From Bradyrhizobium lablabi (lineage in GTDB: Bacteria > Pseudomonadota > Alphaproteobacteria > Rhizobiales > Xanthobacteraceae): DNA of 64,000 bases. Numbering within the stretch: position 1 is the stretch's first letter; each line of letters opens with the position of its first letter. Positions 1-64,000 of the stretch are shown here, piece by piece. The stretch is taken from NCBI RefSeq assembly GCF_900141755.1, contig NZ_LT670844.1:4030001-4094000 (forward strand). Reading direction: 5' to 3'. A program made the position numbers and the translations under genes. Under the pieces are notes generated by a model, which was not told where the DNA came from, did not search any database, and saw nothing but the letters and a program-made list of their open reading frames with translations.

Positions 1-599
1 GCGACCGTCGAATCGGCATTGAGCCGGTAGATGATCGGCACGCCGGTGGCCAGTTCGCGCGCCAGAATTTCCTTCGGCGACAATTTTTCCAGGACCATGA
101 TCAACGCACGCAACGAATTGCCGTGGGCGGCGACCAGCGTGCGCTCGCCGCGCAATACGCAGGGCTGAATTTCCTGCACGTAATACGGCAGCGTGCGCGC
201 CAGCGTATCCTTCAGGCTCTCGCCGCCGGGCGGCGACACGTCGTAGGACCGCCGCCAGATATGCACCTGCTCCTCGCCCCATTTCTTGCGGGCATCGTCC
301 TTGTTCAATCCCGAGAGGTCGCCATAGTCGCGCTCGTTGAGCGCGAGATCTCGCTTGGTCGGAAGGTTGGTTTGGCCGAGTTCGGCGAGCGTCAAATCGA
401 GCGTGTGCTGCGCGCGCTTCAGGACCGAGGTAAAGGCGATATCGAATGACAGCCCCTGCGCCTTCAGCTTGCGGCCGGCTTCCCTGGCCTCGGCAATGCC
501 CTGCTCGGTGAGATCGGGATCCTTCCAGCCGGTGAAGAGATTTTTTAGGTTCCATTCGCTCTGGCCATGACGCACGAGCACGAGTAGGCGGTCGCTCAT
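1..599 (-). CDS. gpmA: 2,3-bisphosphoglycerate-dependent phosphoglycerate mutase (3' end outside window)
   Basis: Interconverts 3- and 2-phosphoglycerate in glycolysis/gluconeogenesis in the cytosol. The reading frame starts at the ATG complementary to 597-599 and stays open for 199 codons to the left window edge, so the C-terminus is missing. The N-terminus reads [17 protein letters not shown], carrying the RHG phospho-histidine motif. Further on are the [15 protein letters not shown] block and a second catalytic-histidine region ([16 protein letters not shown]), all typical of the cofactor-dependent GpmA family. The gene lies 21 bp after dapB on the same strand and is probably cotranscribed with it. 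Confidence 0.95.
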
Positions 600-620
600 T
601 TTCTTGTTCCGTTTGGATTT

Positions 621-1436
621 CTAGAAGTCGTTCAGCCCGAGCACGTCGGCCATCGAATAGAATCCAGGCTTCTGACCGCGGGCCCACAGCGCTGCCTTGA
701 TGGCGCCTTGCGCGAACATGGTGCGGTCCTCGGCCCGGTGCGTCAGCTCGATGCGCTCCATGGGACCTGCGAAGATCACGCTATGGTCGCCGACGGCGGT
801 GCCGCCACGCAGCGACGCAAAGCCGATATCGCCCGACCGGCGGGCGCCGGTCTGGCCATCGCGGCCGCGCGCCGAATGCTGGTCGAGCGCGATTCTGCGG
901 CCAGCCGCCGCAGCCTCTCCCAGCAGCAAGGCGGTGCCCGAGGGCGCGTCGACCTTGGCGCGGTGATGCATTTCCAGGATTTCGATATCAAAGCTTTCGT
1001 CGAGCGATTGCGCGACCCGCTTCACCAGCGCCGCGAGCAAGTTGACGCCGAGGCTCATATTGCCTGATTTGACCACGATGGCGCGCGAGGTGACGCTCTT
1101 GATCACGGCGTCATCCGACGACGACAGTCCGGTGGTGCCGATAACGTGCACCAGGCCGCGCTCGGCGGCGATCGCGACATTGGCGATGGTCGCGCCGGGC
1201 ACGGTAAAGTCCAAAATGCCGTCGGCGTCGGCCGACAGCTTCCACAGATCGGCCGAAAGCAGGATGCCGTTGGCGGGCAGGCCGGCGAGCACCCCGGCAT
1301 CCTTCCCCAACAGCTCGGAACCGGGAGCCTCCAGCGCGCCGGTGAGGACGGCACCCGGGGTCTCCGAGATGACACGCGTCAGCGCGCGGCCCATCCGGCC
1401 GCCGGCCCCCGCAACGATCAAGCGCATGTCGGACAT
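621..1436 (-). CDS. dapB: 4-hydroxy-tetrahydrodipicolinate reductase
   Basis: NAD(P)H-dependent reduction step of the diaminopimelate/lysine pathway. The 271-residue length is normal for the family. The N-terminal Rossmann motif is GAGGRMGR (about residues 10-17), followed by the nucleotide-contacting VIGTTGLS segment. The catalytic/substrate-binding block is [15 protein letters not shown], with the conserved His pair, Lys and the PSGTA loop. The ATG at 1434-1436 is the natural start. The gene is followed closely by gpmA; upstream is a palindromic repeat (1492-1618), so it may have its own promoter rather than depending on the pyrF group. Confidence 0.96.
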
Positions 1437-1491
1437 CGTTTAAAACCTCGCTCCTGCGGTATAGCCGGGGCGGGCTGTTCGGGCAACGTCT

Positions 1492-1618
1492 CGTCATGCC
1501 CGGGCATAGCCGTCCGAAGGACGGCGTCGCTTCCGCTCGCCTATGCCCGGGCATCCACGTCTTGCTTCTTTTTGGAGGCAAAAGACGTGGATGGCCGGGA
1601 CGACGCCCGGCCATGACG
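1492..1618. repeat. Palindromic intergenic repeat, CGTCATGCCCGGGC type
   Basis: About 127 bp bounded by terminal inverted repeats (CGTCATGCCCGGGC at the left, GCCCGGCCATGACG at the right). It contains an internal inverted repeat around GTCCGAAGGACGGC. It fills most of the dapB-DUF1330 intergenic space and encodes nothing recognisable. It looks like a miniature, non-autonomous repeat of the sort scattered between genes in this genome group. Confidence 0.7.
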
Positions 1619-1645
1619 GCAAGACTGGTGTGCGCTTACGACAGT

Positions 1646-1948
1646 CTACGGCTGCTGCCCGTCATAGCCTTCGATGATCAGGAGGTCGCATTCGGAATGG
1701 GGCGAGCGCAGCGCGACCAGACGGGCATATTCGGGTGAGTTGTAGCAGGCGATTGCGGTCTCGTAGTCCTTGAATTCCAGCACCACATTGCGCGACCGCG
1801 ACGAGCCTTCCCTGGCCTCGTACTTGCCGCCGCGCACCAGAAATTTTGCGTCGAACTTTTTGAATACCGCGCCGTTCTGCGCGATGTATTCCTTGTAGCC
1901 GTCCATGTTGTGAACGTCGACGCGCGCGATCCAATAGGCTTTTGCCAT
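1646..1948 (-). CDS. DUF1330 family small protein
   Basis: 100-residue protein beginning MAKAYWIARVDVHNMDGYKEY, the characteristic opening of DUF1330 (a ferredoxin-like alpha/beta barrel-type fold related to EthD/ABM dimers). Further family features are the KFLVRGGKYE segment and the closing DLLIIEGYDG. No enzymatic activity is established for the family. It starts 19 bp after the end of pyrF on the same strand, so cotranscription is likely. Function unknown. Confidence 0.85.
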   Translation of the reverse strand: MAKAYWIARVDVHNMDGYKEYIAQNGAVFKKFDAKFLVRGGKYEAREGSSRSRNVVLEFKDYETAIACYNSPEYARLVALRSPHSECDLLIIEGYDGQQP

Positions 1949-1967
1949 TGCGTTTTCCCTTTTTGTT

Positions 1968-2678
1968 TTAACCCAGCGCCTGCACGATTTCGGCCTGGAT
2001 GGCCTCCGCCATCGCCTTGGGATCGGCGGCCTCGATCACCGGCCGTCCCACCACCAGATAGTCCGCCCCGGCCGAGATGGCGCGTGCCGGCGTCATGATG
2101 CGCTTCTGATCGCCGGTGGTGGCTCCCGCCGGCCGGATACCCGGCGTCACCAGCACCATCTGATGGCCGACGATCTTGTGCAGGGAGGCCGCCTCCTCCG
2201 GCGAGCACACCAGCCCATCGACGCCGAGCACCTGGGCCTGCCGGGCCCGGGCTTCGGCGAGGTCCGCTACGCCGAACCTGTAGCCGGCCGCATGCAGATC
2301 GCCGTCGTCGTAGGAGGTCAGCACGGTGACGCCGAGGATTTTCAGGCCCGAGCCGGCGCGGCCCTCGACCGCCGCCTTCATGGTCTGCGGATAGGCGTGC
2401 ACGGTCAGGAAGGTCGCGCCCAATTTTGCGACGCTCTCTACCCCGCGCGCTACCGTATGGCTGATATCGTGCAGCTTGAGATCGATGAAAACCTTCTTGC
2501 CGGCGTCCGCAAGCCGACGCACCAGCGGCAATCCTCCGGCGTAGGCCAGCTGGTAGCCGATCTTGTAAAACGTCACGCTATCGCCGAGCCGCGCGATCAT
2601 CGCTTCCGCGGGCGCCACTCCGGGCAGATCGAGCGCCACGATCAAGCGGTCGTTGGGAGCGATCTTGGCTGGCTGCAT
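1968..2678 (-). CDS. pyrF: Orotidine 5'-phosphate decarboxylase
   Basis: Decarboxylates OMP to UMP, the last step of de novo pyrimidine synthesis. The 236 residues are normal for the bacterial type I enzyme. The catalytic Asp-Lys-Asp tetrad segment is seen as [13 protein letters not shown], preceded by LIVALDLPG. The C-terminal phosphate-binding region reads [12 protein letters not shown]. The ATG at 2676-2678 follows the FMN-reductase stop by only 6 bp, indicating one transcript: reductase, pyrF, DUF1330. Confidence 0.97.
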
Positions 2679-2684
2679 GTCACC

Positions 2685-3263
2685 TCACATCATGCGTTGG
2701 GAGACGTCGATCAATTGCCGCACCAGCGCGTTGAGCGCCTCGATATCGGCGGGATGCTTTAGGCGGTCCATATCATCATAGGCTTCGCTGGCGTGCGACA
2801 GCGCGAGCTGGTTCGGAATGACGGTAGCGTGGCAGGAGGTCAGGATCAGCCGCAGCGCCGCCAGCGACCGCGTGCCGCCGAGCCGGCTTTCGGAAGCGGC
2901 GGCGATCGCAAAGGCCCGCTCGCGGAACACCTGACCGCGACTTTCCTCGCCATCCTGCACCCGCGTCACCCAGTCGATGGTGTTCTTCACCAAGGGTGGC
3001 ACCGAGGAATTATATTCCGGCGTCACGATCAAGACGCCATGATGGGCGCCGATCATGCGCTTGAGATTAACCGCGTTCTTCGGCACGCCCGATTTGCTCT
3101 GCAAATCGCCGTCATAGATCGGCAGTGGAAAATCGGCGAGCGAAATGCGGGTGATTTCGGCGCCTGCCTGCACGAATTGATAGGCGGCGGCCGCCGCAAG
3201 CCGCACATTGAGCGAGCCGGTGCGCAGCGAGCCGGGGATCACCAGGATTTTCAGCGCGGACAT
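2685..3263 (-). CDS. NADPH-dependent FMN reductase family protein
   Basis: A 192-residue flavodoxin-like oxidoreductase, cytosolic. MSALKILVIPGSLRTGSLN contains the GSxRxxSxN phosphate-binding signature of the ArsH/SsuE/YieF-type FMN reductases. The VTPEYNSSVPPLVKNTIDWV segment is the conserved flavin-contacting loop. The frame is open further upstream, but the ATG at 3261-3263 puts the flavin motif at the usual distance from the N-terminus. The actual electron acceptor (quinone, chromate, flavin) cannot be told from sequence. First gene of the apparent pyrF transcript. Confidence 0.9.
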   Translation of the reverse strand: MSALKILVIPGSLRTGSLNVRLAAAAAYQFVQAGAEITRISLADFPLPIYDGDLQSKSGVPKNAVNLKRMIGAHHGVLIVTPEYNSSVPPLVKNTIDWVTRVQDGEESRGQVFRERAFAIAAASESRLGGTRSLAALRLILTSCHATVIPNQLALSHASEAYDDMDRLKHPADIEALNALVRQLIDVSQRMM

Positions 3264-3329
3264 GATCCAGATCGCAATAAGTGTAGAACCCGCCGCATAG
3301 CGGCGCTCTTCAACCGGTTTGCGCGTATT

Positions 3330-3362
3330 CTTTTCGCAAAACCGGTACCCACTTTTGCGGAA
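3330..3362. repeat. Short dispersed palindrome, GCAAAACCGG...CACTTTTGC type
   Basis: A GCAAAA/TTTTGC inverted repeat around a CCGGTACC core. Related copies are seen near 10490-10517, 14690-14735 and 24945-25010, always between genes. It lies between the pmtA stop and the FMN reductase start and could act as an RNA hairpin for either transcript. Family name not known to me. Confidence 0.55.
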
Positions 3363-3375
3363 TACGCGCGCCGGT

Positions 3376-4002
3376 TCAGCCCTTGCGATACACCCAGACA
3401 CGGGCTGGCGGAAGGTTCATCCAGATGCGCTCGGAGGCTTCTGTGGAAACCCCCGGCAGCGATTTCGGGATCGGCGGCACCACCGAATAGGTGAACTGCA
3501 CGAATGGCGCGCCCGGCGCCAGCGCCAGGAAGGCGTCGCGGATCAGCCGCAAGCGCGTCAGCATCGGTTTTGTCACCAGCGGCAGGCCGGAAACCACCGC
3601 TGACGCAGGCGCGCTCAGCACATTCCAGAGCGAGTCGCGCAACGCATAGGCGTCGCCCTGAACGACTTTGGCTTCGGGATAACGGTCGCGCAGCAGGGCG
3701 CAGAAACCCGGATTATATTCGACCAGCACGAGACGCTTTTGGTCCACGCCATGCTCGATCAAGGCGCTGGTGATCGCGCCGGTCCCCGGCCCAAGCTCGA
3801 CCACCGGTCCTTCGGAGTCGATATCGACATATTGCGCCATGGTGCGCGCCAGAAACCGCCCCGATGGCATCACCGCGCCCATGTGCAGCGGCTTCTCGAT
3901 CCATGAGCGAAGGAAACGCACCTCATCGTCCAGACGAGGGGGCTTTTTCAACGCACGCACGGACGATTGCAAAGGCATTGTCGCTACCAGGCGGGACCGC
4001 AA
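3376..4002 (-). CDS. pmtA: Phospholipid N-methyltransferase (rhizobial PmtA type)
   Basis: Class I SAM-dependent methyltransferase of 208 residues. The AdoMet-binding motif I is VVELGPGTGAITSALI, followed by LVLVEYNPGFCALLRDRYP (motif II) and VVSGLPLVTKP, the block characteristic of rhizobial phosphatidylethanolamine N-methyltransferases. The expected role is stepwise methylation of phosphatidylethanolamine toward phosphatidylcholine at the inner membrane. Placement next to dnaJ agrees with what I recall of Bradyrhizobium. A second possible start is Met9. It lies 75 bp downstream of dnaJ in the same direction and could be a read-through member of the dnaKJ transcript. Confidence 0.82.
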   Translation of the reverse strand: MRSRLVATMPLQSSVRALKKPPRLDDEVRFLRSWIEKPLHMGAVMPSGRFLARTMAQYVDIDSEGPVVELGPGTGAITSALIEHGVDQKRLVLVEYNPGFCALLRDRYPEAKVVQGDAYALRDSLWNVLSAPASAVVSGLPLVTKPMLTRLRLIRDAFLALAPGAPFVQFTYSVVPPIPKSLPGVSTEASERIWMNLPPARVWVYRKG

Positions 4003-4077
4003 ATAGCGGGGACTGTCAGAAATCAGTCATAAAGACGTATAGGTAGCAACTGAAACGGTCAAGCTGAACGCGCATGA

Positions 4078-5208
4078 TCAGTTGGCGCGGGTACCGAAGA
4101 AGTCCTTGACCTTAGTGAAGAAACCCGCTGCTTCCGGCTGGGTTGCGCCCGACGACAATTTTTCAAACTCGGCCAGCAATTCCTGCTGCTTCTTGGTCAG
4201 ATTCTGCGGCGTTTCGACCACGACCTGGACATACATGTCACCGGTCTGGCGCGAGCGGAGCACCGGCATGCCCTTTGATGCAATGCGAAAGCGCCGGCCG
4301 GACTGGGTGCCGGAGGGGATTTTCACCTTGGTCTTGCCCTTGTCGATGGTCGGCACCTCGAATTCGCCGCCCAACGCCGCCGTCACCATGGAAATCGGGA
4401 CCCTGCAATGCAGATCGGCGCCATCGCGCTGGAAGAACTGATGGCTGGCGAGCGAGAGGAAAATGTAGAGATCGCCGGGCGGCCCACCACGGACGCCGGC
4501 TTCGCCCTCGCCGGCAAGCCGGATCCTTGTGCCGTCTTCGACGCCTTGGGGGATATTGATCGACAGGGTCCGCTCGCGCGTCACGCGCCCGGAGCCCGCG
4601 CAGGAGGGACAGGGGTCTTCGATCATCTGGCCGCGGCCCTGGCAGCCGGGACAGGTCCGCTCCAGCGTGAAGAAGCCCTGCGCCTGGCGCACCCGCCCCG
4701 CGCCGCCGCACATCGAGCAGGTCTTGGGCTTGGTGCCGGCCTTGGCGCCGGTGCCCGAACAGGATTCGCAGGTCACCGAGACCGGGATCTCGATCTGGGC
4801 GGTTTTGCCGATGAAGGCTTCCTCCAGCGTGATTTCCATGTTGTAGCGGAGATCCGCGCCGCGCTCGCGGCCGCCGCCGCGTCCGCGCTGGCCGGCCATG
4901 CCGAACAGGTCTTCGAAAATATCCGAGAACGAGGAAGCAAAGCCGGCGCCGAAGCCGGGACCGCCGGCGCCATTACCCTGCTCGAACGCCGCATGGCCGA
5001 AGCGGTCGTAAGCGGCGCGCTTGTCGCCGTCTTTCAAAACCTCATAGGCTTCGTTGATTTCCTTGAAGCGCATTTCGCTCGAGGCATCGCCCGGATTCTT
5101 GTCCGGATGCCATTTCATCGCGAGCTTGCGGAATGCCGCTTTCAGTTTGGATTCGTCCGCGTTGCGGTCGACTTCAAGGGTTTCGTAGTAGCAGCGCTTG
5201 GTGGACAT
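4078..5208 (-). CDS. dnaJ: Chaperone DnaJ
   Basis: Type I Hsp40 co-chaperone that stimulates DnaK ATPase and delivers substrates. 376 residues in full domain order: J-domain with the HPD triad ([10 protein letters not shown], about 33-35), Gly/Phe-rich stretch ([13 protein letters not shown]), a zinc-binding domain with four CxxCxGxG-type repeats ([32 protein letters not shown]), and the C-terminal substrate-binding domains. The start is the ATG at 5206-5208. It is separated from dnaK by 144 bp containing a strong hairpin (see terminator), so its expression is probably a fraction of dnaK expression. Confidence 0.98.
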
Positions 5209-5280
5209 TCGTCAAATCCGCCCGAAGTTCGTCCTCATTCCGAAGGAATGCGCCCCAGAGGATGCAGCCTCCGGCTTAAA

Positions 5281-5336
5281 GAAAAATGACCCCCATTCGT
5301 CGAGACGCTGCCAGCGTGCTCTTTCGAATGAGGGCC
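5281..5336 (-). terminator. Hairpin with T-run between dnaK and dnaJ
   Basis: On the minus strand CCCTCATTCG (5325-5334) pairs with CGAATGGGGG (5290-5299). An inner stem, ACGCTG/CAGCGT, is flanked by GAG/CTC. A T-rich tract (complement of the A-run at 5282-5286) follows directly. This is the shape of an intrinsic terminator. As dnaJ has no other obvious promoter in the gap, it would act as a partial terminator lowering dnaJ relative to dnaK, or it may stabilise the dnaK mRNA 3' end. Confidence 0.65.
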
Positions 5337-5352
5337 ATGGTGGTCAGCCCGC

Positions 5353-7254
<1,902 letters not shown>

Positions 7255-7356
7255 GGTCCTCATATCCTTCTTTTTGCGGCAGGTTGGCTGGGCCCTGACG
7301 GCGCACCAATCCAAACCCCCAAACGATCAAATGCTCGCGATATTGCGACGGTGAGC

Positions 7357-7387
7357 CTCATATAGGAGGGGGGCTAGGCCCCGCAAG
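7357..7387 (-). promoter_or_regulatory. RpoH (sigma-32) type promoter of dnaKJ
   Basis: The minus strand reads CTTG (7387-7384), a 17-nt spacer, then CCTATATGAG (7366-7357). This matches the alphaproteobacterial sigma-32 pattern CTTG-N17/18-CYTATnTnnG at every defined position. Transcription would begin near 7350, giving a leader of about 95 nt before the dnaK ATG. Nothing resembling a CIRCE element (TTAGCACTC-N9-GAGTGCTAA) is seen here, so control by RpoH rather than HrcA is inferred. The rest of the 382-bp gap 7255-7636 is G+C-rich and shows no gene. Confidence 0.75.
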
Positions 7388-7636
7388 GACTTGCGCGCAA
7401 CCTTAACCCTCGAAAACCCCCGGCCTTGAAAGATAGTGTCCCCCTTCGGGCCGCCACGGCCGGCCCCGCCGGCGCCGCCCCGGCCGGCGGTCGGCGCAAG
7501 ATGAACGGAATACGGCTTGGCCTGTTGCCGGAGCGGCAAACCCGCTAAAAGCGGCGGACCGTTAACGTCGCCGCGGGAAGCGGGCCGCCACCGGCCGACC
7601 ATTGAACGGCCTCAATGCAACCTCAGTAGATTTTTC

Positions 7637-8587
7637 ATGAAGCCCATTCGACTGACATCCGCGGTTGCGCTGCTCGTCGGCGTCATCCTCCTTGCCCTCG
7701 GTCCTGCGCTTGCCGCGGAGCCGATTTTCCCGCCGGGAATCCGGATCGGCTTGACGCCCCTGGTCGGCCTCTCCCCCGCCAAATCATTCGTCGGTTTCGA
7801 AACCGAGGACGGCGGCGTCAAGGTCTTGATGGCGGAGCTGCCGGCCGAGGCCTATGGGGAGGTCGTCAATGCCTTCAAGGCCAATCCGGCGGGCACCGGC
7901 GGCATCAAGCCCGAGAGCATCGAGACGTCAGCGGGGCTTGCCTATTACACGATCGAGAACGCCAAGGACGGCGCAACCAGTGTGCGACGCTATTCGATGA
8001 TTCTGTCTGGCGGCACCTTCTCCGGCTATGTCGCCGTACAGGTTCCCGAGAACGCCGGCAAAATCTATACCGACGACGCCGTACGGCAGATGTTCGCGTC
8101 GGCGGTGGTCCGCAAGCAAGTTCCGGTCGACGAGCAACTCGGACTGATGCCGTTCAAGTTCAGCGAGCTCAGCAATTTCAAAAATATCCGCACGCTGGCA
8201 CCTGGCGCGGCCGTCATTCTGGCCGACGGCGACGAGGTAACCGGCTTTGAACCGGCGCCCTTCATGGTGATCGGCCTGATCGGCGCGACGCCGGCGCAGC
8301 CCGAGGATCGCGGACGGTTTGCCCAACAGGCCGCCACCACCATTCCTGGCGTCCGCGACGCGCGCATCACGATGTCCGAACCGATCCGCATCGACGGCCA
8401 GCCCGGCTATGAGACGCGTATCGATGCAACCAGCGGCAAGGACAACACCTCCGTCACCGTGGTGCAATGGTTGAAGTTCGGCGGCTCGAGCTCGCTGCGC
8501 ATTATCGGCAGCTCGCCGCGTGACCAGTGGACGTCAGCGTTTCCGCGCTTCCGCGCCGTGCGTGACGGAATTCAGCCGCGCGGATAG
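7637..8587 (+). CDS. Exported protein of unknown function
   Basis: Not recognised beyond being exported. 316 residues with a clear Sec signal peptide (MKPIRLTSAVALLVGVILLAL, cleavage likely after ALAA), followed by AEPIFPPGIRIGLTPLVGL. No lipobox and no further membrane segment. The frame is open upstream, but only the ATG at 7637 puts a signal peptide at the N-terminus. The mature part is a mixed alpha/beta sequence without Cys. It stands between the divergent dnaK promoter region and the convergent grpE. A periplasmic location is the only supportable inference. Confidence 0.8.
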   Translation: MKPIRLTSAVALLVGVILLALGPALAAEPIFPPGIRIGLTPLVGLSPAKSFVGFETEDGGVKVLMAELPAEAYGEVVNAFKANPAGTGGIKPESIETSAGLAYYTIENAKDGATSVRRYSMILSGGTFSGYVAVQVPENAGKIYTDDAVRQMFASAVVRKQVPVDEQLGLMPFKFSELSNFKNIRTLAPGAAVILADGDEVTGFEPAPFMVIGLIGATPAQPEDRGRFAQQAATTIPGVRDARITMSEPIRIDGQPGYETRIDATSGKDNTSVTVVQWLKFGGSSSLRIIGSSPRDQWTSAFPRFRAVRDGIQPRG

Positions 8588-8621
8588 ATATGCGGATAGA
8601 TAGAGCCTGACTGACGCCTCT

Positions 8622-9242
8622 TTAGGCCGCGCTGCTCGGTTCGTTGCCGTTGGCCGGCGTGCCGGCCTTCGCGCCACCCTTGGAGACCGCGACAAGCGCC
8701 GGCCGCAGCACGCGGTCGCCGATCATATAGCCGGCCTGCACCACCTGGACCACCGTTCCCGCCGGCACCGAGGGGTCCGGGACCTCGTACATCGCCTGCT
8801 GAAAATTCGGATCGAATTTCTCGCCCGACGGATCGAATTTCTTGACGCCGTTTTTCTCCAGCGCGTTGAGCAGCGAGCGTTCGGTGAGCTCAACGCCTTC
8901 GATCAGCGCCTTCAACCCGGGATCGGCGGAGGCCCTGGTATCGGCCGGAACCGCATCGAGCGCGCGCTGCAGATTATCGGCGATATCGAGAACGTCGCGC
9001 GCGAAACCCGAAATGCCGTAGGTTCGCGCATCCGCCACCTCGCGCGCGGTGCGCTTGCGGAGATTCTCCATCTCCGCCAGCGTGCGCAGCATCTTGTCGC
9101 GCGCCTCCGCGGCCTCCTTGGCGAGCGCTTCGGCCGAGCCCTCTTCGGGATCGTCGGGCATGATGTATGGCTTGGAAACCACGGGCTCGGGGCCTTGCGC
9201 CGGGTTCGCCGGATCGTCCTTCTGCCGGGTGGGATCGGTCAT
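8622..9242 (-). CDS. grpE: Nucleotide exchange factor GrpE
   Basis: Promotes ADP release from DnaK. 206 residues, a little longer than E. coli GrpE because of a Pro/Glu-rich N-terminal extension. The central long coiled coil ([29 protein letters not shown]) and the C-terminal beta domain ([24 protein letters not shown]...[12 protein letters not shown]) are typical. ATG at 9240-9242 chosen; an upstream TTG would add five residues. It follows hrcA by 96 bp in the same direction, the usual hrcA-grpE pairing, separate here from dnaKJ. Confidence 0.96.
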
Positions 9243-9338
9243 AGACTGCCTTTTCAAAAATCGTCGGTAATGAAGGGGGAGTTGCTGGGGCGGGATATCG
9301 TGCTTTAGGCGAAGAAAATCAAGCGCAACCAGAAGGCA

Positions 9339-10427
9339 TCAGCCGCCCAGCATGCGGCTGACGATGCGCGCGGCATAATCCACCGTCGGGATCACCCGGG
9401 CATAATTGAGCCGGGTCGGCCCGATCACGCCGAGAACGCCGACAATGTGGCCGGCGCCATCGCTATAGGGCGCGATGATGGTGGACGAGCCAGACAGCGA
9501 AAACAGCTTGTTCTCCGATCCGATGAAAATCCGCACGCCCTCGGCGCGTTCGGCGCGCCCCAAGAGATCGATCACGCCGCGCTTGGTTTCGAGATCGTCG
9601 AACAACAAGCGCACGCGCTCCAGATCCTCGAGCGCGTGCAGATCCTCGAGCAGATTGGCGTGACCGCGCACGATCAATTGCCGGTCATCGTTTTCGCCGC
9701 CGGACCAGCTTGCGATTCCGGCGGCGATCACCTTCTGCGTCAGCTGGTCGAGTTCGGCGCGGTTCTGCGTCAATGCGGTTTCAAGCTCGAGGCGCGCCTC
9801 GGCCAGCGTCCGGCCTCTGATCCGCGAATTGAGAAAATTGGTGGCTTCGGTGAGCGCGGAAGAGGGAACGCCGGGCGGCAGCGTCAGCACGCGGTTCTCG
9901 ACCTGGCCGTCCTCGCCGACCAGCACCACCAGCGCCCGCTCCGGCTCCAGGCGGACGAATTCGATATGCTTCAGGCGCGAATTGGATTTTGCGGTCAGCA
10001 CCACCGCCGCGGCACGGGTCAAGCCCGACAGCCGCGTCAAGGCTTCGCCAAGGGCTGCTTCGACCGATTGCGCCCTGCCGACGGAGGCGAGCTGGGACTG
10101 GATCGACTGCCGCTCGGATTCGGTGAGATCGCCGACCTGCATCAAGGCATCGACGAAAAAGCGCAGGCCCAATTCGGTCGGCAGCCTTCCGGCCGAGGTG
10201 TGCGGCGCGTAGATCAGGCCAAGCTGTTCCAGATCCGACATCACGTTGCGCACCGAGGCCGGCGACAGCGGCACCGCGATCAGGCGCGAAATGTTGCGCG
10301 AGCCGACGGGCTCGCCGGTCGCAAGGTAACTTTCGACGATTTGACGAAAGATATCCCGCGAGCGCTCGTTGAGCGCTGCGAGCCCGGCATGCGGCGCGAT
10401 CAGGCCAATCGGATCGTGGTGGGCCAC
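9339..10427 (-). CDS. hrcA: Heat-inducible transcription repressor HrcA
   Basis: Repressor that binds CIRCE operators, commonly of groESL in alphaproteobacteria. 362 residues. The N-terminal winged helix includes [23 protein letters not shown] and [31 protein letters not shown], the family signature. The C-terminal GAF-like domain ends [32 protein letters not shown]. The start appears to be GTG (10425-10427). No CIRCE operator is visible near any gene in this window, so its targets lie elsewhere. Confidence 0.96.
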
Positions 10428-10485
10428 GGTTTACTCCCGGCGCGTGATCCGACAAGATCATGCGCCATCTTGATATCTAAGCGCG

Positions 10486-10530
10486 CCCGGACGCAAAACC
10501 GGATTCCACTTTTGCTGGTCGCGCTTGCAC
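10486..10530. repeat. Short dispersed palindrome, CGCAAAACCGG...CCACTTTTGC type
   Basis: Second copy of the GCAAAACCGG/CCACTTTTGC palindrome, in the divergent space between hrcA and rph. It is preceded at about 10447-10462 by a degenerate GATCCGACAAGATCATGC stretch of the kind that accompanies the copy at 24945-25010. It may carry promoter or hairpin functions for hrcA, but this cannot be shown from sequence. Confidence 0.5.
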
Positions 10531-10674
10531 TGACCTAATTTGTCCCTCTCAGGGGCCGGTGACAAGCGGGCATTAGTGGGCGAAGGTGTGGCAAAGGGCC
10601 TTGCCGCTGCGCCTTCCCCCTCCTACAAGCACCGCGAGCCCACAATTTTTCGCTGAATTTTCGGAGGATTTCCC

Positions 10675-11388
10675 ATGCGGCCAAGCCGCCGTGCGCCGGA
10701 TGAACTGCGCGCCGTATCGCTGGAACGCGGCGTCGTCAAATATGCCGAGGGTTCCTGCATGGTCAAATTCGGCGACACCCATGTGCTGGTCACCGCCACG
10801 TTGGAAGAGCGGCTGCCGCCATGGCTGAAGGGCCAGGGCCGCGGCTGGGTCACGGCCGAATACGGCATGCTGCCGCGGGCGACGCTGGAACGGACCCGGC
10901 GCGAGGCTTCGGCCGGCAAGCAAAACGGCCGTACCGTCGAAATCCAGCGCCTGATCGGCCGCTCGCTGCGCGCCACGATCGACCTCGAAGCGCTCGGCGA
11001 GCGCCAGATCACGGTCGACTGCGACGTGCTGCAGGCCGATGGCGGCACCCGCACCGCCTCGATCACCGGCGCCTGGGTCGCGCTCGCCGACTGCCTGTCC
11101 TGGATGAAGACCCGCAACATGATCAAGGGCAATGTGCTGCGCGACAATGTCGCCGCGATCTCCTGCGGCATCTATAACGGCACGCCGGTGCTGGACCTCG
11201 ACTATGCCGAGGATTCGGAAGCCGAAACCGACGCCAACTTTGTCATGACCGGCGACGGCCGCATCATCGAGGTGCAGGGCACCGCGGAAAAGACGCCATT
11301 CACCCAGGAGGAATTTCTGGCGCTGATGGCCTTGGCGCGCAAAGGCGTGGCGCGGCTGGTGGATTTGCAGAAAATGGCCGTAGCGTGA
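10675..11388 (+). CDS. rph: Ribonuclease PH
   Basis: Phosphate-dependent 3'-5' exoribonuclease that trims tRNA 3' ends. 237 residues, normal. Opens [45 protein letters not shown] and includes the RPH block [49 protein letters not shown], with the phosphate-binding Arg and catalytic acidic residues. A good Shine-Dalgarno (GGAGGA, about 10663-10668) precedes the ATG at 10675. First gene of the apparent rph-rdgB-hemW operon. Confidence 0.98.
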
Positions 11389-11427
11389 TTTCAGATCGTG
11401 CCCTCACTGGCGTAGACTAACAATCGC

Positions 11428-12063
11428 ATGCACCGTCGAATCACAGGCAGGCTCGTGATCGCGACCCACAATCCCGGCAAGCTTGCCGAGATGCGGGAAC
11501 TGCTGGCGCCGCACGGCGTCGAGGCGATATCGGCGGGCGAGCTTGGCCTCGGCGAGCCCGAGGAGACCGGCGACACATTTGCAGCCAATGCCCGGATCAA
11601 GGCGGCGGCCGCCGCCAAGGCCGCGCAGCTTCCAGCCTTCGCCGACGATTCCGGACTAGTGGTCGACGCGCTCGACGACGCGCCCGGAATTTTTTCGGCG
11701 CGCTGGGCCGGCCCAAACAAGGATTTTAACGCCGCGATGACGCGGATCGAACGGTTGCTGCAGGAGCGCGGCGCGACCACTCCCGCGCAACGAAGAGCGC
11801 ATTTCGTTTCGGCCTTATGCGTCGCCTGGCCCGACGATCATCTCGAAGAGGTCGAGGCGCGTGCCGACGGCACGTTGGTGTGGCCACCGCGCGGCACTGC
11901 AGGTTTCGGCTACGATCCGATGTTCATGCCCGATGGACATACCCGCACGTTCGGCGAGATGACGAGCCTCGAGAAACACGGCCTGCCGCCGCTCGGGCTC
12001 GGCCTGTCGCACCGCGCCCGCGCATTTGTAAAACTGGCGGAGATCTGCCTTGACCAGCGCTGA
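11428..12063 (+). CDS. rdgB: dITP/XTP pyrophosphatase (HAM1/RdgB)
   Basis: House-cleaning enzyme that hydrolyses non-canonical purine nucleoside triphosphates (dITP, XTP). 211 residues. The N-terminal [14 protein letters not shown] and the metal-binding [24 protein letters not shown] are the family hallmarks. [20 protein letters not shown] and the C-terminal SHRARAF complete the active site. It begins 39 bp after rph and overlaps hemW by 14 bp, so the three genes form a tight operon. Confidence 0.97.
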
Positions 12064-13210
12064 CGGGAAAGAAGCCTTCGGCGTTTACGTGCACTGGCCT
12101 TTCTGCCTGTCGAAATGCCCGTATTGCGACTTCAACAGCCATGTCCGGCATGCGCCGATCGACGAAGAACGGTTTGCCCGTGCCTTCGCCCGCGAGATCG
12201 AAACCACCGCGGCGCGCGCACCGGGCCGCGAAGTATCGTCGATTTTTCTCGGTGGCGGCACGCCATCCCTGATGCGGCCGCAGACCGTCGGGGCGATCCT
12301 GGATGCGATCGGCCGACACTGGCGGGTCGCTCGGGAAGTCGAAGTCACGCTCGAAGCCAATCCGACCAGCGTCGAGGCCACGCGGTTTGCCGGTTATCGC
12401 GCAGCCGGTGTGAACCGGGTTTCGCTCGGCGTGCAGGCGTTGGACGACGCCTCGCTGAAAGCGCTGGGACGTCTGCACAGCGCGCGCGAAGCGCTCGACG
12501 CGGTGAAAATCGCGCGCACCGCGTTCGATCGCTATTCGTTCGATCTGATCTACGCCCGTCCCGATCAGACGCCCGAGAGGTGGGCCGATGAACTGAAACT
12601 CGCGATCTCGGAAGCCGCCGAGCATCTGTCGCTCTATCAACTGACGATCGAAGAGGGCACGCCGTTCTTCGGCTTGCACGCCGCCGGAAAATTGCAGACG
12701 CCGGACGAGGCGACCGCGCGGGCGCTTTATGATATCACCCAGGAGGTCTGCGCGGCGCATGGCCTGCCGGCTTACGAGATTTCCAATCACGCACGATCCG
12801 GCGCGGAATGCCGGCATAATCTGGTCTATTGGCGCGGCGAAGAATATGCCGGCATCGGGCCCGGCGCGCATGGCCGGCTCGATATCGACGGCACAAGGCA
12901 TGCGATCGCCACCGAAAAGCGGCCCGAGGCGTGGCTGATGCAGGTCGAGGCGGCCGGCCACGGCGTCGTGTCGGACGATCACCTCAACAGCGAGGAGCGC
13001 GCCGACGAATTCTTGCTGATGGGCCTCCGGCTCGCCGAGGGCATCGATCCCAAGCGCTATGCGGCGCTATCGGGCCGCGCGCTCGATCCGGGCCGCATTG
13101 CGGTGCTGCGTGAGGAAGGCGCGATTGTCGTCGACGACAGCGGACGGCTGCGCGTCACCCAAGCCGGATTTCCAGTGCTCGATGCGGTGGTGGCGGATTT
13201 AGCGGCGTAA
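12050..13210 (+). CDS. hemW: Radical SAM heme chaperone HemW
   Basis: Radical SAM protein of the HemN-like HemW type, implicated in heme delivery rather than coproporphyrinogen oxidation. 386 residues. The iron-sulfur motif is CLSKCPYC (CxxxCxxC), with [10 protein letters not shown] as the SAM-binding glycine motif and [18 protein letters not shown] following. The length and the single CxxxCxxC without an additional Cys favour HemW over HemN. The start is TTG at 12050, inside the end of rdgB, with a GGAG just upstream. It ends 12 bp before the convergent lipoprotein gene. Confidence 0.93.
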
Positions 13211-13222
13211 CTCCAGGCGACA

Positions 13223-14449
13223 TCACGCCCCAAAACTCTTCGGCGATCCCGCAACCGGCACGCCGCCGCCCGATCCGACCCGCATCACCGCAAGGCCGCG
13301 CTCGTTGGTGCCGTCGGCGCGAAAACGAAACAGGCCGTCGATGCCGGCAAAGCCGGACGGATTTGTGAGTACCTCCGGCGAAAACCGCTGCGGCCCTTGC
13401 GTGCGCGCAAGTGCTGCTACCAGCGCGACCGCGTCGTAGGCGAGCGTTGCGGTTCGCACCGGGTCGGCGCCGTATTTGGCGCGGTAGCGGTTGGAAAAAC
13501 CGCGAAAACCCGACGGATCCGGCGCCGCATAAAGCCCGCCCTGCAGATTAGGACTCGCGAACACGCGCGGATTGTCCCAAAGACCCGTGCCGAGCAGCTG
13601 GATGTTCCTCAAATTCGCGCCCGCCGCCGTCAGCGCATCGGCCACCGCCACCACGGAATCGCCGTCGTCGGCGATGAAGAGCGCATCGGCCTGGCCGAGC
13701 GCCTGCGCCACCGTCCGCGCGGCGGTGGCACGATCGCCGTATTTTTCGAATGCGGCCACGCGTCCGCCCCGGCGTCCGACCGCCTGCTTGAAGCTCGCCT
13801 CCACCACATTGCCATAGGCATTCTCGGGCAGCAGCGCCGCAAACGAGCGTTTTCCGATGCTGGCCGAGTATTCGACGATCCGGTTGACATCGGATTCGGG
13901 GAGGAAGCTGAGGAGATAAACGCCGCGGCCCGCGACGCTGGAATCGGTTGAGAACGCGATCACGGAAACGCCGCGCGCGCGGGTCAATTGCGCGGTCGCC
14001 GGGACCGATTGCGCAAACAGCGGACCCAGGATGATTTCCGCGCCCTCGTCGAGCGCCTGCTGCGTTCCCTGTTGCGCGCCTTGCGGATTGCCGCCGTCAT
14101 CCTTGATCAGAAGCTGGATGTTCGGATTCTGAAATTCCGCCAGCGCCATCTCGGCGGCATTCTTCATCGATTGCGCGGCGACGCCGGCATTGCCCGCGGC
14201 CGACAGCGGCAGGATCAATCCCACCTTGACTTGCCCGTTACCGGCAACGAGCGGCTGCTGCGGCGGCCCTGACGGACCCGGTTGCGAAGGACTGAACGGA
14301 TTGGAGAACTGGCCCATACTCTGAGCAATGTTGCCGGAGCAAGCCCCAAGCAGGGGCGCGCCGAGAATCAAGCCAACGGCCGTCCGCCGGGTTACCCTCG
14401 ACGACTGAGGCCCTGAAGGCCCAGGTTTGGGTTTGAGCGGCCCCACCAT
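13223..14449 (-). CDS. LpoA-like penicillin-binding protein activator, lipoprotein
   Basis: 408 residues with a periplasmic-binding-protein (type I) fold, in the COG3107/LpoA-like group found beside rsmI-yraN in many proteobacteria. A basic N-terminus is followed by a lipoprotein signal (TAVGLILGAPLLGACSG; lipobox LGAC), so it should be anchored in a membrane facing the periplasm. The domain starts QVKVGLILPLSAAGNAGVAAQSMKNAAEMALAEF. In E. coli LpoA stimulates PBP1a, and a similar role here is inferred. A proline-rich linker follows the lipobox. It is divergent from rsmI. Confidence 0.82.
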   Translation of the reverse strand: MVGPLKPKPGPSGPQSSRVTRRTAVGLILGAPLLGACSGNIAQSMGQFSNPFSPSQPGPSGPPQQPLVAGNGQVKVGLILPLSAAGNAGVAAQSMKNAAEMALAEFQNPNIQLLIKDDGGNPQGAQQGTQQALDEGAEIILGPLFAQSVPATAQLTRARGVSVIAFSTDSSVAGRGVYLLSFLPESDVNRIVEYSASIGKRSFAALLPENAYGNVVEASFKQAVGRRGGRVAAFEKYGDRATAARTVAQALGQADALFIADDGDSVVAVADALTAAGANLRNIQLLGTGLWDNPRVFASPNLQGGLYAAPDPSGFRGFSNRYRAKYGADPVRTATLAYDAVALVAALARTQGPQRFSPEVLTNPSGFAGIDGLFRFRADGTNERGLAVMRVGSGGGVPVAGSPKSFGA

Positions 14450-14689
14450 CGCATCTCTTCTCTCGACCGACCGAAATCGGCCAGAACGTCCACCTCCCGA
14501 TGATCAGGAGGGTGGATTCAGGCATATTGTCGGCGAATAGTTAACCAAAACAAAAGGATTATGGCCTTGCAAAGCGGGCAAGGGTTGCAGGGTCCTGTTC
14601 CCCTATCCCGTCGCGCGGCCGGCATCCGTAGCGTGCACCGTTATGGCGTAAGCGTGGCGTCCCCTTGAGCCTATTCGTTTGTCGCGTTT

Positions 14690-14735
14690 TCTTCACGCGA
14701 ACCGGTATCCACTTCGCTCGAAAACGCTCTAGATT
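14690..14735. repeat. Short dispersed palindrome, CGCGAACCGGTATCCACTTCGCTCG type
   Basis: Third relative of the AACCGGnnnCCACTT palindrome, here just before rsmI and ending about 7 bp before its ATG region. The element includes GCGTTTTC...GAAAACGC arms that could pair. It sits where the rsmI promoter or leader must be, so it may be transcribed as part of the rsmI leader. Confidence 0.5.
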
Positions 14736-14741
14736 GGGATT

Positions 14742-15710
14742 ATGCGCGCAAAAGCGGCTTCGATAAATAGAACTGACAGCGAGGGGGAAGCCTCGGCGCG
14801 GACATTTTCCGTGGGCGGTAATATCCTGACGGCGCCGAGGGCGGTTCCGGGCTTGCATCTGGTGGCAACCCCGATCGGCAATCTCGGCGACATTACGCTG
14901 CGCGCGCTGGAGACGCTGGCCGGCGTCGACATCATCGCCTGCGAAGATACCCGCATCACCCGAAGGCTGACCGAGCGCTATGCGATCTCGGCGCAGCTAA
15001 AGCCCTATCACGAGCACAACGCAGCGCTGGCGCGGCCAAAGATCCTGGAGCGGCTGGCGCAGGGCGCTTCCATCGCGCTGGTCTCGGATGCCGGCACGCC
15101 CTTGATTTCCGATCCCGGCTTCAAATTGGTGCGCGAGGTCTGCGCCGCCGGTTTTCCGGTGATCGCACTGCCGGGCCCGTCGTCGGTGCTGACCGCTTTG
15201 TCGGTTGCGGCGCTGCCGACCGACCGGTTTTTCTTCGAGGGATTCTTGCCGCCGAAGGAGACCGCGCGCCGCGCGCGACTGGCAGAACTTTCGCGGATCG
15301 ACGCGACGCTCGTGATGTTCGAATCCGGAAACCGCGTCCAGGCAACGCTTGCCGATCTCGCCGATATCATGGGCACGCGCGATGCTGCGATTTGCCGCGA
15401 GCTGACAAAAATGCACGAAGACGTCCGCCGCGCGCCGGTCTCAGAACTCGCCAAGGCGGCGGACACGCTTGAGACGCGCGGCGAATTCGTGCTGGTGATC
15501 GGCCCGCCCGCAGGCGCCCAGATCATGGCTGCGGATGCGCTCGACGATCTCTTGCGGTCGTCGCTGCAACGCGACAGCGTCAAGGATGCGGTGGCGCACG
15601 CGGTCGAATTATCAGGCCGGCCGCGCCGCGAAATCTATGCCCGGGCGCTCGAGCTCGCCAAGGAAACTGAAAAGGAAATCACCGCGAAGGGCGACGATGG
15701 CCAAGACTGA
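14742..15710 (+). CDS. rsmI: 16S rRNA (cytidine(1402)-2'-O)-methyltransferase
   Basis: Methylates the ribose of C1402 in the ribosomal P-site. 322 residues of the tetrapyrrole-methylase fold. [22 protein letters not shown] and [10 protein letters not shown] are the RsmI signature, with [19 protein letters not shown] and [28 protein letters not shown] following. The ~30-residue N-terminal extension before the conserved part leaves the start uncertain. It overlaps yraN by 14 bp. Confidence 0.97.
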
Positions 15711-16122
15711 CACGAAGACGGACGGTGCCGCTCCGCCCGACAAGGCCGCAAAACTCGCCTCGCCCGCGCGCGTCGCCGCGTTCCGCACCGGTCTTTCCGC
15801 CGAAGCCCGTGCGGCCGCCTATCTCATGGCAAAAGGCTATCGCATATTGGCAAAGCGGTTTCGCACCCCCCATGGCGAGATCGACATCGTGGCGCGGCGG
15901 CGCAATCTGCTGGCCTTTATCGAGGTCAAGGCCCGCGCCTCTCTCGACGAGGCCGCCTATGCGGTGACGCCGCGCCAGCAGCAGCGCATCATCGATGCCG
16001 CGCAAGGCTGGCTGGTGGCGCATCCCGAACATGCCGAATTTGAGCTCCGTTTCGACGCCATGCTGATTGCGCCGCGGCGTTTGCCGCGCCATCTGTTGGC
16101 GGCATTCGACGCCAGCACTTGA
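15697..16122 (+). CDS. yraN: YraN family (UPF0102) putative endonuclease
   Basis: 141-residue protein with a restriction-endonuclease-like fold. The motif set is [21 protein letters not shown] (D...E-x-K), preceded by [20 protein letters not shown]. The N-terminal ~25 residues are charged and low-complexity. The ATG at 15697 lies inside the end of rsmI, giving translational coupling; this is the widely conserved rsmI-yraN pair. Cellular function is not established. Confidence 0.93.
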
Positions 16123-16159
16123 AAGCTCCCTTCAACAGAACGAACTTGCGGGCCCACAC

Positions 16160-17107
16160 ATGAAATTGAACGTCGCCGTCCAGATGGACCCCATCGCGCG
16201 CATCAACATCCGCGGCGATTCGACCTTCGCGCTGCTATTGGAGGCGCAGAAGCGCGGCCATGGGCTGTCTTATTACACCCCCGACAATCTCTCGCTGCGC
16301 GGCGACGAGCTGGTAGCTCCGATCCAGTTGCTCACCGTGCGCGACGAGCCCGGCGATTATTTCACCCTCGGCGAACCGCGCCGCCAGCCGCTTTCCGCCT
16401 TCGACGTCATCCTGCTGCGGCAGGACCCGCCATTCGATCTCGCCTACATCACCTCGACGCATCTTTTGGAACGGCTTCACCCGAAGACGCTGGTCGTGAA
16501 CGACCCCGCAAGCGTCCGCAACGCGCCGGAAAAACTGTTCGTGATGAATTTCCCGCAGCTGATGCCGCCGACCTTGATCTCGCGCGACCTCGACGAGATC
16601 AATTCGTTCCGCGACGAGCACGGCGCGGTGGTGATGAAGCCGCTGCACGGCCATGGCGGCGCCGCGGTGTTTCGGATCATGCCGCAGGACATGAATTTCG
16701 GTTCGCTGTTCGACATGTTTTCGGTGACGTTTCGCGAGCCCTGGGTGATCCAGCGCTTTCTTCCCGAGGTCAAGCACGGCGACAAGCGCATCATCCTGGT
16801 CGACGGCGAATTCGCCGGCGCCGTCAACCGCGTGCCGGCGGCCGATGATCTGCGCTCCAACATGGTGCGCGGCGGCGCCGCGCAATCAACCGAACTGACC
16901 GATCGCGAGCGCGAAATCTGCACGACCATCGGACCAAGCTTGCGCGAGCGCGGGCTGTTGTTCGTCGGCATCGACGTCATCGACGGCAACCTCACCGAGA
17001 TCAACGTCACCTCGCCGACCGGCATCCGCGCCATCGCCCGGCTCGGCGGCCCGGATGTCGCGGCGAAGATCTGGGACGCGATCGAGAAGAAGCGGAGCGG
17101 AAAATAA
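16160..17107 (+). CDS. gshB: Glutathione synthetase
   Basis: ATP-grasp ligase joining gamma-glutamylcysteine and glycine. 315 residues, the normal length. N-terminal [34 protein letters not shown] is characteristic. [21 protein letters not shown] and [17 protein letters not shown] carry the ATP-grasp nucleotide residues, and [16 protein letters not shown] residues near the C-terminus ([18 protein letters not shown]) bind Mg. ATG at 16160 chosen over longer open frame. 37 bp after yraN on the same strand; the rsmI-yraN-gshB order is typical of alphaproteobacteria. Confidence 0.98.
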
Positions 17108-17266
17108 TTCTCTTCGTTTCGTTATGCAGGTGACACGTCTGTGTCGCACGCTTTCCGTTGCCCGCCTTCCAAAGGCCTAAAAGTGGTCGCAAGTTGGGCG
17201 TGGCCCGGCGGCGGAATCCGCCCGGGTAACAAACTAAAATTCCATAAAAAAATGGAGGAACAACGC

Positions 17267-18238
17267 ATGACATACGATGTTTCGCGAAGGTCCCTGCTTG
17301 GGCTCGGTGTAGGCCTCGGCGCGACCGCTTTGATGGGCGGCAGCGCGCTGGCGCGGGCCCCCAAGCTCAACACGCAGCCATCTTATTTCTACCGGTTCAA
17401 TCTGGGTGGCGCCCAGGTCACGGTGGTTTCCGACGGCCCTCTGCCGCTTGGCCCTCCCAAGGGCACCTTCGTCGGCATACCGGATGAAGACATCAAGAAG
17501 ATGCTCACCGACAACTTCCTGTCACCCGACAATATCGTGCTCGAACAAAACTCGCCGATCGTGAACATGGGCGACAAGCTCGTGCTGTTCGACACCGGCA
17601 TGGGGACGTCGAAAGCGTTCGGGCCGACCACCGGCCGGCAGCAGAAGAGCATGGCGGAAGCCGGCATCAAGCCGGAAGAGATCGACGCGGTGGTGTTCAC
17701 GCACGCCCATATCGATCATATCGGCGGCGTGGTCGACGACAGCGGCAAGGTGCTGTTCCCGAACGCGCAGTTCTACATCGCGCAGAGCGATTTTGACTAC
17801 TGGACCGATGAGGGCAAGATGGGCAGCCCTCTAAAGGATTTCGTCGTTCACGCCCGCAAGAACCTGCTGCCGGTGCGCGACCGCCTGGTGTTTTACAAGG
17901 ACGGCCAGGAAGTCCTGCCCGGCGTCACGGCGATGGCCGCGCCCGGACACACCGTGGGTCACCACATCTTCATGATCACCTCGGACGGCAAGTCCATGGC
18001 CTTCCTCGGCGACCTCACCCACCACCAGATTTTGCTATTGGAAAAGCCGCGGATGCAATTCTCCTACGACACCGATCCGAAGCAGGCAGCCGAATCGCGC
18101 GTGAAGATGTTGGACATGCTGGCGGCGAACAAGATCCCCGTGATGTCCTACCACTATCCGTGGCCGGGCTATGGCCACGTCGTCAAGACCGGCGAGGGTT
18201 TTCACTATATCGCCGAGCCGATGAACATGATTCTCTGA
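17267..18238 (+). CDS. Tat-exported MBL-fold metallo-hydrolase
   Basis: 323 residues. N-terminus has a twin-arginine-type signal (SRRSLLGLGVGLGATALMGG, cleavage near ALA). The metallo-beta-lactamase domain carries the zinc motif THAHIDHIGG (HxHxDH), with GHTVGHH and a later Asp (FLGDLTHHQ) and His (MSYHYPWPGYGH). A strong GGAGGAA precedes the ATG at 17267. The substrate cannot be deduced; relatives include quorum-quenching lactonases and other hydrolases. It stands alone and is followed by a perfect hairpin terminator. Confidence 0.88.
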   Translation: MTYDVSRRSLLGLGVGLGATALMGGSALARAPKLNTQPSYFYRFNLGGAQVTVVSDGPLPLGPPKGTFVGIPDEDIKKMLTDNFLSPDNIVLEQNSPIVNMGDKLVLFDTGMGTSKAFGPTTGRQQKSMAEAGIKPEEIDAVVFTHAHIDHIGGVVDDSGKVLFPNAQFYIAQSDFDYWTDEGKMGSPLKDFVVHARKNLLPVRDRLVFYKDGQEVLPGVTAMAAPGHTVGHHIFMITSDGKSMAFLGDLTHHQILLLEKPRMQFSYDTDPKQAAESRVKMLDMLAANKIPVMSYHYPWPGYGHVVKTGEGFHYIAEPMNMIL

Positions 18239-18250
18239 ACGGATGGTGCC

Positions 18251-18277
18251 CAGGGGCAGCCGGTGAGGCTGCCCCTG
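18251..18277 (+). terminator. Perfect 11-bp hairpin after the metallo-hydrolase gene
   Basis: CAGGGGCAGCC pairs perfectly with GGCTGCCCCTG around a 5-nt loop (GGTGA). A modest T-rich stretch (TTTTG) follows about 13 nt later. It begins 12 bp after the stop codon and separates this unit from the next, SOS-type promoter. Confidence 0.65.
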
Positions 18278-18293
18278 CACGGCCTTCAGTTTT

Positions 18294-18337
18294 GTTCACT
18301 AAATGTTCTTGCATTTGTCGCTGCCTTGGCCTACTCT
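18294..18337 (+). promoter_or_regulatory. LexA box and promoter of the leader-methyltransferase unit (copy of the comM promoter)
   Basis: GTTCACTAAATGTTC (18294-18308) fits the alphaproteobacterial LexA operator GTTC-N7-GTTC. Directly behind it are TTGCAT (18309-18314), a 17-bp spacer and TACTCT (18332-18337), a sigma-70-like promoter whose -35 abuts the operator. The layout is the same, base for base in spacing, as that in front of comM at 19218-19261. DNA-damage induction is inferred. Confidence 0.72.
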
Positions 18338-18358
18338 GAGTTGCAGGAGTTGGGCCGG

Positions 18359-18436
18359 ATGCAACCGCGAGTTCCAAGCGTCACCTTTGGGGAGATTGCA
18401 GCCCGCGTGGCCGGCCTAGAGGCAGGCCGAAGATGA
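18359..18436 (+). CDS. 25-codon leader peptide derived from the comM N-terminus
   Basis: ATG at 18359 follows AGGAG and opens a 25-codon frame starting MQPRVPSVTFGEIAAR, against MVARVSTVAFEGIEAR in ComM (8 of 16 identical). The distance from the LexA box to the ATG is 65 bp in both copies. The stop TGA (18434-18436) overlaps the ATG of the methyltransferase (18433-18435) as ATGA, so translation of the leader should couple to it. It is probably a degenerated duplicate of the comM 5' end rather than a functional domain. Confidence 0.65.
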   Translation: MQPRVPSVTFGEIAARVAGLEAGRR

Positions 18437-19179
18437 CGCTACGCCGCGTGCTGAAAAGTCTGACGCCTCCCATCATCGGCGATTTGCTTCATGGTGGGTG
18501 CCCCTATGTCTCCTGGTCAGCGGCCAGCGAAAGTGCTTCCTCCTATTCGGACCAGGCGCTCAACGCCTTCAAGGTCGCTCGCCGGATGCCAGGTTCCGTG
18601 GAGGGGGCGCTATTGCGCACCAATCTTCTGTACCTGATTGCGCTGGCGTGCGGGAAACCCGATCTGTCCATCGTCGATTTTGGCGGCTCGACGGGAGAGT
18701 TGGGCGCAGACTTCCTCATTGCCTTTCCTGACGCCACCTACACCGTCGTCGAGAACCCCGCGATGGTTGCGATGATGAAAGGTCAGGGTCCGGTCGGCTT
18801 TGCGTGCACTCCACCGGCCGAATGCGACATCTTTTTCTCCAGCGGTGCACTCCAGTACATCGAGAACCCAACCGAGATTCTCACCGTTGCCTTTACCTCG
18901 GCACGGCGCTCCGTCGTCCTCATGCGCAACTCGTTTGCGGACGAAGACATCTATCGCGTCCAACGCTCGAGGCTCTTCGCTAACGGAAGCGGCCCAATTC
19001 CGGAAGGCTACAAGGACCGCACGGTGCGGTATCCTCATCGAACGATGAAGGAAGGTTCGATCGTCGAGATCGCGCGCCAGTATGGCTTCCGCTGCGTCAC
19101 GCGGATTGCAGAGGCCGACACGGACGCCCTGCCATACGCAGGAAAGGTCTACGGCACGCAGTTGGTCTTCCTGCGTTAG
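18433..19179 (+). CDS. TIGR04325-type putative SAM-dependent methyltransferase
   Basis: 248 residues resembling the TIGR04325 (LIC12133) methyltransferase family, which I recall mainly from surface-polysaccharide loci. Motif I region is SIVDFGGSTGELGADFLIAFP, then YTVVENPAMVAMMK, and CDIFFSSGALQYIENP replaces the usual acidic post-motif. The ATG overlaps the stop of a 25-codon leader under an SOS-type promoter. No polysaccharide genes are nearby, so the gene looks like an insertion between the metallo-hydrolase gene and comM. The substrate is unknown. G+C looks somewhat lower than in neighbours, by eye only. Confidence 0.75.
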   Translation: MTLRRVLKSLTPPIIGDLLHGGCPYVSWSAASESASSYSDQALNAFKVARRMPGSVEGALLRTNLLYLIALACGKPDLSIVDFGGSTGELGADFLIAFPDATYTVVENPAMVAMMKGQGPVGFACTPPAECDIFFSSGALQYIENPTEILTVAFTSARRSVVLMRNSFADEDIYRVQRSRLFANGSGPIPEGYKDRTVRYPHRTMKEGSIVEIARQYGFRCVTRIAEADTDALPYAGKVYGTQLVFLR

Positions 19180-19217
19180 GCCTTCACGCCGGAGGCCCGT
19201 CGGAGCGCTCGACGCCT

Positions 19218-19261
19218 GTTCCCTTAATGTTCTTGCGGTCGCCTGCGCTTTCCGCTACCCT
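19218..19261 (+). promoter_or_regulatory. LexA box and promoter of comM
   Basis: GTTCCCTTAATGTTC (19218-19232) matches GTTC-N7-GTTC. It is followed by TTGCGG (19233-19238), a 17-bp spacer and TACCCT (19256-19261). The comM ATG is 22 bp further. comM belongs to the LexA regulon in several alphaproteobacteria as I recall, which fits. Confidence 0.75.
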
Positions 19262-19282
19262 CGATTGCAGCAGAGGGGCGGA

Positions 19283-20821
19283 ATGGTCGCGCGGGTTTCC
19301 ACGGTAGCTTTTGAGGGGATCGAAGCCCGCGCCGTCGACGTGCAGGTGCAGGTCGCGCCTGGGCTACCGGCGTTTGCGATCGTCGGCCTGCCGGACAAGG
19401 CGGTGTCGGAAGCCCGCGAGCGGGTCCGTTCGGCGCTGATCGCCTCTGGACTGGCGCTGCCCGCGCGCCGCATCACCGTCAATCTGGCGCCGGCCGATTT
19501 GCCGAAGGAAGGCAGCCATTACGATCTCCCGATCGCGCTCGGCCTGATGGCGGCGATCGGCGCGATACCGCCCGACGCGCTTTCCGGTTTTACGGTACTC
19601 GGTGAACTCGGCCTCGATGGATCGATCGCGCCGGTTGCGGGCGTATTGCCGGCGGCGATCGGCGCCAATTCGCGCGACGAGGGCCTGATTTGCCCGGCGG
19701 CTTGCGGCGCGGAAGCGGCCTGGGCGAGCCCGGATATCCAGATCGTGGCGGCGAATTCGCTGATCCAGATCGCTAATCATTTTAGGGGCACGCAGGTGCT
19801 GTCGCGGCCACAGCCGAAAGTGCATGAGGCCGAGGCCAACCTCTTAGACCTGCGCGACATCAAGGGCCAGGAGAGTGCAAAACGCGCGCTCGAGATCGCA
19901 GCCGCCGGCGGGCATCATTTGCTGATGATCGGGTCGCCCGGCGCCGGCAAGTCGATGCTCGCCGCCCGGCTGCCCTCGATCCTGCCGCCGCTGTCGCCGT
20001 CGGAATTGCTCGAAGTATCAATGATCGCCTCCGTCGCCGGCGAGATCGAGGGCGGCGCGCTGACCGCGCGGCGGCCGTTCCGCGCCCCCCATCATTCCGC
20101 CAGCATGGCGGCGCTCACCGGCGGCGGCATGCGCGCCAAGCCGGGCGAGATTTCGCTGGCCCATCAGGGCGTCCTGTTCCTCGACGAATTGCCGGAGTTC
20201 GATCCCCGCGTGCTGGATTCGCTGCGCCAGCCGCTCGAAAACGGCGAGGTCGCGGTGTCACGTGCCAATCATCGCGTCACGTATCCGGCGCGTTTCATGC
20301 TGGTCGCCGCGATGAATCCGTGCCGCTGCGGCCATGCCTATGAGCCCGGCTATTCCTGCAGGCGCGGCCGCATCGAACGCTGCACGGGCGATTATCAGGC
20401 GCGCATTTCGGGCCCGCTGATGGACCGCATCGATCTGCGGATCGAGGTGCCGGCGGTGACCGCTTCTGACCTGATCCTGCCGCCGCCGACGGAAGGCTCG
20501 GCAGAGGTGGCCGCGCGCGTTGCCGCCGCGCGCGACGTGCAGCTGGCGCGTTATGCTGCGGCCGGCCTGCCGCATATCCGCACCAACGCGGAAGCCCCCG
20601 CCTCGGTGCTGGAGACGATCGCGCAACCGGACGCGCAGGGCCAAAAGCTCCTGCGCGACGCCGCCGAAACCATGCGGCTGTCGGCGCGCGGTTATCACCG
20701 CGTGCTGCGCGTCGCCCGCACGCTCGCCGACCTCGACGGTGCCGAAAAAATCGGCCGGCTGCATCTCGCCGAAGCTTTGTCGTATCGCGCGCTCGCCGAC
20801 GATGTCAGGCGCGCGGCCTGA
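19283..20821 (+). CDS. comM: YifB/ComM family Mg-chelatase-like AAA+ ATPase
   Basis: 512 residues. ComM is a hexameric helicase that promotes branch migration during integration of transforming DNA. N-terminal ChlI-like domain (MVARVSTVAFEGIEARAVDVQVQ...GLPAFAIVGLPDKAVSEARERV), then the AAA+ module with Walker A GSPGAGKSMLAARLPSILPPL, Walker B GVLFLDELPEF, and the C-terminal Mg-chelatase domain including a Cys cluster (NPCRCGHAYEPGYSCRRG). The frame is open upstream; ATG 19283 is supported by the ribosome-binding GAGGGG and by alignment to the duplicated leader. Probably LexA-regulated. Confidence 0.95.
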   Translation: MVARVSTVAFEGIEARAVDVQVQVAPGLPAFAIVGLPDKAVSEARERVRSALIASGLALPARRITVNLAPADLPKEGSHYDLPIALGLMAAIGAIPPDALSGFTVLGELGLDGSIAPVAGVLPAAIGANSRDEGLICPAACGAEAAWASPDIQIVAANSLIQIANHFRGTQVLSRPQPKVHEAEANLLDLRDIKGQESAKRALEIAAAGGHHLLMIGSPGAGKSMLAARLPSILPPLSPSELLEVSMIASVAGEIEGGALTARRPFRAPHHSASMAALTGGGMRAKPGEISLAHQGVLFLDELPEFDPRVLDSLRQPLENGEVAVSRANHRVTYPARFMLVAAMNPCRCGHAYEPGYSCRRGRIERCTGDYQARISGPLMDRIDLRIEVPAVTASDLILPPPTEGSAEVAARVAAARDVQLARYAAAGLPHIRTNAEAPASVLETIAQPDAQGQKLLRDAAETMRLSARGYHRVLRVARTLADLDGAEKIGRLHLAEALSYRALADDVRRAA

Positions 20822-20925
20822 ATAGCCGCGACAACGCGCGTCAACCAGGCGGTAACCAGTCTCGTTTACGCTTCGCAAACCATAGACCGTGCGTCCGCAC
20901 TGGTTTTTCGGCGAGCGAGCGTATC

Positions 20926-21393
20926 ATGTTGCGTTTCAAGATCCTGGCTTCGGCCGTTCCACTGTTGATTGCCGCCGTTTTCGCGCGCGGCGGGTTATTG
21001 CCGCCCAGCCACCCCTGTATCGCGATCGCCGACACCTCGGTCCAGATCGCCGAGCTGCCTTGGCATGCCGACCTCCGCGTCAGCTTCACCAACAATCCGG
21101 CATTCGCCACGGTGCGGGTCCAGATATCTGACAGCGCCGAGGCCGCCGATTTCGCCGTGGTCGATGACGTCGATACCGCGGAGGGTGGCGCTTGCGAGGC
21201 CAATCCGGCAACAAGGTCCGTCGAGATCTCCGCACGTCCCTCGGCCGATGTGCCCGTGATCTATCTTTCGCATGACGGCCCCGCCGATTACCGCATTTTC
21301 GTGCAATCGAAGACATTTTCGGCGCGCGACGCGGCAGCCCTGGTCGTCGGCGCCGGCGGCGCACATCGCAGGCTCCAAGCTGCCTCGCTTTAG
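20926..21393 (+). CDS. Small exported protein of unknown function
   Basis: 155 residues, function not recognised. A hydrophobic N-terminus (MLRFKILASAVPLLIAAVFARG) suggests a signal peptide or anchor. The mature part has two Cys (SHPCIAIAD and GGACEANP) that could form a disulfide in the periplasm, and ends ...GAGGAHRRLQAASL. It sits 105 bp after comM, same strand, without a visible LexA box of its own. It looks like a lineage-restricted conserved hypothetical. Confidence 0.7.
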   Translation: MLRFKILASAVPLLIAAVFARGGLLPPSHPCIAIADTSVQIAELPWHADLRVSFTNNPAFATVRVQISDSAEAADFAVVDDVDTAEGGACEANPATRSVEISARPSADVPVIYLSHDGPADYRIFVQSKTFSARDAAALVVGAGGAHRRLQAASL

Positions 21394-21397
21394 AGGT

Positions 21398-21413
21398 TTA
21401 ACCTTCGGTTAAC
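21398..21413 (+). promoter_or_regulatory. Candidate CtrA-binding site
   Basis: TTAACCTTCGGTTAAC equals the CtrA consensus TTAA-N7-TTAAC. It lies 135 bp before the ATG of the hybrid sensor kinase and directly after the stop of the preceding gene. The same bases can also form a small hairpin with a TTCG loop, so a terminator-like role is an alternative. Confidence 0.5.
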
Positions 21414-21547
21414 CCTGTTCGCATCGCACCGCGCAAAGCCGCCCGGCCTCAAACACTTTGCAAGGTCGCCGTCGCATCGTCACCCCGCAAAGCACACACG
21501 CGCGAAGCGAAACGCAATCCTCAAGGCAATCTCAGGGTAGTTACGCG

Positions 21548-23812
21548 ATGGGGCGGGTTTTCCGGATCAAGTTGCACATTCGCCGTTTCAGCCGGCGCCA
21601 TCCGTGGCTCATCTTTGCGGTCCGCTCGTTCATGATCTTCTCCGCCGCATTCGGCGGCGCCTATGGCTTCATCGCCGGAAGCCGGCCGGAGGTTTCCGGC
21701 TACGATCCCAACGCGTTTGCGATCGGCATCAGTTTCCTGTTCGCGATCGCCTGCGTGGCGCTCGCCTCTTTGAGCTTCCGACTGCGCTTCATGCGCCAGA
21801 AGCTTCGCAAGCTCGCACTTCACAATGAAGCGCTCGCCGACCGCAATTGGGAATTGCAGGAGGCCGAGCAACGCGCCCGCAGCCTGTCCGAATCGCAGGG
21901 CGATCTGATCGTGTTGCGCGACGCCGACGGCGTTATCACCTTCGTCAACGACGCCTATTGCGAATTGTCGTCGCTGCCGCGCGGCGCGCTGATCGGCAGC
22001 CAATTCACGTTTTCCGTGCTGGAGCAGGGCGAGGCTGCGCTGCAGGGGGACGGCACCAGGATCCACGACCAGAAGATCGCCAGCCCGTCCGGGCCGCGTT
22101 GGATTGCCTGGCGCGAAGGTCTGGTGCGCTCCGACGCGGACCGGCCGGCCGAGATGCAGAGTGTCGGCCGCGACGTCACCAACCGTGCCGAGACCGAGCG
22201 CGCGCTGGCCGAGGCGCGCGATCAGGCAGACGCCGCCAGCCGCGCCAAGTCACGTTTCCTCGCGATGGCGAGCCACGAAATCCGCACCCCCCTGAACGGC
22301 ATCATCGGCATGAGCGGCCTGCTTCTGGATACGCCATTGACGCCGGAGCAGATGACCTATGCGAAAGCCGTCAAAACCTCGGGCGATGCGCTGCTCGCGC
22401 TGATCGAGGAACTGTTGGACTATTCCAAGATCGAGGCCGGCAAGATCGATCTCGAACATCGGCCGTTCGCGCTCGCCGGCCTGATCGAGGATATCACCGA
22501 GCTGCTGGCGCCCCGCGCGCAGGCGAGAAAGCTCGAGATCGCGGCCTATGTCGACGAGCGGCTGCCGATCGAAGTGGTCGGCGACGCCGGACGGCTGCGC
22601 CAGGTGCTGCTTAATCTCGCCGGCAATGCGATAAAATTCACCGCGACCGGCGGCGTGGCGCTGATCGCCGAGCCGGGCGTGGCGCCCAATGAAATCAGTT
22701 TCCTGGTGCGCGACACCGGCATCGGCATCGCGCCCGAGGCGCAGTCGCGCATTTTCCGCGAGTTCGAGCAGGCCGACGAAAAGATCGCCCGCAGCTACGG
22801 CGGCACCGGTCTAGGCCTGAGCATCTCCGAGCGCATCGTCAAGCGGATGGGTGGCCGCATCACGCTGCAGAGCCAGCCGGGCGTCGGCTCGACCTTCGAA
22901 GTATCGGTGCCGCTCGCCGCGTCCGACACAAGCGAGCGCGGCCAAACGACGTTCGCGGCGCCGGATCTATCCGGCCAATCGATCATGCTGGTGGCGCCGC
23001 AGAGCATCGAGGCTTCGCTGATCGCAAGGCGGCTGCAGCGCTGGGGCGGCCAGACCTGCATGGTTTCCGATATCGCGGTGGCGCTGGCTCTGCTGCCGGA
23101 GCGCGCCTGGCATGCCGTGCTGCTCGATCGCGCGTTCGGCGCGGCCGAAATTCAGGCGCTGGCGGAAGCCGCGCGCATTCACGCGGCGCAGCGGATCGTG
23201 ATGTTCACGCCGGCCGCGCGGCATGAGCTGCAGCTTGCATCCGCCGCCTCCTCCGCCTTCACCGGCTATCTGATAAAACCGTTGCGCGCGGCCTCGCTCG
23301 CGGCCCGCCTTTCGGCGGCGCCGGATGTGCAAGCCCCAAGCCTCGCCGCCGGCGCGCTAATCGACGCGCCCGATGACGCCGGAACGCCGGCAGCTCCTCC
23401 GGCGCGCGGCCTTTCCGTGCTGGTCGCGGAAGACAATGAGATCAACGCGCTGCTGATGCGTTCGCTATTGACGCGATTGGGGCATCAAGCCGTCATCACC
23501 ACCAATGGCGAAGCGGCGCTGGAATCATGGCTCTCGGCGAAATCCGCCGGCGCGCCCTATGATCTCGTCCTGATGGATATCCAGATGCCCGAGCTCGACG
23601 GCATCGAAACCACAAAACGCATCCGCGCGCGCGAGGCCGGCCAGCCCGGCCGCCAGACGCCGATCCTGGCGCTCACTGCGAACACGCTGGTGGAAGACCG
23701 CTACGCCTGCTTTGAAGCCGGCATGGACGGGTTTCTCATAAAACCGCTGGATCGCGAGAAGCTGGCGGACGCGCTGGCGGGCCTCGCCGCGTCGAGGCAT
23801 CTCGCGGCGTAA
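21548..23812 (+). CDS. Membrane hybrid sensor histidine kinase with two receiver domains
   Basis: 754 residues. Two membrane segments (about 20-44 and 57-78) enclose a short periplasmic loop. A coiled-coil linker, a PAS domain (about 115-215), HisKA with the phospho-acceptor MASHEIRTPLNG (His243), HATPase with N (LLNLAGNAIKF), G1 (DTGIGI) and G2 (GGTGLGLSI) boxes follow. Receiver 1 (about 478-590) lacks the acidic pair after its first strand (IMLVAPQS) and looks degenerate. Receiver 2 (about 622-745) is complete (LVAEDNEINALLM, Asp677 in LVLMDIQMPELDG, Lys in LIKPLD). No cognate regulator lies beside it. A CtrA-type site precedes it; start at ATG 21548. Confidence 0.9.
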   Translation: MGRVFRIKLHIRRFSRRHPWLIFAVRSFMIFSAAFGGAYGFIAGSRPEVSGYDPNAFAIGISFLFAIACVALASLSFRLRFMRQKLRKLALHNEALADRNWELQEAEQRARSLSESQGDLIVLRDADGVITFVNDAYCELSSLPRGALIGSQFTFSVLEQGEAALQGDGTRIHDQKIASPSGPRWIAWREGLVRSDADRPAEMQSVGRDVTNRAETERALAEARDQADAASRAKSRFLAMASHEIRTPLNGIIGMSGLLLDTPLTPEQMTYAKAVKTSGDALLALIEELLDYSKIEAGKIDLEHRPFALAGLIEDITELLAPRAQARKLEIAAYVDERLPIEVVGDAGRLRQVLLNLAGNAIKFTATGGVALIAEPGVAPNEISFLVRDTGIGIAPEAQSRIFREFEQADEKIARSYGGTGLGLSISERIVKRMGGRITLQSQPGVGSTFEVSVPLAASDTSERGQTTFAAPDLSGQSIMLVAPQSIEASLIARRLQRWGGQTCMVSDIAVALALLPERAWHAVLLDRAFGAAEIQALAEAARIHAAQRIVMFTPAARHELQLASAASSAFTGYLIKPLRAASLAARLSAAPDVQAPSLAAGALIDAPDDAGTPAAPPARGLSVLVAEDNEINALLMRSLLTRLGHQAVITTNGEAALESWLSAKSAGAPYDLVLMDIQMPELDGIETTKRIRAREAGQPGRQTPILALTANTLVEDRYACFEAGMDGFLIKPLDREKLADALAGLAASRHLAA

Positions 23813-23824
23813 ATACCTCACAGA

Positions 23825-23944
23825 GTCGTCCCTGCGAAAGCAGGGACCCAACCACAGCCGTCAGTTATCGCGAAGGCTGGAGCCGCTACCGTCTGCAAGA
23901 CAACCATCGGTGGTTATGGGTCCCCGCTTTCGCGGGGACGACAG
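23825..23944. repeat. Palindromic intergenic repeat, GTCGTCCCTGCGAAAGCAGG type
   Basis: About 120 bp with terminal inverted repeats (GTCGTCCCTGCGAAAG at the left, CTTTCGCGGGGACGAC at the right). First of three copies in the window (others at 32137-32260 and 33471-33592). It lies between the convergent kinase and coaA genes and could serve as a bidirectional transcription terminator. Confidence 0.75.
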
Positions 23945-23952
23945 CGGGGGGT

Positions 23953-24909
23953 TCACAGCCGCCGCAGCGCGACCTGCTCGACGACGTGATCGGCGCCCTT
24001 CTTCAGGATCAGCGTGGCGCGCGGCCGGGTCGGCAGGATATTCTCCTCGAGATTGGCAAGGTTGGTGCGTTCCCAGATCGCGAGCGCGGTCGCGGTCGCC
24101 TCCTCGTCGGACAATGGCGCGTAGCGATGAAAATACGATCGCGGATTGGTGAACGCGGTGTCCCGCAGCGCCAGGAAGCGGCGGACGTACCACTCGCGCA
24201 GTACCGGCTCATCGGCATCGATATAGACCGAGAAATCGAAGAAATCCGACACCACCGGCACGGCCTGGCCGTCGCGCGGCAGCCGGCCGGTCTGCAGAAC
24301 ATTGACGCCTTCCACGATCAGAATGTCCGGCCGGTCGATCTCGACCCACTGGTTCGGAACGATGTCGTAGGTCAGATGCGAATAGACCGGCGCGCGCACC
24401 GGCCGTCGTCCCGCCTTGATGTCGCTCAGGAACGCCAACAGCGTCGGCAGGTCGTAGCTCTCCGGAAAGCCCTTCTTCTGCATCAGGCCTTGCCGCTCGA
24501 GAACCGCGTTGGGAAACAGGAAGCCGTCGGTCGTCACAAGATCGACCTTCGGCCGCGGCGACCAGCGCCCCAACAGCGCCTGCAGCACGCGCGCGGAGGT
24601 CGATTTTCCGACCGCGACCGAGCCGGCGACGCCGATAATGTAGGGCATCTTGCGGTCCTGGATGCCGAGGAATTGGCGCTGCGCATAAAACAGCCGCTGC
24701 GTGGCATCGACATAGATCGACAACAGCCGCGACAGCGGCAGATAAATGTCCTCGACCTCCTGCATATCGAGACGGTCATGCATCGAACGCAGCCGATCGA
24801 ACTCGCCCGGCTCCAGCGTCATCGGTGTGTCATCGCGCAGCCGCGCCCACTGCTCCCGCGTGAACACCCGGTAGGGATTGTAGACTTGCTCCGGAGCCCG
24901 AATATCCAT
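23953..24909 (-). CDS. coaA: Pantothenate kinase, type I
   Basis: Phosphorylates pantothenate, the first step of coenzyme A synthesis. 318 residues, normal. Walker A is [54 protein letters not shown] and [13 protein letters not shown] are family blocks. Translation probably starts at ATG 24907-24909 ([21 protein letters not shown]); the longer frame runs into a dispersed repeat. It is the last gene of the his cluster direction, 97 bp after hisE. Confidence 0.97.
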
Positions 24910-24939
24910 GAGGCCGCCTTTTCGACTCTTATGTTTCGA

Positions 24940-25012
24940 GCATGATTTTTTCGGAAAACCGGTTCCCACTTTGCACTAACGTGGCCCTCCGGGTCCGGAT
25001 CATGCTCTAATC
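24940..25012. repeat. Dispersed palindrome, GGAAAACCGGTTCCCACTTT type, with GATCATGCTCTA tail
   Basis: Fourth and longest copy of the AAAACCGG...CCCACTTT family, including the accompanying GGTCCGGATCATGCTCTAA end and an internal GGCCCTCCGGGTCC. It occupies nearly the whole coaA-hisE gap. Confidence 0.55.
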
Positions 25013-25330
25013 GCGCTTGCGCGCCGTCTTTTCTTCCAGCCCGGACATCGACGTCCGCTGCGCCAATGCAGCTTCGACATCCTCAAGCTTCACGCCGCGC
25101 GATTTCAACAGCACCAGCAAATGAAACACGAGATCGGCACTTTCCGCGATCAGATGATCGCGATCGTTCTCAACCGCGGCGATCACGGTCTCCACCGCTT
25201 CCTCGCCGAATTTCTTGGCGCAATGCTCCGGCCCCTTGTCCAGGAGCTTGCGCGTATAGGAGGCCTCTCCTCCCGACGCCGCGCGGGCGTCGATGGTGGC
25301 AGCCAGATCATGGATCGTGAAACGCGACAT
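25007..25330 (-). CDS. hisE: Phosphoribosyl-ATP pyrophosphatase
   Basis: Second step of histidine synthesis, converting PR-ATP to PR-AMP. 107 residues with the MazG-like all-alpha fold. KLLDKGPEHCAKKFGEEAVETVIAA carries the metal-binding acidic residues, and HLIAESADLVFHLLVLLKSRGV follows. It is monofunctional; no hisI domain is attached and no hisI gene is in the window. It lies 75 bp after hisF. Confidence 0.97.
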   Translation of the reverse strand: MSRFTIHDLAATIDARAASGGEASYTRKLLDKGPEHCAKKFGEEAVETVIAAVENDRDHLIAESADLVFHLLVLLKSRGVKLEDVEAALAQRTSMSGLEEKTARKRD

Positions 25331-25405
25331 CCACTTAAAACTCAGGCGCGCCCAGGCCGGGCGCCAGTCATGTCAGGCATTTAGCACTTTTATGACCGGG
25401 AGTCG

Positions 25406-26182
25406 TCAGGGATCGAGCCGCATCGGTAAGCCAGCTCGGACCATATGGTCCTTGGCTTCACGGATGGTAAATTCCCCGAAATGGAAGATCGAGGCCGCCA
25501 GCACCGCGGTCGCGTGCCCCTCGCGGATGCCCTCGACCAGGTGATCGAGGTTGCCGACCCCGCCGGAGGCGATCACCGGCACCGGCACGCTGTCGGCGAT
25601 CATCCGGGTAATGGGAATGTCAAAACCCTGCCTTGTGCCGTCCCGGTCCATCGAGGTCAAAAGGATTTCGCCGGCGCCGAGCGAGACCACTTCCTGGGCG
25701 TATTCGATGGCGTCGATGCCGGTGGAATTGCGCCCGCCATGGGTAAAGATTTCCCAGCGATCCGAGCCGCCGCCGCGGCTGACCCGCTTGGCGTCGATCG
25801 CGACCACGATGCATTGCTCGCCGAATTTCTCGGCCGCCTCCTTGACGAATTCGCGGCGGCTGACGGCGGCCGAGTTGATCGAGACCTTGTCGGCGCCGGA
25901 TCGTAACAATGTTTTGATATCGTCGATGGTGCGCACACCGCCGCCGACCGTCAGCGGCATGAAGCAGGCTTCCGCCGTGCGCCGGACCACGTCCAGCATG
26001 ATGCCGCGGTTTTCGTGGGTCGCCGTGATGTCGAGAAAACACAATTCATCGGCGCCGGCGGCGTCATAGGCGATGGCCGCCTCGACCGGATCGCCGGCGT
26101 CGCGCAGGTTGACAAAATTGACGCCCTTGACCACCCGGCCGTCCTTGACGTCGAGACAGGGGATCACGCGGACCTTGAACAT
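25406..26182 (-). CDS. hisF: Imidazole glycerol phosphate synthase, cyclase subunit
   Basis: TIM-barrel cyclase partner of HisH. 258 residues. Starts [24 protein letters not shown] with the first catalytic Asp; the second is in IVVAIDAKR. Phosphate-binding segments VIASGGVG and [12 protein letters not shown] are present. It lies 11 bp after hisA and is surely cotranscribed with it. Confidence 0.98.
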
Positions 26183-26193
26183 TTTTAATACTC

Positions 26194-26934
26194 CTAGGCC
26201 GCGGCGCGGGCGTTTTTGATCAGCGCCAACGCGGCAAGCGGATCGAGCCGGCCGTCATAGAGCGCGCGGCCAACGATTGCGCCAGCGAGTTTCTTGGCGC
26301 GCGGCGCAAGCAGCGCCTTGACGTCATCGATCGAGGCAAAACCGCCGGACGCGATCACCGGGATCGAAATCTGTTCGGCCAGCGCAATGGTCGCATCGAG
26401 ATTGAGGCCCTTCAAAAGGCCGTCGCGGGCGATGTCGGTGAAGATGATCGCTGCAACGCCCGCATCCTCGAAACGCTGTGCGATCTCGAGCGCGGTGACT
26501 TCCGAGGTCTCGGCCCAGCCTTCGACCGCGACCTTGCCGTCGCGCGCATCGAGCCCGACCGCGACGCGGCCGGGGAATTTTTTCGCAGCGCTTTTTACGA
26601 GCCCGGGATCGCGCACCGCCGCGGTGCCGATAATCACGCGCGCCACGCCTTTTGCGAGCCAGGCTTCAACCGTTTTCAAATCCCGGATGCCGCCGCCGAG
26701 CTGCAGTGGCATGGTGACCGCGTTCAGCATCGCCTCGACGGCATGCGCATTCATCGGCTTGCCGGCAAAGGCACCATCGAGATCGACCACATGCAGATAT
26801 TCGAACCCCTGCGCGGCGAAGCTCTTCGCCTGCGCCGCCGGATCGAGGTTGAACACGGTCGCGCGCGCCATGTCGCCCTGTTCGAGCCGCACGCATTGGC
26901 CGTTCTTCAGGTCGATGGCGGGGAAGAGAATCAC
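26194..26934 (-). CDS. hisA: ProFAR isomerase (HisA)
   Basis: Amadori isomerase of the histidine pathway. 246 residues, TIM barrel. Opens [28 protein letters not shown] with the catalytic Asp in AIDLK and has [17 protein letters not shown] with the second. The start is GTG at 26932-26934. Upstream is a long repeat (26948-27126) separating it from hisH. Confidence 0.97.
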
Positions 26935-26947
26935 GGTGCGCCGCCTG

Positions 26948-27126
26948 CTCCCTCCCCCCTTGCGGGGGAGGGTTGGGGTGGGGGGTAGCCGCGAGTTCGG
27001 TGTTTGTGGCTTACCCCTCTCCCGAACGCTTCGCGCACAGCCAAGGCTTCGCCTTGGCGTTCTTCAAGACGGCGGCTGAAAGCCGCCTTGTGCTCCCCCG
27101 CAAGGGGCGAGGTGACAAGAGAGGGC
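26948..27126. repeat. Palindromic intergenic repeat, CTCCCCC-TTGC-GGGGGAG type (hisH-hisA gap)
   Basis: About 180 bp beginning CTCCCTCCCCCCTTGCGGGG and ending with a CTCCCCCGCAAGGGGCGAGG hairpin. In between is a CCAAGGCTTCGCCTTGG stem and a GGCGGCTGAAAGCCGCC stem. A related unit lies at 49511-49696 and a short core copy lies inside leuS (52827-52873). It interrupts the his operon, so mRNA here would fold heavily. Confidence 0.75.
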
Positions 27127-27139
27127 CCTGAAGCAGACA

Positions 27140-27790
27140 TCACGGCTTCCACTTCAAAAAATTCGAGATCAGAGCGAGTCCAAAGCGCTGGCTCTTTTCC
27201 GGGTGAAACTGCGTGCCGACCGCGGTGTCCCTGGCGACGATCGCCGTCACCGGCCCGCCGTATTCCGCGCGCGCCAGCACATCAGCCTCATTGGCCGCGT
27301 TGAGGTGGTATGAGTGCACGAAATAAGCGTGGCGACCCTTTGGACCGAGCGGAAGGCGCTCCAGCACCGCATGCTCCCGGACCACGTCGAGCGTATTCCA
27401 GCCCATATGCGGGATTTTCAGATTTTCTTCGCGCGGCGTAATCTTTTCCACGTCGCCTGCGATCCAATTAAAACCGTCGGTGGTGACGTGCTCCTTGCCG
27501 CGTGTCGCCATCAGCTGCATGCCGACGCAGATGCCGAAGAACGGCCGCGCCTTGTTGCGCACCGCTTCCGTCATCGCCTCGACCATGCCGTCGAGCGTGT
27601 CCAGCCCCCGGCGGCAATCGGCGAAGGCGCCGACCCCGGGCAGCACGATGCGATCGGCGCGATAGACAGTTTCGGGATCCCGAGTGACGACAATCTTCTG
27701 AGGCTCTTCCATGCTCCGCGCCGCGCGCTCGAACGCTTTCGCCGCCGAGTGCAGATTGCCGGAGCCGTAATCAATGATGGCAACGCTCAC
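27140..27790 (-). CDS. hisH: Imidazole glycerol phosphate synthase, glutaminase subunit
   Basis: Class I glutamine amidotransferase supplying ammonia to HisF. 216 residues. Nucleophile Cys is in [16 protein letters not shown] and the His-Glu pair in [14 protein letters not shown]. Starts [23 protein letters not shown] from a GTG at 27788-27790 that overlaps the stop of the DUF2628 gene, so it is translationally coupled to it. Confidence 0.97.
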
Positions 27791-28320
27791 CGCGAGCCTC
27801 CCGGTTCCGGAAACAATCCGATAATGCCGCCCTGCGGCAACGGCGGCGGCGGTTTTGAGAACGGCTGGCCCGGAATGTCCCGGGTCGGCGGCGGCCCGCC
27901 GCGATCGACCGCCGACTGGTCGTTACTGAGCCCGCGCTGCTTGGCGGTCCAGCGATCGAAAAAGCGGCGCTCGGCCTGCTCCTCGTCGTCACCGACCACG
28001 ATATCGAGCTGACGCCAATTGCCCCGCGACAGGGTCCAGCGCTGCAGGCTCGCCGCTTCAAATCCCATCAATAGCGCGATCAGCAGATTAGCCAGGAAGA
28101 TCGCCGCCCCGCCGGTGCCGAGCCGCGTCATTGCGACGTCGATCGCAAGTATCACGATGATCCAGCCGATCAATGCCAGCCACAGCCGACGCCAGATCAG
28201 CCACACCGGGCCCAGCAACGCCGCCCAGACGTGAAAGCCGTCGCGCACGAAGCTAAAGCGATCGGTGGCGCGAAGGTCCGCGCCATAGGCCGTGGGAGCA
28301 TGCACTGTGTAAACCGGCAT
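27787..28320 (-). CDS. DUF2628 membrane protein inside the his operon
   Basis: 177 residues. [47 protein letters not shown] is the DUF2628 opening. Two or three membrane segments follow ([39 protein letters not shown]), then a charged cytosolic tail rich in Pro and Gly at the end. The ATG at 28318-28320 is preferred over a longer open frame that runs antiparallel into hisB. Its stop overlaps the hisH GTG. Function unknown; the position between hisB and hisH recurs in alphaproteobacteria as far as I recall. Confidence 0.85.
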
Positions 28321-28346
28321 CGCTACTCTCCGCCGAGAACAAGGGA

Positions 28347-28940
28347 TCAGCCGCCGAGCTGGCCCTTGGTGGATGGCACTTCGCCCGCGGCGCGCGGATC
28401 GATCGCGACCGCCGCCCGCAGCGCCCTCGCCAGACCCTTGAAGCAGGATTCGGCGATATGATGGCTGTTCTCGCCATATAAGGTCTCGACGTGCAAAGTC
28501 ACGCCGGCATTGATCGCAAAGGCGTTGAACCATTCGCGCACCAATTCAGTATCGAACTGGCCGACCTTGTCGCGCGGAAACTCCACCTTGAAGACCAGGA
28601 CCGGGCGGCCGGAAATGTCGATCACCACGCGCGACAGCGTCTCGTCCATCGGCATGTGGATCGAGGCATAGCGGGTGATGCCGGCCATAGTGCCGAGCGC
28701 CTGTTTCACCGCTTGCCCCAGCGCGATCCCGACATCTTCCGTGGTGTGGTGGTGGTCGATGTGAAGGTCGCCGACCGCCTTCACCGTGATGTCGATGCGG
28801 GAATGCCGGGCCAAGAGGTCGAGCATATGGTCGAAGAATCCGATCCCGGTCGCGACGTTGGACACCCCCGTTCCGTCGAGGTTCACCGAAACCTCGATGT
28901 CGGTCTCCTTGGTCTTGCGCTTGATGGCGGCGTTGCGCAT
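28347..28940 (-). CDS. hisB: Imidazoleglycerol-phosphate dehydratase
   Basis: Manganese-dependent dehydratase of histidine synthesis, 197 residues, monofunctional (no phosphatase domain). [21 protein letters not shown] and [20 protein letters not shown] carry the first metal-ligand set; [25 protein letters not shown] carries the second. First gene of the minus-strand his cluster and divergent from hslV, with 187 bp between the two starts for both promoters. Confidence 0.98.
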
Positions 28941-29127
28941 GAAAAGTGCTTTCCCTCAAGGCCCGCTTTTGGGCCGAAAACGCGGCCCTTTTAACAGGCC
29001 GATGTCGCCTTCGCCACTGCGGGATGGCCCGATCAAGGCTGAACTTCGGCCTATGGTGACCGGAATCGGGGGGTAGATTGTAACCCCGCCTGCCAATCCC
29101 TAAGTTTGGCCGAATACGAGGTATTCC

Positions 29128-29688
29128 ATGCAAGCATCAGAAACCCCATCGCCGGTCTGGCACGGCACCACCATTTTGACGGTCCGCAAGGGCGGCAAGG
29201 TCGTGATCGGCGGCGACGGGCAGGTCTCGATCGGCCAGACCGTGATCAAATCCAACGCCAAGAAGGTCCGCAGGCTCGGCAAAGGTGACGTCATCGGCGG
29301 CTTTGCCGGCGCCACCGCGGACGCCTTCACCCTGTTCGAGCGGCTGGAAAGCAAGCTCGAGCAATATCCGGGGCAATTGACCCGCGCCGCCGTCGAGCTT
29401 GCCAAGGACTGGCGCACCGACCGCTATCTGCGCCGGCTGGAGGCGATGATGATCGTCGCCGACAAGGAGGTGTCGCTAGTGCTGACCGGGACCGGCGACG
29501 TGCTGGAGCCGGAAGCCGGCGTGATGGCGATTGGGTCCGGCGGCAACTATGCGCTAGCGGCCGCCCGCGCGCTGATCGAGACCGACAAGGATGCCGAGAC
29601 CATCGTGCGCCGCTCGCTCGATATCGCCGCCGACATTTGCGTCTACACCAACCGCAATGTGACCATCGAGACGCTGCAGAGCGGCTGA
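29128..29688 (+). CDS. hslV: ATP-dependent protease subunit HslV (ClpQ)
   Basis: Proteasome-like peptidase that forms the core of the HslUV protease. 186 residues. The active-site threonine is Thr14 in [23 protein letters not shown], so a 13-residue propeptide must be removed, longer than in E. coli where only Met is lost. [22 protein letters not shown] and [23 protein letters not shown] are typical. Downstream are two accessory genes before hslU. No convincing RpoH promoter was found in the 187-bp upstream gap. Confidence 0.97.
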
Positions 29689-29691
29689 TCG

Positions 29692-30177
29692 ATGGCGCCA
29701 GATTATTCGTTCCGCCCGATGATTTCTGCCGATCTTGCGATGGTGCGACGCTGGCTCGAAACCCCGGAAGTGGTGCGCTGGTGGGGACAACCCGACGAGC
29801 AATACGCGCTGGTGAGCGGCGATCTCGATCATCCCGATATGGACCAGTTCATTGTCGCCCTCGGCGGCCAGCCATTCGGCTACATCCAGTGTTATGCGCT
29901 GAGTGCCTGGAACGAGGGTCTCGGCTCGCATCCCGCCAAAACGCGCGGCATCGACCAGTTCATCGGCGCGCCCAATATGATCGGGCGCGGCCATGGCTCC
30001 GGCTTCATCCGGCAATTCGTGGACACCGTGCTGACATCGGGAATTCCGCGCGTGGTGACGGATCCCGATCCCGAAAATGGCCGCGCGGTGCGCGCCTACG
30101 CCAAGGCCGGCTTTCAACGCGACCGCCTGGTCGACACACCGGACGGCCCCGCTTTGCTGATGGTGCGCAACCCATGA
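29692..30177 (+). CDS. GNAT N-acetyltransferase, AAC(6')-like
   Basis: 161 residues beginning [28 protein letters not shown], the opening of the AAC(6')-I/IucB-like GNAT branch. The acetyl-CoA region is [14 protein letters not shown] (a Q/RxxGxG/A variant), followed by [21 protein letters not shown]. Related chromosomal proteins often acetylate metabolites or ribosomal proteins rather than drugs, so resistance should not be assumed. It starts 3 bp after hslV and overlaps the UPF0314 start, giving a compact hslV-GNAT-UPF0314-hslU operon. Confidence 0.85.
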
Positions 30178-30776
30178 CGCTTGACCGCAACGCCCCCGCG
30201 GCCACCGCTCTTTCAGCGTGGCATTGGCTTCTGATCGCAGCCGGCCTGCTCGCGGTTCAGGCCTCGATCCTGTTTGCAATGGGCCGGTTGCCGATCTGCG
30301 CCTGCGGTTATGTCAAGCTTTGGCACGGCGTCGTGCAAAGCTCGGAAAATTCGCAGCACTTGACCGACTGGTACACCTTCTCGCACATTATCCACGGCTT
30401 CCTGTTCTATGCCGCGACCTGGCTGTTGCTGCCGCATCTCGCCTGGCCGGCCCGCTTGATCGTTGCCATGCTGGTTGAGGGCAGCTGGGAACTCGTTGAA
30501 AATTCCAACTGGATCATCGATCGATACCGCGCCGGCACGATGTCGCTCGACTATTATGGCGACAGCATCGTCAATTCGCTCTCCGATACGCTATCGATGG
30601 TCGCAGGCTTTTTGCTGGCGAGAAAACTTCCGGTGGCGCTGACCATTGCACTGGCGCTCGCGTTCGAGATTTTGGTCGGGCTTCACATTCGCGATAATCT
30701 CACTTTGAACATCATCATGCTGATTCACCCCTTCGAGGCGATCCGGCACTGGCAGATGGGGCCTCCGATCATCTGA
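30174..30776 (+). CDS. UPF0314 (DUF2585) membrane protein
   Basis: 200 residues, four to five predicted membrane helices ([62 protein letters not shown]; others). Conserved polar block [36 protein letters not shown] with Cys and His residues, and [18 protein letters not shown], are typical of UPF0314. The ATG overlaps the GNAT stop (ATGA). Family function unknown; the Cys/His and Glu/Asn blocks near the membrane suggest a metal site or enzyme, which is speculation. Confidence 0.88.
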
Positions 30777-30817
30777 TACCGCTTGTTCTCGCAACATTTT
30801 GAACCTACCTAGGACCT

Positions 30818-32119
30818 ATGACCGACTTTTCCCCCCGTGAAATCGTCTCCGAACTCGACCGCTTCATCGTCGGCCAGACCGACGCCAAGCGCGCGGTTTC
30901 CATCGCGCTGCGCAACCGCTGGCGGCGGCTGCAGCTCACCGGTAACCTGCGCGAGGAAGTGCTGCCGAAAAATATCCTGATGATCGGGCCGACCGGCGTC
31001 GGCAAGACCGAGATCGCGCGGCGACTGGCAAAGCTTGCCGGCGCGCCGTTCATCAAGGTCGAAGCCACGAAGTTCACCGAGGTCGGCTATGTCGGCCGCG
31101 ACGTCGAACAGATCATCCGCGACCTCGTCGAAGTCGCGATCGCGCTGATCCGGGAACGCAAGCGCAAGGATGTGCAGGCCCGCGCGCAGCTCGCAGCCGA
31201 GGACCGCGTGCTCGATGCGTTGGTCGGCGCCAACTCCAGCGCCGCGACGCGCGATTCGTTTCGCAAGAAATTGCGCGCCGGCGAGCTCAACGACAAGGAA
31301 ATCGAGATCGAGACGCAATCCTCCGGCGGTATGCCGATGTTCGAGATTCCGGGCATGCCGGGCGCCCAGATGGGCGCGATTTCGATCGGCGATATTTTTG
31401 GCAAAATGAGCGGCCGCACCAAGACCCGACGCCTGACGGTCGAAGGTTCGCACGAGATCCTCGTCAACGAGGAATCCGACAAGCTGCTCGACAACGATCA
31501 ATTGGTGCAGGAAGCGATCGGCGCCGTCGAGAACAACGGCATCGTGTTCCTGGATGAAATCGACAAGATCTGCGTGCGCGACGGCCGGGTCGGCGGCGAT
31601 GTCTCGCGCGAGGGTGTGCAGCGCGATTTGTTACCGCTGATCGAGGGCACCACCGTTTCGACCAAGCACGGCGCGGTCAAAACCGACCACATCCTGTTCA
31701 TCGCCTCCGGCGCCTTCCATATCGCAAAGCCATCGGATCTGTTGCCGGAACTGCAGGGCCGGCTGCCGATCCGCGTCGAACTGGAAGCGCTGACCCGCGA
31801 CGACATGCGCCGCATCCTGACCGAACCCGAGGCATCGCTGATCAAGCAATATGTCGCGCTGATGCAGACCGAAGGCGTGACGCTCGATATCACCGACGGC
31901 GCCATCGATGCGCTCGCGGATATCGCGGTAGCCGTCAACTCCACGGTCGAAAATATCGGCGCGCGGCGATTGCAGACCGTGATGGAGCGTGTGCTGGATG
32001 AGATTTCGTTTGCCGCCCCCGACCGCCACGGCGAGACGATCCAGATCGATGCCGACTATGTGCAGAAGCACGTCGGCGACCTCGCCAAGAACGCCGATCT
32101 GAGCCGGTTTATCTTGTAG
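30818..32119 (+). CDS. hslU: ATP-dependent protease ATPase subunit HslU (ClpY)
   Basis: AAA+ unfoldase feeding HslV. 433 residues. Walker [23 protein letters not shown], pore loop region [16 protein letters not shown], the intermediate I-domain (about 110-235), Walker [13 protein letters not shown], and a C-terminal tail ending DLSRFIL that inserts into HslV. The ATG at 30818 is 41 bp after the UPF0314 gene. Confidence 0.98.
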
Positions 32120-32136
32120 TCGCCCTCGTAACGATC

Positions 32137-32260
32137 GTCGTCCCAGCGAAAAGCAGGGACCCATAGCCACTGTCGGTCGCCGCTAGATCGGACTGCAGCC
32201 CCAGCCTTTGCAAATACGCGCGCCTGTGGTTATGGGTCCGTGCTTTCGCAGGGACGACAG
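32137..32260. repeat. Palindromic intergenic repeat, GTCGTCCCTGCGAAAGCAGG type, left of the orphan membrane gene
   Basis: Second copy of the family at 23825-23944, with degraded left arm (GTCGTCCCAGCGAAAAGCAG) and right arm TGCTTTCGCAGGGACGAC. It lies just after hslU. Confidence 0.7.
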
Positions 32261-32335
32261 CGGGAGCGCGTTGCGTACCCCTCATCTAACGTGTGATAAG
32301 TTCGCACCCTATCCAGTCGCCATTTCGGGTGCTGA

Positions 32336-33463
32336 ATGAATCTGCGTGCGTGGCAAGATCCCTGGCGACTGATGATGCTTGTCATCAATGCCGCCGTTTT
32401 CTTTGGGGTTTTTCTCTACAAGATCACGCTGCCGCCTTATGTCCCCTACATCCATCTGCTGGTCGATTATCATTTCGGGTTTGCGAAGCGCGCGTTGATC
32501 GGTGCTGCGGTATCGCTGCTGTTCGCGAAAGTGCCGGTCTGGCTGGTGTTCGCGGTTGCCGGCGCCGTCTGGCTGATCACGCTCGGTCTCTTCGTAAAGC
32601 TGTTCCGGAGGACGTTTGGTTTCGACGATGTGCAGATGCCGCTGTTCGTGTTCATGGTCGGCTCGCCGTTCTTTCTAAAGAATTTCATGTTCACGCTGGG
32701 TCATTTTGACATCTATGGCTGCGCGTTCGCGATTGGCCTGATGCTGATGCCGGCGCGTTCGATTTCTTTCGTGCTGCTTGCAGCGCTGGCTTCGATGGTC
32801 CTCGTTCTGATCCACCACATACATCTCTTGATGTATGTGCCGACCATCGCGATCATCGTGGTGCTGCGCTATTATTTGGTGCAGGGTTTTACGCGGCAAA
32901 ATGTCATCGTCGGCGTCGCGGCGTCGCTTTGCGTCGGCCTGGTGTTCTTGTCCGCGCAATTCTGGGGGACGATGCCGGTGCCCGAGGCGGAGTTCGTCCG
33001 CCATCTGCAGAGCCGGATGGCCGACCCCACCCGCACCAATCTCCTGAGCTTCAGTTATATCTGGTATCAGCCGCTTTCCCGCGAGATCCACGACACCTGG
33101 CAGCGCATGCCTTCCAACATTTTGGGCGTTCCGGTGTTTGCCTTGCTGATCTGGCTGCATACGCCGCTGTGGCGATATTTCGCCGATCTGATCCGCGCAT
33201 TGTCGGAGGAATTACACCGCCGTATCGTCGTCGCGGCCATCGTGATGGTAAGCTGCGGCTATCTCGTGATGTTTGCCATGGTGTTCGATTATTCGCGATG
33301 GATTTCGAACTGGGCGGTCTGCATGTTTTTGATCTTGCATGCGGTCAAGACCTTGCCGTCCTCAAAACCAGTGCGGCTGATATCCGTGGATGATCGCAAG
33401 ACCACTATTCTCGGCTGGATCATCACCCTGATTCCGCGCGTCGGGATCGTGCGGCCGTTCTGA
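32336..33463 (+). CDS. Polytopic membrane protein of unknown function
   Basis: 375 residues with about nine or ten membrane helices (for example LMMLVINAAVFFGVFLY near the N-terminus, ISFVLLAALASMVLVLIHHIHLLMYV mid-protein, IVVAAIVMVSCGYLVMFAMVF near the C-terminus). Loops carry scattered conserved-looking charged residues (LVDYHFGFAKR; GHFDIYG; VFDYSRW). The general look is that of polytopic proteins from polysaccharide or glycosyl-transfer systems, but no motif proves this. Flanked on both sides by copies of the same palindromic repeat and unrelated to neighbouring genes, suggesting later insertion between hslU and smr. Confidence 0.75.
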   Translation: MNLRAWQDPWRLMMLVINAAVFFGVFLYKITLPPYVPYIHLLVDYHFGFAKRALIGAAVSLLFAKVPVWLVFAVAGAVWLITLGLFVKLFRRTFGFDDVQMPLFVFMVGSPFFLKNFMFTLGHFDIYGCAFAIGLMLMPARSISFVLLAALASMVLVLIHHIHLLMYVPTIAIIVVLRYYLVQGFTRQNVIVGVAASLCVGLVFLSAQFWGTMPVPEAEFVRHLQSRMADPTRTNLLSFSYIWYQPLSREIHDTWQRMPSNILGVPVFALLIWLHTPLWRYFADLIRALSEELHRRIVVAAIVMVSCGYLVMFAMVFDYSRWISNWAVCMFLILHAVKTLPSSKPVRLISVDDRKTTILGWIITLIPRVGIVRPF

Positions 33464-33470
33464 CTCTTCT

Positions 33471-33592
33471 GTCGTCCCTGCGAAAGCAGGGCCCCATAAC
33501 CACCGCTGTAGCGTGGCGCGAAAGCCGGCGAGCCGCATCTTTTGAAACGAGGGAACACGGCGAATGGGTCCCTGCTTTCGCAGGGACGACAG
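33471..33592. repeat. Palindromic intergenic repeat, GTCGTCCCTGCGAAAGCAGG type, right of the orphan membrane gene
   Basis: Third copy: left arm GTCGTCCCTGCGAAAGCAGG, right arm CCTGCTTTCGCAGGGACGAC. It begins 8 bp after the membrane-protein stop and ends 6 bp before the convergent smr stop, so it is well placed to terminate both. Confidence 0.75.
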
Positions 33593-33597
33593 ATATA

Positions 33598-34188
33598 CTA
33601 AAACTTTGCCCGTCTAATCCTCACGTAGAGCGCGCCCTCGCCGCCATGGCCGATATGCGCTTCCTCGAACCCGACCACCAACGTGCGGAATTCGGGAAGG
33701 TTCAGCCATTGTGGGACCTGGCGGCGCAGCACGCCGCGTTCGGGGTCAGTGCCGATCTTGCCTTTGCCGGTGATGATGAGGACAAACGTCAGGCCGTCGT
33801 GATGGGCGCGCTGCAGAAAACCCGACAGCGCGCGGTGGGCGCGGGTCTGCGTCATGCCGTGCAGGTCGAGCCGGGCGTCGATCTCCTTCCGCCCGCGCGA
33901 CAATTGCGAGCGCTCGCGGCGTCCAAGCGGCGCCAGCGGCGGGGCCTCAGATTTTGCCACGCGCGGCACGCGCGGAAGTGGCTTCGGCGGAATGACGGAC
34001 TTCGCCACAACCGTCGCTTCCGCGGGCGCTGGAACCACCTCGGCCTTGGCGGCGCGCGGTTTCTTCCGCAGTGGCTTTGTCTGCTTGGCGACGCTCTCCC
34101 ACAGCGCGCGCTCTTCCTCGCTGAGGCTGCGCTTGCGGCGTGGCGAAGCCGGCAATTCCGGGATCGGGGTCGACGACGAACGTTTCAT
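33598..34188 (-). CDS. Smr-domain protein
   Basis: 196 residues. N-terminal half is basic, Pro/Ala-rich and probably disordered. The C-terminal Smr (small MutS-related) domain has RLDLHGMTQTRAHRALSGFL (LDLHG motif) and LTFVLIITGKGKIG (the TGKG motif) found in Smr nucleases. A role in RNA or DNA cleavage is plausible but untested. The ATG (34186-34188) overlaps the mltA stop, so the gene is coupled to mltA. Confidence 0.88.
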   Translation of the reverse strand: MKRSSSTPIPELPASPRRKRSLSEEERALWESVAKQTKPLRKKPRAAKAEVVPAPAEATVVAKSVIPPKPLPRVPRVAKSEAPPLAPLGRRERSQLSRGRKEIDARLDLHGMTQTRAHRALSGFLQRAHHDGLTFVLIITGKGKIGTDPERGVLRRQVPQWLNLPEFRTLVVGFEEAHIGHGGEGALYVRIRRAKF

Positions 34189-35813
34189 CGGCCGTGGTAA
34201 TAATGATGGCGGCCGCGGCGGTTAAGCTCGCGGCTGGGGGCGAGGCTTGGCCGTGCTTCCGGCAGCGGCACGGTGGTCGCGGCAGGGACTTGCGTTGGCG
34301 AAGCCTGCGCAACGGAGGCGGGCGGCGGCGCGGCGTTCTTCGCAGCAGCCGCGCCAAGGTTCTTGCCCGGGGCGGCGGATACCTCAGCCGGCCTGTCGCC
34401 GCCCTTATGGTCTTTGGGTTGATCTTTGGGCTGATCCTTCAAGGGTTCGACCTGCGGAAACAGTTTTGCGATCTTCTCCGATGGCCTGGGATCGGGCAGC
34501 GGCATCTTGCGGCCGCGCGCGGCCGGATCGAGGCTCTTCGGCACCAGCATGACAAAATGCATATTGTGCCGGAGCCGGCCGGAAACTTTTCCGGCCTCGG
34601 CCCCGGCGCCGAAATAAAGATCTGCGCGCGCCGGCCCGACAATCGCTGATCCCGTGTCCTGGGCGATCATCAATCGGTGAAACGGCGTCTTCGATTGTTC
34701 CGACTCGATCGGCAGCTCGCCCTCGATGAAAAACGGCGTGCCATAGACATGCAGCGCCCGGTCGACCGCGATCGAACGGCCCGGCGTCAGCGGCACGCCC
34801 TGCGCGCCGACGGCTTCATCCTTGTCGGAAAGCTGCACTTCGCGAAAGAAGACGTAGGCACGATTCTGCCGCCGCAATTCCTTGGCGCCGTCGGGGTTTT
34901 GATCCATCCATTCCCTGATCTTCTGCATCGACATCTGTTCTTTCGGGATGATGCCGCGGTCGATCAGGATGCGCCCGACCGCCGTATAGGGATAACCATT
35001 ATGGGCGTCGTAATTGATCCGGACGGTCGAGCCATCCTCGAGACGAACCCGCGCCGAGCCCTGGATTTGCGAGAACAGCAGATCGGTCTGATTTTTCAGC
35101 CAACAGATTTCGAGGCCACGACCCGCGATCGCGCCGTCTTCGATCTCGCCGCGGTCGTAATAGGGCACGAGCTTGCGGCGGCCGATTTTGCGGAACACCT
35201 GGCCCTTGTTGGGTAGACTTGGCGAGTCCTGATTGAACCCGCGGACGAACAGGTTCGAGGGACGGCGATAGACCGGCACATTGTAGACCTCGGTCTGGGT
35301 GCGCGAGCCGTCGATGACGGGCTCATAGTAGCCGGTGACGAACCCGTCGCCCTCTCCGAGCCGGGAGATTCGCAAGGGAAGAAAATTTTCTTCGAAAAAG
35401 GCCTTGGCCTTGGCGCCGTCGGAGATGTCCTGCGCCCGTGCCGCGCGGCAGGGGTCGCGTAGCGAGGTACCGAGCGCCTTGGGATCGGCCGGCGGGTCTC
35501 GTTGCGCGGCGATCGGCTTGCAGCTGGTGCGGAACGCCTTGTAGGCCTGCAGATGATCGTCGTCCTTCCAGCCGGCGATGTCGGCCCAGGCGGCCGGGCT
35601 ATATTGGCTGCCGCTGATCTCGAGCGGCCAGGCAAGCGTGGGATAGGGGATCTGTCGGGGCGGCGGAGACGGCGGAGCAACGGAACGTGCCGTGCGGCGG
35701 GTTCGCGCGGCGTCCGCTGCGAACGAAGCGAGCGACAACGCGATGGCGATCACAGAAAACGCGGCGGCATATCGTCGTATGCTGCGCGCGTTAGTGAGCG
35801 CTTCCCGTGCCAA
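34185..35813 (-). CDS. mltA: Membrane-bound lytic murein transglycosylase A family protein
   Basis: Cleaves peptidoglycan glycan strands. Contains the MltA barrel (SRLGEGDGFVTGYYEPVIDGSRTQ..., DLLFSQIQGSARVRLEDG, RINYDAHNGYPYTAVGRILI) and the 3D domain (LMIAQDTGSAIVGPARADLYFG), whose Asp residues are catalytic. A Pro/Lys-rich tail of ~100 residues follows. The start is uncertain: the frame is open far upstream into timA, and no ATG precedes the signal-like AAAFSVIAIALSLASFAADA. The TTG at 35811-35813 (after GGAAG, overlapping the timA stop) is my choice; GTG at 35753 is an alternative. Lipobox not seen. Confidence 0.85.
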   Translation of the reverse strand: MAREALTNARSIRRYAAAFSVIAIALSLASFAADAARTRRTARSVAPPSPPPRQIPYPTLAWPLEISGSQYSPAAWADIAGWKDDDHLQAYKAFRTSCKPIAAQRDPPADPKALGTSLRDPCRAARAQDISDGAKAKAFFEENFLPLRISRLGEGDGFVTGYYEPVIDGSRTQTEVYNVPVYRRPSNLFVRGFNQDSPSLPNKGQVFRKIGRRKLVPYYDRGEIEDGAIAGRGLEICWLKNQTDLLFSQIQGSARVRLEDGSTVRINYDAHNGYPYTAVGRILIDRGIIPKEQMSMQKIREWMDQNPDGAKELRRQNRAYVFFREVQLSDKDEAVGAQGVPLTPGRSIAVDRALHVYGTPFFIEGELPIESEQSKTPFHRLMIAQDTGSAIVGPARADLYFGAGAEAGKVSGRLRHNMHFVMLVPKSLDPAARGRKMPLPDPRPSEKIAKLFPQVEPLKDQPKDQPKDHKGGDRPAEVSAAPGKNLGAAAAKNAAPPPASVAQASPTQVPAATTVPLPEARPSLAPSRELNRRGRHHYYHGR

Positions 35814-36501
35814 CCAGCTTCCAGTTCGGATCGCGTGAAGTCGTGTCGCGGGCGAATGTCCAAACATCGGTGATATCGGTGACCTTATCCGGATTGCCGT
35901 CCACAATCGTGCCGGCCTTGTCGCGGGTGACCGACACCATCTGCGACACGAAACGCACGGTGAGCTGCGCCGCGCGATCGCGCGCCTCGGCGCCGACGAG
36001 CTCGGCCTTGTCGATCGACACGAACCGCGTCTCGGTCTTCTGCTCGTTCTTCTCACGATCCCTGATCGCGGCCTCAAAACTCTCATAGACCTCGGACGAC
36101 AACAGATCCTTGAGCGCGCGGCGATCGCCGTTGGCGAATGCCAGCACGATCATCTCATAGGCGCTGCGCGCGCCCGAGAGGAAATGCCTCGGATCGAACG
36201 AGGAATCGTGTGCCGCGATGGCGTCTAACCCCTGCGCCAGCGGCGTGCCGGTCTCGGCGAGACCTTTCCAGCGATCGGTCGGCGGGGTGACATCTGCGGT
36301 CGGCGCCAGCGGCGCCTGATCGATCACTGCCCCCGGCATCGGCGGAGGCACGTGATTGTCTTGCGCGCCCTGCACCGCGTTGCGCGCGGCGCGATCGAAC
36401 GGCGGCCGCTCGTTGCCGGTGCGCTGTCCGAGGACGTTGCGCAGGCGCAGGAAGATGAAGACCGCGAGCGCCAGGAAGATGATGGTGTAAATATCGAACA
36501 C
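35791..36501 (-). CDS. Tim44-like (TimA) domain protein
   Basis: 236 residues starting VFDIYTIIFLALAVFIFLRLRNVLGQRTGNERPP from a GTG. One N-terminal membrane helix is followed by a Pro-rich linker and the Tim44 domain (GARSAYEMIVLAFANGDRRALKDLLSSEVYESFEAAIRDRE...VTDITDVWTFARDTTSRDPNWKLVGTG). In alphaproteobacteria TimA-type proteins are proposed relatives of mitochondrial Tim44. Here it leads the timA-mltA-smr transcript and is divergent from secB. Confidence 0.88.
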   Translation of the reverse strand: MFDIYTIIFLALAVFIFLRLRNVLGQRTGNERPPFDRAARNAVQGAQDNHVPPPMPGAVIDQAPLAPTADVTPPTDRWKGLAETGTPLAQGLDAIAAHDSSFDPRHFLSGARSAYEMIVLAFANGDRRALKDLLSSEVYESFEAAIRDREKNEQKTETRFVSIDKAELVGAEARDRAAQLTVRFVSQMVSVTRDKAGTIVDGNPDKVTDITDVWTFARDTTSRDPNWKLVGTGSAH

Positions 36502-36988
36502 GTCGTATTTGCTTTCTGGTCTGCGCCGACAATGCGTCCGGCGGTAGAGCGTCCCGCTTTCAGAGAACGGCAGAGATACTACATCATGGATGGGTCAGCA
36601 GCATGTAGGCACGAAACTTGGCCTGGCCAATGGCGTGTCCTGGCATGCACCACCATGCCGGCGGAAATAGGCAAAGCCTAGGCTTTCGCCCGTTTGCCAT
36701 ATTCGAATTGTAGCGCGTTTTCGGTTCCGGGGGAAACCCCGATGCTGCCCGGAAATCGCGCATATTCAACAATTTAGAGCAAGCGTTGCCGGCCAATGCC
36801 TGGGTTTTGCCATCCCCCGGACCACTTCGGCCGCGCGCTCATCCTTTGCCACTTAATTGTCGTCCTTGTGGAATGAGGCGGGGCTATGATAGCCACTCGC
36901 CCCGACAACGGCATTTTCAGTAGCTCACGAGCGAATTCAGACACAATTCCAATCCCCGCTCGCTTAAGAACGTTCCAGGAGAGATCAC
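36502..36988. other. Gene-free divergent region between timA and secB
   Basis: 487 bp that must hold the promoters of timA (minus) and secB (plus). I found no convincing protein gene, RNA gene, or known repeat family in it. A small hairpin (GGCAAAGCCTAGGCTTTCGCC, about 36669-36688) lies mid-way. In several relatives an fxsA-type gene is found near secB; none is visible here. A small RNA cannot be excluded. Confidence 0.5.
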
Positions 36989-37480
36989 ATGACCAACGGC
37001 AACGGCGCGCCTCCCGAGGCGGCCCCTCCTCCCCAGTTGAACGTGCTGGCGCAGTACACCAAGGACCTGTCGTTCGAAAATCCGAACGCCCCGTCCTCGC
37101 TGCAGCCGCAAGCCCAGCAGCCGGCGATCAATATCCAGATCAATGTCAGCGCCAACAATCTCTCCGAAAGCGAGTACGAAGTGACGCTTTCGGTCGAGGG
37201 CAAGGCCGAGAATGCCGGCAAGGTGATGTTCAGCTTCGATCTGGCCTATGCCGGCGTGTTCCGGATCGTCAATGTGCCGAAGGAAAATCTGCACCCGCTG
37301 GTCATGATCGAATGTCCGCGGCTGTTGTTCCCGTTCGCCCGCGAGATCATTGCGACTTCGGTGCGCGATGGCGGTTTTCCGCCGCTGATGCTCGACCCCG
37401 TCGATTTTGTCGGCCTGTATCGCCAGAACATCGAACGGCAGGCTGCGGCACAGCAGGCGGCGCAGGTGAAGCCGAGCTAG
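36989..37480 (+). CDS. secB: Protein-export chaperone SecB
   Basis: Tetrameric cytosolic chaperone that keeps preproteins unfolded and hands them to SecA. 163 residues. [21 protein letters not shown] and [27 protein letters not shown] are typical; the SecA-contact acidic region and [42 protein letters not shown] are complete. AGGAGAGATCAC precedes the ATG. Convergent with dnaQ. Confidence 0.98.
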
Positions 37481-37499
37481 CCGCCTTTTCGTTCGGCGC

Positions 37500-38198
37500 T
37501 TATTCCGCGGCCAAAAATTCGTTCCAGATCGGCTTGTCGCCGAGGGTAGCGATAAAGGCGCGATGGGCCACGAGGTCAGCCTCGGTGACCCGCGGCGCCA
37601 GAGGCACCTCGCGCTGCCGCCGTGGCATTTCGCTCTGCCCATTGATGCGGATCTCACGGGATTCGGCGGCCAGAATCAATTGCGACTGCCGGGCGCCGAT
37701 CAGATCGATATAGACCTCGGCCAAGAGTTCCGCATCGAGCAAGGCGCCGTGCTTGGTGCGGTGGGAATTGTCGATCGCATAGCGCGAGCAGAGGTCGTCG
37801 AGGCGGTTCGATACGCCGGGATGCTTGCGTCGCGCCAAGAGCAGCGTGTCGACCAGCCGTTCGCGCGCAATCGGGGGGAGCTTGACGCGGTCAAGCTCGG
37901 CATTGATGAAGGAGACGTCGAACGAGGCGTTGTGGATCACCAGCGGCGCGTCGCCGATGAATTCCAGGAAATCCTCGACCACCTCGGGAAATAGCGGCTT
38001 GTCGGCCAGGAACTCGCTGGAAAGCCCGTGCACGGCAAAGGCTTCCGCCGCCATCGCGCGCTCGGGATTGAGATAAACGTGAAAGGTCTGCCCCGTCGGC
38101 ATCCGATTGAAGATCTCGACGCAGCCGATTTCGACCAGCCGATCGCCCCGCAGGGGATCGAGGCCGGTGGTTTCGGTATCGAGAACGATTTCGCGCAT
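37500..38198 (-). CDS. dnaQ: DNA polymerase III epsilon subunit
   Basis: 3'-5' proofreading exonuclease. 232 residues. Exo I motif REIVLDTETTGLDPLRGDRLVEIG, Exo II VIHNASFDVSFINAEL and Exo III HRTKHGALLDAELLAEVYIDL give the DEDDh set. The clamp-binding and alpha-binding C-terminal tail is present. Part of the conserved block secB/dnaQ-coaE-maf-ppsR that adjoins the chromosomal origin in alphaproteobacteria. Confidence 0.97.
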   Translation of the reverse strand: MREIVLDTETTGLDPLRGDRLVEIGCVEIFNRMPTGQTFHVYLNPERAMAAEAFAVHGLSSEFLADKPLFPEVVEDFLEFIGDAPLVIHNASFDVSFINAELDRVKLPPIARERLVDTLLLARRKHPGVSNRLDDLCSRYAIDNSHRTKHGALLDAELLAEVYIDLIGARQSQLILAAESREIRINGQSEMPRRQREVPLAPRVTEADLVAHRAFIATLGDKPIWNEFLAAE

Positions 38199-38237
38199 GG
38201 ATTTGAGACCCCCGGAAAAACGACAAATAACGACGAA

Positions 38238-38837
38238 TCAGGTTCGTCGCGGCGGCATTTTAACAACCTGAGCCAGAATGTCCCGGATTCGGGCCCGAAC
38301 GGGGTCGAGGCCATGCGAGGTATCCACCACGAAATCCGCGCGCTTGCGCTTTTCGGCGTCGGGCAGTTGCCGCGCCAGGATGGCGTCGAGCTTTTCAGCG
38401 GTCATATTGTCGCGGGCGAGAATTCGTTCGCGCTGAATTTCCGGCGTCGTGGTGACCACCACCACCGCATCGACGCGTTTCTCGCCGCCGGTTTCAAACA
38501 ATAACGGCACATCGACCACCGCCACAGCTGCACCGGATCGCTCGGCGTCCTCGAAAAAATTTTTGCGCGAGGCGCTGAGCATCGGATGCACGATCGCTTC
38601 GAGCTGCCTGATCGCCGCGGGATCATGCACCACGCGGGCGGAAAGCTTGTTACGGTCGACCTTGCCGCCGGCGGTGGTGCCGGGAAACGCTGCCTCGACG
38701 GCAGGCGCCGCCTCGCCTTCATAAATTTCGTGGACGGCCGCGTCGGCATCGTAGACGGGGACGCCGGCCTCCGCGAACAATTTCGCGGTGGTTGATTTCC
38801 CCATCCCGATCGAGCCGGTCAGTCCAAGGATGATCAT
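38238..38837 (-). CDS. coaE: Dephospho-CoA kinase
   Basis: Last step of CoA synthesis. 199 residues from ATG 38835-38837 ([21 protein letters not shown]); a further ATG six codons upstream (38855) is also possible. P-loop [26 protein letters not shown] (DxD motif region) and [22 protein letters not shown] are typical. It is 39 bp before dnaQ on the same strand. Confidence 0.96.
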
Positions 38838-38862
38838 CTTTGTATCGCCATTCATGTCTATC

Positions 38863-38961
38863 CGTCATCATCCGCGAAGGCGGATGATCCAGTACTCCGA
38901 GACGCTGGTGGTCAACTGAGGCCTCCCGGCGTACTGGATGCCCGCCTTCGCGGGCATGACG
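38863..38961. repeat. Palindromic intergenic repeat, CGTCATCATCCGCGAAGGCG type
   Basis: About 99 bp with left arm CGTCATCATCCGCGAAGGCG and right arm CGCCTTCGCGGGCATGACG, plus matching CCAGTACTCC/GTACTGG inside. It fills the coaE-maf gap, where Caulobacter has aroE. Confidence 0.7.
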
Positions 38962-38989
38962 AGATACGGTGCTTGTGCACCACGGTGTT

Positions 38990-39598
38990 TCATACACCAA
39001 GCAGCCGTTCGCTTCGCAAGAACGCGAGCAGCGGCAAGAGCGGCAGACCGAGAATTGTAAAATGGTCGCCTTCGATGCGCTCGAACAGATGCACCCCTAG
39101 CCCCTCGAGCTGGTAAGCGCCGACGCTTGTCGTCACCGCCTCGCCTGCTACATCCAGATAGGCGTCGATTTCGGTTTCGCCCAGCGGCCGCATGCTCATC
39201 CGCGCGATGGTGACTGTTTCAAAGACTATTTGGTCATGCCGGGCGACGGCAACGGCGGAGTGCAGTTCGTGGCAATGGCCGGCGAGCGCGCGCAGTTGCT
39301 CTTTGGCTTCGGCGCGGCCGGCTGGCTTGGAGAACAGCCTGAACCCGAGCGCCAAGGTCTGGTCCGCGCCGACGACCAGCCTGCCGGGATGTCCGGCTGA
39401 TACCGCAAGCGCCTTCTCGCGCGCCAGAAGTGCTGCGATCTCGCCGGGCGCGGAGAGGCGGGAGGCCTGCTGCACCGCCCGCTCATCGATTTCGGCGGCA
39501 ATGACCTCGAACGCGACGCCGGCACTCAAGAGCAACGTTTGCCGCGCGCGGCTTTCCGAGGCCAGGATCAGCGGATGTTTACCGCGCCATAGTTTCAT
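38990..39598 (-). CDS. maf: Maf-type nucleoside triphosphate pyrophosphatase
   Basis: 202 residues. Hydrolyses modified or canonical pyrimidine nucleotides. [30 protein letters not shown] is the Maf signature, [12 protein letters not shown] carries the catalytic Asp, and [47 protein letters not shown] follows. Subfamily (YceF- versus YhdE-like) not decided. Its ATG overlaps the ppsR stop by 4 bp. Confidence 0.94.
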
Positions 39599-40431
39599 TC
39601 GGCAAGCCGTTGCCGCTGCCGGTCGGCGAACAATTTTAGCACCGCGGCTGCGGTCTCCTCGATCGATCGCCGGGTGACATCGAGCTGCGCCCAGTTGAAT
39701 TTCGCGCTTAACCGGCGCGCAAACGCGACCTCGTCCGCCACGGCTTGCCGATCGATATAGGTGTCATTGTCGCGGTCGCCCATGCTCAACAACCGGTTCT
39801 GCCGGACCTGAATGAGGCGCTCCGGGGTCGCGTGAAGGCTGACCACCAGCGGTCTTGTCAGCGTCTCCAGTTGATGCGGGATGGGAATGCCCGGCACCAG
39901 CGGCACGTTTGCGGTGCGGATGCCGCGGTTGGCGAGATAGATCGAGGTCGGCGTCTTCGAGGTGCGCGACACCCCGACCAGGATCACGTCGGCCTCTTCC
40001 AGGCCTTCGACATGCTGGCCGTCATCATGCATCATCGTGTAGTTCAAGGCATCGATACGCTTGAAATATTCCGCATTGAGCGTGTGCTGCGCGCCGACGC
40101 GCCCCGTCGTCGGTGCCCCGAGATAGGCCTGGAACAACTGCATCACCGGGCCGATGATCGAGAGGCTCGGTATGTTGATCTGCTGGCACTTTGCCTCGAG
40201 CCGGCCGACCAGATCCTTTTCCAACAGCGTGAAAAGCACGATGCCGGGCGCTTCCTCTATTTCATCCAGCACCCGGTCGAGCTGCTTCTGGCTGCGCACC
40301 AGGGGATAGACATGTTCGACCGGCGACACATTGGCGTATTGCGCAGCCACCGCGCGCGCCACCGTGATCAACGTCTCACCGGTCGAATCGGAGACCAGAT
40401 GAAGATGGAAATAGCTGCCAGTCGTGGGCAC
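39595..40431 (-). CDS. Pyruvate, water dikinase regulatory protein (DUF299)
   Basis: 278 residues. Bifunctional ADP-dependent kinase/Pi-dependent phosphorylase family that controls PEP synthase or pyruvate phosphate dikinase. [22 protein letters not shown] opens the domain; [34 protein letters not shown] contains the P-loop-like GVSRTSKT and the conserved C-terminal block. The start appears to be GTG (40429-40431). It is the gene next to the predicted oriC, equivalent in position to the first gene of the Caulobacter chromosome. Confidence 0.92.
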
Positions 40432-40872
40432 CGTGACCCCTGTGTAACCTGTGAATCCGTGTGGAGCTTACCTGAGAGATTGGGGCCTGGGTCGGCCGAT
40501 CAGGGATAACCCGGCTTTTTCTTCACAGGCCTCGCCTTCAGGATAAGTCTCCGCACCAGCCGCAATGATAGTGGGCCTATGTGGACTTGTCTCTTCATAG
40601 ATGGCTGATGACGCCGCGCAAGCGCTTGAAGCAAGTAACGTTATTCGGATTGGCGAATAGCCGGCCGGAATTGTTGATGGATGTGAACAAGGTGAGAAAA
40701 TTTCCGGACAATTCTGCGCGGGCGCTAATCACCGCTACTTAGACTCAAACCTAAGAATCTAAAATTATTGTTTTAGAAAAGGCTTGCTTGCGGATATGTC
40801 TCACTCCCTCTTGAGATCGACGTCGCCAGAAAGATCGAACGGCGCCGTCGGCAGACGAGTGAGGCTTGCCGG
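40432..40872. other. Predicted chromosomal replication origin (oriC)
   Basis: 441 gene-free bp beside ppsR. DnaA-box-like TGTGnA or CACA sites: TGTGTAACC (40441), TGTGAATCC (40450), TGTGGAGCT (40460), TTCTTCACA (40519-40527), TGTGGACTT (40580) and TGTGAACAA (40682-40690). Near the hemJ side is an AT-rich stretch with CTTAG-N8-CTAAG (40738-40755) and TCTAAAA-N6-TTTTAGA (40758-40777), a likely unwinding element. The gene order ppsR-maf-coaE-dnaQ-secB on one side and rho-mnmE-mnmG-rsmG-parAB on the other is that of alphaproteobacterial origins. hemE, which often borders oriC, is not here. Confidence 0.6.
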
Positions 40873-41295
40873 ATGTACGAATGGATCAAGGCGTTGCATG
40901 TCATCGCGGTCATCTCCTGGATGGCGGGCATGCTCTATCTGCCGCGATTGTTCGTCTACCATTGCGAGGCGGAGGCCGGATCGAAGCAGTCCGGGACGTT
41001 CAAGGTGATGGAACGTCGCTTGCTGAAGGCGATCATCAACCCGGCGATGATCGTGACCTGGCTGGCGGGGCTCTATCTCGCCTGGGCGGGCCATTGGTTT
41101 TCCGCGCACTGGCTGCACGGTAAGCTCCTGCTGGTGGTGCTGCTATCGGGCGTCCACGGGTTTTTTGCCCGCTGCGTGAAGGATTTCGCGGCTGACCGGA
41201 ATACCAGAAGTCAGAAATTTTATCGTATTATCAATGAGGTACCGACGGTTCTGATGATCGTAATCGTGATCCTCGTGGTCGTGAAGCCGTTTTGA
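40873..41295 (+). CDS. hemJ: Protoporphyrinogen oxidase HemJ
   Basis: 140-residue membrane protein with four helices (UPF0093). MYEWIKALHVIAVISWMAGMLYLPRLFVYHCEAE contains the conserved His and the SWMAGxLYLPRLFVYH block. LLKAIINPAMIVTWLAGLYLAW and GKLLLVVLLSGVHGFF follow. It oxidises protoporphyrinogen IX to protoporphyrin IX in heme synthesis. The start at ATG 40873 lies at the edge of the predicted origin; rho follows after 260 bp. Confidence 0.93.
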   Translation: MYEWIKALHVIAVISWMAGMLYLPRLFVYHCEAEAGSKQSGTFKVMERRLLKAIINPAMIVTWLAGLYLAWAGHWFSAHWLHGKLLLVVLLSGVHGFFARCVKDFAADRNTRSQKFYRIINEVPTVLMIVIVILVVVKPF

Positions 41296-41471
41296 TAGGC
41301 AGCTTCGTCAACATCTCTCATCGTTCGGCTCCTTGCAGAAAGCCAGCTGATTTTCTATATTGTCGAAATCCCACCCCACGCAGGCGGATGTGGTTGCGTT
41401 CCGGCTTGAAGAGTTAGAGCCGGCCGCCGCATCAGGTTTGAAGCCTCTCCGGCACTTTCCTTGCTCAGACC

Positions 41472-41503
41472 TGCGGACCTTCCTTTTTTGCGTCCGCATT
41501 TTC
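41472..41503 (+). promoter_or_regulatory. Hairpin in the rho leader
   Basis: TGCGGAC (41472-41478) pairs with GTCCGCA (41492-41498) around a pyrimidine-rich 13-nt loop and is followed by TTTTCG. It lies 53 bp before the rho ATG in a C/T-rich stretch. rho is autoregulated by attenuation in other bacteria, so this may be part of such a leader. Confidence 0.45.
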
Positions 41504-41555
41504 GAAAAGCCACCTTGCAATCCCAATCCCAAAGCTACTCCACAGGACCATCCCA

Positions 41556-42821
41556 ATGCGGGAAATGAAACTTCAAGACCTCAAATCTCAAACGCCGGCC
41601 GAACTCGTTGCGTTCGCGGAGGAGAAAGGGGTCGAAAACGCCAGCACCATGCGCAAGCAAGAGCTAATGTTCGCCATTCTCAAGCAGCTTGCGATCCAGG
41701 AAATCGACATTATCGGGGAGGGCGTCGTCGAAGTCCTTTCCGACGGCTTTGGCTTCTTGCGTTCGCCGGACGCCAATTATCTGCCGGGACCAGATGACAT
41801 TTACGTCTCGCCGTCGCAGATCCGCCGTTTCGGGCTTCGTACCGGCGACACCATCGAAGGCCATATTCGCAGTCCGAAGGAAGGCGAACGCTATTTTGCC
41901 CTTCTCAAGGTCAATACGCTCAATTTCGAAGACCCGGAAAAGTCAAAGCACAAGGTCAATTTCGACAATCTGACGCCGCTGTTTCCCGATCAGCGGTTCC
42001 GGCTCGAGCTCGAAGACCCCACCAGAAAGGACCTTTCTGCAAGGGTTATCGACATTGTTGCCCCGATTGGCAAAGGCCAGCGCGCTTTGATCGTGGCCCC
42101 ACCCCGCACCGGAAAAACGGTGCTGATGCAGAACATCGCGCATTCGATCACAGCCAATCACCCCGAATGCTATCTGATCGTGCTCCTGATCGATGAGCGT
42201 CCGGAAGAAGTCACGGACATGCAGCGCTCGGTGAAGGGCGAAGTCGTCTCCTCGACCTTCGACGAGCCGGCCGTGCGCCACGTCCAGGTCGCCGAAATGG
42301 TGATCGAAAAGGCAAAACGCCTGGTCGAGCACGGTCGCGACGTCGTGATCCTCCTGGACTCGATCACGCGGCTTGGCCGCGCCTACAACACGGTCGTGCC
42401 GTCATCCGGCAAGGTGCTGACCGGCGGCGTCGACGCCAACGCGCTGCAGCGGCCAAAACGCTTCTTCGGTGCCGCCCGTAATATCGAGGAGGGCGGCTCG
42501 CTCACCATCATCGCGACCGCTCTGGTCGATACCGGCAGCCGCATGGACGAAGTGATCTTTGAAGAATTCAAAGGCACCGGCAATTCGGAGCTCATCCTCG
42601 ACCGCAAGGTTTCCGACAAGCGCACCTTCCCGGCGATCGACATCTCGCGCTCCGGCACCCGCAAGGAAGAGCTGATCACCGATCCGCAGCTCCTGAAGAA
42701 AATGTACGTGCTGCGCCGGATCCTCAACCCGATGGGCACCATGGACGCGATCGACTTCCTGCTCGACAAGTTGCGCAACACCAAGAACAACGCGGAGTTT
42801 TTCGAATCGATGAATACCTGA
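41556..42821 (+). CDS. rho: Transcription termination factor Rho
   Basis: Hexameric RNA-dependent ATPase. 421 residues without the long insertions of actinobacterial Rho. N-terminal helix bundle ([25 protein letters not shown]), cold-shock-like RNA-binding domain ([35 protein letters not shown]), P-loop [15 protein letters not shown], Walker [21 protein letters not shown] loops. The ATG at 41556 begins the conserved protein. Followed by a hairpin-T5 terminator. Confidence 0.98.
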
Positions 42822-42844
42822 GCCGGTTTGACGGTTTTGGAAGT

Positions 42845-42874
42845 GGGGCGTCCTCGCAAGGGGCGCCCCTTTTT
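42845..42874 (+). terminator. Intrinsic terminator of rho
   Basis: GGGGCG (42845-42850) and CGCCCC (42864-42869) form the stem, with TCCTCGCAAGGGG in the loop, followed by TTTTT (42870-42874). It lies 24 bp after the rho stop. The remaining 286 bp to mnmE (42875-43160) show no gene. Confidence 0.75.
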
Positions 42875-43160
42875 CATCTGCGATGTAGTGGTCCATGCTG
42901 CGGCGTATGTTGCAGTGCACATGCAGCATAGAGCGATGGGTCAGGATTTCTCGCCTAGTATTGCAAGTGTTTGAAATGGCTTTGGATTGTCTTTGGCGAA
43001 GGGTTCCATCGGGGAACCCAGACCGATTTCTGCAGCATAAAAGCTCCACGAAGGCTGCGGGATTTGTTGGACCAATTCGGGGTTGGACCACCAATCCCGT
43101 GACATTGCAGCCGGACAGGACTTGCGTTGCCTTTTCAAGGGGCTCGGAGACAAATAGGCG

Positions 43161-44489
43161 ATGCATCCACGCGAACAGACGATTTTCGCGCTGTCCTCGG
43201 GCCGGCCGCCGAGCGCCATTTCCATTGTCCGGGTATCCGGGCCTCAGGCCGGAGCGGTGCTCAGTTCGCTCGCGGGCAAGATGCCGGCGCCGCGGATGGC
43301 AACGCGAGCGCTGTTGCGCAGTGCCGAGCAGCAGCCGATCGACGATGCGGTGGTGCTGTGGTTCCCGGGACCCGCGAGCGCGACCGGCGAGGATGTCGGT
43401 GAATTTCACGTGCATGGCGGCCGCGCCGTACTCTCGGCCTTGTTCGCCGCGCTCTCGGCGTTCGAAGATGTCCGCGCCGCGGAGCCCGGCGAATTTACTC
43501 GCCGCGGCTTCGAGAACGGCAAGCTCGATCTCACCGAAGCCGAGGCGCTCGACGATCTGATCCATGCCGACACCGACCGGCAGCGCCGCCAGGCGCTGCG
43601 CCAGTTGAAAGGGCTGCTCGGCGACAAGGTGCGCGACTGGCGCGCGCAGATCATCGAGGCCTGCGCGTTGATCGAGGCCGGAATCGATTTTTCCGACGAA
43701 GGCGATGTGCCCGCGGAGTTGATCGCGCCGGCGCTGGCAAAGATCGAAACATTGCTCGGGGAAATTCAGGACGTCCTGGCGGCGCAAGGCAAGAGCGAAC
43801 GGCTGCGCGAAGGCCTCGTGGTTGCGATCGCGGGTCCGCCAAACGTCGGCAAGTCGACGCTGATCAATGCACTGGCGCGGCGCGAGGTGGCGATCGTCTC
43901 GCCGCATGCCGGCACCACGCGCGACGTCATCGAAGTTCAGCTCGATCTCGACGGCTATCCGGTGACCGTGATCGATACCGCCGGCGTTCGCGAAACCGAC
44001 GATCCCGTCGAGCAGGAAGGTGTGCGTCGGGCGCGGGCCCGCGCGGCGGAAGCGGATCTCGTGCTGTGGCTGGTCGATGCGGAGCACGAAAACCATCGGC
44101 ACGTAGGCGCGGTACCGGTGTGGACGGTGCGTAACAAGATCGATCTCGAGCCGTCCGACGGTGAGGAGCCGCCGCCAGGTGATACCGATTTCGAGATTTC
44201 CGCGAGCCGGGGCGACGGCATTCCGGAATTGATCCGAGCCCTGATTGGCTTCGCGCAGGATTATTTTGGTTCAGGCGAGGGCGGGCTGATCGGCCGCGAG
44301 CGGCAACGGGGATTGCTGCAGGATGCGGCGATTATGCTGCAACGCAGCATTGATGTCATGGGCGAAGGGGAAGAGCTTGCCGCTGAAGAGCTGCGGGCGG
44401 CGGCTGATTCGCTCGGTCGGCTGCTTGGGCGGGTCGATGTGGAGGACATCCTGGGCGCGATATTCAAGGATTTTTGTATCGGTAAGTAG
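43161..44489 (+). CDS. mnmE: tRNA modification GTPase MnmE (TrmE)
   Basis: With MnmG installs the 5-carboxymethylaminomethyl group at U34 of certain tRNAs. 442 residues. N-terminal tetrahydrofolate-binding domain ([27 protein letters not shown]), G domain with G1 [19 protein letters not shown]2 GTTRDVIE, G3 [11 protein letters not shown]4 NKID, and the C-terminal CxGK tail seen as FCIGK. 104 bp before mnmG, with a parS site between. Confidence 0.97.
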
Positions 44490-44518
44490 TGAACAAATGC
44501 TCATTTCATGAAGCATAG

Positions 44519-44534
44519 TGTTTCACGTGAAACG
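44519..44534. other. parS site 1 (mnmE-mnmG gap)
   Basis: TGTTTCACGTGAAACG matches the ParB-binding parS consensus TGTTTCACGTGAAACA at 15 of 16 positions. It is intergenic, about 60 bp before the mnmG start. Confidence 0.9.
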
Positions 44535-44593
44535 CACCTCTTCGGCGAACTTACCACTTCCGGCTTTTAGCATCCCGCGATAAAAGTCCCGGC

Positions 44594-46489
<1,896 letters not shown>

Positions 46490-46492
46490 GGC

Positions 46493-46508
46493 TGTTTCAC
46501 GTGAAACA
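46493..46508. other. parS site 2, perfect (after mnmG)
   Basis: TGTTTCACGTGAAACA, identical to the 16-bp parS consensus, 3 bp after the mnmG stop codon. Confidence 0.95.
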
Positions 46509-46520
46509 GGACGGCTCTTC

Positions 46521-46607
46521 CGTCATTGCGAGCGCAGCGAAGCAATCTACCTTCCTGTTTCCCGGCCAAACCTGGATTGCTTCGTCGCTTCGCTCCTCGC
46601 AATGACT
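46521..46607. repeat. Palindromic intergenic repeat, CGTCATTGCGAGCGCAGCGA type, copy 1
   Basis: Left arm CGTCATTGCGAGCGCAGCGA, right arm TCGCTCCTCGCAATGAC, with GCAATC/GGATTGC inside. First of three copies (also 46763-46849 and 57947-58034). The 399-bp gap between mnmG and rsmG consists of parS sites and two of these repeats; no gene is seen. Confidence 0.78.
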
Positions 46608-46734
46608 GTGGGAGCGGATTGAACCAAAACCTCTGGATAGCGAACCCCTGCGAGATCATCTGTGGTCAAGACGTTCTAACAACCTGTCATCCTGATCCCC
46701 GCCGCCTGCACAGCTGCGACGCTCGTCCTGATCC

Positions 46735-46750
46735 CGTTTCACGTGAACAC
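46735..46750. other. Degenerate parS-like site
   Basis: CGTTTCACGTGAACAC keeps the GTTTCACGTGAA core (12 of 16 consensus positions) but has a broken right arm. It lies between the two repeats. Binding by ParB is uncertain. Confidence 0.55.
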
Positions 46751-46762
46751 GGCCAATCGTCC

Positions 46763-46849
46763 CGTCATTGCGAGCGCAGCGAAGCAATCCAGGTTACTGT
46801 CTCCCGCCAAAACTGGATTGCTTCGGTCGATTCGCTCCTCGCAATGACG
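46763..46849. repeat. Palindromic intergenic repeat, CGTCATTGCGAGCGCAGCGA type, copy 2
   Basis: Left arm CGTCATTGCGAGCGCAGCGA, right arm TCGCTCCTCGCAATGACG. Only 155 bp from copy 1 and in the same orientation. The sequence between the copies repeats part of the flank (CTCTG.GA...GCGAGATCAT at 46631-46661 and 46871-46888). Confidence 0.78.
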
Positions 46850-46888
46850 GCGGGAGTGGATTGAGCCAGAACCTCTGCGAGATCATTT

Positions 46889-47587
46889 GTGGCCAAGACG
46901 TTCGAACAAACTGCCCCAGCTTTCCTCCCCGCCGACAAAGCCACGGCTCTAGCCCTGACCCCCGTTTCACGTGAAACAGAGCAACGGCTCGATCGCTATG
47001 TCGGTCTGCTCGGGGAATGGCAGGCCAAGACCAACTTGGTCGCACCGTCAACGCTTCCTCATCTTTGGACCCGGCATATCTCCGATTCGCTCCAGCTCCC
47101 GGCACTCGCTCTGTCGGCCAGGATTTGGGTCGACCTCGGCAGCGGCGGCGGCTTTCCGGGCGTGGTGTTGGCCTGCGCGCTGGCGGAAACGCCTGGCGCG
47201 GTGGTCCATCTGATCGAGCGCAATGCCAAGAAGGCTGCCTTCCTCCGCGAGGCACTGCGCGTGACGGGCGCGCCCGGCATCGTGCACCTGGGTGACATCG
47301 GGGATATTGTGGATAGAATCACGGGCCCGGTCGATTGCGTCACTGCCCGCGCGTTGGCTCCGCTACACCAGCTCATCGGCTTCGCGGAACCGTTGATGAG
47401 AAGAGGTGCAAAAGCGCTATTTCTCAAAGGCCAAGATGTAGAGGCCGAATTGACCGAAGCCACTAAATATTGGAAGATAGAGTCGCATCTGCATTCCAGC
47501 CGCACCGGCGGACAGGGCTGGATCGTCGAGCTCGACCAGGTCGAGCGACGCAACGGGGCCGGGAAAGCAGTTGGTACTCAGGTATGA
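46889..47587 (+). CDS. rsmG: 16S rRNA (guanine(527)-N7)-methyltransferase RsmG (GidB)
   Basis: 232 residues. SAM-binding motif IWVDLGSGGGFPGVVLACALAE; the GNGRPRPTW-free conserved opening LDRYVGLLGEWQAKTNLVAPSTLPHLWTRHISDSLQL is typical. The GTG at 46889 seems to be the start. A parS lies inside codons for PVSRETEQ, explaining that peptide. The TGA overlaps the parA ATG (ATGA). Confidence 0.96.
   Translation: MAKTFEQTAPAFLPADKATALALTPVSRETEQRLDRYVGLLGEWQAKTNLVAPSTLPHLWTRHISDSLQLPALALSARIWVDLGSGGGFPGVVLACALAETPGAVVHLIERNAKKAAFLREALRVTGAPGIVHLGDIGDIVDRITGPVDCVTARALAPLHQLIGFAEPLMRRGAKALFLKGQDVEAELTEATKYWKIESHLHSSRTGGQGWIVELDQVERRNGAGKAVGTQV
46963..46978. other. parS site 3 (inside rsmG)
   Basis: CGTTTCACGTGAAACA matches parS at 15 of 16 positions and is embedded in the rsmG coding sequence, encoding VSRET. 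Confidence 0.9.
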
Positions 47588-48435
47588 CCGTAATTGATCA
47601 AATTTATCAAGAGGATAGGTCTCCCACCCCGCCGGGACATCCGCGCATCCTGGCGCTCGCCAACCAGAAGGGCGGCGTCGGCAAGACCACCACCGCGATC
47701 AATCTCGGCACGGCACTCGCCGCGATCGGCGAGCGCGTGCTGATCGTCGATCTCGATCCGCAGGGCAATGCGTCGACTGGCCTCGGCATCGATCGCCGCA
47801 GCCGCAATTGCTCGACCTATGACGTCCTGATCGGAGAGGCGCCGCTGCGCGAGGCGGTGGTCGCGACCGCGGTGCCGCGGCTGCATATCGCGGCGTCCAC
47901 GATGGATCTTTCGGGCCTCGAACTCGAACTGGGATCGACGCCCGGCCGCGCGTTCCGGCTGCGCGATGCCATCGCGGCGCTGAACACCAACGCCACGGAA
48001 GACACCGACTACACGTATGTGCTGATCGATTGCCCGCCGTCGCTCAATCTTCTGACCGTCAACGCGATGGCGGCCTCCGATGCGATCCTGGTGCCGCTCC
48101 AGTGCGAGTTCTTCGCGCTGGAAGGCCTGTCGCAATTGCTGCAGACGGTCGAGCAGGTGCGCTCGACGCTCAATCCCAATCTGTCGATCCACGGCATCGT
48201 GCTGACCATGTTCGACTCGCGCAACAATCTGTCCAACCAGGTCGTCGCCGATGTCCGGCAGTTCATGGGCAGCAAAGTCTACAACACCATGATCCCGCGC
48301 AACGTCCGCATCTCCGAGGCGCCATCCTACGGCAAGCCGGTGCTGGTCTATGATCTCAAATGCGTCGGCAGCGAGGCCTATCTCAAGCTCGCGACCGAAG
48401 TGATCCAGCGCGAGCGCGAGCTGCGCACGAATTAG
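47584..48435 (+). CDS. parA: Chromosome partitioning ATPase ParA
   Basis: 283 residues. Deviant Walker A RILALANQKGGVGKTTTAINLGTALA, then VLIVDLDPQGNASTGLGI and YVLIDCPPSLNLLTVNAMAASDAILVPLQCEFFALEGLSQLL. It moves ParB-parS complexes. The frame is open upstream but the ATG at 47584 overlapping the rsmG stop is the natural start. A repeat separates it from parB. Confidence 0.98.
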   Translation: MTVIDQIYQEDRSPTPPGHPRILALANQKGGVGKTTTAINLGTALAAIGERVLIVDLDPQGNASTGLGIDRRSRNCSTYDVLIGEAPLREAVVATAVPRLHIAASTMDLSGLELELGSTPGRAFRLRDAIAALNTNATEDTDYTYVLIDCPPSLNLLTVNAMAASDAILVPLQCEFFALEGLSQLLQTVEQVRSTLNPNLSIHGIVLTMFDSRNNLSNQVVADVRQFMGSKVYNTMIPRNVRISEAPSYGKPVLVYDLKCVGSEAYLKLATEVIQRERELRTN

Positions 48436-48444
48436 CCCACGCCA

Positions 48445-48550
48445 TGTCATTCCGGACATTCCGCGTCGCGGATTGATCCGGAATCTCGAGATGGTGAAAT
48501 GAAGCAACTTCGAGATTCCGGGTTCGTGCTTCGCGCGCCCCGGAATGACA
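48445..48550. repeat. Palindromic intergenic repeat, TGTCATTCCGG type, between parA and parB
   Basis: Left arm TGTCATTCCGGACATTCCGC, right arm GCGCGCCCCGGAATGACA, with CGGAATCTCGA/TCGAGATTCCGG arms inside. It occupies most of the 173-bp parA-parB spacer. Confidence 0.75.
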
Positions 48551-48608
48551 ATGGATGACGAGACGAAGCGAAACAGGAGTGCTGTGAGTGAATCCAAGGG
48601 AGCTGGCG

Positions 48609-49487
48609 ATGGCCGACGAAGCGCGTTCGCGGTTGGGCCGCGGTCTTGCAAGTCTGATCGGTGATGTCGGCGGCGAGGCCGCGCATATCGATCGGCCGCG
48701 TGCGCAGCGCAAGGTGCCGATCGAATTTCTAAAACCCAATCCGCGCAACCCGCGCCGCGCCTTTGCCGATGCCGAGCTCGGCGAACTCGCCGACTCGATC
48801 AAACAGCATGGCGTGATCCAGCCGATCGTGGTGCGCCCGGTGAAGGGCGCGCAGGACCGGTTTGAGATCATCGCCGGCGAGCGGCGCTGGCGCGCCTCGC
48901 AGATCGCGGGCCTGCACGAAGTGCCGATCGTCCCCGTCGATGTCACTGATAGCGACACGCTCGAGATCATGATCATCGAGAACGTGCAGCGCGAAGATCT
49001 GAATGCGATGGAAGAGGCGCAGGGCTATCACGCGCTGGCGAATGAATTCAAACGCAGCCAGGAAGACATCGCAAAAATCGTCGGCAAGAGCCGCAGCCAT
49101 GTCGCCAACATGATGCGGCTGACAAAACTGCCGGCGGAGGTGCAAGCCTATATTGCCGCGGGGCAGTTGTCGGCCGGTCACGCCCGCGCGCTGATCGGCG
49201 TGCCCGATCCGCTGGCGGCGGCAAAGCGCATCGTGGAAGAAGGCCTCAACGTGCGCCAGGCCGAGGCGCTGGCGCATGTCGAAGGCGTGCCCGAGCGCAA
49301 GCCGCAGAAGCCGCGAGGCGGCAAGACCAAGGACGCCGATACGGTCGCGCTGGAAAAGCGCGTCAGCGACGCGCTGGGGCTTGCGGTCAGCATCGATCAC
49401 CGCGACCCCGGCGGCACCGTCCACATCCGCTACCGCGACCTCGATCAACTCGATGAGGTGATAAGAAGGTTGGACGCGAAGGGTTAG
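48609..49487 (+). CDS. parB: Chromosome partitioning protein ParB
   Basis: CTP-dependent parS-binding clamp. 292 residues from ATG 48609, which is preceded by AGGGAG at good spacing; an in-frame GTG at 48588 is an alternative. RLGRGLASLIGD is the ParA-contact N-terminus; GERRWRASQIAGL (CTP-binding GERR), ENVQREDLNAMEEAQGYHAL and the helix-turn-helix SQEDIAKIVGKSRSHVANMMRLTKLP follow; the C-terminal dimer domain is complete. Confidence 0.97.
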   Translation: MADEARSRLGRGLASLIGDVGGEAAHIDRPRAQRKVPIEFLKPNPRNPRRAFADAELGELADSIKQHGVIQPIVVRPVKGAQDRFEIIAGERRWRASQIAGLHEVPIVPVDVTDSDTLEIMIIENVQREDLNAMEEAQGYHALANEFKRSQEDIAKIVGKSRSHVANMMRLTKLPAEVQAYIAAGQLSAGHARALIGVPDPLAAAKRIVEEGLNVRQAEALAHVEGVPERKPQKPRGGKTKDADTVALEKRVSDALGLAVSIDHRDPGGTVHIRYRDLDQLDEVIRRLDAKG

Positions 49488-49510
49488 GTCGCGGCGCTCG
49501 CCTTACCTTC

Positions 49511-49696
49511 ACCTCTCCCGCTTGCGGGGGAGGTCGACGCGCGGAGCGCGGCGGGTGGGGGAAATCTTTCCGCGAACTCCAGCATTCGTTATGCGGCGAC
49601 ACCCCCACCATAGCCGATGCTGCGCATCGGCGTTCTTCGATCAAGGACGGCGGCCGTAGGCCGCCTATGCCTCCCCCGCAAGGGCGGGAGAGGGAG
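49511..49696. repeat. Palindromic intergenic repeat, CTCCCCC-TTGC-GGGGGAG type (parB-holA)
   Basis: Starts ACCTCTCCCGCTTGCGGGGG, ends CCTCCCCCGCAAGGGCGGGA, with GATGCTGCGCATC and GGCGGCCGTAGGCCGCC stems in between. Same family as 26948-27126. It separates convergent parB and holA. Confidence 0.75.
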
Positions 49697-49701
49697 AAGG
49701 C

Positions 49702-50730
49702 TCACCCCCTTCGCTTCGCATTCACCGCGATCGACATCAGCGTGCGCTGCGCGATCACGGCGGCGAGCGGCGCCTGCTTGCGCATCTCGAGCGCGGCGGT
49801 CGCGAGCTGCTCGATGATCCCTGCGAGCCGCGCCACGCTGAAATTGCGTAGGGCGGTTTCGACCATCGGCTTTCGCGAAAAGTGCAGCCGCGGGAATCCG
49901 CTGTCGAGCAAGGTCGAGGCCGGCGTGCCCTCGGCGACGGCAAGCGCGGATTTGTGCAGCCACGCCGCCTGGCGCTGGGCTGAGGAAATGATCATGCCGG
50001 GATAGGTGCCTGCGACCATCGCCTTGGCGAATTCGGATTCAACCAGATCCGGCTTTCCCGCAAAGGCGCCGTCGACGATCGGATCGATCTTCAATTCGGA
50101 AGCATCCGCCACCACCGCCATCACGTCGTCGAGCGTGACCTCGCCGCCGCCATGCGCATAGAGCGCGAGTTTTCTCAGTTCGTTGCGGGAGGCCTGGCGG
50201 TCGCCGCCGAGCAGCGCGATCAGCGTGGCGCGCGCGTCCGGGGCGATACGCAAATTAGAGAGGCGTAATTCATCGTCGATCAATTTGGCAAGGTCGCGCT
50301 CGCCGTCGGGATAGCAGCCGATCGCGACCGCGGTCTTGGCGCGCTCGCAGGCCTTGCGCAGCGGCGATTCCGGCCGCAATTCGCCGGCCTCGATCACGAT
50401 GCGGCAATCTTTCAAGGGCGTCTCGGCGAGCGTATCGACGCCGCTGGCAAAGCTGCGCGAGCCGGCGCGGATACGGATGGCGCGGCGCCCGCCGAACAGC
50501 GGCACCGTCATTGCCTCGTCGACCAATCGCGACGGCTCGGCCGAAAGCTCGTCGCCATCGAGCCTCACCAGCGAAAATGGATCGTTGGGATCATCGACCG
50601 CGGAGGCCAGCAGCGCCTCGGCGCGCTCCCGCACCAGGCCGGCATCGGGACCATAGAGCAGGATGATGGGACGCCCCGGATCGGGCCGGGCGAGAAATGC
50701 GTCGATTTCTTTTCCGCGAAGCGCGACCAC
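49702..50730 (-). CDS. holA: DNA polymerase III delta subunit
   Basis: Clamp-loader wrench subunit. 342 residues. Begins MVALRGKEIDAFLARPDPGRPIILLYGPDAGLVRERAEALL; PLFGGRRAIRIRAGSR, AGELRPESPLRKACE and TLIALLGGDRQASRNELRKLALY are typical of alphaproteobacterial HolA. It lies 182 bp after lptE, with a repeat between, on the same strand: leuS-lptE-holA. Confidence 0.93.
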   Translation of the reverse strand: MVALRGKEIDAFLARPDPGRPIILLYGPDAGLVRERAEALLASAVDDPNDPFSLVRLDGDELSAEPSRLVDEAMTVPLFGGRRAIRIRAGSRSFASGVDTLAETPLKDCRIVIEAGELRPESPLRKACERAKTAVAIGCYPDGERDLAKLIDDELRLSNLRIAPDARATLIALLGGDRQASRNELRKLALYAHGGGEVTLDDVMAVVADASELKIDPIVDGAFAGKPDLVESEFAKAMVAGTYPGMIISSAQRQAAWLHKSALAVAEGTPASTLLDSGFPRLHFSRKPMVETALRNFSVARLAGIIEQLATAALEMRKQAPLAAVIAQRTLMSIAVNAKRRG

Positions 50731-50780
50731 TTAGTCTATCCCTGAAATTTACGTCATCCTGAGAGGCTGTAATATATCTC

Positions 50781-50892
50781 CGACCTCATCCTGAGGAGCG
50801 GCGTCTTCGCCGCGTCTCGAAGGATGGCCGCGAGTCCGTGCGTTGCGTCCATCCTTCGAGACGCTTGCTTCGCAAGCTCCTCAGGATGAGGT
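50781..50892. repeat. Palindromic intergenic repeat, CCTCATCCTGAGGAGC type, copy 1
   Basis: Left arm ACCTCATCCTGAGGAGCG, right arm GCTCCTCAGGATGAGGT, with CGTCTCGAAGGATGG / CCATCCTTCGAGACG inside. Other copies at 60080-60224 and 61133-61244. Confidence 0.78.
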
Positions 50893-50912
50893 TGAATGTG
50901 TGGCGACGGCCG

Positions 50913-51464
50913 TCACGTTCCGGCGGTGAAAAACGCCGCCAGCCGGGTCTGGATATTGTCCGCGATCTCCTGGGCGGCGCGATCTTCGGCGTCGCGGAAG
51001 GCACGTGCACGGGCGAAACGCTGGAGCGAGCCCGGCATGTCGTAGGAGGTGCGGGCGAAGGTGGTTCCGGTCATGACCGACTTGTTCGACGATATCTCGA
51101 TCAGATTGTATTGTGCGTCGATGCCGACGTTCTCGCTGGTGGGCAGCGCGGTGTTCGGATCGATCATCAGCGACGAACGGCTGGTATAGAACCGGAGCAC
51201 CAGCCGATGGGTGGGCGGCAAGCCGGTGGCGGTGCCATAGAGCTTGAACGCCAGCGCGTTGCGGATTTCCACCCCCAACCGGGCCTCGTGCGAGGCGTTG
51301 GGCTTGTCGACCGGCGGCAGCTCGACGCCCATCAGCTTTTCGCGCAGGCCGGGGGTGCCGTCGGCATGTTCGGCATACATCGGCTGGAAACAGCCGGCCG
51401 TCAGCGCCGCCAGGGCGGCCACGGCGAACAGCCGAGCGGCGATGCGGAACCTAGCCAACGACAT
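50913..51464 (-). CDS. lptE: LPS assembly lipoprotein LptE
   Basis: 183 residues with lipoprotein signal [33 protein letters not shown] (lipobox LTAGC). It plugs the LptD barrel in the outer membrane for lipopolysaccharide export. [46 protein letters not shown] is the LptE domain end. Its start overlaps the leuS stop by 14 bp, the usual leuS-lptE-holA order. Confidence 0.92.
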
Positions 51465-54123
51465 TCACGATCCTCATGGGAACAATGATCACTTTACGGA
51501 CGGCGTTGCCGCCGAGCGCCTGTTTTACCGTATCAAGGCCCAGAACGGCAGCCTCAATTTCCGGGTTTTGGGCGGTACGAGCCACCGTAACCTCACCCCG
51601 TTTCTTGCCGTTGACCTGAACCACCAGCGTCACCGTGTCTTCAACCAGCAAATCGCGTTCGATTTGGGGCCAAGCGGCCTCCGAGACCAGGCCGGGCTGC
51701 CCCAGCACCTGCCAACATTCCTCGGCCAAATGCGGCATCATGGGCGCGAACAGTTGAACAAGGATGACCGCGGCCTCGCGGACCGACCAGGCCAAGTCAG
51801 GAGGCAGGTCTGGGGACGGCTGCGCATCGCGCGCCAGCACGTCCGCCAGCGCATTGGAAAATTCCCTGATATGGGCGAGGCAGACGTTGAAATGCAGTTT
51901 TTCGATGCCGGTGGAGACCTTGTCCAGCGCCCCGTGCGCCGCCTTGCGCAACGCCAGCGCGTCGGCCCCGAACGCAGCCGGGCGCGCCGAAGGCGCCCCC
52001 TTGGCGATATCGGCCGACTCATTCACCAGCCGCCACAGCCGCTGCACGAAGCGCGACGCGCCCTGCACCCGCTCGTCGCTCCAGATCACGTCGCGGTCGG
52101 GCGGCGAGTCCGACAGCATGAACCAGCGCGCCACGTCGGCGCCATAGGTCGCAATGATGTCGTCGGGATCGACGGTGTTGCGTTTCGACTTCGACATTTT
52201 TTCGATCGGGCCGACCACGACCTCTTCGCCGGTATCAATGAGGAATGCGCGGCGCCCGTTACCGCCGGCCTCTATTCTTACCTCGTCTGGTGCGGCCCAG
52301 GTTCCGTCGGGTTTCCTGTAGGTCTCATAGACGACCATGCCTTGCGTGTATTGGCCGGCAAATGGCTCATCAAAGGCAATATGGCCGGTGGCCTTCATCG
52401 CACGGGTGAAGAAACGGGCGTACAAAAGATGCAGGATCGCATGCTCGACGCCGCCGATATACCAGTCGACCGGCATCAATCTATCTACCACGGCACGGGT
52501 GGTCGGCGCCTTTTCATTCCACGGATCGGTGAAGCGCGCGAAGTACCACGCCGAATCCACAAAGGTATCCATGGTGTCGGTTTCGCGCGTAGCTTTTCCG
52601 CCGCATTGCGGGCAAGTGACGTGCTTCCAGGTCGGATGATGATCGAGCGCGTTGCCGGGCCTGTCGAAGCTGACGTCCTCCGGCAGCACCACCGGCAGGT
52701 CCTTGTCGGGCACCGGTACCACGCCGCAGGTCGGACAGTGGATCACCGGGATCGGGCAGCCCCAATAGCGCTGCCGCGAAATACCCCAGTCGCGCAGGCG
52801 GAAGTTCACTTGGCGCTCGCCAACGGCCCCCACCCTTCCCTCCCCCGCTTGCGGGGGAGGGTTAGGGAGGGGGCGCAGCTCAGCCTCGAGCCGTTTTGCC
52901 ACCTCTTCTTTGGCCTGCTCGATCGTCATGCCGTCGAGGAAACGCGAATTGATCATGCGGCCGTCGCCGTCATAGGCGGTATCCGTAATGACGAACGTCT
53001 TCGGGTCCTGGCCTTCGGGACAGACCACAGGCGTATTTCCGAGCCGGTATTTATTGACAAAATCGAGGTCGCGCTGGTCGTGCGCGGGGCAGCCGAAAAT
53101 CGCGCCGGTGCCGTATTCCATCAGCACGAAGTTTGCGACATAGACCGGCAATTTCCAGTTCGGATCGAACGGGTGGACTGCCCTGATGCCGGTGTCAAAA
53201 CCCTGCTTCTCCTGGGTGTCGATGATTTCCTGCGCGGTGCCGTGACGTTTTGCTTCGGCGATGAACTCCGCAAGTTTTGGGTTCTTTGCCGCCGCGGCTA
53301 GCGCCAGCGGATGATCGGGCGCGATCGCCATGAACTTCGCGCCGAACAGCGTGTCGTGCCGCGTGGTGAAAATCTTCAGCTCGCTCTCGCCATTGGGCGC
53401 CGTTGCGGGATCGAGCGCGAAGCGGATCAGCATGCCCTCGCTGCGGCCGATCCAGTTGCGCTGCATCAGGCGCACCTTGTCGGGCCAGCGATCGAGCGTA
53501 TCGAGCGCGTCCAACAGCTCCTGCGCGTATTTGGTGATCTTGAACACCCACTGGTTCATCTCGCGCAACTCGACCACTGCGCCGGAGCGCCAGCCGCGGC
53601 CGTCGATCACCTGTTCGTTGGCGAGCACGGTCATGTCGACCGGATCCCAGTTGATCTTGCGCTTCTCGCGCTCGGCCAATCCTGCGCGCAGGAAATCCAG
53701 AAACAGTTTCTGCTGATGCTTGTAGTAAGAGGGATCGCAGGTCGCGAATTCGCGTGACCAGTCGAGCGACAGCCCGATCGACTGCAATTGCTTCTTCATC
53801 GCGGCGATGTTGTCGTAGGTCCACGCCTTCGGCGCCACCTTGCGCTCGATCGCGGCGTTCTCCGCCGGCAGCCCGAACGCATCCCAGCCCATCGGGTGCA
53901 GCACGTTATATCCCCTGGCCCGCATGAAGCGCGCCAGCACGTCGCCGAGCGTATAGTTGCGGACATGCCCGATATGGATGCGCCCGGACGGATAGGGGAA
54001 CATCTCGAGCACGTAATATTTCGGCCGCGGATCGTCGTTCCTGGAGGCGAAAATCGCCTTCTCGTCCCACCGGCGTTGCCAGCGCGGTTCGGATTCACGG
54101 GCGTTGTAGCGTTCGGAGGTCAT
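51451..54123 (-). CDS. leuS: Leucyl-tRNA synthetase (with in-frame repeat insertion)
   Basis: 890 residues, class I synthetase. HIGH-type motif [22 protein letters not shown], editing (CP1) domain, and KMSKS as [15 protein letters not shown]. The usual C-terminal anticodon and tail domains are complete. At residues about 417-433, between AKRLEAE and [19 protein letters not shown], is a stretch reading [17 protein letters not shown] that is encoded by a CTCCCCC-TTGC-GGGGGAG palindrome (52827-52873). The reading frame is kept and the flanking motifs are intact, so the enzyme is presumably active. Confidence 0.97.
52827..52873. repeat. Palindromic repeat core inside leuS
   Basis: CCCTCCCCCGCTTGCGGGGG with flanking CCCCACCCTT / AGGGTTAGGGAGG is the core of the family found between genes at 26948-27126 and 49511-49696. 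On the leuS strand it encodes a Pro/Gly-rich linker. Confidence 0.85.
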
Positions 54124-54401
54124 GGAATCGCAGGGCTTTTTCGTGGATTCTCGGCCGGTTAAGGGACGGCGGACTAGGCCATAAAAGACTGCGATGGGTC
54201 AATGGGTTGGGGCATTGCGGTACGCGTCTTGGCACCGCCTGGAAGGGTGTTTCCGAAAGCCAAATTCAATTGTTTGCTCGGGGCCTTAGGGAGCGGCCGA
54301 GCGCTTCGTTCCGCCGGATTGAGGCGCGATTAACGGTTCCGTGAGACAATTTGCCTTCGAAAGCGGCAATCAGCTGACCGGGCAGGAGATCATTTAAGAT
54401 C

Positions 54402-55460
54402 GTGACCGATGACACGCTTGACGAGGTCGATTTCGAGTACGCGACGGCTGTCGCGGAAAAGGCCATGCAGTCCATGGCGCAACAGCGCGTGCCACCGACA
54501 CCGAACAATTTCCACGTCTGGTTCAAATATTCCCTCGGTACTTCGCCCGATCTCCGACGGGCCATCGATATCCTGATCGGCAACAAGCGCAAGTTCGACG
54601 CCACCACCAATCGCGGTCTGTTTGCGACCTATGTCGGATCGCGTGGGGCTGACGACGCTGCTGCCTACGGTGCTTCACAACAGTTGCATTCGGTGATGAC
54701 TACCGCAAAGCAGTTTCTCACCACCGCGATTGCCGACAACCACTCGCAGATCCGGGCCATCAACGATGTCGCCGATCGCAGCGAAGCAGGTGTCGATCCT
54801 AAATTGCTTGTCGAGAGCCTGATGAACGAGCTGACGAAAGCCGCCACGCGGGCAACGAAACTGGAGATGAGCTTCGTCGAGAAAACCCGCGAGCTCGACG
54901 CGATCCGCGATTCTCTCAGCAAGTCGGAGGAGCGCGCCCGCACCGATACTCTCACCGGCCTGCCTAACCGCCGGGCCCTCGATGAGTTCTTTCGCGACGC
55001 GCAGATTGCGGCGATGGAAAGCGGTGAGCCGCTCAGCGCGTTCTTGATCGACATCGATCACTTCAAGAAGGTCAACGACAATTTTGGCCATGGTGTCGGC
55101 GATCAGGTGCTTCGACTGATGGCAAAGGCCTTGCAGGAGCGTGTTCGCGAAGGCGATCTGCCGGCTCGCTATGGCGGCGAAGAACTCATCGCCGTGCTCC
55201 CCGGTGCGGGGCTCGCGACCTGCCGGGCGATCGCCGAGCGGATTCGCCGCGCGATCTCCAAGTGTCACATCACCCGCCGTTCGACCGGAGAGAATCTTCC
55301 CGGCATTACGGTTTCCATCGGTGTCGGACTGTTTCAGCCCGGCGAGTCGATGATGGATCTGATCGAGCGATGCGATCGCGCGCTCTATCTTGCCAAAGAA
55401 ACCGGCCGTAACCGCGTCGTGACCGAGAACGAACTCGCCTCTGAGCGGGCGGCGGGTTAG
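54402..55460 (+). CDS. GGDEF diguanylate cyclase, cytosolic
   Basis: 352 residues without membrane segments. N-terminal helical region (about 1-170) with no recognised sensory fold, then GGDEF domain TDTLTGLPNRRALDEFF...FLIDIDHFKKVNDNFGHGVGDQVL...ARYGGEEL (active site 258-262). An inhibitory I-site RxxD (Arg249-Asp252) stands five residues before the active site. Should make c-di-GMP with product inhibition. GTG start at 54402 after AGGAG. Its stop overlaps that of the convergent GGDEF gene. Confidence 0.88.
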   Translation: MTDDTLDEVDFEYATAVAEKAMQSMAQQRVPPTPNNFHVWFKYSLGTSPDLRRAIDILIGNKRKFDATTNRGLFATYVGSRGADDAAAYGASQQLHSVMTTAKQFLTTAIADNHSQIRAINDVADRSEAGVDPKLLVESLMNELTKAATRATKLEMSFVEKTRELDAIRDSLSKSEERARTDTLTGLPNRRALDEFFRDAQIAAMESGEPLSAFLIDIDHFKKVNDNFGHGVGDQVLRLMAKALQERVREGDLPARYGGEELIAVLPGAGLATCRAIAERIRRAISKCHITRRSTGENLPGITVSIGVGLFQPGESMMDLIERCDRALYLAKETGRNRVVTENELASERAAG

Positions 55461-57154
55461 CTCGCCAGCGCCACCACGCCGTCCGTGACCCGCACCATGC
55501 CGTGTTCGACCACGGCGTTGCGGCCGCGGTGCTTGGCGGCGTAGAGAGCGGCGTCCGCGGCCTCGATCAGGTCGCCCGGCCGAAGCGTATCGTTCGGCCT
55601 GGTGCAGGCGACACCGACGCTGACGGTGACGATCTCGTAGCTGGACGTGCAATGGGGCATCGCGAGGCCCGAGACGGCCTCGCGGACCATCTCGCCGATC
55701 TCGACCGCGCGGGCGGAATCGGTGTTCGGCAGCAATAGGCAAAATTCCTCGCCGCCATAGCGTCCGGCAAAGCCCATAGTCTCGGCGGCGATGCCGCTCA
55801 GCGTTTCGCCGAGCCGGGAGAGGCAGACGTCGCCTTCGGGATGGCCATAGGTGTCGTTGAACATCTTGAAATGATCGACGTCGATCATCAAAAGCGACAA
55901 TTCGCAAGGGTATTGCTGGGCCTTCATCCACTCGAAATCGAGCCGGCTCTGGAACCCGCGCCGGTTGGCGAGGCCGGACAGCATGTCGATCGAGGCGATC
56001 ACGGTGAGGCGGTCATTGGTGGCGATCAGTTCGCGCTCGCGCTGGCCGAGCTGCGCCGCCATGGCGTTGAAGGCGCGGGCCAGCGGCACGAATTCGGAAG
56101 CGAGCCTTCGGCTCGCCACCCGCGCCGACCAGTCGCCCTGGCCGAACCGCTTCGCCATCGCCGCCATCATCCGGATCGGCTGGATGATCAGGGTCTCGGC
56201 GGCGACCAGCGCGCCGAGCAGCACGAACAGGCAGACGAAGCAGAGCTGCAGATAGGCGGTGCGGATCTCGCGGTTGATCGCCGCCGATACCTTGGCTTCG
56301 TCGATCGAGACGATCAGGCGCGATTCGGTGCCGGCGATGCGCACGAAGTTGACGGCGCGCTTCGAACCATCCGCGCCGACAAACGACAGCGATCCTTCCG
56401 CCTGCTCCGAGCCGACCGCCTTCTCCGCGATCGCCGATAGCAGCGGCATGTTGTCGAGCGAACGGCCGATCATGCTGGCCTGGTCCGGCGGTGCCGCCAG
56501 CACGGTTCCGGTGCTGTCGACCAGCACGGCGGAGACACCGGACCGGCCGCCGAGATTGCCCATGATCTTCGACATCCAGTCCAGATGCAGCGTCGCGACA
56601 ATCGTCGCGTCGGCGCCGTGGTCGATCGCGGACACCGGATAGGCCGCCACCACGATCGGCTCGTTGTTGGACTTGGCGAACAGGAAGTCGGAGAAGACAA
56701 ACTCGCGGGTCTCCTGCGCCTTTTTGAACCAAGCCCGGTCGCTGAAATCAAGGCCGACCAGGACGTTGAGCGTCGAGCATTGCACCCGTCCATCGCCGCT
56801 GACGATCGACAGGCTGCGAATCCACGGCAGATTGACCGGCACGCTCGCGCGCATGATGTCGCAACTGCGGCCGATCCCGCCCGCCGAAGCGCGGATATAG
56901 GCCGCGGCTTTCAACATCGTCTCGACCGAGGAGATCATTTCGCTCTGGGCGTCGGCGCTGTGCTTGGCGAGATTGGAAAATTCGGATGAGGCGAGCGCGA
57001 TCTCCTTGGCGCGGGTGCCCTCGAGCGAGCGCGCGCGCTCCAGCATCAGCGGCGCAACCAGGATCAAGGCCAGCAATGCCAAGCGCGCGCGGATGCCCAG
57101 AAGATGCTTGAGTTTGGCTCTTTTGCGGTTGAAACTGATGCGTGACATCTTCAT
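55457..57154 (-). CDS. Membrane diguanylate cyclase with Cache-type sensor, HAMP and GGDEF
   Basis: About 565 residues. Membrane helix near residues 22-40, periplasmic PDC/dCache-like domain (SRDIM...LSIVSGDGRVQCSTL, SDRAWFKKAQETREFVFSDFLF, VVAAYPVS), second helix (LQLCFVCLFVLLGALVAAETLII), HAMP, and GGDEF (DMLSGLANRRGFQSRL...LMIDVDHFKMFNDTYGHPEGD...GRYGGEEF). No RxxD I-site precedes GGEEF. Three ATG codons within 21 bp (57169, 57154, 57148) could start it; 57154 chosen. Possibly senses a small periplasmic ligand. Confidence 0.87.
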   Translation of the reverse strand: MKMSRISFNRKRAKLKHLLGIRARLALLALILVAPLMLERARSLEGTRAKEIALASSEFSNLAKHSADAQSEMISSVETMLKAAAYIRASAGGIGRSCDIMRASVPVNLPWIRSLSIVSGDGRVQCSTLNVLVGLDFSDRAWFKKAQETREFVFSDFLFAKSNNEPIVVAAYPVSAIDHGADATIVATLHLDWMSKIMGNLGGRSGVSAVLVDSTGTVLAAPPDQASMIGRSLDNMPLLSAIAEKAVGSEQAEGSLSFVGADGSKRAVNFVRIAGTESRLIVSIDEAKVSAAINREIRTAYLQLCFVCLFVLLGALVAAETLIIQPIRMMAAMAKRFGQGDWSARVASRRLASEFVPLARAFNAMAAQLGQRERELIATNDRLTVIASIDMLSGLANRRGFQSRLDFEWMKAQQYPCELSLLMIDVDHFKMFNDTYGHPEGDVCLSRLGETLSGIAAETMGFAGRYGGEEFCLLLPNTDSARAVEIGEMVREAVSGLAMPHCTSSYEIVTVSVGVACTRPNDTLRPGDLIEAADAALYAAKHRGRNAVVEHGMVRVTDGVVALAS

Positions 57155-57254
57155 TCCCCGACCCCACATGAGGGTAGAGGGAAGGGTTCAAAAAGCCTTT
57201 CCCGAACTCGGTAAAATTCGAGCTAACCCCGTAAGCTTACGAACCACGGATGCC

Positions 57255-57944
57255 ATGGCGCCGCAAAATCCTTCGCCGCTAGCAGCGCATTTACCAACCG
57301 GCCTCGCCACGGTGGAGCAGGAGATCGCGCGCGCGTGCAAAGAGGCGCGCCGCGACGCTGCGTCGGTGACGCTGATCGCGGTGTCCAAAACCTTCGGCGC
57401 CGAAACCATCGCGCCGGCGATCGAGGCCGGGCAGCGCGTTTTCGGCGAAAATCGCGTGCAGGAAGCCAAGGCAAAATGGCCAGGGTTAATGTCGGCTTAC
57501 CCCGGCATCGCCTTGCATCTGATCGGGCCGTTGCAATCCAACAAGGCGAAAGAGGCGGTGGCGCTGTTCGATGCCATTCATTCGGTCGACCGCGTGAGCC
57601 TTTGCGAAGCGTTAGCCAAGGAATTCAAATCGCAAGCGCGGCGGCCGCAATTGTTCGTTCAGCTCAATACCGGCGAGGAGCCCCAGAAGGCGGGCGTCGC
57701 GCCGGCAGACGCCGATGCCTTCATCGCGAGCTGCCGCGAGAAATATGGCTTGGAAATTTCCGGCTTGATGTGCATTCCGCCGGTCAACGAGGCGCCGGCG
57801 CCGCATTTCGCGTTGACCGCCAAGATCGCCGCGCGCAATGGTTTGAAAAATCTCTCGATGGGCATGAGCGCCGATTTTGTCACCGCGATCCAGTTCGGCG
57901 CCACCCATGTGCGGGTAGGGTCGGCGATTTTCGGGCACCGCTGA
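57255..57944 (+). CDS. YggS/PROSC family PLP-binding protein
   Basis: Pyridoxal-phosphate homeostasis protein, 229 residues. The PLP lysine is in LIAVSKTFGAETI (Lys45). FGENRVQEAKAKW, LHLIGPLQSNKAKEAV and the C-terminal LSMGMSADFVTAIQFGATHVRVGSAIFG are the family blocks. The ATG at 57255 is selected; the frame is open into the divergent GGDEF gene. It is followed by a repeat and then the convergent L,D-transpeptidase gene. Confidence 0.95.
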   Translation: MAPQNPSPLAAHLPTGLATVEQEIARACKEARRDAASVTLIAVSKTFGAETIAPAIEAGQRVFGENRVQEAKAKWPGLMSAYPGIALHLIGPLQSNKAKEAVALFDAIHSVDRVSLCEALAKEFKSQARRPQLFVQLNTGEEPQKAGVAPADADAFIASCREKYGLEISGLMCIPPVNEAPAPHFALTAKIAARNGLKNLSMGMSADFVTAIQFGATHVRVGSAIFGHR

Positions 57945-57946
57945 CT

Positions 57947-58034
57947 CGTCATTGCGAGGAGCGCAGCGACGAAGCAATCCAGCTTCTTGTTTCGCGGCGC
58001 CAAAGCTGGATTGCTTCTCTTCGCTCGCAATGAC
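57947..58034. repeat. Palindromic intergenic repeat, CGTCATTGCGAG type, copy 3
   Basis: Left arm CGTCATTGCGAGGAGCGCAG, right arm TCGCTCGCAATGACG with GCAATCCAGC/GCTGGATTGC inside. It lies between convergent genes. Confidence 0.78.
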
Positions 58035-58060
58035 GTGGAGAAAGTTTGCTAAAACCTCCC

Positions 58061-58609
58061 TCACTCAATCACGATCTTCGTGTCGGGCCCCATCCGCTCC
58101 AATAACCGCAGCATCGCGGATTTTGTCATCGAGACGCATCCGGCGGTCGGTCCGAAATTATCGCGCGCCAAATGCAAAAATACCGCGCTGCCGCGGCCCT
58201 TGATGCGCGGGGAAGAATTATGATCGATCTCGACGATGAAATCATAGAGGTGGTCGTCGCGCTTGAGCCGGTCGCCGGCTTGATCGTGACCGAGCCGCAC
58301 CGGCTGGTTGTAGTGCCGGCTCGCGGGATCCTCGGACCAGGCGTCCTCGGGCCGGATGGCGCGAACGGCGAGGTGGGTCCGCGGCCGCGGATGGCGGTCG
58401 GCACGCCACCATAGTCGCCGCGGCCGGAAAATGCCCTTGGGGGTGCCGCCGTCGCCTTCGCGTTTGTTGGCCTTGATTCCGCCGCGCCCGAGCGCCACCG
58501 GCACGGCCTGCCCATCCACGGTCAGCCAGCCCCGGCGCGGATCGCCTGCGGCGGGTGAGATTCGGATCGCGGAAAGCGGCCGATTCTTTTTATAAGCATT
58601 TGAAATCAT
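58061..58609 (-). CDS. L,D-transpeptidase (YkuD) family protein
   Basis: 182 residues. The YkuD motif is seen as GSAVFLHLARDNFGPTAGCVSMTKSAML, with the His and the catalytic Cys (the usual S/T-HGC is TAGC here). RRLWWRADRHPRPRTHLAVRAI and DHLYDFIVEIDHN are typical of the short alphaproteobacterial form. No signal peptide is evident, so either the start is misjudged or it works in the cytoplasm; its enzymatic role in wall cross-linking is therefore only inferred. Confidence 0.82.
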   Translation of the reverse strand: MISNAYKKNRPLSAIRISPAAGDPRRGWLTVDGQAVPVALGRGGIKANKREGDGGTPKGIFRPRRLWWRADRHPRPRTHLAVRAIRPEDAWSEDPASRHYNQPVRLGHDQAGDRLKRDDHLYDFIVEIDHNSSPRIKGRGSAVFLHLARDNFGPTAGCVSMTKSAMLRLLERMGPDTKIVIE

Positions 58610-58861
58610 GCGACTTTCTATGCAATTCGCATAACCCCTCTTTGTCCCGGTTGTGTCCGAATGTTGCTATTTCACTGCATTACAGGACATTCATCCAAAC
58701 GCCCGGGAATTCCGGGGTAGAATAGGCTGCGGCTTGTTAATCCGTAACAGTCCCCTACCTCTGTACGAATAAGACCTGACGAACGACCCTGATCTACCTA
58801 CTCGAGACGCGGCAGAAGGCGCTTTCTGCTCGCACCTGCCGCCGCCCTAAGAGGATGACCC

Positions 58862-59548
58862 ATGGCCAATGCCCGCAAGATCCTGATCGTGGATGACGAT
58901 ACCGATCTTCGCGACACCCTGGTCGAGCAATTATCGCTGCACGACGAGTTCGAGGCCTCCGCCGTCGATACCGGCGCCAAGGGCGCCAGCGCCGCCAAGG
59001 CCAATGCCCCCGATCTCGTGCTGATGGATGTGGGCTTGCCGGATACCGACGGCCGCGAAGTCGTGCGCTCCTTACGCAAGGGCGGCTTCAAGGCGCCGAT
59101 CATCATGCTGACCGGGCACGACACCGATTCGGACACCATTTTGGGCCTCGAATCAGGCGCCAACGACTATGTGGCAAAGCCGTTTCGGTTTGCGGTGCTG
59201 CTGGCGCGGATCAGGGCACAGTTGCGCCAGCATGAAGCCAGCGAAGACGCGGTGTTTTCGGTCGGCCCCTATAGTTTCCGGCCCGGCTCCAAGATGCTGA
59301 CCGGCGCCAATGCTCGCAAAGTGCGGCTGACCGAGAAGGAGACCGCAATCTTGCGGTTTCTCTACCGCGCCGGCCAATTGCCGGTGTCGCGCGAGACGCT
59401 GCTGCAGGAGGTCTGGGGCTATAATTCGGGCGTCACCACCCACACCCTGGAAACCCACATCTACCGGCTGCGTCAGAAGATCGAAAAAGACGCCGCCAAT
59501 CCCGAGATCCTGGTGACGGAAGCCGGTGGCTACAAGCTGGTGCCGTGA
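58862..59548 (+). CDS. OmpR-family response regulator
   Basis: 228 residues. Receiver domain with DDD acidic triad (ILIVDDDTDLRDTL), phospho-acceptor Asp56 (LVLMDVGLPDTDG), and Lys106 (YVAKPF). The C-terminal winged helix carries VRLTEKETAILRFLYRAGQLPVSRETLLQEVWGYNSGVTTHTLETHIYRLRQKIE. No histidine kinase is adjacent, so it is an orphan here. The 252 bp upstream are relatively A/T-rich and hold its promoter. Confidence 0.92.
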   Translation: MANARKILIVDDDTDLRDTLVEQLSLHDEFEASAVDTGAKGASAAKANAPDLVLMDVGLPDTDGREVVRSLRKGGFKAPIIMLTGHDTDSDTILGLESGANDYVAKPFRFAVLLARIRAQLRQHEASEDAVFSVGPYSFRPGSKMLTGANARKVRLTEKETAILRFLYRAGQLPVSRETLLQEVWGYNSGVTTHTLETHIYRLRQKIEKDAANPEILVTEAGGYKLVP

Positions 59549-59611
59549 TACGATCAGGCTTGCGATTCGTGCCATTTGGCCGGAATAGCGCGTCCCGATC
59601 ACCGGTTATGC

Positions 59612-60055
59612 ATGTCGATCGAAGATGATGTTGCACTGCTCGAGCGCGTCCCGACACTGCGCCTGTTGGGCACGACCGCGTTGCGCATGCTGGCGATCGG
59701 CTCCGAGCAGCGCAATTTCGCCCGCGGCGACGTGCTGTTCAACGCCGGCGACGACGCGGATGCAGGATTTATCGTCCAGCGCGGCGCGTTCCGGATCGAT
59801 GACGGCGCCGGCGCCGAGATCGTCGTAGGCCCCGGCGCCTTGATCGGCGAGCTCGCTTTGATTGCCACGATGCGGCGGCCATCCAGCGCGATCGCGCTGG
59901 AGCAATCCACAGTGATCCGCATCGCCCGCAGCCTGTTTCAACGCGTGCTCGAAAGCGATCCCGCCGCGGCGCGCCGGCTGCGCGACGAATTCGCCAACCG
60001 CACCAGCCAGCTCGCCAGCGACATCCTGATGGCCGGCGCGAAATTGAGTATTTGA
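59612..60055 (+). CDS. Stand-alone cyclic-nucleotide-binding-domain protein
   Basis: 147 residues consisting of one Crp-type cNMP-binding domain (LLGTTALRMLAIGSEQRNFARGDVLFNAGDDADAGFIVQRGAFRID...ALIGELALIATMRRPSSAIALEQSTVIRIARSLFQRVLESDP) with the GELAL-x-R phosphate-binding cassette region. No DNA-binding helix-turn-helix is attached. It begins 63 bp after the response regulator gene on the same strand, suggesting cotranscription. Ligand and partner unknown. Confidence 0.83.
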   Translation: MSIEDDVALLERVPTLRLLGTTALRMLAIGSEQRNFARGDVLFNAGDDADAGFIVQRGAFRIDDGAGAEIVVGPGALIGELALIATMRRPSSAIALEQSTVIRIARSLFQRVLESDPAAARRLRDEFANRTSQLASDILMAGAKLSI

Positions 60056-60079
60056 GTAATCCTCGCGGTGAGGTGTTAG

Positions 60080-60224
60080 ACCCTCATGGTGAGGAGCGCG
60101 GCAACGCCGCGCGTCTCGAACCACGAGGCCATCGAACTCGCGGCCATCCTTCGAGACGCGGCCAACGGGTCCGCGCGAAGCGCGGCCCGATGATAAACTC
60201 CGACGCCGCTCCTCAGGATGAGGA
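60080..60224. repeat. Palindromic intergenic repeat, CCTCATCCTGAGGAGC type, copy 2
   Basis: A degenerate copy: left arm CCCTCATGGTGAGGAGCG, right arm CGCTCCTCAGGATGAGG, with GCGTCTCGAA and CATCCTTCGAGACGC inside. It separates the convergent cNMP-binding gene and xth. Confidence 0.7.
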
Positions 60225-60250
60225 CCGTCAAAGTGGCACTATCGTAGCTC

Positions 60251-61066
60251 TCACACCTCCAGCGTCACCGTGACCGGCACGTGATCGGACGGCCGCTCCC
60301 AGCTGCGGGCGTCGCGGGTGATCTTGAAATCGGTGACGCTCTCTTTAAGCGCGCGCGATACCCAGATGTGATCGAGCCTGCGGCCGCGATCCCCGATGGT
60401 CCAGTCGGCGGCGCGGTAACTCCACCAGGTGTAGACTTTCTGCGACATCGGGATGCGTTCCCGCGCGACGTCGATCCACTCTCCATAAGTCTGCGCCGCC
60501 AACAGCTTCTCGCATTCGATCGGCGTGTGCGAGACGACTTTCAAGAGTTGTTTGTGCGACCACACGTCGTTCTCGTGCGGCGCGACGTTCAGATCGCCGA
60601 CCAGGATATGGCGGTCCTCACCGCGCGGATGCAGCGGCTCGCACGCCTTCATCTCATCGAGGAATTTCAGCTTGTGCTCGAATTTCGGATTGAGCGCCGG
60701 GTCGGGAATGTCGCCACCCGCGGGCACATAGAAATTATGCAGCACCAGCGGTTTTGTCAGCTGCGCCTTTTCACCGAACGCCACCGAGATGTGACGCGAA
60801 TCGATCTTGTCGCAGAAGGTTCTGATATCGGTGGTCTCGAACGGCAGTTTAGAGATCACCGCGACGCCGTGATAGCCCTTCTGCCCGTTCAACGCGACAT
60901 GCTCATAGCCAAGGCGCTTGAAGCGTTTCAGCGGGAAAGCATCGTCGATGCATTTTGTCTCTTGCAGGCACAGCACGTCTGGCCGCGCGGATTTCAGAAA
61001 TTTTGCGACGAGATTGATGCGCAGCCGCACCGAATTGATGTTCCAGGTTGTCAGGGAAAACCGCAT
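60251..61066 (-). CDS. xth: Exodeoxyribonuclease III
   Basis: AP endonuclease/3' repair exonuclease of the EEP superfamily. 271 residues. SLTTWNINSVRLRINLVAKFLK, LCLQETKCIDDAFP (metal-binding Glu), HILVGDLNVAPHENDVW (catalytic GDxN), and the C-terminal RRLDHIWVSRAL and SDHVPVTVTL are all present. It stands between two copies of the same repeat family. Confidence 0.97.
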   Translation of the reverse strand: MRFSLTTWNINSVRLRINLVAKFLKSARPDVLCLQETKCIDDAFPLKRFKRLGYEHVALNGQKGYHGVAVISKLPFETTDIRTFCDKIDSRHISVAFGEKAQLTKPLVLHNFYVPAGGDIPDPALNPKFEHKLKFLDEMKACEPLHPRGEDRHILVGDLNVAPHENDVWSHKQLLKVVSHTPIECEKLLAAQTYGEWIDVARERIPMSQKVYTWWSYRAADWTIGDRGRRLDHIWVSRALKESVTDFKITRDARSWERPSDHVPVTVTLEV

Positions 61067-61132
61067 GGGGAGGATGTATCAGGGCGAAGGCCAAAAGACA
61101 CGACCGATCGACAGCGGCTGTGAATATGTCTC

Positions 61133-61244
61133 CGACCTCATCCTGAGGAGCGCGCCCTTGCGCGCGTCTCGAAGGATGGCCGCGAGTCCGAGTGTTGCGG
61201 CCATCCTTCGAGACGCTTGCTTCGCAAGCTCCTCAGGATGAGGT
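61133..61244. repeat. Palindromic intergenic repeat, CCTCATCCTGAGGAGC type, copy 3
   Basis: Left arm ACCTCATCCTGAGGAGCG, right arm GCTCCTCAGGATGAGGT, nearly identical to the copy at 50781-50892, including a shared CTCCGACCTCATCC entry and the GCTTGCTTCGCAAGC stem. Confidence 0.78.
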
Positions 61245-61269
61245 CTGTGCTCGCGGCGGAAGATAAGCC

Positions 61270-62109
61270 TCAGCCCGGCGACACCGGATATTTGGTGAAG
61301 TCGATCTTGAACAGGCCGGGATCGAGCCTCTTCGAGGTATCGAGATTGTACACCGCGACGGTGGTGTCATAGCCCTGCGGATCGGTCACCGTCCATTGCT
61401 TGAGCTGGCCGTCCTTGGCGCCGATCATCAGCATCAACCGGCTGGTGCCGATCAGCGCCTGCTTCTCCTCGATGGTGACGCTAATGAACAGGTCATCGGC
61501 GGTCACGCTGACGACATTGGTGTCCTTCAAGAGATCGATGCGGTCCGACAATAGGTAACGCAGCGGCGTCTGCGACAGCGGGTAGATGTCCTGGGTCGCA
61601 AGCTTGCGGTCGCGCACCGCGACCGACGATCCGTCGGCGATGATCGCGATCGGGCTCGGGTCGTCATATTCGAAACGCACCTTGCCCGGCTTCTGGATAT
61701 AGAAGTCGCCCTTGGTCTTGTTGCCGTCAGGTCCGACCTGAACGAAATTTCCGGCCAGCGTCTGCAGCGACGATAAATACGAGCTCACTCTCGCGGCCTG
61801 CGCCTTCTGGTTGGCGTCGAAGCTCGCAAAAATATTGCTGGGAACATTGCGGCGCGGGTCGGGAATCACTGGCTCCGGCGGCTGCGCCGACGTCGCGCCG
61901 GTCGTCATCGGCGCTTTCTGAGAGTCCGACGCGCTCATCTGGACGCTGCCGCGCGCCTTTGGTGCGGGTTTTGGTATAGGCACCGTCTGAGCGGAAGACG
62001 ACGTCACGACCGATAGCGCCGCGACGCCGACCAGCGATGCCGCGATCAGCGACGCCAACGCGGTGCGTAATCCAGTGCCTATCGCGGCAATCGCGAATCG
62101 TCCGGTCAT
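61270..62109 (-). CDS. lolA: LolA-like outer-membrane lipoprotein carrier
   Basis: Periplasmic chaperone for lipoproteins. 279 residues from ATG 62107-62109; an upstream TTG would add eight. Signal peptide (TALASLIAASLVGVAALSVVTSSSAQ), a Pro/Ala-rich linker, then the LolA domain: VSSYLSSLQTLAGNFVQVGPDGNKTKGDFYIQKPGKVRFEYDDPSPIAIIADGSSVAVRDRKLATQDIYPLSQTPLRYLLSD. Lies 139 bp after ftsK in the same direction, a usual pairing. Confidence 0.92.
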   Translation of the reverse strand: MTGRFAIAAIGTGLRTALASLIAASLVGVAALSVVTSSSAQTVPIPKPAPKARGSVQMSASDSQKAPMTTGATSAQPPEPVIPDPRRNVPSNIFASFDANQKAQAARVSSYLSSLQTLAGNFVQVGPDGNKTKGDFYIQKPGKVRFEYDDPSPIAIIADGSSVAVRDRKLATQDIYPLSQTPLRYLLSDRIDLLKDTNVVSVTADDLFISVTIEEKQALIGTSRLMLMIGAKDGQLKQWTVTDPQGYDTTVAVYNLDTSKRLDPGLFKIDFTKYPVSPG

Positions 62110-62248
62110 GTTACGTTTCAGATTTCCAGTCAACGCGAGGTCCTGTCAGGCTTTCGCCCATGTTATCGTGGTTCCGGCCAAAAGCAGATACCGTATTTCC
62201 GTGAAAATATAATGCAATTCCTTGTGTCCCTGGCCCGGGTCAGATTTC

Positions 62249-64000
62249 TCAAAACCGGCTCTCTTCTTCTTCGACCAGAATCTCGCGCTTTCCGGCGTGG
62301 TTAGCCTGGCCGACAATGCCTTCCAGCTCCATCCGCTCCATCAGCGACGCCGCGCGGTTATATCCGATCTGCAGCCGGCGCTGGATGTAGCTGGTGGAGG
62401 CCTTGCGGTCGCGCTTGACGATCGCAACCGCCTGCGCGAACAAATCGCCGCCGCCATCGCCGCCCATGCCGGTTGCATCGAACACCGCGCCGTCCTCATC
62501 GGTCGGCTCCTCCGCCGTGACGGCTTCGAGATATTCCGGCTGGCCTTGGGTCTTGAGATGGCGCACCACCTTCTCGACCTCTTCGTCCGAGACGAAGGGA
62601 CCGTGGACGCGGCTGATGCGTCCGCCACCGGCCATATAGAGCATGTCGCCCTGTCCGAGCAGCTGCTCGGCGCCCATTTCGCCCAGGATCGTGCGGCTGT
62701 CGATCTTCGAGGTGACCTGGAACGAGATGCGGGTCGGAAAATTCGCCTTGATGGTGCCGGTGATGACGTCGACCGAGGGCCGTTGCGTCGCCAGGATCAC
62801 ATGCAGGCCGGCGGCGCGCGCCATTTGCGCCAGCCGCTGCACCGCGCCTTCGATATCCTTGCCCGCGACCATCATCAAGTCGGCCATTTCGTCGACGATG
62901 ATGACGATGTAGGGCAGCGGATCGAGATCGAGTTTTTCTTCCTCGTAGATCGCCTTGCCGGTTTCCTTGTCGAAGCCGGTATGCACGGTGCGCGTCAGCG
63001 CCTCGCCCTTCGATCGCGCTTCCACCAGGCGGGCATTGTAGCCGTCGATGTTGCGCACGCCGACCTTGGACATTTTCTTGTAGCGCTCTTCCATCTCGCG
63101 CACCGCCCATTTCAGCGCGACCACGGCCTTCTTCGGATCGGTGACGACCGGCGTCAGCAAATGCGGAATGCCGTCATAGACCGAGAGTTCGAGCATCTTG
63201 GGGTCGACCATGATCAGGCGGCACTGATCGGGCCGCAGCCGGTAGACCAGGCTCAGGATCATGGTGTTGATGGCGACCGACTTACCCGAGCCCGTAGTGC
63301 CGGCGATCAACAGATGCGGCATCCGCGCGAGATCGACGATGATGGAATCGCCGCCGATGTTCTTGCCGAGGCAGAGCGGCAGTTTTGCAACGCTCTCGTT
63401 GCCGTCCTTTACCGAAAGCAGCTCGCGCAAATAAACTTTTTCGCGATGCGCGTTCGGCAATTCGATGCCGATCGCGTTGCGGCCGGGGACCACCGCGACG
63501 CGCGCCGACAGCGCGCTCATCGAACGCGCGATATCGTCAGCAAGCCCGATGACGCGGGAGGATTTGATGCCGGGCGCGGGCTCGAGTTCGTACAACGTCA
63601 CCACCGGGCCGGGATGGGCCTTGACGATCTCGCCGCGGACACCGAAATCCCCGAGCACGCCTTCCAGCGCGCGCGAATTGCTATCGAGCTCCGACTTGCT
63701 GAGCGGCTGGCGATCCGAGGCTTTCGGGGCGGTCAGCATCGACACCGCAGGCAGGTCGAACCTGTCGGAGGATTTGCGCGCAGGCGCCCGTGGTGCAGCC
63801 TTCTTGCGCGGGGCGCGGGCGGCCGCCGCTTCTTCTTCCTCGTCGTCCTCTTCGTCAAAATCTGTGTCGGTCTGCGGCGTCAACGCGGGCGCCGCGCGGC
63901 CGAGACTGGGCTCCTGACGCTCGAACGCCGCTGTCCGCGGCGCCGGCGCGCTCGCGACCAGCGAGCGATAGGCGGTGGTCAATAGCCATCCGAGCCGCGC
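62249..64000 (-). CDS. ftsK: DNA translocase FtsK (N-terminal part outside window)
   Basis: Septum-associated DNA pump that clears the chromosome terminus. The frame is open to the right window edge (upstream codons read [14 protein letters not shown]), so the membrane domain is missing. Visible are the acidic linker ([20 protein letters not shown]), the alpha/beta motor with Walker [24 protein letters not shown] and Walker [15 protein letters not shown], the [19 protein letters not shown] block and the C-terminal gamma winged helix ([28 protein letters not shown]) that reads KOPS orientation sites. Confidence 0.97.

Follow-up and report, generated by a model that had tools for sequence, protein, structure and literature searches.

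Two questions are raised by the comM locus studied here: why a methyltransferase gene next to comM lies directly behind what looks like a second comM promoter and start, and where this second 5' end came from. The DNA analysed, a stretch of 64,000 nucleotides referred to as the window, belongs to a genome (G000) that is assembled as a single contig of 7.9 Mb; all window features named below are on the plus strand. The gene at 16157..17107 (start codon approximate), gshB for glutathione synthetase, represents the ancestral upstream neighbour of comM. It is followed by a gene for an MBL-fold hydrolase (PF00753, 17261..18238) and by a hairpin (18252..18276, fold z-score -4.58). A terminator-like site was predicted at this hairpin (18265-18286; 2.1 such sites are expected by chance in the scan), which is thus a likely terminator that would isolate the methyltransferase unit. 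Behind it are a putative LexA box (18294..18308), a -35 element TTGCAT (18309-18314) and, after 17 nt, a -10 element TACTCT (18332-18337; together 18309..18337), a leader ORF of 25 codons that resembles a degenerate comM N-terminus (18359..18436) and the gene for a class I SAM methyltransferase of 248 amino acids (18433..19179). The methyltransferase stop is 38 bp away from the next box, with weak hairpins only in between, and read-through into comM is possible. The comM promoter (19218..19261) consists of a LexA box (19218-19232), a -35 (19233-19238) and a -10 element (19256-19261), and is followed by a complete comM (19283..20821), whose product is a YifB family ATPase with a full-length match to TIGR00368 (519.4 bits, cut-off 362.4).

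The initial annotation had described the upstream copy as a duplicate of the comM promoter and N-terminus and, indeed, the likeness was found to be real. From the GTTC-N7-GTTC box (GTTCACTAAATGTTC at 18294, GTTCCCTTAATGTTC at 19218) to the ATG both sites measure 65 bp, 43 of which are identical without gaps, and 32 of 48 bases agree across the first 16 codons; from the box through codon 16, 75 of 113 positions are those of the comM 5' end. TTGC, 17 nt and TAC-CT follow immediately 3' of the box in both copies. None of 20,000 mononucleotide shuffles matched 43/65, 32/48 or 75/113, so the similarity is far above chance, and the next-best ungapped match of the 113-mer within the 64-kb window was 50/113. 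A sequence-only model (R1), made from 32 aligned comM 5' ends of the genus with the upstream copy excluded, recognised the upstream copy (18288-18410) with 46.1 bits (E = 2.6e-13) and the comM start of the window with 99.8 bits; 60 other comM loci (582,649 bp), which served as control, gave one match apiece at E <= 1. Two unrelated SOS promoters that merely look alike, by chance or convergence, are therefore an extremely improbable explanation, ruled out by the shuffles, the R1 score and the 60-locus control. In its favour is that the bare GTTC-N7-GTTC motif is not enriched in the host genome (190 occurrences vs 212 in the reversed control), but the ungapped likeness spans promoter, 5' UTR and coding start, and the independent model matched the corresponding copy of a second genome (G045) too. 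By these comparisons the two 5' ends are a true homologous pair and, since the bare box is at background level genome-wide, the case for SOS control rests on the homology to comM. The similarity holds up to codon 16, as annotated, but does not seem to stop there: comparison with G045 suggests that it continues as far as the methyltransferase ATG, to codon ~23. Thus, the upstream copy would comprise the promoter and ~23 codons (18294..18432), its extent beyond 18410 being deduced from the comparison with G045.

The position of the upstream copy is that of comM in relatives. Among eight loci of other families, four (L076, L079, L080 and L081) have a gshB that ends 120-190 bp 5' of comM, and in G041 this distance is 146 bp. 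In G045 the copy is located directly 3' of gshB, the ancestral place of comM. The MBL gene, in turn, is found directly 5' of comM in G053, G070 and G193, where 124, 109 and 108 nt, respectively, lie between its last codon and the comM ATG; the corresponding distance to the ATG of the upstream copy in the window is 123 nt, and the hairpin 3' of the MBL gene is present at the same place in all four. Since the upstream copy occupies the place of the comM start in relatives, it looks like a relic of comM's own 5' end left behind at the native site. The annotation had assumed that a duplicate of the comM 5' end came in together with the methyltransferase gene; the homology to the comM 5' end was borne out (75/113, R1), whereas an import of the duplicate fits less well with the location of the relic at the place of comM. 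Two copies that flank an insert are symmetrical, and therefore the decision which of them is the original rests on synteny. The interval between gshB and comM varied in the loci L135-L194 from ~1.2 kb to >6 kb with differing genes, as in a hotspot for islets.

Across the genus, R1 matched 255 of 265 genomes. A second match was found in four (G000, G117, G109 and G176), and the single match of G045 was the copy before its methyltransferase gene; a comM N-terminus was not found in this assembly, which is 89% complete. Therefore, a comM 5' end other than the start of an intact comM is present in 5 of 265 genomes, as counted with strict filters by which weak relics can be missed. The relic of G117 has one altered half-site and an insert in the spacer, that of G109 a changed -35 element and an insert ahead of the -10 element. 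G176 kept the promoter, but its relic, with an identity of 0.84 to its own comM, is young. In G109, a remnant of 67 positions is followed by an ORF of 296 amino acids, which looks GNAT-like by eye and is without a Pfam match, and then by a comM that is interrupted at codon ~215. Three candidates were not counted. A 25/27-base near-copy of its own box region is found in G015 (L043) ~1.26 kb upstream of comM, with nothing alike beyond these 27 bp and without an R1 match. The weak R1 match in G281 is its own truncated comM start; here (L130, position 4639, reversed strand) the similarity to comM breaks off a few codons in and is picked up again near codon 211, so that a functional comM may be missing from G281. 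A third match in G176 (E 0.02) was disregarded.

Interruptions of comM are common in the genus. In 60 loci (L135-L194), which were picked from the listed R1 matches, in most cases because of a long contig, and hence are not a random sample, comM similarity breaks off at codon ~32-35 in five (L135, L142, L152, L173 and L185), at codon ~215 in another five (L146, L150, L156, L172 and L182) and near codon 245 in one (L165). At least two comM pieces with a best piece at E ~1e-74 to 1e-81, as a split near codon 30 would give, were found in 14 of 265 genomes, eight of which were inspected directly; not included in this count are G025, which is split elsewhere (best piece 3e-83), G243 (2e-84) and G224 (1e-61) as well as G221, G119, G070, G073 and G104, which have one short piece only. 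The element in G019 encodes a large serine recombinase (PF00239, PF07508 and PF13408), to which the recombinases of G018 and G011 are 81-82% identical and that of G254 is distantly related (31-33%); in the short element of G012 a recombinase was not found. The locus of G018 (L069, 0 to +7.6 kb from comM) has interruptions near codons 33 and 215, each followed by a large serine recombinase gene. Regarding further genes in such elements, one in G012 (L071, 2998-4113, minus strand) matches the candidate anti-phage family PDC-M02B (E 3e-124), and one in G019 (L068, 5490-6059) gave a weak match to PADLOC 1TM-TIR (E 4.8e-8).

Upstream pieces of comM in G176 and G117 extend to codon ~33 and then continue with TTGTCAATGACAA or CTGTCAATGACAA; in G011, G012 and G181 the interrupted comM passes at this position into the element end (T)GTCAATGACAA. 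Furthermore, a DUF3892 gene (assigned by Pfam on the G117 copy) is common to the islets of G176 and G117 and, on the opposite strand, to the element of G019, and in both G176 and G117 a complete comM is located downstream of the pieces. These pieces are read as scars of an element that would once have interrupted comM before an intact comM was restored. In G053 (L142), comM codons 30-60 are preserved as a fragment that is flanked by gshB and the MBL gene (-1421 to -1329 from comM), apparently a mirror-image scar, and its present comM is cut again near codon 35. The hallmarks of a serine-recombinase scar, an end at codon ~33 joined to an element end, are thus found in G176 and G117 and are missing from the window: its relic stops ten codons before the integration point, at codon ~23, and neither an element end motif nor a recombinase nor a convincing further comM piece was detected within the window.

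The gene that now follows the relic is rare. In line with the annotation, nearly all relatives lack it: a full-length methyltransferase gene is present in 2 of 265 genus genomes, G000 and G045, whose proteins are 77% identical, and G063 has a partial match (32%). A comM 5' relic stands directly 5' of the gene in both genomes. In G045 the methyltransferase ATG is in frame at the position of comM codon 24, in the window the frame is shifted by indels; since the junction between relic and gene coincides with the methyltransferase start in both, it points to one origin. Comparison of the window gene with that of G045 gave a dN/dS of 0.187, which indicates purifying selection and argues for a gene in use. 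A search of 5.8 billion proteins returned 32 matches including the window's own; homologs P0002-P0008, known from protein matches alone, are 73-81% identical. In a drawn sample of 391 genomes of the family the gene was found only in the host genome, and G045 was not seen in that listing; among plasmids one partial match (30%) was obtained. The protein fitted no anti-phage family in a PADLOC search.

The leader peptide shows a different picture. Its 25 codons were annotated correctly, with a TGA (18434-18436) that overlaps the methyltransferase ATG (18433-18435), but its conservation as a translationally coupled leader did not hold: the ORF is broken in G045, the sole other genome of 265 with a close copy of the methyltransferase, and the codon-position pattern of comM is lost in the window. 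Differences between leader and comM at codon positions 1/2/3 amount to 4/5/7, compared to 26/27/191 in a set of 31 further comM genes (Fisher p = 0.004; the rows are not independent). By this pattern, the leader is not maintained as comM coding sequence.

In contrast to the reading frame, the promoter before the methyltransferase gene is apparently intact and of the SOS type, in line with the annotation: box, -35, -10 and 17-nt spacing are all present. The host encodes LexA (TIGR00498, 184.9 bits, cut-off 110.95), a GTTC-N7-GTTC box is located ~130 bp upstream of lexA, and in 32 of 34 genus comM genes such a box is no more than 110 bp away from the start. The box is present in the relic at 18294-18308 as well as in that of G045, and both methyltransferase relics keep the TTG, a TAC-containing -10 element and the spacing of 17 nt that is also found before comM. 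Preferential conservation of the promoter was not detected, neither in the window relic (19 of 23 conserved promoter positions vs 30 of 42 coding positions; p = 0.25) nor in the relic of G045 (18/23 vs 33/42; p = 0.64); the counts for relics outside the window derive from automatic, gapped alignments and are approximate. A value favouring the promoter in G109 (p = 0.0004) was discarded because the promoter of that relic is cut by an insert. That the promoter is kept in the methyltransferase relics and damaged in G117 and G109 is suggestive only. A generic sigma-70 scan found no consensus promoter at the relic. From the homology to comM we infer that the methyltransferase gene is under LexA control on a relic comM promoter, and predict that it is damage-inducible.

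How could this arrangement have arisen? The simplest account, in a genus in which comM was repeatedly interrupted and sometimes regained, would be that foreign DNA severed comM from its 5' end at the native site behind the MBL gene and the hairpin, and that downstream of it a complete comM, equipped with a promoter of its own, became established later. Judging from the scars in sister genomes, the event in the window would have been an interruption at the comM integration site and a subsequent trimming. The methyltransferase would now start exactly at the position of comM codon 24 and would be transcribed from the relic promoter, and since it would use this promoter, it is predicted to be LexA-repressed and induced by damage together with comM. 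We give slightly better than even chances to this reading, in which a 5' relic of comM, still at its native site, now drives the methyltransferase gene. A different course of events, in which a foreign comM 5' end already fused to the methyltransferase gene recombined into the resident comM 5' end, would yield the order 5' end, methyltransferase, 5' end, comM as the expected product of a single crossover. The cassette follows the MBL gene in the window and gshB in G045, and with two different contexts it may have moved; moreover, the relic is equally far from the comM of the window (0.66) and from the relic of G045 (0.65). Because of the symmetrical arrangement and the two contexts we keep this course as a rival, yet regard it as rather unlikely: relics in other genomes bear other DNA and element ends, the relic has its closest counterparts in comM genes of the genus (best 0.664) and is more distant from other families (best 0.552), and position and hairpin are those of the native comM site.

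Even if the 5' end is comM's own, it could be a dead relic, and the methyltransferase gene would then be free of LexA control and transcribed from elsewhere or barely at all. The equal conservation of promoter and coding positions and the outcome of the sigma-70 scan are in accordance with such a fossil. On the other hand, box, -35, -10 and spacing were retained in both methyltransferase relics despite an identity of 0.65, while the relics of G117 and G109 have inserts in their promoters; the upstream hairpin leaves the relic as the nearest promoter, and the dN/dS speaks for a gene in use. A fossil without function is, in our view, rather unlikely as well.

Some of this is familiar from other bacteria. 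For Caulobacter, comM is counted among the SOS genes in PMC3323433, and PMC6473078 does the same for C. crescentus and S. meliloti; the comM of the window resembles LexA-controlled comM of Alphaproteobacteria in the GTTC-N7-GTTC box that overlaps the -35 region, but differs in the second, decayed promoter copy before an unrelated gene. In Acinetobacter, comM is a repeated target of insertions, among them AbaR islands (PMC11472951); the same source raises regain of interrupted comM by recombination as a possibility, reports that salvage of comM is not commoner than chance and discusses as open why comM is hit so often and whether broken copies are regained. Unlike the Tn7-like and other elements described there, those of the present genus are serine-recombinase elements at comM codons ~33 and ~215, and relics are found beside a complete comM. 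Among the papers listed in literature searches, we recognised none on comM 5' relics or on serine-recombinase elements in rhizobial comM. That relics lie next to complete comM genes is evidence, at the level of the sequence, that in Bradyrhizobium a complete copy can succeed an interrupted comM, and such relics offer a means of counting cycles of interruption and restoration. A more general idea, which we put forward tentatively and consider somewhat doubtful, is that broken SOS genes pass their promoters to passengers: the severed comM 5' end would remain a working LexA promoter, and the adjacent methyltransferase gene would join the damage regulon. Relic 5' ends would in that case be a readable record of the interruption and repair of comM. 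The methyltransferase case suggests such an entry into the SOS regulon by promoter inheritance; if true, a gene entered the DNA-damage regulon without evolving a promoter, and this gene encodes a methyltransferase of a type that occurs in surface-sugar loci.

The annotation as TIGR04325-type was right with respect to relatedness: residues 24-225 match the family (E 6e-16), and a class I SAM methyltransferase fold was matched across most of the protein, as in other methyltransferases of this kind. With 58.4 bits the protein stays below the curated cut-off of 80 bits, however, and, unlike other members, it is encoded alone beside comM. A member from Leptospira is listed among LPS genes (PMC8055020). 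Two distant homologs were found in the genus, one encoded beside a glycosyltransferase gene (L011) and the other beside a gene for a DegT aminotransferase (L028), and the substrate of the methyltransferase is presumably a small molecule or a sugar.
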